From Blastocystis sp. Blastoise (Eukaryota; Sar; Bigyra; Opalinata; Blastocystidae): a stretch of DNA of 64,000 nucleotides. Below are positions 1 to 64,000 of this stretch, piece after piece; positions within the stretch are counted from its first letter, which is position 1; each line of letters starts with the position of its first letter. Below the pieces are notes generated by a model that was not told the DNA's origin, made no database searches, and saw only the letters and a list, made by a program, of their open reading frames with translations. The position numbers and the translations under genes are program-made. The DNA lies in assembly GCA_039096225.1 (NCBI GenBank), contig JBBPEB010000007.1, positions 248,001 to 312,000 on the forward strand, read 5' to 3'.

Positions 1-945
1 ACCTAACTAATAATCTCCTTTTCTTTCCCTTATCAAGTCATTTTTGTAATTGATAATCTATATTCTTATCATAAAGAATTGAATTATAAAAAATGAGGTT
101 TTATATTTAAACATAATTCTATTTCTTCTTTTTTCATCAAATATCTCGATCATTTCTTTTTCTAATAACCTTTATTAACAATATTCATTTGTATATACTT
201 ATAATTCTTATTATGAAATACAAGTATTGTTTATTGTATTTCAAAAATCCATAATCATAATTATTTATATATCTAATCAATAAATCATTCTGTTCTAAAT
301 AGTTTTGACCTCATTCTTTATTTTCCATTAAAAATCCTATTCATAGCATCTTCTTTCTTATTTCTTCATATATATATCTCTTCTTATTCGATAATCAACT
401 TATTCCACAAGAATCATCAATACACAAATCTCAAATAATTCTAATAATTCTAACTGATCTTCATATTCTAATGCATCAAAATCAACAATTTCATAATAGG
501 AATACACATCATTACCCATATAATTAAGGAAAACAGTTCCATCATCAGTTCTATACTCTTCAGAACATTGCTCATCAATAAAAGAACATTTCTAAGTATC
601 TAATTTTGATATCAAAATTCGAAAAACAGGACCATTATTGTTGAAACGAATCAGATCGGTATCTTCTTTATCACATTCATTATACCCATTCTTTTTATGA
701 TTTATAGCTGTAGTATTATGATTATTTAGAGTAGTATTTTCATTATATGAGTGTAATATATCTTCTATTTTGCCATAATCATCATTGAAACGCTTCATAA
801 TATTATTAATAAACATTCTAGAATGAATATCAAGATTTGTTACAGCTGAGAAAACAATTATAACATCTTTCATCAGTTCTTCATATCTATTAATATCTTC
901 CTTCAATCTATTAAACTTCTTAATATCAAATAACCTATCTTTTTA
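1..945 (-). pseudogene. Decayed BTB/T1-TLDc family copy
   Basis: Read on the minus strand, this stretch aligns along its length with the intact BTB-TLDc gene at 5615-7105. Recognisable blocks are FDIKKFNRLKEDINRYEEL, DLIRFNNNGPVFRI, SFIDEQCSEEYRTDDG, EDQLELLELFEIC and, near the window edge, LLEKEMIEIF. It is broken. The usual MVKE start is missing and a TAA lies just upstream. A TAG at 592-594 interrupts the BTB domain, further stops follow near 400 and 360, a block of about seven codons is lost after the GND-YY motif, and the frame shifts around 300. The TLDc half continues beyond the left edge and is barely recognisable. The breaks are seen directly; loss of function is inferred. It marks an older duplication in the same local family. 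Confidence 0.75.
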
Positions 946-1155
946 TGCCTTTCTACGAAATATCAACTATAAAAAGAAAAAACAATTTCATTCATTTTTC
1001 CAGTGTAATTACTGTTTTAGACAGGATATCGATCTATTTTCCATGTTATTTTTTTTAACATTATTATTAAGCATAATTCATTTTCTTTTACGTTTTATCA
1101 GTTAATTATTAGTTAGAATTCGTTAAAATAGTATATTGGATTCAATATCAAAAAT

Positions 1156-4100
1156 ATGTCAGAAATAATAAATGAAATTAAGTGTGATCAAGAAAAACTA
1201 GGTATTCTTCTTATTATTCTATTATATTTGAACTATACATAATTAATATAGTTGATTTTATCTTTCAAGATGAGACTAGAATTAAAATTTCAGTGTCATT
1301 TCTTAATAATTATCCCGAATCATTGCTTTCATTAATCTATTTAAATAAAGCAAATTATTTGAAAGATGAAGATGCATATTTTGTTGATTCTCCTACTCTT
1401 CATATCGATAGAATTGTATTATATATGAAAAACGAACTATCTCTGGATACTTTGTCATTTACAGATATATTAGATCTATATTCTGGATTAAAACATTTCT
1501 TTGCTAGTTCATTTCTTGAATATCAAATGAAAATATATGATTATTTGATTTTAAGTATGCAAGAATTCATTGAACAACATGAATGTGGAATGTAATATAT
1601 ATATGTATATATATGTTATATAATATAATAATTGTGGTGATTTATTTGAATTTGATAAAGAAAAGGAATTAACTATTAATAGTATATTATAGAATTCTTT
1701 TCATTTCTCTATTTTTATAGATATATTTACAGAAGAAAGAAACTTATTATTTCAAAAATATTCAAAACTATTTGAGATTTTTAAAGTTACAACAGTTGTT
1801 TTACAATGTATATATATATTATAATATATGTTTATATATATATAGATGATTTTGATGATAGGACTCCTTATGAATATATATATCCCTCCAATTTACATGA
1901 ATTATTTCCTTCTAAAAATCAATATAAAATAAATAGTATGAATATGTAATATAGTATTATATATATATAGTGTCTTATTATCCTCAGAATAAAACTATAC
2001 AATAGATTCTAAAAAATATGATAATAATGATAATCATTATAATGAATATAGTCGTAGTTATTACTCACAACATTACCCTGAATCGTTTGAAAACTATAAA
2101 AATGAACATGAAGAAATGGCTTTCAATCATTCATTTATGAATAAAGATGATAATAAAGAAGATAATAAAGAAGAAATTATACCTTTAAATACAAATAATG
2201 AAATACACTCTTTGAAAGAAGAAGAAAAATCATATTTATATTATGAAATTGATGATTATTATTCCCGTGAATATAATGAGAAACAAAAAGAATTAGAGAA
2301 AAATGATGCTGATATTAAAAAGAAGAAGAAAACAATTAGCTATATTTTCTATTATATAAATAATGAAAATAGTAAATTATATCTATATATATCTTATTAA
2401 TATATATATATAGTTCGTGATATTTTGCATCCAATTTTAGAGTAAAAATATAGACACTATTATTTATAGTTCTATTTTAAATCTTTTTTACTCTGTAACA
2501 ATAATTTAAATATATAAATGTATATAGATATTCAAGTGATGAATGTTATGAAATCTTTAATTATATACTTAATATGCCTATATGTAAACAAATACAAGAA
2601 ATAAAAACAAAATGTATATATATAGAATTCTATTTCTTCTTCTTATTATTATTATATAGCAAGACAAAAAGAAATAATAAATCCAGAAATGCATCCACTT
2701 TTAAAGCATTAAAGAATGGAATATTTGATCATATTTATATATTTAATATTCTTAATTGTATATTTATATATATTGTTATAATAATAATATATATATTAAA
2801 TCTATATATATGTTTAGATATTTAAAGTAAATTCTATTCAAAATATCAAAAATTAATACAAGAAATTATAAGTACACATATTTTTGATAATGTTACAACT
2901 ATAGAAATTAATGGTATATATATATTATATTTATAATTATATTTTCTATATATAGGTGATCATACAAATCAATGTGATATAGAATTTCAAATTGAATTAC
3001 TTCATTTCTTTACAAGAATTCATTTCCCAAAGATATCTATATATGATCTTAGTAAATATTATTGTTGTTGTCCATACGATACTAAATCCAGATTTACAAA
3101 ATATTTAGTACCCTATTCACTTTTAGAATTAATAGATATTATATATATAAAGCATTCAAACTTATATAAGAATACATTTCCTATAAATGTAGAATCATTA
3201 GAAACTATTTTTCAAGTGAAGAAACATCATGATATTACTATTCAATGTATATATATATGATTATGATTTTAAATAATAATGATAATAATACTATTTAGCA
3301 TATATATTAATTGATACATTTGATGAATTAATGAAAATAGTATTATATTCAGGATTATTGATTGATTATGACGTTTATTTTGATTTTATATTATTATATA
3401 TATATAATTATTATATATTATTTATTTATATAGTTGATGATATATCTAAAAGTCTCAGTGATTATTCACTTATTGATTTGAACTTATATCATTCTAAATT
3501 CATTGATGTCGGTATATATTTATTTTATATATATTATTTATATTAAGATAATATATTTTTTATTGAAATACTATATTTATGATAGAATATTCAATATTTA
3601 AAATTAAATTATTATAATATAATATATATAGAAGCTAATATTACAAATTATACTATATTACACAGGATGCAATGTATATGTGAACGAATCAATTGCGATC
3701 ATTTAGAAGCAATATCTATTCACTGTAATCATTTATTATTCTTTTCTTTATATATATATATATATAGTAATTGATATTATAGATGAAACAATAAATGAGT
3801 ATTATAATGAATATATATCATTCTTATCAACATGTAATTATACTACTGTGAATAAATTAACAATAGGTATATATATTAAAATTATAAACAATGAATATTG
3901 ATTATATATAGATAAACATCAATCTTATTTTTCATCATTTGAAACACCTTATTTACAATATATAAAGGAAATTAATGATGTTTTTTATAAATTCTTTTTA
4001 TTATTTTCAAATAATATTCAATATATATATATTTCAGGTATATATACTATTTTTATTCTATTTCAAAATATTAAATATAATTTACATATATAGATTTTAT

Positions 4101-5262
4101 TCTCGCAAAATATTTATTATTTTCAAAGGATACTATACAACTACATTTATGGTCTAATTTACAAGAATTATATCTTTATTTTAGTATAAAATATATGTGA
4201 ATATCTATTCTATACTTACTGTTTATATATAGATGATACTATAGAGAGTTTAAGTCTTACTCTATTTAATGAACTTGATAAAAGACAATTAAATAACTTG
4301 AAAATAGTATCTATTTTATGTCCTTGTATATATACTATGTTCTATTTTATACTTAAGTATTATAGTGTTCTTATAATATTATTAATCAATTTTATATCTA
4401 TATTTATGCTATTCTTGTTTTTTAATTATATAAATCTAATAATTTTATACTAAACTATATATATATATGTATTTAATTATTTCAATTAATTAACTATATT
4501 ATTATTATATAAAACACTATTTAGGTTCTATCTCGTTTGATATGACTCATATATATACATTTATTGATTCATTCAAAAACGTTTCTTCTTCTTCTTTTCA
4601 TAATCTTAATATGTTCAATCTATCAATTCAACCAATGTGTATATATATTCTAATTGAATTCATTATTCTATTTATATACATATTTAACATTTTTTTCACT
4701 TTATTATTATTTTATTTAAATTAATAAGTTATATATAATAATAACTAGAATTCATCATGATTTTCCTATTCTATAGTTGGTGATAATACTATTGATATTC
4801 ATCTACTTGAGTCATTTCCATCCTTCTCTTTCTATTTACATAAGCCAATTACTTCTATTATTATGTGTAAAGATATTTGTTGTTTTGGTAACTCTATTCA
4901 TTCCTATGAAAACTATATATATAATCAATTAAACTCAAAGTATTCAAAGAATATTCAATACTTAGAAATATGTATTTTTATTATGATTTATATATATATG
5001 TTTGTAATATATATATATTATTTTTTTAGTTATCTCAAATCATTCAGTATTCACAAATATTGTACAGTTAGTAGTAAAAGATACATTTCCATTCTTGAAG
5101 AAAATCAAAATATATTTATGCTATTTTTTTAATATAGAATTTATAATATATATAACATCATTTGATTTCAATGAAGAAGTGACATTATTACAATCTTATA
5201 ATGACACTCATTTATTTTATTGTGAAATTATTCAATGTCGTTTACAAGATGATGATTATTAA
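1156..5262 (+). CDS. Multi-exon BTB-like family protein, copy A (possibly damaged)
   Basis: The first exon (MSEIINEIKCDQ...) is spliced by a 50-nt intron (1202-1251) to an exon with a BTB/T1-like fold pattern, about residues 20-115 (DETRIKISVSFLNNYPESL ... YFVDSPTLHID). About 20 short exons follow, each of about 25-50 codons, ending in QCRLQDDDY and TAA at 5260-5262. Exon order and many motifs (DDFDDRTPYEYIYPSNLHEL, DYYSREYNE) match copy B at 13777-17045 exon by exon. Most introns fall in phase 1. One exon appears to use a downstream acceptor near 2006. Relative to copy B there is an apparent one-base deletion near 2710 and a stop at the next exon junction, so it may be a recent pseudogene. 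The repeated exons look vaguely like leucine-rich units, but I cannot assign a function. BTB domains usually mediate oligomerisation or cullin binding. Confidence 0.6.
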
Positions 5263-5614
5263 ATTATAAATAATTATTTATATGTATGGTATTTATGGGT
5301 TTATTAAGTTGTTAATGGATATTTTATAAAGAAGTTTATTGTATTTATATTTGTTGCTTACAAAAAAAAAAATAGTATACAATTAATTCTAAAAGTTTTT
5401 TGTAGAAATGTTATTTTGTAGTTATAAATTTTTATTCATTCTAAACTATTCAATAGAATAAAATTTAAAAAATTCATTAATAGACTATATTATATAATAT
5501 ATGATTAAAAAAAAACATATATAAATATTATAAAGAATATATAATAACGTATTTATATATAAATGAATGTATATAAAAAAAAGTATTGTGAATATATGTA
5601 TGCAACTATATATA
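5263..5614. other. Intergenic spacer between converging genes
   Basis: This A+T-rich spacer separates the convergent 3' ends of copy A and the intact BTB-TLDc gene. It contains short A runs and TATA-rich stretches. I see no coding or RNA signal. Confidence 0.5.
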
Positions 5615-7105
5615 TTAAGTTCTTCCCCAGACTTCATAATCTTCTACTTTAAAATCATTTCTAGAATTAGCATTATTAGTATTCACAAATAAGGATGATT
5701 TTTGGGGAGTATTCACTTCAGAATAAGAATGTGCATTACAATAAGAATCAGTATTACTATAACATTGATCAGATATCTTGATGTCATAACCACCTCCAAA
5801 TTTTGGACCATTAGAAGAAGTACAAAATATAGCATAACTTCTATCACTATTTATATAATCATATTTAGTAGGAGGAATACCATGTTCATTACTTAAAGTA
5901 AATAGAAATTCTTTAGAAAAAGATTTAGAACTCCCTGGACGATATTCCCAACTTTGATCTGTATATCCTCCAAATATATTAATATGATTATTATGACCAA
6001 TATGTTTGATTATAGTTACTGTTTCTCCTTTATTATCACAACATCTATGGAATTCACTTGCTTTATATTCATGTTCACTTGCTCTAAATAATAATTTCCA
6101 TTTCTTTTCTTTACCAAGCCAATTCACTAATGGTCTCTCAAATTCTTTATTAATAATAGTTGATTGATTGAACCATCCTGGAATCATTGCTTCTTTTGTT
6201 TCTTCTTTTCCTTTTTCACCAAATAATTCAACCATCTCTTTCTCTAATAATTCTTTATTAATATCATTAATCTTATCTTCTTCTATATATATATATATAT
6301 TATTCACATATTCAGTAATATATTCAATATATTCATATTTCTTATTCATATATAAACTATTATCAATAGGATTATAATTGATAAATCCATTATCATAATT
6401 CTTAACATAATCATTCCATAAACCATTCTTTACTAAATATTCTTTAATAGTATCATTCGTATTTCCATTAATAATCAAAGAAACTTCATCTCCTTCTTCA
6501 TATTTCTTCATCTTTCGATCTCTTCTTTCTCTACAATCTATTAATTCCATAGGAATTACTAAGCCACAAAATTCAAATAAATTCAATAGTTCTAATTGTT
6601 CCTCATAAGAAAAAGAATCAAAATTTACTTTCTTTCCATTCAAATAATCTATTAAATAATAAATAAAAGCATCATTTCCAGGATAATCAAGATATATAGA
6701 TCCATCATTGGCTCTATATTCTTCATCACGTTGTTCTTCAATAAAAGAACCTTTTAAAGAATCTAAAACAGATTTTGATATTTGAAAAATAGGACCATTA
6801 TTGGTAAATCGTATCAAATCCATATCATTATCATCATTATCATCCATATTTACATTCATATCTTCATTATTCTTATCTTTATAAACACATTTCTTTTCAA
6901 ATTCATTACTTTCACCTTCCTTCTCAATACAATCATCTCCAATATGTTTTATAAGTCTATTAATTGACAATCCAGAATGTATTCCAAGATTCATTACTGA
7001 TCCAAATACATTAACTACATCTTTCATCAATTCTTCATATACATTGATATCTTCCTTCAATCTATTGAATTTATCAGTATCAAATAACACCTTTTCTTTC
7101 ACCAT
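5615..7105 (-). CDS. BTB/T1-TLDc domain protein (intact, intronless)
   Basis: This is a single open frame of about 496 residues. I place the start at the Met beginning MVKEKVLFDTDKFNRLKEDI, because the 24.9-26.6 kb copy starts at the same motif; the frame is open further upstream. A helical N-terminus is followed by a KCTD-like T1/BTB domain at about residues 100-190 (DLIRFTNNGPIFQISKSVL ... SIYLDYPGNDAF ... EEQLELLNLFEFCGL). A linker then leads to a C-terminal TLDc domain, about 330-496 (PLVNWLGKEKKWKLLFRA ... GPKFGGGYDIKIS ... FKVEDYEVWGRT). TLDc proteins in other eukaryotes act in oxidation resistance and in V-ATPase regulation; T1/BTB domains oligomerise. Which role applies here is unknown. 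The gene has no introns, although its sister copy has two, placed inside the TLDc region. Confidence 0.85.
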   Translation of the reverse strand: MVKEKVLFDTDKFNRLKEDINVYEELMKDVVNVFGSVMNLGIHSGLSINRLIKHIGDDCIEKEGESNEFEKKCVYKDKNNEDMNVNMDDNDDNDMDLIRFTNNGPIFQISKSVLDSLKGSFIEEQRDEEYRANDGSIYLDYPGNDAFIYYLIDYLNGKKVNFDSFSYEEQLELLNLFEFCGLVIPMELIDCRERRDRKMKKYEEGDEVSLIINGNTNDTIKEYLVKNGLWNDYVKNYDNGFINYNPIDNSLYMNKKYEYIEYITEYVNNIYIYIEEDKINDINKELLEKEMVELFGEKGKEETKEAMIPGWFNQSTIINKEFERPLVNWLGKEKKWKLLFRASEHEYKASEFHRCCDNKGETVTIIKHIGHNNHINIFGGYTDQSWEYRPGSSKSFSKEFLFTLSNEHGIPPTKYDYINSDRSYAIFCTSSNGPKFGGGYDIKISDQCYSNTDSYCNAHSYSEVNTPQKSSLFVNTNNANSRNDFKVEDYEVWGRT

Positions 7106-7192
7106 TAATGAAATAATGCTAATCAAATAAATATAGTTATTTCCCCTGTTTATTTTTATTTTTTCAATATTTATTATTTTCTTATTATTCAC

Positions 7193-8691
7193 TTATTATT
7201 AATCTATGATTATTCATATTATTTTGAATGATTATTAATTAACATGATCTGCAAGAATCTGCTAAAAATTCCTTAAAATAAAAAGATACTTGTGGTTCTT
7301 TACCTCATTGATTGTTTTAAATAAAAAATTGAATATTATCAGGAAATATAGAGGATGCTAGAGACAGAATGACATGCTTAATAAGTATATATCTCTTGAT
7401 TATTTTTCATTTTGATGAATTAGTCTCTTATTTTAAACAGATACATTTCTATTTTTATTTATATGATATATATATATTTATATATACTAATTATTACTTA
7501 TATAGAAATGAATAACTCTGTTTTTATTGTAATTATTCCTGATTTCTGATTGAATTTAATGCGATATTATTTTTTTATATTATATTTATATGATATGCTT
7601 TTATTACTCAAATAAAATCTCTTCTATAGTCTTTAGATACAAAATTCTTCCTTTGTTTTCTATCTCCTTCTTCTTACTCTTGCATTTCTATTTCACATTA
7701 TTTTATTCATGGTATTTTATACAACATTTTATTAATATCTCAAAATCATAATCATAATTATTATAGATAATATATTATCTATATATGGATTAATAATGAA
7801 TATTTCTGATCTTTTATTCAATAGTATATTCATCTTAAAAGAAATCAATATATTTTAAATATGTTACAACAATGTGAATAAATATATCATATTAATAAGT
7901 ATAATATTATTCTAAGCATATTCATTTCATAATTCTTGATTATTATTCGATATTTAAAAAAATAATAATCGTAAAATATATATATAATAATAATAATAAA
8001 ACACAGTAGTTCAAATCATGCTTCTTGAATACACTAATTATATTCTATAAATGCATTTTTGTTATAACATTTGAAAACTTTAAGCTATGTCAACGACTTA
8101 ATAGTAATATATATTATTTCATAATTCTGAATACATAAATTTATCTGTATTTTGATAAAAGCATATATATTAAAAATTATTTATAAAATTATATAAAAAA
8201 TAAAAACATTTTATTCAGTAATCTTTATGAATAATACTATATAACACTTGCCTTAAAACTTTTTAAAAACATAAACAAAGCTGTATCCAACAGAGTCAAT
8301 AAAGTAATGAAATACTGTAAAATATAATACTATTTTCATTATTTTTTGTATATCCAACTAATTCTGTCTCAATAAAATCACTATGTTTTCATATCAATGT
8401 ATATATAGCAACTAACGTTTATGAATTACTTTTAGTTATCTAAATTTCAGAATATCATACCATAATAATAATTTTGAATATATATTTAAAGTAAATGTTT
8501 AGTGAGCACAACATAAAAATGTATTTATAATAAATACAAAAACAATATTTTTTTCAAATGTTTTAAAATAAAAGAGCAATTACCTATAAAAATCTTAGAA
8601 ATGTTAATAAATAATAAAAAATAATAATAGATAAAAAGAGATTATTAAATATAATAGCAGAGAGAAACATAAAAGATAATCATAAAGAAAA
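7193..8691. other. 1.5-kb intergenic region, no gene seen
   Basis: This is A+T-rich DNA between the start of the intact BTB-TLDc gene and the 3' end of copy C. It contains many stops in all frames and short TA runs. I found no conserved protein segment, tRNA-like B box or inverted repeat here. Confidence 0.5.
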
Positions 8692-9023
8692 TTATAATTC
8701 TTCTAATTCATAATTTACATGATTCTCCTGAATAAATGAAGAATCATTTAATTGTTGTTTATACATATCAAGTTGTTCAGTTGAAATATCACAATCTAAA
8801 TAATAGATTATCTATACAACAATTTATATATATATACCAATATAAAAAATAAATTCTTTTAATTTAGGAATTTTTCCAGTAGAAATAAAATTGACGAGTT
8901 TTATTAATTGTTCATCATCATAAATATATAATTGTGAGTTTCTTATATGTTGAGTTTTATTTTCATTTATACATTCAAATAATGTTTCTATCTCATATTG
9001 ACTCATCGTTTCATCTATATATA

Positions 9024-9102
<79 letters not shown>

Positions 9103-10794
9103 ATTTGTACCCATAATTGCATCTATAAATTTATGACTATCATATTTACATCGAAGAATTGAGTCATAAGAATTATTAATATATTCATCATAAGAATAAT
9201 AACTAGTTAATCGGATAGTACTTGACGATGGAAAGTTATTATTATTCATATATCTACAAAATGTGTTCATTAAATCTTCCCACCAATCTTCACAATCGTT
9301 ACCTATATATATATACATATATATATACATATTATTTAATAAAAATAATGTTTAAATAATGATGAGATTATACATGTATATACATGATTCATAGTTTTAA
9401 ATATATTAATAATAATTATAATAAATATATATATATATACAAAACGTGATAGATCTTAGTTGAGGGAAATTATCAATAGTAAATAGTTTGAAAAAGTTAT
9501 CGTCTGGTATATCCTCAATATCTAAATAAATATATATAAAAATATTAGGATAAAATATTTTATATATTATGATTAAAATACTATATATATTTTATATATT
9601 ATGATTAAAATACTATATATATTTAATATATATACTTAAAAATAATTCAGTTGTATTGTGAAAACACCCTTTTTTAATTAATTGATTTATAAAAGACATG
9701 TAGCAAACTAATAAGAATAGATATTAAAATTATTTAAATAAATAATTTTTACACCTAATAATAATTAATATAAATAATTACATTCTATTGAAACAATAGA
9801 AGCTTTAGGAATTAATTTCTCTAATAAATTTTCATATGTATTTAAACATTCAGATAATGAGTCTTTTTTTATAGAAATCACTATATACATATTCATATGT
9901 TTTATAATATAACATACAGTTAATCTCTAATTCATGAATAGTATTAAACTTATTGTCATCAAAGAGAGTTGATATCCATTCTAAATATTTTAGACTTACA
10001 GCAACAAAAAATGTAATATTTAAACAATTCAGATGCTCTAATACATTACTCTTTAAGAATGTTTCCAATGCATTTCTTTTATCAATTTCACCTTGATCAT
10101 TATTATTATCATTATTATCATCATCTATAAATGAATAAATATTAGTAATATTACTACTATATATCCACAATATATTTATTGCATCTATTAATAAATACCT
10201 TTAATTGCTATATGTAAACAATCAATATTATGTTTATAATTTTTAATAATATCTAATGTTTTGATAGTATCAGAACGACAAGAATCAACTGTATAAAATA
10301 GTATATATATAATATAATATAAAAAGTAATTCAATAAAAGAAGAAAGAAATATTTCATACTTAAAAGATTATCAAAAGAAATAAGATCTTTCTCTAACAA
10401 TTCATTTAAATGCGGAAAATAATAAATAAAATCATCTATAAAAAGTAAATAGATGAACTTAATTATATATATAGTATTATAGTCATAAATATATATATAT
10501 ATATATAATACATAAATTCTTATTAATTCCAACAATATGAATTGAATGTGTATAAGCTAAATCATCTAAAAGAATAGCAACTTCCTCTTTCTCATCACTA
10601 TCAATTTCATTTATACGAATAGTATCAATAATAGATATTAAATTAACAGGAAATAGAGAATCAAAATTGTCAGTAGCTACAATAATTATTATAATAGCTT
10701 ATTAAATAATTTATAAATGTACCTATTGTATTATTATAATTGATAATATGTAATTTTGGAAAGTTTTTTGGATTTATTAAAGATAATTGAAAGG

Positions 10795-10834
<40 letters not shown>

Positions 10835-11084
10835 ATCATTATCATATATAAGTTTAGTAACATTTGAAAATATATGAGTTGTCATTATTTTGTCAAATAA
10901 ATTCTCATCAATTATATTTGTTAATTTATTAACTATATTGAATAATAATAATTGCTATTATATAAAAATAATACCCCTGTCAACATTGAGTGTTGTTATA
11001 GAATCAAAAAGTCCTTCTTCAAATAATTTCATAAAAAGCACAGAATTATATTCAGAAATAGAATCTAAAATAAAATATTAATTC

Positions 11085-11156
<72 letters not shown>

Positions 11157-11750
11157 CACGTATGTAGAATGATTTCTGAAATAGATAAATAGGAAGGAAG
11201 TAGTAATAATTGAGATATACCCAATTTAGAAGATGCTTCAATAATACTATTATATATATATTAATGAATTCAAAATATAATTATATACTATAATGTTTTA
11301 TCGTTTATTTTATCTATATATAATGATAATATGTTAAATTATTTATAAATATGTATATACCATCATATTCAATTTTAAATGTATCTATTAATATATATTC
11401 ATCGTTTGTTTCACTGATTTCTACTTGTGAATAATCATTTGTATATATAGCTTCATTAACTATATATTTATATATTTTATGTAATACATTCTTGTCTCTT
11501 CTTTCACTAACAGAATCAATCAAATCATAAGAATAATAGATTTTATTTAGATCTAAAGAAGAAATCTTATTATATTCATTCATTTCGGATTCTGTGTAAT
11601 AATTATATATTCTAGGTTTATATGTTTCATCTTCATCATTATAATATAAACGAATATATTCAATTATATATTCATCACTATTTGGATTTAATAATAGTTC
11701 AGTTTTCTTATAATGCGTATTTACTATATAATATGTTTATTAATAATATG

Positions 11751-11799
<49 letters not shown>

Positions 11800-12021
11800 A
11801 GTAATATGTAATTCTTTTAATGAAGGGAATATATCTTGAATATTTGTTGGATATATATATTCTAATGGAATATTCGAAGAATAATCATCTATATATAGAT
11901 TATTATTATTTATATTATATTATATATATATATATATAATTTTAACTTTTGTAATACATATCATTTTAATAAGAAGAGAATAATATAATAATTCATCTTT
12001 TCGTTGAGGTGTTATTAATCC

Positions 12022-12060
<39 letters not shown>

Positions 12061-12558
12061 TACCTTTTATATGCATTTCTTTTTTATTTGAACTGTATAA
12101 ATCCAAAGTCATAGTTAATTTAACATCTTCATTATCATATTCATATATATCATAATTGTTATCTTTCAAATAATTATAAAATAACTCTTTAAGATGAAAT
12201 AATAAATCACTTTGAAACTCATCGTTAATCACAACTGAATATTCAATAAGTGTTTTATAGATATCATAACTATCTCTCAGATTTAAAGAAGAAACATCCA
12301 CGTTATCTTCCATTAAAAAAGAAATCACTTTTTCAATATGAAAAGGAAGCATATCTATATAATAGCTACCGTCACCATATTTTTCAGAGTGTCCAATAAT
12401 ATCATAAAAGGGAAATTGACAATATTTCTCAATAAATTCCCTAGGAACCCATAATTGCGTCTCATCTTGAAACGAAAACAAATCTATAAGAAAAATAAAT
12501 ATTTCTAATTTATTCAAATACATCTATCTTTATTCAAACTAGTTTCAGTTGCTGACAT
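8692..12558 (-). CDS. Multi-exon BTB-like family protein, copy C
   Basis: The start is MSATETSLNKDR at 12556-12558. A short intron follows (about 12486-12521), then a BTB-like exon, residues about 14-110: DETQLWVPREFIEKYCQFPF ... GSYYIDMLPFHIEKV. Many short exons continue to YELEEL and TAA at 8692-8694. Copy D (17610-21534) is its close paralogue with the same exon order; shared motifs include NPNSDEYIIEYIRLYY, TESEMNEYN and YEIETL. The repeated exons carry motifs such as FPSLKELHITG that resemble leucine-rich units, but I cannot assign them to a named repeat. Several introns are almost pure (TA)n, at 9027-9100, 11083-11152 and 11754-11796. The gene is divergent from copy B. No function can be given beyond probable protein-protein contacts through the BTB-like domain. 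Confidence 0.65.
9027..9100. repeat. (TA)n microsatellite inside an intron of copy C
   Basis: About 37 TA dinucleotides run without interruption between a copy C acceptor and donor. The run forms most of the intron. Confidence 0.9.
11083..11152. repeat. (TA)n microsatellite inside an intron of copy C
   Basis: This is an uninterrupted TA run of about 70 bp. A second run of about 40 bp lies at 11754-11796 in the same gene. Confidence 0.9.
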
Positions 12559-13776
12559 GACTCTAAATAAACAATGTTAACAATGGAATTACAAAATATT
12601 TATCGAAAAGCATTTCAGATAATAATCTTCAACACATACAATAATTATACTTGATAAATCTAAAAAATAAGCAAAGAACAACTTATTAAACTTATAAAAT
12701 AAAACAAGAAAAATTATCAAAACAAGAATCTTTCTTTCTCTATATAATAACGAAATCTTTCCTCTTTAACAGTGGAAAAAAACGGAAGTTTTCAGGTTCT
12801 TGTGGAAAAGTACTAAACGATAGTGGAAAAAACGAGTGTTTCACTATGGAGAAACAAACAAAGAATTATGGAAAAAAAAACATTTTTGGTGTGTTGTCAA
12901 TCTTCAGTACAAGCTATTGTTGAGTCAAGAGACCATGGGGTAATCAATGTATATGCTATAACTATACTAACCTTAAAAAATAAAGTAATATTGAACGAGT
13001 ATAAAATATAATTACAATTAATAAAATGGAAATTAGAATTTGGTTCTTTTATTCAACTCTAGACACTATAGTCTATATAAATATATATCAATTACAACTT
13101 TGTAATAAAGTTGAATCAAACATTTTTATTTTTTGCATTATTTTATCAATAAGAATATCTGGTCATGTACATCCCTTTATGTATATTCTTATTTATATAA
13201 AATATCGGTATTTTATGAATTATCGATGCATCTCTATTCATGTCAACTTTTCTAAATATTATAATAGTAGCTTTTTTGTATACAATAGACAGTTTATAAC
13301 TCATAATGATAGATTTTAGATTAAATTTACAAAATATTACGAATATGATGAATAAATATAATTGTATTAATGCCTTATTAATATTGAACAGAACATAAAA
13401 TCTATTTATAAAGTGATATACTCTACAATTAAATAAGATAAATCACTGATAAACTGAATTGCAACTAATTGTCATATATACTTACAATCTCTCCTGTTCG
13501 AAGTGTGAACATAAGTATGTAGAATACAAAAAATATATATAATTTTCAAAAATAAGTATTTTGATATTATTATACAAGAAAAGTCACTTTTAAAAGAAAA
13601 TTTTGGTACAAGTGAAACTTGATGGACTTTGCTTATCTTTAAAAAAAGTACACAACCAAATATACACTTTTCCACAAGAACTTAAGAACGTCTCTACTAG
13701 AATATCCAAAATAATTCTGTTTTATGTATCATATTTCTATCAGAAATATATAAATATATCTATTAGTACTTTGAGA
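12559..13776. promoter_or_regulatory. Divergent intergenic region bounded by a 16-bp inverted repeat
   Basis: This 1.2-kb spacer separates the starts of divergent copies C (minus) and B (plus), so it should hold both promoters. GTTCTTGTGGAAAAGT at 12796-12811 recurs as its exact reverse complement at 13666-13681. Further inside, GTTTCACT near 12838 is matched inversely near 13610. Two readings are possible: shared regulatory sites, or the worn terminal repeats of an 890-bp mobile element inserted between the genes. Short open frames inside show no recognisable protein. Confidence 0.4.
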
Positions 13777-16700
13777 ATGTCCCAAGAAACACATTTATAT
13801 GTACATAAGAAACGAAAGTGCGATAATTTAGGCCTACTGAGTGCTAAAAGTGATGAGATATCACATATAAACCTTATTTTTCAAGATGAGAGGAAGATAA
13901 GTATTCCATTGTCGTTTTTGAAGAATTATCAAAATTCTATGTTATATAAAGCATATACGAGTTCTGGAAGTTATTTAAAAGATGAAGGGGCCTATTATAT
14001 CGATTCTCCATTTTTATCTATTGATAAATTAATGGATGTCATGTGTAATTCTGTTCCTCTTGATTCATTCTCATTTCAGGAACTTATTGATTTGAACGAA
14101 ACTTTAACTCATTTTTTAGGATATGAATCGATTGATTATCAAATGAAAATCACAGATTTCCTTGTAAAATTATTCTTGACATTTATTGAAGAAAATTATT
14201 GTGAAGTGTATGCTCTTTAATAACAATAATAATATAAATATATAGAGATAGTGAGATAAAATGCTATTCTAGGAAGTTTATTCATGTGACTCTAAAAGGT
14301 TTGTTAATATTATATATTTCAGTTATTATTTACATTTTATTAATTATTATTTAGATGTATTTACTGAGGAAAGAAACAAGTTATTTCTTCAACATTCTTA
14401 TTTATTTGAATATTTTAATGTTATAGACGTCATTTTAGATTGTATATATATATTATAATATATATAATAAATATATATAGATTCATTTGATGATAGAATT
14501 CCTTATGAATATATATATCCTTCTAATTTACATGAATTATTTCCAAAAATAAAACGTTATGTTATAGAAGGTATATTCTCTTATATTTATAAATTTATTA
14601 CATATCTAGCTTGTTATTATCCATTAAAGAAATATATACAAATAAAACCAACTGATATTCATTATACACTATTATATAAGGAATATAAACGTCAATATTA
14701 TGAAAAGTATTATCCTGAAGCTTATTATATATATAAAGATGAACATCCAGAAATAGAAGCAAATAAGATAAAAGAAGGTCAAGTTCATATATATCCTATG
14801 AATAATCACGGGGATAATGAGAGTATTGAGAAAGAAGAAAAAGAAATTCATCATGAAATTATAGATATAGATATTGATGAAGAAATAAGAAATGAGAAAG
14901 AAGAAGAGAAACCAGATTTATATATAGAATCATTATCTGATTATTCCCGTGAATATAATGAAGAAATGATAAAGAAAGAGAAGAAGGATTCACCGATTGA
15001 TGACAAAATAATATATTCGTTATATTATTTTATATTTGTCGATGATAATGAAAGTATAATATATATATATATAATAATATATTTATTTATAGTAATTGAT
15101 CGACAGCACCCAATATTATAGTATATATATAATATTTATAAATAATTTATATATAGTGACAGAGATTTTGAATCTAATGATATATTATTCTATATATTAA
15201 ATTTACCTATATGTAAGCAACTCAAAAATATAAAAATTAATTGTATATATGAATATATATATATTATAATATATATATAGTTTATAAATTGAAGTTCTTA
15301 TTACAATTAGAAATACCATCTTTATTATTATTCTTAAAAGATTCACTATATTCTTCACTAGAAATATTTAATATCTCTCAGTGTATGTATATATATATTA
15401 TTCTTTATACATATTTATAATAGGAATTTATTCATTTTCTTACGAAGAATTAGAGTCTCTTGAGAATATATATATGAATATGAATTATCAAGAATTACAA
15501 AAATTAACAATAGACTGTATCTTTTTATATAATATCATATATTTTAATATCCTTTATATATATACTATTTAGTGTGTGATCTATATAATAAAGAATATGA
15601 TGTTGTTGAATTCATCAATAAATACTTTTCTTTTCTGTGTAAAGGAAATTATAATACTGTTACTTCTTTAGCTATAAGTATTCTTTATAATATAGTCTTA
15701 ATATTTATTTTATATATATATTAAATTATATTTTTATATAATTAAAAATATAACTATGTTATAAATTATATAATTATTATAGAATACATATTATTATAAT
15801 AATATAGGTTTTCATATGGATATTGAAGAAGAATTAGAGGAATTGAATGAGTTAGAAATCCATGATACCAATAAATCTAATGATTATGAACATATTGAAA
15901 AGAAATTAGAACAACTTTGTGAGTCTGATATACATACATTAAATGATATAATCTATCAATTTTTTTCTTTATTCTCTGATAATATTAAAGAATTCAAAAT
16001 TGATGGTATATATATAATGTATAATTATATATGAATATATATAGGTCACTTTGTTAGAAATAGTATATTTTTAACCGAAAAATATACTAGTCTGCCTTTT
16101 TGGTCAAATATTCAGCATTTATCATTTGACTTAAGTAAATTTATATCTGCTAAATAGTAGTAGTTATAATATATATATATAGTTTGTGATGGTAAGAAAA
16201 AGATATTAAATAGTTTAACACATTTCTTTAAAAATAAAAAACTTAGAAATTTAATATCTTTAAAATTTAATTATGGACGTATATTTATTATTATTATTTT
16301 ATTTATAGATATTTATATAGATCATTTTGAATTATCCAGTTTTCTTGAGTTTATTGAGGGATTCACATTGAATTCTTCTTTTTCTCTTCCTTTTCTCGAT
16401 ACATTTAGTATTATTATAAAAAAAGTATATATAGTATATTATTAGTTATTCTAAATACATAAACTATAGTAATTATTCTATTATTATTTATGATTTACTA
16501 ATACTAATATAATCTATAAAGAGGAGCCAACATCCTACAATGTATTCAATTTCTTTCCTTCTTTTTTATATTTTCTTCATAAACCTATTACGTATATACG
16601 TATGAAAGATTCTATAATTGAATATGAAGAGAATAAAGATGAGAATGATTTATATGATCAATATATATATAATCAATTACAACAAAATTATTGTAAAAAT

Positions 16701-17045
16701 ATTATTGACCTCAATTTATGTATATATATATTATTATAATGAATGTATTTATTATTATTTATATTTATAGGTATAGATGAATCTTCAGTTATATCTAATA
16801 TTATTTATTTAATTATAAATAATCATTTTTGTTATTTAAGAAATCTTTCATTACTTTTTTATGGTAAATATTTATATATATTATAATTTATGTTTATATT
16901 ATTTAATATTGTAAATAAATTATTATTTATACAAGATAATGATACTTATACAAAATATTCATCACTTATTAATAATTATAAAGAGAAATATAATCCTAAT
17001 TTAAATATAACATATCATAATAGACAAATTGATGATTATGATTAG
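13777..17045 (+). CDS. Multi-exon BTB-like family protein, copy B
   Basis: The start ATG is at 13777 (MSQETHLYVHKKRKCDN...). The first coding exon runs straight into the BTB-like domain (DERKISIPLSFLKNYQNSML ... YYIDSPFLSIDKL). The intron that copies A, C and D carry just upstream of this domain is therefore absent. Downstream exons follow copy A: VFTEERNKLFLQHSYLFEYF, DSFDDRIPYEYIYPSNLHEL, an acidic-basic stretch with SDYSREYNEEM, then repeated short exons to NRQIDDYD and TAG at 17043-17045. Most introns are phase 1. At the junction near 15380/15424 the only open frame would create a TGA across the splice, at the same place where copy A also breaks. Either both copies use an unrecognised splice site there or both are damaged. 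Function unknown. Confidence 0.6.
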
Positions 17046-17609
17046 TAATGATTCTTTGTTATATATATATTTATATGAATCATTTTTATTCCCATTGGTT
17101 TATATATAAAAATAATATATCCATCAATATTTGTAATTTATGTATATATCTTTATTTGTTTAGAAAAAGTTTTGTTTCTAAATATTATATTTATAAAATA
17201 ATTAGAGATTTTTGTAAGTTATTTTTTAAAAATTTTTCTAAGAAAACTCATTATTTAAAAATGTTCAATTAAGAAATAAAAAACAATCATCTTTGTCATA
17301 ACAACTGCATCGAATTGAAAAAAGCATCCAATTATTATATACTTGCTATTATAAGTTATTTTTATATATTAATAATTATTATTCCATTATTTTCAAATTA
17401 AACAATATTTTTGTTTATATATATAATGAATAGAAACGTTATGAATACTTAAAGAATATTAAAAAAATAAATTAATAATTAAACGCAATAATATAAGAAT
17501 ATAACAAATAAATACAGAATTCATAAATTTTCAATACAAGTTTTCTTTATGTTCTATGTAAATTAGTTAAATAAAAAACTTTTGTATACAATTAAATATT
17601 CTTTTAAGG
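17046..17609. other. Intergenic spacer between converging copies B and D
   Basis: This is A+T-rich sequence between the 3' ends of copies B and D. No coding, RNA or repeat feature is evident. Confidence 0.5.
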
Positions 17610-19531
17610 TTATAAATGATTGACAATAGTTTCTTCAAATGAATAAAAGTTAACTTTGTTTATAACAAATGAATAATGGGTTAATTTGTCTACATACATA
17701 TTAATTTGTTCACTTGGAATATTCCAATCTAAGTAACATAGTATTGATGATAAAGTTATATACTTACTGATGTAAAACAGAATCTCTTTCAATTTAGTTT
17801 GTTTCATATTAGCTATATAATTGACTATTTGCGATAATTGTTCTTCGGAATAAACATCTATAATCGGAAAATATTATTTAAAATAGCTATATAAATTTAC
17901 ATATTTTTAATTTTCTTAGTATTTGAGTCTTATTTTTGTTTATACAATCAAGCAATGTTTCTATTTCATATTTACTCATTATTTTATCTATATATAAATG
18001 CATATATATTCGTTAATATATACTTTTTGTATTAAAAATTGTATCTATATATGAATTATTATCATATTTATATCTAAAAATAGAAGTATCAGGATCATAA
18101 ATATAATCATTATCAGCGGCTATATCTAAATAAATGCAGCATAATTAATATAAAATTAATTATTCTAAAACTTACTTACCATTTAATAGAATAGCACTTG
18201 ATGATGGAAAATTAATATTATTAATAAATCTTAATAATCGCTTAATAAAAGAAATCCACCATTGTGTTTTACTACATCTATCTATATATAAGAATCATAT
18301 TTAATAAAAACAATAATTATAAAATATATATAAATATTATAATTTTTAATAGTATATATTATTATTTAAATATACCAAACTTGATAAATTCTAATTTTTT
18401 GAAATTTTCTGTTGTAAATACTTCATTAAAGCTATCATCTGGTATATCATTTGTTTCTAGAATAATATTTATGAATAAAAATTGATTGAGATATATAATA
18501 TATTATATTTGATTTATATTTTAACAATGTATATATATATATACTTAGAATTAGTTGAGTTGTATTATGAAAACAACCATTGACAATTATTCGGTTTAAA
18601 AAAGTCATATAACAATCTAACCATAATAGCAAATAAATTAAAAATGTATTATTATTAAATAATATACAAATATATTGATATAATTATCTTCTATAGTAAC
18701 AATAGATGCCATACAAATCAATTTCCCCATTATATTCTCAAACATTGTCAAATATTCAGATGATAAGTTTTCTTCGATAGAATATACTATATATATACTA
18801 ATATGTCCTATAATATCATATACAATTAATTGTGATATCATGAAGAGTATTATATTTATTATCATTAAATAAATTTGATATCCATTCTAAATATTTTATA
18901 CTCATATTATCATCAACTATAAATAATATAAAAACATAATAATAATAACAATATAAAAATACATGAAACATTTATACTATTAATATTCTCTAATATATTA
19001 CTCTTCATGAATTTTTCTATCGAATTTCTTATATCATTTTTATTTGTATCATCATAATCATTATTATTTTTTTTATCATTATTATTATTATTATTATTAT
19101 TATGATTATTATTATCATCATTATTATTTTTATCATTATCATTATCATTATTTTTATCATTATCATTATCATTATCATTATCATCTATAAAATAATACTT
19201 TTAGTAATATATATATACTATATATCAAATAAATATAAATAATTACTTTTGAATCTTATATTTAAGCAATCAATATTTTGTTTATAGTTTTCAAAATAAT
19301 TTAATTTTTTTATGTTATCAGAGTTAGAAGCATCAACTTTATAAAATAAGACATATAAGATACAAGGTATAATATATAACATTATAAAAAAAATATATTC
19401 ATACTAGAAAGACTATGAATCGATATAAGTTTTTTCTCGAATAATTCTGCTAAATGTGGAAATTTATAAATTAGATCATCTATATAAAATAAGAAAGAAT
19501 ATAATTAATTATATAGATAGTTTTAGTATTC

Positions 19532-19585
<54 letters not shown>

Positions 19586-21534
19586 AATTCCATCAATATG
19601 AATTGAATGAGTATGAATTAAATTATCTAAAACAATCAATTCTATATCTCCACATCTACAGTTTTCATGCATGTGAATAATATCAATTATAGATATTATA
19701 TTCATAGGAAATAGAGACTCAAACGCAGAAGAATCTGTGATTTAAAAAATATTTATAAAATATTTATAGATATTTAAATATACAAATTTCAACCATATAG
19801 TTGATAATATGTAATTTAGGGAAGTATTCTTTCTTTATTAAAGACAATTGGAAAGAATCTATATATATACATATACATATAAACATATACTATCATTATA
19901 TATAAGTTCAGTAACATTAGGAAATATATGAGTTGCCAGTATTTCTTTAAATAGATTATTATACATTTTATGAGTTAATTCTTTAACTATATTGAATAAT
20001 TATATATTAATAATAATAATTAAAATAATACTCCATCCAACACAAAATGTAGTTAAAGAATCAAAAACACCTTCTTCAAATAATTTCATAATAATTATAG
20101 ATTTATATTTTGAATTATCATCTAAAAAAAATTATTTATTTATATATATATATATTTAGTTACGTGTATTTTTCTTGATTTGTGAAATAGAATAACATGA
20201 AGAAAGACCTAATAATTGAGATATACCCAATTTAGAAGAAACTTCATTAATACTATTTAATATAGAGTAGCATAAATTCATAATATAAAATATTAATAAT
20301 ATTTACATGAATGCTTTATCATTTGTTTTATCTATATATAATATTAATAAATTTTTAAATATTTTAATATATATATACCATTATATTCAATACTGATTTG
20401 ATCATTTGATGTATATTCGTCTTTTGTTTCACTGATTTCTACATTCGAATAATCATTTGTATATATAGCTTCATTAACTATATATGCATATAATTTGGGT
20501 AATTCATTCTTTTCTCTTTTTTCATTATATGAGTCAATCATATCTTGAGAATAATATGAATAATTAATATTTATAGAAGAAATATTATTATATTCATTCA
20601 TTTCGGATTCTGTGTAATAATTATAGTTTTCATATTTACTTATTTCATCTTCATCACTATAATATAAACGAATATATTCCATTAAATATTCATCACTATT
20701 TGGATTTAATAATAGTTCACTTTTCTTATAATGCGTATTTACTATATAATATGTTTATTAATAATATGCTATATATATATATATATATACAAGTTATAGT
20801 TAATATCTTTAATGAAGGGAATATATCTTTAATACACGATGGCAATATGTATTCTAATGGAATACTCGAAGCATAATCATCTTTGCATATATTAATATAA
20901 TATTCTATATAAATATATACATACATTCAATTTCAACTTTTGTAATATTCATCATTTTAATAAGGTATGAATAATATATTAATTCATCTTTTAATTGTAT
21001 TGTAAACAATCCTGATACATATATATGTAATACATGATTATCCTCAATAGATTTTATTTTACTTGAACTAAATAATTCAATAGACAAATAATGATTGTTA
21101 TAAAGATCATGATGATCAGCAATAGAAATACTATTATCAATTAAATAATCAGTAAATCTATCTTGAATATGATATAATAAATCACTTTTTATATCACTAT
21201 CTATTACATCCGGGTATTCAAGAAGTTTATTATATATATCATAGCTATCTTTCAAATCTAATGAATTAATGTCAACACAATCTTCTATCAAAAAAAGAAG
21301 CACTTTTTTAATCGTCAAAAAAGGTATATCTATATAATAACTACCATCCTCATATTTCTCAGAGTGTACAATAATATCATAGAAGGGTAATTGACGATAT
21401 TTCTCAATAAATTCTGTAGGAACCCATAATTGCGTCTCATCTTGAAATGTAAATAAATCTATCAGAAAATAAATGATTTTTATTCATATTTATTTACATT
21501 TATCTTCAGATAGTTTGGTTGTATCATCTGACAT
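17610..21534 (-). CDS. Multi-exon BTB-like family protein, copy D
   Basis: This is the closest relative of copy C. It begins MSDDTTKLSEDK at 21532-21534. A short intron precedes the BTB-like exon (DETQLWVPTEFIEKYRQLPF ... GSYYIDIPFLTIKKVLLFL). A long series of short exons follows, with the shared motifs TESEMNEYNNISS and NEAIYTNDYS, ending SFEETIVNHL and TAA at 17610. One intron (about 19083-19185) is rich in ATT/ATC triplets, and another is a (TA)n run at 19536-19583. C and D differ at many positions but keep nearly identical exon borders, so the duplication is old enough for protein divergence yet splicing was kept, which argues that at least one is functional. Its role is unknown. Confidence 0.65.
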
Positions 21535-21702
21535 GATTTTTTAAACTTTGTAAACGCAACAATCAACCAAAAAAAATAAGGACACTATTTTTTAAATAAT
21601 AGAATATTATATCTAAAAATAAAATAAGAATTTGAAAGTAAGTATGCAAAATTATAAGTAATTCAAATAATTTAAAATTAAAAAAAAAATTAAAAAAATA
21701 AA

Positions 21703-23071
21703 GAAATAAGTTGGCCAGACTAAATTGCGCTATTAAATATTCTCGGTTCTGGCGGATATTTTAAACCAGAAAATGACAAAAAAAACGCAGTGAAAAAATC
21801 GATCTTATCACGATTATAAAGTAGTTATTTCTGACAATTTTTTAAAAACAAAAAATCGAGGTACAAAAACACGTTTTTTGCTATTTTAAGGGCAAAATTA
21901 TTTGAATATAAAAGAAATTATATTTTTATTTATATATATATGTTATTTAAATTATAAGAAAAGTGAGATATGAATCATAACATTAAAAATAAATGAGATA
22001 TTAAGAAAAGTCTATAATCATTAAAAAAGTAAAATTATAGAGAAAAAAAGTTAATAAACCTGGGAATGCTAAAAAAATTCTTTTTTTTCCATATTATTTA
22101 ATTCTCTATTTTAGATTAATAACAGAAAAAAACTATTTAAATTTAATTAATTCAGATATTATTATATGTATATATTTGTGGAAAAATATCATTTAAAGCT
22201 ATAAACGTTATTTTCTAAGAATCAATACAATTATGTTTATAAAATGCATTATTCGTGTATAATCAGCAAAGTATTATTACTAAGACTACATATATTAAAA
22301 TATTTTATTAAAAAGTCCGTGTTTTCTGAATACTCAAAATGAGAAATAAATCGGTTTTATTCCTAAGAAATGTCTCAGTGTTTCTTAAACAACGATTTAA
22401 ACACGTAAATGTTGCCATTTATTAATTCACATTATATTCACATACACAAAATAGTTTTTTAGTTGCAATTTGTTTTAAATAAATATTTTAAAAATACACA
22501 TCTTGTTAATTATGCTTGAATAGTCATATTTTATAAACATAATTATATTGATTCTTAGAAAATAACGTTTATAGCTTTAAATGATATTTTTCCACAAATA
22601 TATACATATAATAATATCTGAATTAATTAAATTTAAATAGTTTTTTTCTGTTATTAATCTAAAATAGAGAATTAAATAATATGGAAAAAAAAGAATTTTT
22701 TTAGCATTCCCAGGTTTATTAACTTTTTTTCTCTATAATTTTACTTTTTTAATGATTATAGACTTTTCTTAATATCTCATTTATTTTTAATGTTATGATT
22801 CATATCTCACTTTTCTTATAATTTAAATAACATATATGTATAAATAAAAATATAATTTCTTTTATATTCAAACGTCTTTGCCCTTAAAATAGCAAAAAAC
22901 GATTTTTGTACCTCGATTTTTATTTTTGAAAAATGATCAAAAGAATACTACTTTATAATCGTGATAAAACCAATTTTTTCACTGCGTTTTTTTTGTTATC
23001 TTTCTGGTTAGTAGTATCCGCCAGAAACCGAGAACAGTTAATAGCGCAATTTAGTCTGGCCAAGAAATAAG
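21703..23071. mobile_element. Foldback element with ~520-bp terminal inverted repeats and 8-bp target duplication
   Basis: The left end TTGGCCAGACTAAATTGCGC at 21711 is repeated in reverse complement, ending at 23063. The two arms match almost continuously over about 520 bp (left 21711 to about 22240, right about 22535 to 23063), around a unique centre of roughly 300 bp. Directly outside lie identical 8-bp duplications, GAAATAAG, at 21703-21710 and 23064-23071. There is no transposase-like reading frame. The structure is that of a non-autonomous foldback DNA transposon. An 8-bp duplication fits hAT- or P-like elements, but the termini do not decide the superfamily. The transcribed arms could form a very long hairpin RNA. 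Confidence 0.9.
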
Positions 23072-24915
23072 AGTAAAAAATAAAATTATTTACGGTTTTG
23101 TTATAGTTATTTCTGAATCAATGAATACTAGTTTTTATAGTTTTTTTTGTGTCAACTACGTTCGATTATTCATGTATTTTATATAGGAATTCATTCAACA
23201 AGTTTTGTATTCCGTTTAGAGTATTTTAAAGCAGTTTACAGAATTTATAGATGTGATTATCAATAAGTTATTGGTTAGAAATTGAATATTAGTTACCCTT
23301 AGATTAGGAGAAATCGTTAAGAACAATATAAGAATGAAAATAAGTACATCTACACGTTGTTGTTATCAATTATACAAATAAATTCTATAGAAATGAGTAT
23401 TTATTCATCTTCATTATTTATTGTATATTACTCAAACAATAAAATACATATTTTCATTGTTTTCGAATTTTAATGGATTTAATCTCCTTTGAATAATCGA
23501 AAAATGACTCTTTAAAGGTAGAACGATCATTTACTAATTAATATTTATGGTTTAAAGCTCTTACTATATTTTTTGTTTGTAAGTTCTTCAAATTATATAA
23601 TAATTAATTTTTAACATGAGACTGTATGGGTTTTGTGTTTTTTATTTATATATTATTATTGATAGGTATTAAAAAGTGTTGTACCACAATCTAGAATATA
23701 TATATATATAAATTATATGTTTGGTGAGTAATCATTAATCTATGTGGATAATAAATATATATATATAATACTTATATCTCTTTTTTTCTTATATCTCTAT
23801 ATATAATTCTAAAAAGCTAAAAATAAATATATAATATAATTTGAGTAATATAATTCTTTGTTTTATTTGAAATCATTTGGATTATATGTATATATTTAAT
23901 AATAGCCATCATAAAATTAATGAATTAAGCCAACAACAAAAAACGTCATTGTTTTATTTCATTCATGTTTATAAATAGAATATATAATAAACAAATTTAA
24001 CAAAAAGAATAGTAATATCATGGATTATTTCTTAGAATTATATATAACTAAATATTGTAAATCATATCTTAATTAAGTGATTATTAACATCAAAAGGCTC
24101 GGTTAATATATTTTTTTTACTTATATATATATATATTAAATAAAACTAATTATTATCTATATCATTTGAAAAACTGGAGGTTTTTTAATCGAAATTCATG
24201 TGACATATATCGAAACAAATTTTTTATGAGTTTTTTTTAGTTGTCACATTCAAAAGAAACTACATTAGATTGGATTGTCTATTAGAAAGAACTAATATAC
24301 TTTCATAATGACAGTTATTATTAGATATACACTCTAAATCCTTTTAGCTAAAAAATGATTTATTTTTCTATATAATATTTTTAAATTATTTTTAATGTTA
24401 AACATTATTTATAGCTTTGTATTGCCTGTTTGGAATGCACATATAGTTATCTTTCACAAAAAAATTTTAACTTTGATATAACAAACTTTATAATATATTC
24501 TCCATTATAAGCAATATTTAGAATTTATCATGATATAGAAAAACAATATATAAAAAAATTAAAAATGAAAAATTTTTATTGATATATACTTAGGGTCAAC
24601 GTTAATTATGAAATTAGTATATTTACCATATATATAAAAGAATCTTATCAATAAATTATCAATAAATCATCCCTGATCAAGTTATATTTTTTGTATAAAT
24701 ATATTATTATATTCAAAAGCATATAAAATGATGAAACTATATTGCTAGAAACCAAAGAATAATAATATACTTATAATTAAAATTAAAAACAGTAATAAAA
24801 ATGTACATTCAATACAAATATATATATATATATAATATTATAAATAAAAATGAGTAATTATTAAATATGATATTGAAAAAATAACATAATAGAAACTAAA
24901 TAGTTTCGTGAATAG
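23072..24915. other. 1.8-kb intergenic region, no gene seen
   Basis: This is A+T-rich DNA between the foldback element and the 3' end of the second BTB-TLDc copy. Stops are dense in all frames. I see no RNA gene or clear repeat. Confidence 0.45.
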
Positions 24916-26556
24916 TTAAGCTCTTCCATATACTTCATAATCTTCTACTTTAAAATAATTAGCATAATTACTATAATTAGTTTCATGTGTATTTACAAAT
25001 AATGCACTTTTTTGGGAAGTATCAAATTCTTCATAATATCTTGCTTCACAACATGACTTATCATTCGAATGACAATTATCAGATATTTTAATATCACTAC
25101 CACTGTCACCAAATGAAGGACCACAAGAAGGTGAACAATAAATTCCATATTTCGAATAATAATTATAATTTCTAGAATACTCATATTTAGTAGGAGGAAT
25201 ATTATGTTCATTTGTTAAAGTAAAGAGAAACTCTTTTGAATAAGATTTATTTACTATATATAAATATATATATTGTGTATTTACATAGAATATATATATA
25301 TACATACCACAAGAATTATAATAGGGTGATTCCCAATTTTGATCTGTATATCCTCCAAATATATTAATATGATTATTATGACCTATATGCTTAATAAAAG
25401 TAACTGTTTCTCCTTTTCGATCACAATATTTATGGAATTCACTTGCTTTATACTCATGTTCACTTGCTCTATATATATATATATTATAAAACAGAATATA
25501 TATATAACATACCTAAATAATAATTTCCATTTCTTTTCTTTACCAAGCCAATTGACTAATGGAGTTTCCATCATATTATTAACAATGATTTTTGTACTTA
25601 AAAAATACTGTACAGGAACCATAGCTTCTTTAGCTATTTCTTTTCCTTTATCTCCAAATAAACTATACATTTCATCTATTATTAATTCTTTTTCTACTTT
25701 TCTATCTTCTTCTGAAACATAAACACTGTTAGATATCATAAATTGATAGATATATTTTAGATATTTATAATTCAACTTTACAAATAAGTTATTTTCATTT
25801 GCATCATTATCAATGATTCCATTATTATATACATAACCATATTCATCAATAATATTCTTCCAATAATCATTCTTTTTTAAATAATTACATATTACTGAAT
25901 CTTTTTTACCATTTATATAAAGAATAACTTCTTCACCACCTTTATACTTCTTTATATTCTTATCTCTCTGTTCACGAATAATATTTAAATCTTCAGGAAT
26001 AGGTAGATTTAAGAATTCAAACATTCTCAATAATTCAACTTGATCTTCTGTATTCAATTGATCCATATTCATTTTTGAATTGATTAGCAAATCAATAAGT
26101 AAAGGAGCGCAAGAATCGTCATAAGGATAATCTATAAATACATTGTCATCATCTGTTTCATTATTATTTTGGCATTGTTCATAAATTGAACTACCTACTA
26201 ATGAAATTGCTATTTTCTTTGGAAGTGAGTAAGAAATACCGTTTGATTTAAAACGAATAAAATAAGTGCTATCTTGTTTTTCAGGAGTTTCTTCAAGCTT
26301 GCAAATATTATCATCTTCCTTTTTTGTAATTGCTGAATTGTGTTCGATTGCACAAACTTCTTGTTCTTTCTCCCTTTCAATGCAATCATCACCGATATGT
26401 TTAACAAGTCTTGTAATGGACATCAGAATGAAGACCAAAAGTTAATACTGATGTAAAAACACCAACTATATCTTTCATCAATTCTTCATAGCAACTGATA
26501 TCTTCTTTCAAACGATCAAATCGATTGGAATCGAATAATACCCTTTCCTTCACCAT
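24916..26556 (-). pseudogene. BTB/T1-TLDc protein, two-intron copy with an apparent frameshift
   Basis: The start is MVKERVLFDSNRFDRLKEDI at 26554-26556, and the frame runs to LTFGLHSD near 26425. There, about two bases are missing relative to the intact paralogue: GLHSD then continues out of frame to a TAA, while ITRLVKHIGDDCIE resumes in another frame. Beyond this the gene looks healthy, with a T1/BTB domain (YFIRFKSNGISYSLPKK ... VFIDYPYDDSCAPLL ... QVELLRMFEFLNL) and a TLDc domain (PLVNWLGKEKKWKLLFR ... GPSFGDSGSDIKIS ... FKVEDYEVYGRA), ending in TAA at 24916. Two canonical introns interrupt the TLDc part, near 25470-25513 and 25251-25309; the paralogue at 5.6 kb lacks both. It may be a young pseudogene or carry a sequencing error. 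The rest is too well kept to be old. Confidence 0.7.
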
Positions 26557-27478
26557 TTCAACAACAATAAAGAATTTGTATTTATACTTAAAAAGATTTG
26601 AAAGAATATCTCCATGGTTAATGAAAAATTTGTGGCTATAATATTAAGATTCCCTTGTTTTTGAAGAAAAATCATTTTTGGAAATGCATATATAGAAAAC
26701 TAGATGGCATTTAAACAGTCCTTTTTATTCCACTATTAGGCACTTTTGACCTTTTAGAATAAATGATTGGCAAAATTCACATTTTTATCCAATCATTTTT
26801 CTTAAAGCGTCAAAATGCCTAATAGTGTTCCCCTTTGTGTTATTCTGAGAAACATTCATTTTTTTTTAATTAATAATTTTTGACATTGAAACTTATAATG
26901 TATAGAATGCTTTAAAATATCTGTAACATCAAAAAAGAAAAAAATGAAAATGTAAAATGAAAAGTATTTTTCATATATACACACTAATAAACTATCAGTG
27001 ATGAAACTATACCATCACTAGTTGAGTATAAATAACTATTAATAAATCCCGCTAATATCCTAATTTATTTGTTCATGAAAAAGTGATGTTTCAACGATAT
27101 TTAATGTAAAATTAAGCTTTAAAAAAAGTCTCAAACAAAATACAATACTTGTTGAAGCGTCTTAAATAGAAAAAAATCAGCAAATACATTACATATCAAT
27201 TTATATACATTATTATAATTCAAAAAAACTATACAATATACTATGCAACTAATCCACTATTTATTAATATTTTTATAAATACAAATCAGTAATTCATAAA
27301 ATAAAATAAAAGAAAATAATTCATTTTTTTTCTATATTTTTCTGAAAATCGTTGAAAAATCATATTTTTGAATCTTCTAAACCTTTTTCTTTGAATCTTC
27401 AAAATAGGGAAAATTTGTGTTTCACCTTATTCATTATCCATTTTATGTATAAAAAATAATTTTTTTAACAGAATTACT
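26557..27478. other. Intergenic region holding a CACTA-type MITE
   Basis: This 0.9-kb spacer lies between the divergent starts of the BTB-TLDc copy and the acetylesterase gene. Apart from the 97-bp hairpin element described separately I see only A+T-rich DNA. Confidence 0.5.
26728..26830. mobile_element. CACTA-type MITE, 97 bp, with 3-bp target duplication
   Basis: The element begins CACTATTAGGCA at 26731 and ends TGCCTAATAGTG at 26827. The inverted similarity runs inward over about 45 bp on each side (AAATGATTGG / CCAATCATTT), so nearly the whole unit is one hairpin. TTC occurs immediately on both sides (26728-26730 and 26828-26830). CACTA...TAGTG termini with a 3-bp duplication are the hallmark of the CACTA/EnSpm superfamily. 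It has no coding capacity, so it would need a transposase encoded elsewhere. Confidence 0.8.
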
Positions 27479-29288
27479 ATGAATTTCATCTATTTCTGTT
27501 TCTTTTTATCTATTGCACTTGCTGATTTCTCCATTAGTAATACATTAGGAAGCCATATGGTGTTACAAGTATGTTTTTATCACAAATATTACTATAATAA
27601 ATTATAGAGAGCTCCAAATAGAGCATCCATCTATGGCTCATGTGATGTTGATGATGAAATTGTAGTAGAATTAAAACGAATGAATTATACTGCTTTAGTT
27701 GATGAGAATGGTTTATGGAGAGCTTTATTACCACCTACTGAGGCTGATGATATACCTTATACCATATATGTTTATTCTAGAAAGACAAATACGATGATTA
27801 GCCTTGAAGATGTTCTTTTTGGAGATGTATGGTTTTGTTCTGGACAGTCAAATATGGAAATGAAGATATACGAGTGTTTTAATCCAGAAAAAGAGTATGA
27901 GGAAGCTTCTTTATATCCTAATTTACGTCTTTTTACATTAGCTCATAATGAGCAAGATGACCATGAAGTGAATGATATAGCTTCAAATCAAGTTGTTTTA
28001 CATTGGACACATCCTACTCCTGAAGCTTTAGGTAAAAATCAAACTACATATATATTTAGTGCTGTATGTTGGCATTATGGGAAGTCTTTATATAATAAAT
28101 TACATATTCCTCAAGGTTTAGTTGTATCTTCTGTTGGTGGAACTATGGTAGAAGCTTGGAGTCCAAATGAAGTATATACAGAAGAATGTCCTAATGATGG
28201 TTATGATAAAAAAAGTAGTATGAATATAAATGAAATAGAATCACTTCAAGATCCAAATAAACATTGGTCTTCTTTATGGAATGGAATGGTTTATCCATTT
28301 TTAAGAATGACTATAAAAGGTGTTTTATGGTATCAAGGAGAAGCAAATAGAGTAAATCCAGGTAATAAATTAGAAAAAAGTGGTTATGCTTGTCGTTTTC
28401 CTGCTATGATTCGTTCTTGGAGAAAATATTTTTCACAAATAGAAGGAACAACGTCATCTACTTTTCCTTTTGGTTTTGTATCTCTTAGTGGTTGGTGTTT
28501 ATCAGGTGCTTGTCAACCATTAAAAGAAACACCTACAACTATATATGGTGGTGCAGTATTAAGATGGTCACAACAAGCGGAACATATATTTGTTCCTAAT
28601 AATGATTTAGAAAATGTATTTGTTGCTATGTCTTATGATTTAGAAGATTCTAATGTTCCTATAGTAAAGAAAGGTGTTATTCATCCAAGAGATAAAGAAA
28701 GTGTAGGTCAAAGATTAGCATTATCTGCACTTCATGAAGTTTATCATTATAATAATACATATACAGGACCTATATTAAATGGATGTTCTATCAATAATAA
28801 TACATTAACTATAGAATTTGATAATTCTTTATTAAATGGAGAATTTATAGCTATAAAACAAACATTTGGATATGATATTCAAATTAAACATAAAGAATGG
28901 TATCCTGTTTCAATTCTAAATGTTCCTACTTCTTCTTCTATTCTTCTTAATATTGATTCTATTCAAGATACTATTACTGGATTAAGATATGCTTGGAGAT
29001 GGAATCCATGCTGTCCTCTTGTGTATATTTATATTTTTGTTTTTTTATATTTTTTATATATTTATTTTTATTTATATTTTTTTTAATATTTTTTATATTT
29101 ATTAATATATATTTATAAATCTATAATATATATATATTACTGACACAATATAATTCTATAGAAGTACAGATACTCCCTATGTGAAATGTATTGAACGTTC
29201 TTGTGCTGTTTATACATCAAACAGTGATTTACCTGCTGTACCTTTCACTGTTTCTATTGAAAACAATAAATGTGTGTTGCCTTCTTAG
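27479..29288 (+). CDS. SIAE: Secreted sialate O-acetylesterase (SGNH/GDSL family)
   Basis: Three exons (27479-27568, 27608-29022, 29162-29288) give 543 residues, close to the length of animal SIAE. The first 16-17 residues (MNFIYFCFFLSIALA) form a signal peptide. Family landmarks are LGSHMVLQ near the start, FGDVWFCSGQSNMEM with the nucleophilic Ser, the substrate-site block VVSSVGGTMVEAWSP, VLWYQGEANR, and the C-terminal HPRDKESVGQRLA region expected to supply the rest of the catalytic triad. SIAE enzymes remove O-acetyl groups from sialic acids or related esters in lysosomes or outside the cell; in a microbe the substrate could be host or prey glycans. The second donor is GTATAT at 29023, chosen over GTGTAT two bases earlier because only it keeps the frame into STDTPYVKC. 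Stop is TAG. Confidence 0.92.
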
Positions 29289-29824
29289 AATTGCAGTTAA
29301 AAAGTTATTCTTTTTAAACTCTTTTTGTAGTGTTTTGTGTGCAATCTGTATTTTGTTATTTTTATACTATTTGTAGAATAAAAAGAAAGTAATATAGAGA
29401 TGAAGAAGACAAATATAGAACAATCTTTATTTTATATATTCCTTTCAAGTATATTTTTAATAAAGAATCATCTCGTGACAGCTGAGATTTGATTAAATAA
29501 GAAAATATTCATCAAAAAAGAAAATCAACCTTTGAATTCCATTTTAATTGTTCTCTGTTTATTAATAAAGTATATCTAAAATTAATTTTAAATGTACTTA
29601 ATAAATTCAGCAAATACAGAACGAGCTATAAACAAAACAATAGAAAATGAAATATTTTTGAAAATGAAGAGAAACTGGAAGTAATTTGGAAAATAATCAA
29701 AATTTTTACTTTCAATAACAAAAAGCATTTGTTGCTTCTTATTCAAGATTTATCTAGTTTTAAAATATATTAAACATTAGTTAAACGCAATGGATGTAGA
29801 CATTGGTGCATTGTAAATAAAATT
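29289..29824. other. Intergenic spacer, no gene seen
   Basis: A+T-rich DNA between two genes on the same strand. A stop-rich stretch with no conserved segment. Confidence 0.45.
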
Positions 29825-31480
<1,656 letters not shown>

Positions 31481-31689
31481 CCATGAATCAATTGAACATC
31501 CTTTTTAAATATTATAAAAAAATATTATTTGTAAACCCTGTAGAGTCAATTTATTTTTTTTTCATCATATATATCTTTTGCTTTATGAAACTATTTTGTT
31601 TCGCTATTATATTCTGTAATGAAATTCATCTAGTCATAGAAACCTGTCAAAAAGCATAATAATGACAAATAAAACATTCACAACTGTAG

Positions 31690-31805
31690 ACAGGTTTTTC
31701 CCGTGTAGCCCCATTTGGTGGTACCCCTAAGCGCCAAAAAAAGTTGAACACGCTCTTAAATATGTTTTAAGCTCCACTTTTTGACCACCAAGTGGCGCTT
31801 GATAC
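31690..31805. other. G+C-richer block of repeated and inverted motifs
   Basis: This block stands out from its surroundings. It contains CCATTTGGTGGT with an inverse partner ACCACCAAGTGG, AAGCGCCA with inverse partner TGGCGCTT, and a run of As matched by a run of Ts. The partners are permuted rather than simply nested. It could be a worn mobile-element remnant or a structured transcript just after the derlin gene. I cannot decide. Confidence 0.4.
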
Positions 31806-32668
31806 TCATTTTGTGTATTTTTTTTTATAAAAAGCAAACACAACATTACTTTTTTTTTTAATTATTTTGGATTAGAGTATATAATTTTGAATATGAATAA
31901 TATATATTGTTTGGAAAGTCGATGATACTTGTAATTCAGTTGAAAATGTTATAAAAACAACTAGTTAACGGTGATGGAAAAATATTGTATTAAACTGTTG
32001 AATATGGGTGTCTGCTGTGCTTATTTTGATGTAGACAGTTAGAAGAACCTTAAATAAAAGTAAAAAGAATACTACGATTATATCAACATTTTCTTAATTA
32101 TCTTCTTGTTGAATAATTTGCATTTGACTGTGCTTAGAATACTTGGTAGACACATTATATGACTACTGTATTTAAGGATATCAAAAAAATATTTTAAACA
32201 AATTAACTTTTTTTCCTTTTATATTCTTTTTAAAGTTAATGAATAACATTCTATAAATAAATTCTTCTTAATTCTAAAGGATGTAAGCAAATATAATTAA
32301 TAGTTTTATCAATAAATCCATTTATAATAATTCAATGATTTTTATAATCTAAAGTCAAATAGTAGGCAGACTTTTTCTGTTTTAAGAAAATTCAGTGGCG
32401 ACTGACTTTGTATTAAAAGAATTACACTGAAAAATTATAAAAAAAAAATTAACTTTGTTCTTTTAATAAAAAAAACAGCATTTTAAATACATATTCTGAA
32501 TGAATTATTAGTATTTATATTTTATTTTTTATTCTAGCTATCTCAGGAAGTATGTATCATCTCTGTAGTATTAATATTTTCTCTTTATTTGATACTCAAA
32601 GACTTAATTGCAATTATATTCATATTTATTTATATTTATAGCTTATTGTGAGTATTTCAAATAATTAG

Positions 32669-32872
32669 ACCTTGATTCAGTTGTGATAAAGCAGTCAGAA
32701 GTATGTTGAACTAAGTATTGTAAATGTTGATAATTATTATTATTTTTATATAGGTTATTGATAATTGGAATGATTTAAGGTACTCTGACAAGGTATACGA
32801 ACAGTTTCAAATCAGAATAATTTCAAAAAAATCAAAAAGGGAGAGAATGGGAGATCATTTGTTTTTGTATAT
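32669..32872 (+). other. Possible coding exons of an unrecognised gene
   Basis: A piece reading LDSVVIKQSE (32669-32702) ends at a GTATGT donor. In matching phase it joins a piece after a TATATAG acceptor that reads VIDNWNDLRYSDKVYEQFQ and on to GDHLF, about 32755-32872. A third piece reading IKSTTIMSFWIIRYSKL lies downstream, but the junction to it is not in frame with canonical sites. I do not recognise the protein and cannot find a start. It may be a decayed gene. Confidence 0.25.
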
Positions 32873-33946
32873 ATTTATTATTTTATATTATTTATTTATT
32901 TTAGTTTAGGATATTAAATCTACTACAATAATGTCATTTTGGATTATTCGATATTCAAAATTAAGAAACAAAAACAAATACAAAAATTCTTATAGGTAAA
33001 TATTTATGCATATATATATTTTTATTTAATTTTGTTTTTTATTTAATTTATATTATTTTACAATGCTATTCTAATTATAGTAATTTTAAATATACTGAAT
33101 ATAGTTATTTTATTGTATATTTACAATTAGTTCTTTAAGTTCAATATTTTATTTATATATATATTTTACTTTTAATTTTTAATAATATTTTTTTAATAAT
33201 ATTTTTTTTTATAATAGTTTTTATCTTATTTATGGTTTATATAGGAAATTTTTAATTAACAAATGATGTTTAAAACAATTTTAATTGAATATGATGGTAT
33301 ATATGTATACTTTTTTATTATTAAGAAGAATATATATACATATATATACATTTTTTATTTAATATATATGAATATATTTATATTTATTTATATTTAGGTT
33401 TTTAAATAATATTATTATATACAAAAATATTAAAAAGAAAGATACAAAAGAGAAATGTTTTTTAACAAAATTTATAATAATAGTATATATATATATATTA
33501 ATTAAATAATACTTTACAGGTATATTCAAATGAACAAGCTAACAGAAATAGTGAGTTTTTATAGAAATTTATTATGTATCTATCTTATTGAATCTATAGA
33601 AAACCATATATATACACTATATATATTATTATAATTACCTTTTATCCTTTTATTATATTATTATTCTTCTATAGTTTACAAATGTATTTAATATGTATTA
33701 AAATACATACAGAATCTGCTTCTATTACTGCTATATTCAATTCATTATATTAAAATAAACAATTTATTCTGTATATATATATCATTATTATCCTTATTAT
33801 AATCATAATCTTTAATATCTTTATAAATAGAATTTCAATACCTTCTTTGTCTTCTTAATCGTCTTATCTTTTGTCTCTTGATAATATTCCTTCTTCTATA
33901 AATATATACAAAGACAAATAATATTACCAACAGAAAGAACTTTAAA

Positions 33947-34512
33947 ATGAATAATAGTATAATAAAGAGTATTTATTAATATACAAAATAAATGGAGAGA
34001 TAATAATTATTGTTATTATATATTTTTTCATTTATTATGATATTATTTATATAAATATAATATTTATTTTTAACATATATATAGTCTTTTTAATGTATCG
34101 TCTTAATTTATATGTATCTCCTCAATTCCGTTATGTATAATCGTGAATAAAACACTATTTGTTAAAGGTTAATAAACTGTATATCTATTACTATTATTAT
34201 ATTTATTATTATTAATGTAGTTTGTTAGAAACCGTTCTTTCTGTATAACTAAATCATAATTGAGGCATTATTTAGATAGTAATAATATTGAAACGATTGT
34301 ATATATATATTATTATCATTATATTTATTATTATTATACTTAATATACATATTTATATATATATATATAGAGTCTGTTCTGTATATGCCTATGAATATTA
34401 CAGAATTACCATAAATATTTTGACTTATATATATCGAATTCATCTAATTTTATTAATGGCTTTTGTGAAGACTTTTATAATATATTCAATAAATAAAGTT
34501 GATGATAGCTAT

Positions 34513-34552
<40 letters not shown>

Positions 34553-34783
34553 GAGAAGCAGATACTTCAATTCCTTCTCTTTATCCTTCTACTGCGGTTA
34601 TTTTAGATTATTCAGTTATCAATCAGTAGATATTATTATTATATATTATATATATATATATATAGATTCTTCTCTTTATCCTCTTCTATCCAATCACAAA
34701 TTGCTACGTCATTGAAAGTAAGCGTTGATACAATTTGTACTTATCTAACGCAAATTAACGATGGAATCAATTCTATTTTCTAA
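33947..34783 (+). CDS. Small BAR-like protein encoded by micro-exons
   Basis: Seven exons (33947-33956, 34085-34134, 34229-34242, 34280-34298, 34404-34492, 34554-34625, 34666-34783) join into an exact 123-codon frame. The product runs MNNIFLMYRLNLYVSPQFRY, then ETINYHKYFDLYISNSSNFI, ILDYSVINQFFSLSSSIQ and QINDGINSIF, ending in TAA. The order SP-x-FR, a helical stretch, a Phe-rich turn and a long amphipathic helix resembles the start of ACAP/ASAP-type BAR domains, which bind curved membranes; the protein is short and stops where further domains would be expected. Two exons are only 14 and 19 nt. The fifth intron (34493-34553) would have to be AT-AG (donor ATAAAG). The model is inferred from frame and splice signals only and needs transcript support; a fragmentary pseudogene is the alternative. 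Confidence 0.45.
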
Positions 34784-35997
34784 ATTCTATATATATAATA
34801 TATAATATATATATATAATATAAACTTATTTTCTCAATTTCTTTGGTTTTAAATATTTTTTAACTTTTTCTTTTTAATGTTTTTTTTTATTTGTGAATTT
34901 AAAAATAAAATTGTATATATTATAATTAACTACTTCGTTAATAAACAAGTATAAGATTTTTTGACATTCTCAACAAATTAATTGGAAAAAAATATATAAA
35001 TAATCAATCATATCTATATAAAAATAAAAAATCTCTTTATGATATAACATAATCTTATTCTTAAATTAAATTGTACTAAATAATATAATAGTTGTTTTAT
35101 GTAACATTTTTTATATCAAATGTATTTATTCTTAGTTTGTTAATGTATGAAATCATAATCTTTTTTATTTATAGCTTAATAATATACATATAAAAAATTT
35201 TTTAAAATATAAAAAAAAAAAAAAAAAAAAAAATGTATAATTTTTATTTGTTAAACATGTATACTATATAGTATAATACTTTTTAAGCCTTGGAAGGTAT
35301 TATTGAATAATTGATATTTCTGTTTAATAAACTCCACTATAACTTCAAAACGGTTTTCAATGACTCTGTGAGTCATTTTAACGTTGTAGAAAATGATTAG
35401 AGTAAAAAGGATTAATAAACAATCATGTGTTTCAAAAGGTTACAAGCACCTCATAGTAGAAAATATGAAACACAGTTTTTAAAATAAAAGCTATAGTATT
35501 TTAATTTATATAAAGACAAAAGAAGAAATAGCATATAAAAGAAGTATAAAAGAGTCATTTCTCCAAGTGAAAATCCACAAATATTGTAGAAAAAGAGAAG
35601 ATATATAGGTAAGTGTATTGATTTCTCAAAAACAAATAATCAATTTCTATTGGCTAAAAGTGAGAAAGTTAAATCACAGAAAGTTGTCACAACTTTCTAT
35701 TATCTGATAAGTACTTATTTCAACTTTCTTTCTATCATTTTCAATAAATCCCCGTTGGAAATTATCATTTTTAACAAGACACAATTTTTTTAAAAGACAC
35801 AATAAAATTAGAGATATAGACAATTAAAAAATTATTGGTTACTCTAAAAATCTCGACTTTTGATTCGATAATCTCAAAAGATGACGTTTTTTGAGATATA
35901 TATGACGCATATAGTCTTTATATCCCTCATAAAATTGTTACATTTCTTGTTTTGACATATTTATTTTGCTTTATATTTCAATAAATAATAAATAAAA
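34784..35997. other. 1.2-kb region upstream of the large secreted-protein gene
   Basis: It holds a 24-base A run near 35209-35233, a short stem (AATGACT...AGTCATT, near 35358-35376) and the palindrome at 35678-35698. I see no gene. Confidence 0.45.
35678..35698. promoter_or_regulatory. Perfect 10-bp dyad, candidate binding site
   Basis: AGAAAGTTGT-C-ACAACTTTCT is a perfect palindrome around one central base, about 300 bp upstream of the large secreted-protein gene. Half-sites (GAAAGTT, CAACTTTC) recur nearby at 35663 and 35719. A role in transcription is a guess from symmetry and position. Confidence 0.35.
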
Positions 35998-38900
35998 ATG
36001 AATAATTTTATGAAAATTTTTATTTTTATAATAAGCGTCATCAGTATATCTGTCAGAATTAACTTTTTCTTTTTCAATCATCGCTGTCTTATTTTTTTCT
36101 ATATAGTTGCTGGATCTTGTTCTACTGGTGAATATGAAGTTATTCTTGAACGTCAATATGCTAGTAATTCTGGTGAAGTAGTTAAGATTGCTTCTGCTGA
36201 GTCATCATTCCTAAGAAATAATAATGTTTTCCGTGATGAATCTGTTGCTACTCAAGATTCTAAGGTTGAATATAAAGTGTGTATTGATGGAAAGAAAGAT
36301 TATAATTTAGAATTATCTTCAACGTATTGTTTTATGTTATTTATTATCTTAAATATATTTATTATAGTGATTCCAAAGCATGGTCTAAAGATTCTTTTGT
36401 TACTTTGACTTACAATAAAAAAAATATTGCTAAATCTAGTTTAGAAGAAGCTGATAATGGAAAGAAAGTGATTAAATTTAATTGTATATATTTATATATT
36501 ATTATTTTTTATTTATTTATTATTTTATTTATACATTATTTATTTATTTATTATTTTATTTATTTATTATTTTATTTATTTATTATTTTATTTATTTATT
36601 ATTTTATTTATTTATTATTTTATTTATTTATTATTTTATTTATTTATTATTTTATTTATTTATTATTTTATTTATTTATTATTTTATTTATTTATTATTT
36701 TATTTATTTATTATTTTATTTATTTATTATTTTATTTATTTATTATTTTATTTATTTATTATTTTATTTATTTATTATTTATTTATATAATATTATTTTA
36801 TTTATATAATATTTATTTTATTTATATATTATTTTATTATATATTATTTTATTATATATTATTAATTTATTTTTCTAATTATAATATATATAGTATCATT
36901 AGAAAGCATTTCTTCTTTATCTAAAACTATTCCAAAGTATACACAAATGGATTCTAGTGAAAAGAAATCAAGAAGACTTGATGCTACTGAAGTATGTGTC
37001 AATATTCGAAGAGTTACAACAGATTCTGCTTCTAATGAACTTGTTACTATTACATCAGAAGATGGTACTGTAATCGGTTCTATTACACAAACAGATAATA
37101 GAGATGAATTAATTGAAAAGTGTGGTCCTGTAGGAATATGGCAATTTACGCTATCTAGTACAAATAATAATATTTGGCAATCTGGTTCATATTTAACTGT
37201 GTCTGTAATAGATAATAATAATGAATCAGTTATTGTATCTAAAATGAAAACTCTTAAAACATCAACAGAAATATACTATATTAATACTGAATACTCCTTA
37301 TCAATGAATTCTTCATGGAAAACTAATAGTTATAATACTATGCCTACAGAATGGTATTCATTAGATGATTCAAATTGGAATGCTATTACTTATCCTTCTC
37401 CTATTTCTCCTTCTTCTTCTCAACGGTATTTTGTATTTCGTAAAACTATACCTACTCCTTCTATTAAAAATCAAAAAGGATTTATATTAAGTTATAAAAC
37501 ATTGTCAAATACTAAGATATATATAAATAATCATGAATTAGTTACGTATGGATTTAAAGATGGCTATACTGAATCTAATGAATCATCTACTATTATAGAA
37601 CAAACAACTACAGGTCCTCTGTTCTTATTCGATAATCAATCAACTATAACTATATCCGTTATAATATTTGATAGTCAACATTCAATTAATATATCTTTTT
37701 ATGGTTCTCTTCTTATAATAGTTGATAAACATGATGATATATTGAGAAATAAGGATAAGTTTGAATATAATGACGAAATTAGTAAAAATAGAAAGTTATC
37801 TGATGAAACAATTAATAAAGAGTATGCTGATTCTGCAGCAATGCCTATTGTTTATTCTTATGATAATATAACTCCTCCTAAACATTGGTCTACAAATCTA
37901 TTTAATGATGATCTATGGTCTACTGTTTCTTCTTCTTCTTCTCTTCCTGATGTTCCTAATGATAGTATTACTCAATATTATAGAATACATTATACTATAG
38001 AAACACCACTAAGTTTTTATTATCGATTAGATATTTATGCATCTACCTATGCTGGTATGATTATATATATGAATGGAGTAGAAATAAGAAGAGTAAATAT
38101 GAATGATGGTGATAATGTCGAATATAATACATTAGCTACTGCTGAATATAATGAATATAAATCATTTAGATCTGTTGTAGGTGCTTTTATTGATCGAAGA
38201 ATACATTTCGTAGGTGATAATATCATTGCTATTGAAATACATAGATATAATACAATTATTCAACCAAATAATGGACTTTCTGTGACAATAGGTTTTACTG
38301 ATCCAAACGTTCCATCAATAGCAGGTTCATGGTCTGCTAATGGTGATGTAGATCCTAATTATCCCTTAAGTAATCTATATGATTATGATAAAAATACATA
38401 CACAAAAGTACTTAATAAATGTTCAAATACTATATTCACCTATACATATAATGATGATATATGTGTAAATCTAAATGACTTATATATATATTATCAGCAT
38501 GATTTGAGTGAATCCTATAGTCCTGAATCTATTGTAATAGAAGGAGCTTATAATAATGGTGGACAATGGAATGAAGTATTTTCAAAGGATGAATTAAATA
38601 AGAATGTGAAATATTATGAGAAGTTGAATGTAAATAAATGTTATAATACATATCGTATGAGAATTACAAAATGTGGAACAGATTCAAGTATACCTGAAAG
38701 TGAACGTGAAAGTATGATTGTCCTAAATGAATTAGATCTTTATGTTTTAAATTATGGTTGTGTAGATAAAGAATGGTCTACAGCTAGCATGGATCAATAT
38801 GCTTATAAGATATGTCCTAAAGGATATACCAGTAATGCTAAACGTTTATGTATGGATAACGTATTACTATCAATTGAAGGTGATCCAACATGTATAAAGA

Positions 38901-41159
38901 TGAATCCTTCTGAATTATTTTTTGAACAAACAAATATTATTATTAAAAAGAATAATTTCTATGAACAATATTATACAATAGATGCTGTTGATACTGTTAT
39001 AACAAGTTCTCCTACTCTTCCTGAAGGTATTATGATAGATTCTGAATCTCAAAGAATCTATGGTACTCCTACTAGTGAGTCTTCTCCTACTACTTATACT
39101 CTCTCTTATACAAATGATGAAGGTGTTATTGTAACCTTATCTCAAATTTCTATTATAGTTACAGATTCATCATGTTTTCCTGATAATAATTGGCCAAAAA
39201 CTAATCTTGAATCTACTGTTTCTCTTCCTTGTCCTACTGGATATAGTGGTAGTATTTCAAGATATTGCAACTCGGATTGTTTATGGGAAGAACCTGATTT
39301 GAGTGAATGTATATTTAGTTCTACTCCTTGTACTGGTACTACTTATTATAATGGTTCACAATGTGTAGAATGTGAAAATGGTATTACTAGCTCTCTTAAT
39401 GGAAATAATTATATATGTACTCCTTGTGAAGAGGGTACATATGTATATAAGAATAAATGTTTTAATCATTTATATTGTGAAGCTGATGGAAATTGGCCTC
39501 AAACGAATCCTGAAACTACTGCTAAGAAATCATGTCCATTCTTATATAAAGGAGATATTACTAGATATTGTAATGATAATATGATATGGGAAGAAGAAGA
39601 TAATAGTAATTGTGTAGAACTACCTCCTTGTACTGGCACTACTTATCTTAGTGGTACTGAATGCGTAGAATGCGATGGTATTGTTACAGTTGAAAATGGT
39701 AAGAATATAGCATGTACTCCTTGTGAAGAAGGTACATATGCATATAATAATAAATGTTTTAATCATTTATATTGTGAAGCTGATGGAAATTGGCCTCAAA
39801 CGAATCCTGAAACTACTGCTAAGAAATCCTGTCCATTCTTATATAAAGGAGATATTACTAGATATTGTAATGATAATATGATATGGGAAGAAGAAAACAG
39901 TAATAGTTGCATAAAGCTTCCTCCTTGTACAGGTAACACTTATCTTAGTGGTACACAATGTGTAGAATGCATAAATGGTGAAATAATTACTGAAAATGGT
40001 TATAATATTGCATGTACTCCTTGTGGAGATGATGAACATATGTATAATGGCAAATGTTTATCTAATACTATAGTCTGTCCGGCTACAACTAGTGGATTTG
40101 TTGATCTACCTGAAACAAAAGTAGGTAGAAAAGCAGCTATACAATGTTCGAATGATGCTAAATTTGGTTATTATTATGTTTCATGTGATTATATATCTGG
40201 AGTACCTACTTGGTCAAATGATATTGATAAAAGAAATTGTTGTATGTAATTCATTTATAATTTATATATTATTTTATATATATATATAATATTCTATAGA
40301 TCCTCGTCCTTCTGTTGAATCTGGAAAAGGATTACAACTTTTAGATTATACGTTTAATTTAAATGCTTGTCTTGATGATATAACAGATATAATAATTCCT
40401 TATGCAAGAACATTTATACATACATATCCTTATGAGTTAACAGATCTAAAAATGGCAACTAATTATGATGAAAATGTATATATTTCTAAATTATTATTAT
40501 ATTTTATATATAATATTATTATTATTTAGAAATGCCATACTCTTCCTCTTCAAGTATATTATGGTACAAATACAGAGATATATGATTCTGCTACTTATAA
40601 ACAAAAATTATTTATTAAACACGTAGCTGCTTCAACATCAAACATTCAAGAATCTTCTTCTTCACTAGATGATAGAAAATGCTATTTATATGATTCTGAA
40701 AGCGGTTGTCAACATCTTCAAGAAGGTTATCAAATCATTCCTACTAATAGTTATCATTCTGATACATATTTCTGTAAACAACATCAATTAAAATATACTT
40801 CAATGCCTGTAAGATCTTTTGATATTTCGAATACTAATATATATATTCTTGGAATAACAATTGATAAAATGGAAAATTCTTGGGTTGATCCTGAAAATAT
40901 TGCTGCTGTTTATAAATCTATTATTGCTTCCATTGATCTTCCTCTAAAACAATTACAATTAATTGATACAACTTCAAATACATTAAGTAAATTACTTAGT
41001 TTCTCATTCTATATTGCTTTCCCTGAACAAATTGAGATTAATTCTGATACTTTAGATACTCATATTGAAATATCAAAATTGAAAGAACAAATCAAGACTA
41101 TTCTCACATTTGAAAATTCTGAAATTATGACTCAATTACTTCATTACAAAAGTATATAA
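35998..41159 (+). CDS. Large secreted modular protein with hormone-receptor-type Cys repeats
   Basis: Six exons (35998-36043, 36107-36323, 36368-36483, 36894-40241, 40300-40475, 40530-41159) make 1,510 residues. The first 63-nt intron is in frame; removing it leaves a clean signal peptide (MNNFMKIFIFIISVIIAGS). Middle parts resemble galactose-binding-like sandwiches (WYSLDDSNWN ... YFVFRKTI; KHWSTNLFNDDLWS). An Ig-like He_PIG motif follows (LPEGIMIDSESQRIYGTP). Next come three hormone-receptor-type modules (C-x3-NWPxT ... CP-x3-GxIxRYC-x4-W ... C) and a looser fourth, each spaced by a small CTGTTY ... CVEC ... CTPC domain. The C-terminal ~290 residues are unlike anything I recognise. There is no membrane anchor. 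It is likely exported or surface-associated and may bind carbohydrate or protein. The repeats at 39472 and 39769 are almost identical DNA. Confidence 0.8.
36536..36785. repeat. 16-bp tandem repeat in intron 3 of the secreted-protein gene
   Basis: The unit TATTTATTATTTTATT is repeated about 15 times with few changes. It fills most of the 410-nt intron at 36484-36893. Because it lacks stops in several frames it produces long spurious Phe/Ile/Leu/Tyr reading frames. Confidence 0.85.
39472..40066 (+). repeat. Two tandem 297-bp coding repeats (Cys-rich module)
   Basis: The stretch starting at 39472 recurs at 39769, exactly 99 codons later. Over about 130 bp the two differ at only one or two positions. 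Each unit encodes one hormone-receptor-type Cys module plus its linker. The near identity, compared with the more divergent unit at about 39171, points to a recent in-frame duplication or gene conversion. Confidence 0.85.
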
Positions 41160-43565
41160 TGAATAACTGATCCCTCTATTATTATTAGATATATATTATA
41201 CTTATTTAATAATAATATATAACTATTTATTTTTATATATCTTTGATAATATACTTTTTTTGCATTATATATTTACTTAATATATCAATATATTTTTCTT
41301 AATTGTTTATATATTTATATTATTATTAATATTTTTTTCACTCTATTATATTTTTTATATTTTTATTGATATACATTTTATTATAAAATAACTATGTTAT
41401 TATAATGATTATAATAATAATTATATTATAATTTAATCTGTTTTTAAATATCATTGCGAACTGTTTATAACAATTTCTTTATATATATAATTATTGACTA
41501 TATATAGCAATATATATTATTATGTTTTTTTCTCATGTATTTATTTTTTATTTCATATTTTTTGTATACTCTTATTCTTATTATTCTTATTCTTATTATT
41601 TACATGAATATGCATAATACTATTATATATTTTTTGCTACTATTATTATTCTTAAATACCTATATCTCATTCATGATATATATGATATTTATATAATTGA
41701 TACATATAATGATTATCAAGTTCCGAAATTATTCTTTCTTGATATTTTTCTATTCCTATTACTATTACTATTAAATTATTCAAAATGTTTGTTTTGTTTA
41801 CTATTTATTATTCATTAACGAGAATTATTGTAATGATGAAATTTAACAATAGATTTCGTTTATGTAAGGAACAAATATTGCATTCGTTATATATATAATT
41901 GTTATACTATAAAACTCTTCTTTATTTTAAATAATAATGAAATTAATTCTTTATAATATAACTTTGTTAAAAGAAATAGAATTTTAGATACATATCATTT
42001 ATTCACAAAATATTCTTGAGAATTGAAATAAAATGATTTTATTATTAGTGAATGAAAGGATAAATACTAGATATAAAATATACTTTTTTGAATATATAAA
42101 ATTTTCTTTTATAATTAATATGTGATATTTATGAATATTAAGGATATCTATAAGTCATGTAATAAATAGAAAAATTATTTCACTTTATATATTAGAAGAT
42201 TTATTATAAAAATATTATAGTATAATTATAAATGAAATTATATATAAGTTTATGTATTTAGACAAAATATTAATACATAAATAATATATGGAATAGTACA
42301 ATATAATACATGAAATTTTAACTTATATATATATCGAAGAATATTAGTCATACTCTTTCTGTTACTATTCTATATAAAACATTAATGACTCATATAATGT
42401 ACTTTTTAAAATCGCAGTCACTTTTCTTTTTAACGTGAATCATCACTATTATAATCTCTAAACTATTTGAAATACATAATTGACGCAATTAATATATTTA
42501 TCATATCAAGTTTCATTAATATTATTTATTTAATATTATAAATAAATCACAATTTACTTAGAACCTGCTAATATGATTAAATTCTATTCTATTGAAGAAA
42601 ATGAAGATCATTCAACTACTAAATTCTCATAGAGTTCTTTTGTCACAGTATTCATTGTACAGAAAACAGTAAGAAGATGCCTAATATTTTCAAAACATAA
42701 AAGAGTCCTCTTGACATAATAAATTCTCCAATCATCCAGAAATATGAGTTTTCATTTATTTATACCAGTGGTATTGATATAGAAAGACAAGTCAATCATA
42801 TATTCACAATAAAAACTCAGCCTTGATGCTTTATTCACGATAGTATTCTTAATTAACTTATGATATATACGTTTTTAATATCATATGCATGTAATATATT
42901 ACGATTAACTTAATTTCATGCATTTAAAAAGAAATTATTTTCTTAGACTCATTGTTTCTTCTCTCTACTTTTATCAAAAAGAAGATTTTATAACTACAAA
43001 CAATGAAACGCTATATTTATAAATGATTTAATTCTTCATCTTATCTAAAGTCTTCATAATTATAACAGCTAATGAAGAGACTGAATATGTAAAGAAACAA
43101 GAAATTAATCTGTTTTTACAGATTGTAGTCTGTAATTTGACCCCTACTACTTGAGGAAAATTCGATAATTTACTGTAATAAGTGGTAATAATATCAGCAG
43201 GGTTCACCTCGATGACTCTCTTGGAGTGCAAGCATCTTAAAAGAGACAATTCTATGGGTACTTTTAGGCGCAGAATGCGTAGATAAAAAATCTCTTAGAG
43301 TACAAACCTTATTCAATTACAGTTTGGCGAACCCTGAATATAGCTTTTCTATAATAAAACATTATTCCAAATTTGTGTTTTCTCATAGAAATATCTTAAA
43401 AATAACATGAAATCTTCAAGATTACCGCAAATATATTTTTTTGTTTAAAAAAAATATTTTCAAAGTTATCTTCTCTTGTTGTTCTTGTTATAAAACAAAG
43501 AATATATATTTTATACGATAAAGTAACAAATAATATAGAATCTAGTTCATTTTATTAACAAAGAT
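41160..43565. other. 2.4-kb intergenic region with a hAT-like MITE
   Basis: Most of this is featureless A+T-rich DNA. A slightly G+C-richer patch around 43040-43340 contains a short inverted-repeat element described separately and an open minus-strand frame from about 43290 to 43028 (LKVPIELSLLRCLHSK ... IITTYYSKLSNF). That frame crosses the element, so I do not call it a gene. Confidence 0.45.
43198..43336. mobile_element. hAT-like MITE, 139 bp
   Basis: The ends are CAGGGTTCACC (43198) and GGCGAACCCTG (43336), an 11-bp inverted repeat with one mismatch. CAGGG-type termini are typical of hAT transposons. The 8-bp flanks, AATATCAG on the left and AATATAGC on the right, share AATAT and could be a worn 8-bp target duplication. 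It has no coding capacity. Short terminal repeats and imperfect flanks leave some doubt. Confidence 0.5.
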
Positions 43566-49559
<5,994 letters not shown>

Positions 49560-50168
49560 TATAAAGTAATTCTTTTTATTAATATATGTATATAATTCTA
49601 TTTTATATTGTTCATTCTTAATATATATATATTATTATCTAATAAAATTAATATTTTGTTTTCTAATAAAACTATAAGTCCTATAGTCTATTCACTGCGC
49701 TCTTAAGATCTTTCCATTTTATTTTATTATAATTATACTATGTTGTTAATATTAATAATTGTTTTCTTCTATAAATAAATAGTCTATCTCAAATTACAAA
49801 AAGGTGACTATATATATATATATATATATTAACAACTGATTCATTTTAAAATTGTATTTTCACATGATTTTATAAAAGAAATGCTTCTTTATATAACTAA
49901 ACATATCTATACTTTAAATTAATATAAATAAAACCCGATAAACTAGTCAAAATTAAAAAAAAAAGACATAACAATAATTCTTTATATAAAAACTAAGAAA
50001 AATAAATGAATATTATTTCACAATAAATAAAAACTATTGTATCTAAATAGAAAAAAGATATATATATTTATATTATGTTTTATACATGTATTTATAATTA
50101 AAAAAAAATATAAGAAGTATTTTCTTTTAATAATTAAAAATATAATACTATAATACATTCATTTATAT
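49560..50168. other. Intergenic spacer between convergent genes
   Basis: A+T-rich DNA between the TBC fusion gene and LETM1, with a short TA run at 49811-49829. No gene or RNA is recognised. Confidence 0.5.
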
Positions 50169-51667
50169 TTATAAAAGTATTTTCTTTCCTCTTTCTTCAT
50201 TATCTTCTAAAATTTCTTCTTGTTTTTCTTCTATTGAAGGAACTGGCTCCTCTTTCTCATAAGCTTTATTTAAGATTTCTTCTAATTGATTAATAGAAAT
50301 AAGACCATCACCATCTTTATCCATCTTTGTTATAATACTTTTAGCCTATATATACAAATGGAATAATAATTATTATTATAAATAAAATAATAATAAATTC
50401 TAATAATTAAAAAAACACTAATTAAATAATTAATGAAAAAAATACTCATTAAAAAATAAATAAAAAAAAATACTTATTAAATAATAAATAAAAAAAAACA
50501 CTACATAAATAATTAAAAAAAAACATTAAATAATAAAATAAAAAACATATAATATGCTTCTTCTTCACTTCTTGTTTCTTTTAATCCTTTTAATAAAGCT
50601 ACTCCTAATTCATATTTATGTATATTACCATCATTATCATAATCTAAAATCTTTTTACTATCCCCAATTTGATGATCTAAATGATTCAAATCAACTTCTA
50701 TATTCTTTAACATCTTATTTAAATAATTAATAGCTTTATCTACTATTTCAGGCTTTTCGACTTCTTCTTCTTTAGTTTCTTGAGCAGTTTCTTTTATTTC
50801 TTTCTTTAATTCTTCTAATGTTTCTCTTTCGTTAACTACATAACTCTTAGAAGCCATTGCTTTTAATGTTTCTAATTCTTTTATACTTAAAGTAGCTTTT
50901 TCACCATTCTCAGTATGTGTTTCAATAGCTATAGATTCAGGATTTATTGTTTCTGAAGAAGTACTAGTCACAGAATCAGACGGAATAGCAGACTATATAT
51001 ATATATATTAAAATAATCAATTAATTATTAAAAAAATAATATTGTATTGTTTAGTAAATATATATTATATAAATATATACTTCTTCTGATTGATCATTAT
51101 TATCAATAATCGTTTGAATAACTTGTTCTTCTTTAATTTTCTTTTCTTCTTCTTTAATAACTTGATATTTAATTGCTTTAGCTAGTTTATCATCACTTGG
51201 AGCAGCTTCAATAATAGCCTATATATATATAATGCATTATTTAATAATTTTTTATTTTAAATAATTTATAATATAAATAAAACAATATAAAACTATAGAT
51301 ATATATACTTCTTTAACAGTAGAATCAGATAAAGACGAAATAGATGAAGAAAGATTTTCAATCATATTATTCTGACGAGAAGTAATAGACATAGCATTAG
51401 ATAATAAGAGAAGAGTAAATAATTAAAGATATTCTATAGTATTATTATATTATTATATATTATTATATATTATATATTATTTATTATATATAAATAAGGA
51501 TATGTAATCGGAACTTTTTCATTTACAGAAAGATTAAGCCATTCTTTCATTTGATTATAATAACCAGCCTATATAAGTTTATATATATATATATATAATA
51601 ATAATTATTATTATTATTACTATTATTATTATATTTATTACTATTATTATTATTATATATATATATA

Positions 51668-51716
<49 letters not shown>

Positions 51717-52881
51717 CTTTATTAAGTTTAGTAGACATCATACCACGTTCTTGACACGCAGTACGAAGTTCACTCACTGTTAAATCATCTAATCCCTATA
51801 TTATATATATATAATATATATATAATAATAATAATAAAAATAATTATTATTATAAATAGAATAAACATAATAATAATAAGCATTATATATATATTAATAC
51901 TTCATAGAATATTTCAAGATCATCAGTGATAAGATATTTAATTTTACTTCTTAATTGTACACGTAAATATTCTTCAGGTCCATAAGTAGCTACACCCATA
52001 AAACGACATAATGTTACTAACTATAATAAATATATATATATAATAAATAATAGATATAATAAAACTAACATAAACAAACAAAATATATATATATTATATA
52101 AAAAATTAAATAAATTAAAATAATGAAAATACTTGTGTTCTAGGCATATTATCAATAGTAATATCATTACTAAATAATTTGGATAATTCTACAATTTCAG
52201 TGGTTGATTTTAATTGTCCATCACGTGCTTCTTGTATAGCTGTTAATAAACTCTATTTATATTTATAAAAATAAAATTAAAAAAAAATAATAATAATTAT
52301 ATAAATAGAAATATATATACTTCAGCACTATCTCTATCTTTTCCATCTTCCAATTTAGTTTTTGCCATTTGTTCAATCGCATCTTGGAACACAGTTGCTA
52401 AAGATAATCGTGTTTCGAGGGATTTCTGCATTTTTGTTTCTTTACTTGTTTCTGATTCGAATGTTGATGGCAACATATTAGGGAAAAACTATAATTAAAT
52501 GAATAATATATATATATATTAAAAACAATAAAAAAATATAATATAATATATATATTAAAAATATTTTTTAAATTTTTAAAAAGTATATATATATATTAAA
52601 AACAATATATAAATATATATATATACTGTTAAAAAGAAAGGAAGTGTGAATTCCATAAAAGGAACAATAATAAAAACAGAAAAAGGGATCATTCGTAACG
52701 TATCCCCAACAGCACGTGTTAATTGTTTCTTTTCTCTTCTAGAAAGCATGCCTCCAAGAGCCATTTTATACCCCAATTTAGTGCCGGTAGCCATCTCTTT
52801 ACCTAATAATTTAGTACTAATCCATATATGATGTAATCCATTCTTTGTAGCCTTCCATCCCTTTGAAATCATAGGGCCTGC

Positions 52882-52925
<44 letters not shown>

Positions 52926-53895
52926 ATTATTTATTTTTTAATTTATTTATTTATTTAGATTATTATATATATATATATATAAGATAGTGAATACTATTTA
53001 TTATAATAATAATAAATATTTTAAATATATAAATAGTATCTATATAATAACACATATATATATACTTCTTTTGGATGCATACAATAATGAGCGGTTAATG
53101 TACATATATGACCTGTACCATTCTATATATATATATATAAATAATATTAAAAAAATATACAAATAAATAATAAATAATAAATAAATAAATAAATAAATAA
53201 ATAATAAATAAAATAAATAAATAAATAAACAAATAAATATAAATAAACAATAATTACAATTATTTTAGAACTATATTTGCATGTTTTAGATTCAGGAAAT
53301 AAGAAATCATAACGATTTTTATTATTCTACATATAATAATAAAAATATTTTAATTTAACAAAAAATACCTTAGGAAGATCATCAAGATTATGAATTGTCT
53401 ATACAAAATCATTAATCAATTGACTATTCATGTTAATATAACATACAGATTCTGTGATTTTATTGACATTATCCATAATTATTTTTTGTGTTTCCATAAT
53501 CTTCTTTTGTTCATCAGTAGCATTTGATATCTTAGCAGAAGATACTATAAAGCAAATCAAGTGTTATAAAAAAGTTATTCTTTTACAAAAAGTTATTCTT
53601 TATGTAAAAATACCTGAATTATTATTTTGATTTACAACAGTCTTCGCAGAAGCATTTACAGTTTCTGAAAAGCATCTTACATCTATTCTAATAAAAAATA
53701 AATGAAAAAAAGAGATACTTTGATAAAGAGCAGGAATAGTCTATAAAAATTAAAATATAAAGCATTATAAAGTTGTCAAATAATATGTATACTCTGATTG
53801 CCATTGATTTTGCAACCATAGATCCAGCCATATATAAACTTCGATTTAAACTCTAATGCAATGAGAATTTATAGAAAACATGCGCTTACAAGCAT
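50169..53895 (-). CDS. LETM1: LETM1 mitochondrial inner-membrane cation/proton exchanger
   Basis: About 17 exons run from MLSLNRSLYMAGSMVAKSM (ATG 53893-53895, first exon only two codons) to GKKILL and TAA at 50169-50171. The start was chosen because it gives a basic, amphipathic mitochondrial presequence ending near RCFSE. Family blocks follow in order: KGWKATKNGLHHIW, the inner-membrane helix (MIPFSVFIIVPFMEFTLPFF), FPNMLPSTF, the ribosome-binding-like domain (LCRFMGVATYGPEEYLR ... LTVSELRTACQERGM), KEWLNL-VNEKVPIT-LLLLSNAMSIT, a Glu/Lys-rich helical stretch, and two EF-hand loops (DYDNDGNIHKYE and DKDGDGLISINQ). LETM1 proteins control K+/Ca2+ and volume balance of mitochondria. Two introns are unusual: an AT-AC intron at 51415-51503 and a GC-AG intron at 50346-50557. 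The gene implies mitochondria with an energised inner membrane. Confidence 0.92.
50346..50557 (-). other. GC-AG intron of LETM1
   Basis: The exon ends AGT GAA GAA GAA and the intron starts GCATAT, matching the usual GTATAT donor except at +2. The acceptor is TATATAG before GCT AAA AGT (AKSIITKMDKDG). No GT donor nearby keeps the frame into the second EF-hand. Confidence 0.7.
51415..51503 (-). other. AT-AC, U12-type intron of LETM1
   Basis: On the minus strand the exon ends CCG ATT AC. The 89-nt intron begins ATATCCTTATTT and ends ATCTTTAATTATTTAC, followed by T CTT CTC TTA. The donor is the exact U12 consensus ATATCCTT. A branch-like ATCTTTAAT lies about 8-10 nt before the AC acceptor, as expected for this class. 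Splicing gives NEKVPIT joined to LLLLSNAMSIT, which fits the conserved LETM1 segment without a gap. Every GT-AG alternative either meets a stop or deletes about 20 conserved residues. Confidence 0.8.
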
Positions 53896-54834
53896 TTCTT
53901 ATAACTTTTTATTGTGTTTTTAATAGAATTCAAATAGATGAAGTATAAATGAATACAACAACCTAAAAAGTAAAATACGTATAGAAACCGATATAAAAAT
54001 GTATATAAATGTGTCCCGTGAAAAAATAGGGTAAATGAGTGATATTTTTCGATTTTTTTTCAAGAATCTCCAACGACAAACCATTTCTAATTTTTCCAAG
54101 AAAAGTCATCTGATACTACGTGAATGATTGGTTCTCCCTGCGTAACTCACAGACGAACTTTTTATTAATCATTTCCCCGTTTTCTGGAAGCATCCATTGT
54201 ATTCTTCTTCCTAAATGTCATATTTATACACATTATATTGTATCTTATGGTATAAATACAAACATATTTTCGTGAGTAATCCTGATGATAAAATTTCGAA
54301 AAGTCATTAAATGATTTGAATATAGTATTCCATTTAGTGGATCAACTCAGTCATCGTATCCTGAATGCTACAGAGATATTCATGAAAAAAAATAATGAAA
54401 TTTTAAATGGATGAAAGTCTTTTATTGTTTGCAAACGATAATTTGAGATCGTTTATGATGCATCATTATTGACTTATACATACACATAAGTTTTTGACAT
54501 CTAATAGATAAGTTGAAATACTTATTATTATTATAATATATGTTTTTATGAGTTATGAGTATTGCAAAGAACTGGAAAAAGTGAGGAGATCAAATTCATA
54601 ATTAAATAGTTGTTGAGAAAAAGAAATCTTATTTCAAGACATGACATTACTGGACGAAATCTATTAAAAATAAATTGAATAAGAATAACTATATTTCTGT
54701 CATATGATTTTAATAAATAATCAAATCAAATAGCATCAAATAGAGATATAAATTAAAAAATGATAAAAAAACAAAGAAAAATCGATATTGAATCATTAAT
54801 TCTTCAAATATCGTTTGTTATTCTATAATTATAA
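53896..54834. promoter_or_regulatory. Divergent promoter region between LETM1 and the RS-rich gene
   Basis: This 0.9-kb spacer lies between two divergent starts and should contain both promoters. A patch around 54010-54200 is noticeably less A+T-rich than its surroundings. I see no coding frame or convincing motif in it. Confidence 0.4.
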
Positions 54835-55918
54835 ATGGATCATTCTTCATCAGAGGATGACAATCAGTATATGTCTTATAAAGACATGATAAGGAGTCGA
54901 TCCAATTCACTGAGTTCAGATTCCTCATCAAAATCAGATTCAAAGTTAAAAACAAGAGCTAAAGAGAATACTCATTCAAAGTATAATGATATTCATTATT
55001 ATTCTAAGATTATATACATAGAATAGATGATAAAGAGATGAAAGAGTTTCAAGATTTGGTTTATAATAATGAAGAATCAAGAGATAGATATTCAGATCGT
55101 CTTGATAGAAGAAGTCATTCAAGAAGTAGAAGTTCTTTGAAACAATCTAGGAATTATAAGCGTTCTCGTTCAAGAAGTCGTTCTCCTTCGTATTCAGATT
55201 ATGATTCTTATAGTTCATCACGAGGTTCTTCGAGGAATTCATCAAGGTCTCGTAGTCGTTCATCTTCCTATCATTCTCATCGTCATCACTCGACAAAGAA
55301 AACACATAGAGATTGGGAAGTTCCTCGAAATCCCTTATTTGCTGCACATGACACACGATATTATTATGAACATCTTCATGATAAAAAGTATATTGTTTTT
55401 TATATAATATTCATTATAGTATTTTCTTTTATTATGTATATAAATGTATAGAAGACATAGAAATCGATCCAATTCACCTTCATGGAATCATGACGCATTT
55501 ATAGAAGTATTTTATTTTTATTATTTTTTATATTTATTCTAAATCAAGATATATTTTTTATTTTTTTGAATAATATCTTTTTTTTTACTCTTATTATATA
55601 TAAATATATTAAATGATATCTTATTTTTTTACTCTTATTATATATATTTTATTTTTTTTTAATGATATCCTATTATTTTATTCTTTATATATATATATAT
55701 TATTTTTTTAATGATATCCTCTTTTTTTTTACTCTTATTATATATATATAAAATTATAGAGAGCAAAAAGTCCTTCTCCAGAGCGACCAAAAACAAATAG
55801 TCCTTATATTCCAGAACAACCTACATGGATATCAAAAGCAGGTGGAGTAGCTATTTTTACTGGAAAAGTAACTACATCAGCATCCAGTCAAAAGAAGAAT
55901 ATTTATGATGATTATTAG
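54835..55918 (+). CDS. RS-rich protein with a Barentsz/SELOR-like motif
   Basis: Four exons, from MDHSSSEDDNQYMSYKDM to NIYDDY and TAG at 55916-55918, about 220 residues. Residues about 60-150 are dense in RS, SR and SRSR repeats, typical of splicing-associated proteins that are phosphorylated and bind partners through charge. After that comes VPRNPLFAAHDTR and, over the next intron, SNSPSWNHDAFIE. The pair 'R-x-x-FF-x-HD-R' then 'W-x-HD-F' is the pattern of the eIF4AIII-binding segment of Barentsz/CASC3 and of the related THRAP3/BCLAF1 motif. The tail contains WISKAGGVAIFTGK, which I do not recognise. A link to the exon junction complex is an inference from this short motif. The last intron (55509-55757) contains degenerate tandem copies of a ~60-bp unit. 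Confidence 0.65.
55575..55745. repeat. Degenerate ~60-bp tandem repeat in an intron of the RS-rich gene
   Basis: The pattern AATGATATC followed by a T run, then ACTCTTATTATATATA, occurs about four times with small changes. It makes up most of the intron. Confidence 0.65.
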
Positions 55919-56469
55919 AATTTATTTTATTATTATTATTTTATCGTTTTTATTTTGTTTACAATTTTCATTTTATAATTCGTGAAGGTATCTGACACTA
56001 TGCTATTAAGTTATAATAATTATGAGGAATAAAAACAATTGAAGAAAGAATTATGAGATATTGTCTCATTTCAGTGTATTTTTATTGGTCTTCTGTTATC
56101 TCTTGTATTTGAGTCGATGTATAAACTATATTACATAATACTTATAAGTATATTTTCTTTAAAAAACAGAGAAATGATCACATTTTAATCAGCAATTACG
56201 TTTGAAATAGATATTTTTTTGAGTACCATATTCTATATATAATACTAAACTTGTACACGTAGATATATATACAAGCAAGTACATTATAATGAAGATAGAA
56301 TCCATTATTGAAAGCTAATAAATAATCGTGATTTTATTGTTAATTTACCGAGGAAAAAAAATATCCAATTTGTGGTCAACTGGGCTTTTCGTGAAAACAA
56401 CATTTTTTTTTACCATTTTATTTATCAACTTTTTGGAACACCGCTACAGGTATTATCTCGAAGTTGGAA
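55919..56469. other. Intergenic spacer upstream of the Prp43 gene
   Basis: A+T-rich, with no gene recognised. It should contain the Prp43 promoter. Confidence 0.45.
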
Positions 56470-60112
<3,643 letters not shown>

Positions 60113-60576
60113 ACTATTTGAATGTTTGATATTTATACATTCATCGAATCTCTGTTAGATAGTATATTTAGTATCTAATTAGAACAACTATTTGTTTCCA
60201 TTATTTCTTTTACTTATTTGTTTGTGTTTTGATTTATATTTCTTCGAAAAACTATTCTCATCTCATAGTAGACTGTCACATCTCCTATTCATATGTTTTC
60301 ACTCTTATTTTCTTCTCTTGTTAAATTCCATGTGTTATTTTTTTTTGTTTTGTATATCATTCTTTTCTTAACGTTTCAACTTATCTTTTTACTCAATATT
60401 CATTGACTCAGTGATTCCTAACTAGTTGATTTAAAGAAAAAAAAAGAAATAATTTAAAGAAAAATAAATCAGGAATATTCTAGTTTTTTGCCTTGATATT
60501 CAAAATAATTGAGAATAATTATTTTTTTGAAGAAAAAGTTAATTATTTTTGTTTTTATTTAAATCTCTAGAAACTA
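60113..60576. other. Intergenic spacer between Prp43 and SF3b5
   Basis: This 460-bp, T-rich to A-rich spacer contains no gene that I can see. It should hold the Prp43 3' end signals and the SF3b5 promoter. Confidence 0.45.
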
Positions 60577-60930
60577 ATGGTATTTTTTTGTTTTCATATA
60601 AGTATTTATAATAATTTATAGAGTACTCCAGATAGATTTAATGTAAATATTTCATTCTCAAAGAATTGGGAACATTTACAAAATAAATTTGTTGGTACTG
60701 GACATCCAGATATTACAAAATATAATTGGGCTGTCAATCAACAAAGAGATATGCTTGCATCACACATTGGTCATGAAGATATGATTTATTATGCATCTGT
60801 TGCAGAAAATCAATCTATTGCCAGAACACGATATGATATGCTCGAAGTAAGTCATGTTCTTTTTTTGTTTATCTGTATATAGAAAATGATTCAACCCTGT
60901 GGACCTCCACCTATTAAAGAAGATGATTAA
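60577..60930 (+). CDS. SF3B5: SF3b5 (SF3b10), small subunit of the U2 snRNP SF3b complex
   Basis: Three exons: the ATG alone (60577-60579), 60622-60846 and 60883-60930. They encode 91 residues, against 86 in human. The sequence follows the family from end to end: STPDRFNVN, HLQNKFVGTGHPDITKYNW, VNQQRDMLASHIGHED, VAENQSIARTRYDML, and the near-invariant C-terminus KMIQPCGPP. SF3b5 packs against SF3B1 and SF3B3 in U2 snRNP and helps recognise the branch point; SF3b also belongs to the U11/U12 di-snRNP of the minor spliceosome. Splitting an exon directly after the start codon ATG is unusual, but GTATTT...TTTATAG fits both splice consensus and frame. Confidence 0.95.
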
Positions 60931-61237
60931 ATTGTTCTCATCTATTTGTTTCTCTATTTATCCCTTTCATTTTGTTTTGTTAGTCACAAATTATCTTTCT
61001 TTCTTAACAAAAGCATTTGAAATATATAAAGTGATATTATAAAACTCTAAATATTATTTTATTCATATTAAAAAATAAGTTCATTTGATAAATATCTATT
61101 TTTTGTTTAAAAAAATATTATTTTAATTCTCGAAAAATATTAAGAAAATAATTACCAAAATTCAATGTTTTTCAGATTCTTTAATAAATAAATAAAACAA
61201 CACATTGAGTTTTTTCATTTTTAATAAGAAAATAGCT

Positions 61238-61991
61238 ATGGAAAATAATCATGATCGTATATTCAATGCTTCCTATATATAATAAATACATTTAGGTTCT
61301 AAGTCTGATAAAAAAAGTCAATACCAAAATGGAAATCAGGTGAAACTTGAAGCAAAAAGTATATTAATTATATTATTATAATATAAAACATATTTCTAGA
61401 AACAAAAAGACAACGAGATCTTGCAAAATTATCACAAACTGTATGTTGTTTAATGAATCTCTAAATAGAATTCATTGTTGTTTTTCATTTATATAGGAAA
61501 AAGACCAACGAACTGTTTTCGCATCTAACCTTCCTGAAGGTCTCACTGAAGTATGCTACTTTTTCCAATCTTCCTTTTTTTCTTTTATTTTTTTCATTTA
61601 TTTTTCATAGAAACATTTATTAGCAGCTTTTAGTACAGTAGGCAGAGTTCTCTCAGTTACTATGAATAAAGATTCTGAAGGGAAATTAACCGAATGTCAA
61701 GTGATATTTGATACTTTATCCAGTACTGCCAAATGTCTAAATAATATAGATGGTGTTCGTATTCGTGGACACATTTTATCTGTATATTATTATTTTTGTT
61801 TGTTTTATCAAGAATTATTTTTTATTTTATTCATAGGTTTATCAATCGAAAACAAAAGATAACTCTGTATATTATTATTATTATTATATTTATTATTATA
61901 TTTATGATGATTCATATATTGATATATTATTGATATATTATTATTATAGACATTATTATTACCTGGTACTTATGTTAATCCTGCTGCTTAT

Positions 61992-62035
<44 letters not shown>

Positions 62036-62883
62036 CACTATTGTTATTCTCATCTCTTTAATAATATATATATATAGACGACAATGTATTATAAATGTTG
62101 GCTCCATAAACTATACAATTCCTGCTGCATCTATTCAAGTATTTGCTATTATAATTCATTTATATATATATATCTTTTATATTTATTTATGAATATAATT
62201 ATTATGTTTATTGTTATGATTATCATTTTTATATCGGAATTATTATCAAACTCAATATTATTATATTTATTATGATTATGATTATATTAATTATTGTATA
62301 TTACATAACATATATATAAATAGATGATTTTCTCTCCTTTTGGTACTATTTTGAATTGTCGAATGATTGAAGATCCTGCTACTGGTCTGCATAAGGGCTA
62401 TGGCTTTATCGAATTTGATAATCCAGAAAGTGCTAAGAAGGCTATCGATGTATATATATACTATTATTATATATATATTATTATTATTATTTTTACTAAA
62501 TTTTTTTATGAATTATATATTTATATTTCTATATACAGAATTCTACTATATAATCTATATATTAATATATGTATATATAGGCTATGAATGGTGTCACTAT
62601 TGAAGGTCGACCGATGAAAGTACGTTATGCTAATACTTGTATTCCTGGTAAGTGAATAAATATTATTATTAGTTGTTTTTTTTTTAAAATTTAATTTATT
62701 TAGTACTATTTTTTTAGTTTATATTTTATATTATTATTCTTTTAATTTAATATATATATTATTAGTCTTTAAATTTTGTTTATATATTATTATTCTTTTA
62801 ATATATTATATTATTATTCGTTTATTTCTTTAGGTCTTGGTGTTAATACTAATCTTATTAATAGTTATCAACAAATTATGTAA
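61238..62883 (+). CDS. Two-RRM RNA-binding protein, PUF60/SREK1-like
   Basis: About nine exons run from MENNHDR (61238) to NSYQQIM and TAA at 62881-62883. A basic N-terminus is followed by RRM1, RTVFASNLPEGLTEKHLLAAF with RNP2-like VFASNL, and RRM2, CIINVGSINYTIPAASIQMIF, GFIEFDNPESAKKAI and GVTIEGRPMKVRYA, where RNP1 is HKGYGFIEF. RRM2 resembles those of PUF60 and SREK1 (DPATGLHKGYGFIEF), both splicing regulators acting with U2AF. There is no third domain and no RS region. The closest named orthologue is uncertain. One intron carries a TA run (about 61993-62030). It lies directly downstream of SF3b5 on the same strand. Confidence 0.8.
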
Positions 62884-63137
62884 CTTTATTAAATTCACAT
62901 TTTTCTGTTTTATTTTTTTTCTCGTTTATAATTTGATTTATAGGTTTTATTTTTAATCTATTTTTTAATGTTTTATATAAATTAACTAGATTAAAAAATA
63001 TAAATAACGAACTTATAGGATAAAAGAATAATATATATAGTCATACACTATTAGTATTATAAGTATAGAAAAAAACACAATATTAAATATATTTAAATAG
63101 AAGTTATTTTTTAAATAATAAGAATATAAATAATTTT

Positions 63138-64000
63138 TTATTCATGATCAGAAGGATTATGTTGTTCGTTAGTACTTTGCCATTTATTTACTAATCCAGA
63201 GAATAATCTATATACATATATAAATAGTAGAATACTATATAAAAGAATATATATACATATATACAAATATAAATAGTATAATACTATATAAAAGAATATA
63301 TATATATATAAATATATACGAATTAGGATCTTCTAAGAGTATAGCAGGTTGTTCGAATTCTTTAACTTCTCCAGCTTCTAAAACCATGACTTTATCACTA
63401 TCAATAATAGTATGTATTCTATGAGCAATAGTAATCACAGTACAATCTTTAAATTCTTCTTTCATTGTTTTTTGTATTTTAAGATCTGTTTCAACATCAA
63501 TAGAAGCAGTAGCTTCATCCATTAAGATAATCTTTGTATGATGCAATAATGCTCTAGCTATACATAATAACTGACGTTGACCAACACTATAATTATTACC
63601 ATGCTCTTCTACCATTGATGATAAACCTAAATCAGAAGAAGCAATTACATCCTTCATATGAGCTCGCTATATAGAATATATTATTATATTATATATTGAA
63701 AGAGCTCATAATGATTGTTATTAATATATAAATAAATATAATAAATAATATAACAAAGAAAAATAAATAATAAATAATTATATAATAATAATAATATAAT
63801 ATAATAATAAAAAAACAATAAAATAATAATAATAAATAGTATATACTTCTAAAGCAATCCATATATCGCTATCTTTATATTCATCAAAAGGATCTATATT
63901 TTCTCTTATGGTACCACTAAATAAAACAGGTTCTTGTGAAATAATAGCTATACGACTTCTTAAGTCATGTAATCCTATTTCACTTATATTCATATTATCG
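63138..64000 (-). CDS. ABC transporter, ABCC/MRP type, C-terminal part (truncated by window edge)
   Basis: Three exons of the second nucleotide-binding domain are visible on the minus strand, and the gene continues beyond the right edge. Features in order: [20 protein letters not shown] (Q-loop), [20 protein letters not shown], the signature [16 protein letters not shown], Walker [14 protein letters not shown], the switch His in [21 protein letters not shown], and the tail [16 protein letters not shown], ending in TAA at 63138-63140. The 'IRENIDPF' and 'SVGQRQLLC' wording is characteristic of the C-terminal domain of ABCC proteins, which export organic anions and conjugates. The visible part keeps all catalytic motifs except Walker A, which lies outside the window. 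Confidence 0.92.

Follow-up and report, generated by a model that had tools for sequence, protein, structure and literature searches.

A gene for the mitochondrial ion exchanger LETM1 lies on the minus strand of the stretch of DNA analysed here (the window, 64,000 nucleotides, with a GC content of 17-26% in 4-kb steps), which comes from a member of Blastocystis, a genus of gut protists. The genome of this organism, Blastocystis sp. Blastoise (Stramenopiles, Opalinata, Blastocystidae in the NCBI taxonomy), comprises 33.3 Mb in 34 contigs. We joined ten exons of the gene at positions 50169-52882, giving 553 codons and a stop. The joined product is 100% identical over 553 amino acids to a deposited Blastoise protein of 693 amino acids, WA158_007072 (P0001), whose start lies further upstream than that of our ten-exon assembly. 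Residues 1-422 of P0001 matched the Pfam family LETM1_RBD (5.5e-73). The nine introns between the ten exons are 68-212 nt long and very A+T-rich. Seven have the form GTAT...TAG, one is AT-AC and one is GC-AG. The original prediction, that nearly all other introns read GTATAT...ATATAG, is therefore roughly right within LETM1, with the GC-AG and AT-AC introns as exceptions. The GC-AG intron (50346-50557, minus strand) was read from the sequence as GCATAT...TATATAG, and P0001 makes the corresponding join, EEA-KSIITKMD.

The AT-AC intron occupies positions 51503-51415 of the minus strand, is 89 nt long and interrupts a codon in phase 2. The upstream exon (51504-51568) starts with GCTGGTTATTAT and ends with GTTCCGATTAC, encoding VPI followed by AC, while the downstream exon (51309-51414) starts with TCTTCTCTTATTATC, encoding T and then LLLLSNAM. 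On the minus strand the context reads ...GTTCCGATTAC|ATATCCTTATTTATAT...GAATATCTTTAATTATTTAC|TCTTCTCTTATTATC..., and joining the exons gives NEKVPI-T-LLLLSNAMSI. The 5' splice site ATATCCTT (51496-51503) is an exact match to RTATCCTT, and a branch-point-like sequence, ATCTTTAAT (51422-51430), lies 7 nt before the intron end. This branch-to-acceptor spacing is short compared with that of most animals. We found that the intron combines the features of the U12-type AT-AC class: an RTATCCTT donor, a branch site near UUCCUURAY close to the 3' end, and an AC end with a conserved joined product. A minus-strand intron with this donor, an AC acceptor and a branch-like motif had been predicted here, and its coordinates proved exact to the base. 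The boundary is ambiguous because TTAC is shared between the two sides; among the possible placements, only AT-AC gives known terminal dinucleotides. The branch-like sequence is predicted to form six contiguous pairs with the branch-binding stretch of U12 (-3.8 kcal/mol), compared with -7.4 kcal/mol for the consensus UUCCUUAAU.

We enumerated the possible splices of this exon pair, placing the donor 20-110 nt from the start of the upstream exon, allowing GT-AG, GC-AG, AT-AC, AT-AG and GT-AC ends, and requiring a kept frame free of stops. The enumeration returned 16 splices (10 AT-AC, 4 AT-AG and 2 GT-AG), and 51503-51415 is the sole one that yields the conserved VPITLLLLSNAM ungapped. If the insert is retained, it introduces in-frame stops. 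P0001 carries the same junction. We aligned P0001 with nine homologues chosen among the best 120 of 1162 matches (plants, fungi, two protist transcriptome entries and two others). The junction falls without a gap, as had been predicted for this splice, and residues P407, L410, L411 and S414, which span both sides of it, are invariant. The two GT-AG pairs, from GTTCCG or GTAAAT to CGTCAG, are open and in frame. A splice using one of them would skip the segment and leave LETM1 without 18 or 22 residues, VPITLLLLSNAM included, which bears out the original view that the GT-AG alternatives remove conserved sequence. Such a splice would delete all four invariant residues and is not used by P0001; we consider it very improbable, even though the deposited model of a paralogue uses the equivalent of one of the pairs.

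This paralogue is located on another contig (C2) and encodes a second deposited protein, WA158_000122 (P0002), which is 78% identical to the joined LETM1. An AT-AC intron of 79 nt (C2:34148-34070, minus strand), reading ATATCCATT...ATTCTTAATAGAATTCAC, was found at the same codon as the LETM1 intron, with a branch-like ATTCTTAAT 9 nt before its AC end. With this intron removed, the paralogue encodes VPITLLLLSNAMSITSRQ, identical to the protein of the window gene at that place. Over these 18 codons the two genes differ at 12 nucleotides, and all 12 differences are synonymous, with no amino-acid change. P0002 instead reads NEK-NTMID, dropping the 18 conserved residues. The 18 discarded codons thus appear to be under constraint, which argues that the P0002 model is probably wrong at this site, and these same codons are the ones that a GT-AG skip would remove. 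P0002 would then be an example of a public gene model failing at minor introns, with conserved residues lost to a GT-AG choice. The shared position also suggests that the AT-AC intron may be older than the duplication of LETM1. An artefact of assembly or annotation, in which the insert is missing from the real gene or is never removed, seems barely conceivable: the paralogous intron sits at the same codon on a different contig with a diverged sequence, and retention would bring in the stops noted above.

The donor motif occurs at chance level in the window (9 occurrences of RTATCCTT against 10.4 expected from shuffles) and so is no proof of a minor intron when taken alone. At the other eight sites, inspected by eye over 170 nt each, we saw no convincing minor intron. 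What exceeds chance at 51503-51415 is the combination of features, not the donor.

We searched the genome contigs with Rfam models of the minor-spliceosome RNAs, scoring only the best candidates. One U11 gene was found on contig C4 (62.9 bits, above the Rfam gathering score) and one U6atac gene on contig C21 (63.8 bits, with the cut-off at 33). The single U12 gene, on contig C24, scored 46.8 bits, below the cut-off of 53, with an E value of 6e-7. The U6atac gene lies at C21:544821-544937 on the minus strand (positions 1501-1617 of locus L002; RF00619) and carries the box AGCCGA. A promoter-like element, CTTCTAATCAARATG, was found 57-64 nt before the model starts of U11, U12 and U6atac (start to start), and beyond these three sites it has no exact match in the genome. 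Copies with one mismatch are found immediately 5' of U2 and U4, two of the 27 loci scanned among the 43 such places listed.

No U4atac was found by the Rfam model in the genome at E 0.001. At a loose threshold, a candidate appeared on contig C8 (29.7 bits, E 0.045 and 0.014, cut-off 53), in a search that also matched 11 of 14 control genomes, none above the cut-off. The candidate has CTTCTAATCA, a variant of the promoter-like element, 60 nt upstream. We co-folded the first 75 nt of the candidate with the first 75 nt of U6atac. In the predicted fold, UUCGUCCUUAUCG of the candidate forms a 13-bp helix with CGAUAAGGACGAG of U6atac, followed by a short extension, while AUGCUGAC and GUUAGCAU form a helix of 8 bp; a predicted U4atac stem sits between the two helices, in what we take to be the canonical U4/U6 layout. 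The shared upstream element and the pairing with U6atac both support the candidate. The same strand carries a tRNA gene some 440 nt upstream of the candidate (positions 1611-1682 of locus L078, minus strand).

Among the U11/U12-specific proteins, the search covered 25K and 48K (the others being 20K, 31K, 35K, 59K and 65K). U11/U12-25K is present, with PF18036 matching two exons at 24.2 and 20.3 bits (45.9 bits for the two together), and the sequence GKHISW...KYIWKVYCL, which is presumably typical of this protein. A CHHC zinc finger of the 48K type was identified on contig C13 (PF05253, E 1.3e-5). The best PF05253 match, on contig C31, was rejected as U11-48K; it is TRM13. The original prediction had held that the organism keeps a minor spliceosome, and had named snRNA genes, U11/U12-specific proteins and further donors as the places to look. 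Its first two suggestions turned up genes for U11, U12 and U6atac, the U4atac candidate, 25K and the 48K-type zinc finger. U11 and U6atac above their gathering scores, with U12 below its own but at E 6e-7, suggest that a minor spliceosome is indeed retained.

The third suggestion led to additional AT-AC introns. The pattern TATCCTTN{25,55}TCCTTRAY matched the genome 56 times, compared with 47 matches for a reversed-pattern control. From the 56 matches we fetched 30 loci, representing 29 distinct ones, low-complexity repeats and coding stretches included. In 20 of these 29, TATCCTT was preceded by A (binomial p 0.0015 at 0.4). Of these 20, 15 had an AC end 5-13 nt downstream of the branch motif, compared with 3 of the 9 others (Fisher p 0.04). 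Both enrichments are supportive but not strong. A second pattern, ATATCN{28,58}TCCTTAAYN{4,11}AC, gave 122 matches against 218 in the reversed control. We kept 63 distinct matches among 100 of the 122 that were listed, which is not an unbiased donor set, and dropped 37 rows: copies of two dispersed repeat families (with one representative of each kept), near-copies and overlaps. The two repeat families, starting with ATATCACGTGCTTTTC and ATATCCTCTCTTCTTC, are present on many contigs. CTT occupies +6 to +8 in 19 of the 63 kept matches, where about one would be expected, as estimated from base composition. In these 19 ATATCCTT...TCCTTAAY...AC candidates the branch-to-end spacing is 6-13 nt and equals 7 or 8 in 11, with LETM1 at 7; their lengths of 57-79 nt are bounded by the search pattern.

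Motif counting was rejected as proof, as the two-part patterns do not clearly exceed their reversed controls. The genome-wide support therefore rests on the joins rather than on the counts. An open join was found at 15 loci, and seven of the joined pieces were given to Pfam. Three gave a domain match that spans the ATATCCTT...AC junction, namely Sec7 (2.3e-14), DNA_pol_A (7.2e-24) and NAGLU (1.8e-21), and the other four matched no Pfam family above its cut-off.

The genome-wide results also bear on which machinery would remove the LETM1 intron. The major (U2-type) spliceosome removes some AT-AC introns. The class of an intron does not follow from its terminal dinucleotides alone (PMC3584512). 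The degenerate branch site of the LETM1 intron would fit such a route. However, the donor ATATCCTT matches the U12 consensus exactly, and its pairing with the U11 of this genome is predicted. Genes for minor snRNAs are present, and UCCUUAAY branch sites accompany the same donor in further candidate introns. We therefore regard removal by the major spliceosome as highly unlikely.

We conclude, with a probability of roughly 0.95, that Blastoise LETM1 has at 51503-51415 a true AT-AC intron of the U12 type, which would be removed by the minor spliceosome. This conclusion draws on features read directly from the DNA: the donor, branch-like site, acceptor, frame, conserved product, paralogue, snRNA genes and U4atac/U6atac complementarity. 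Against it stand a branch site weaker than the consensus, U12 and U4atac scores below their cut-offs, and the poor predicted pairing of U6atac with the donor. By analogy with studied systems, the U11 5' end AUAAAGGG would pair with CCUU of the donor, and the branch A of ATCTTTAAT would be flanked by pairs with AUGAGUAAGGAAA of U12. U4atac/U6atac.U5 would then join, U6atac would replace U11, and ligation of the exons would give VPIT-LLLLSNAM.

A pan-eukaryotic survey that we take to be the work of Larue and Roy appeared in 2023. For Blastocystis it lists 253 minor introns, 196 of them (77%) AT-AC, and puts the median length at 39 bp (PMC10639083); the LETM1 intron measures 89 nt. According to Gentekaki et al. 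2017, Blastocystis ST1 has 346 U12-type introns in 319 genes, typically AT-AC, together with four snRNAs of the minor spliceosome and seven U11/U12 proteins (PMC5608401). Blastoise resembles ST1 and ST7 of the same genus in having AT-AC U12-type introns together with the machinery, but more than half of the ST1 introns are 30 bp long (PMC5608401), whereas those of Blastoise LETM1 measure 68-212 nt. Our literature search found no paper naming both Blastocystis and Blastoise. In a search for such introns in the LETM1 genes of other organisms, none of the papers listed mentions LETM1, and we claim no absence. Since published work already credits Blastocystis with U12-type introns in the hundreds, most of them AT-AC, the LETM1 intron enlarges a known set by one new member. 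It is a well-supported addition, from a further Blastocystis, to the known AT-AC-rich minor introns. The intron is not new in kind; the surprise is the altered box of U6atac.

The Blastoise U6atac reads GTTGAGCCGAGAGAAGGTTAGCA, compared with UAUGAAAGGAGAGAAGGUUAGCA in the Rfam consensus, so that AAAGGA, through which U6atac base-pairs with the 5' splice site, is replaced by AGCCGA. In other respects it is like canonical U6atac (RF00619), with the GAGAGAAGGUUAGCA core, a T-run end and predicted pairing with U4atac. No second, canonical copy was found: AAAGGAGAGAAGGTTAGC with up to three mismatches had nine genome matches, namely the known gene and eight without the full GAGAGAAGGTTAGC. U6atac-like words in viral contigs occurred at six loci, none of which was an Rfam U6atac at the gathering score.

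AGCCGA pairs with +4, +5, +8 (a wobble) and, if it is T, +9, and so falls short of complementarity to the 5' splice site. In a fixed register, +6 and +7 are mismatched to AGCCGA in 19 of the 19 CCTT donors and in the donor of the paralogue; the fit of the 19 to the consensus box is by construction, since they were chosen for CTT. The predicted duplex of U6atac with ATATCCTT donors has an energy of -1.3 or -2.0 kcal/mol, compared with -5.4 or -6.4 kcal/mol for the consensus box. The predicted pairing of AUAAAGGG of U11 with these donors is kept, at -4.3 or -6.7 kcal/mol. Co-evolution of the donors was rejected, as GG at +6 and +7 was seen in none of the 63 distinct matches kept. A compensatory pairing of the U12 5' end CGGCCUCAA with UUGAG-CCG of U6atac (-10.1 kcal/mol) was dropped; 8.9% of shuffles reach this value.

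Either recognition of the 5' splice site by U6atac is cut to +4/+5, or another contact is used, or the sequence of the gene is not the one expressed. In the literature available on divergent U6atac we found nothing on such boxes and claim no absence; the accessible portion of PMC2846911 gives the U12 consensus only. One possibility, put forward tentatively from the gene sequences and rated by us as less than even, is that the second reading of the donor has been relaxed in Blastoise. U11 would read CCUU, and U6atac without AAGG would keep +4/+5, plus a wobble or A-U pair at +8/+9. The minor spliceosome might then have a donor consensus held by U11 alone, or its U6atac might use another contact, such as a downstream AAGG or a complement in the U12 5' end. 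A 1998 paper by Incorvaia and Padgett, cited in PMC3584512, reportedly found that U12-type introns are activated only if U6atac pairs with the 5' splice site. If the U6atac box holds up, it would be more important than the intron, as Blastoise would be a natural genome that keeps CCTT donors without U6atac pairing. With such a genome one could ask whether the donor consensus is upheld by the first reading or by the second.
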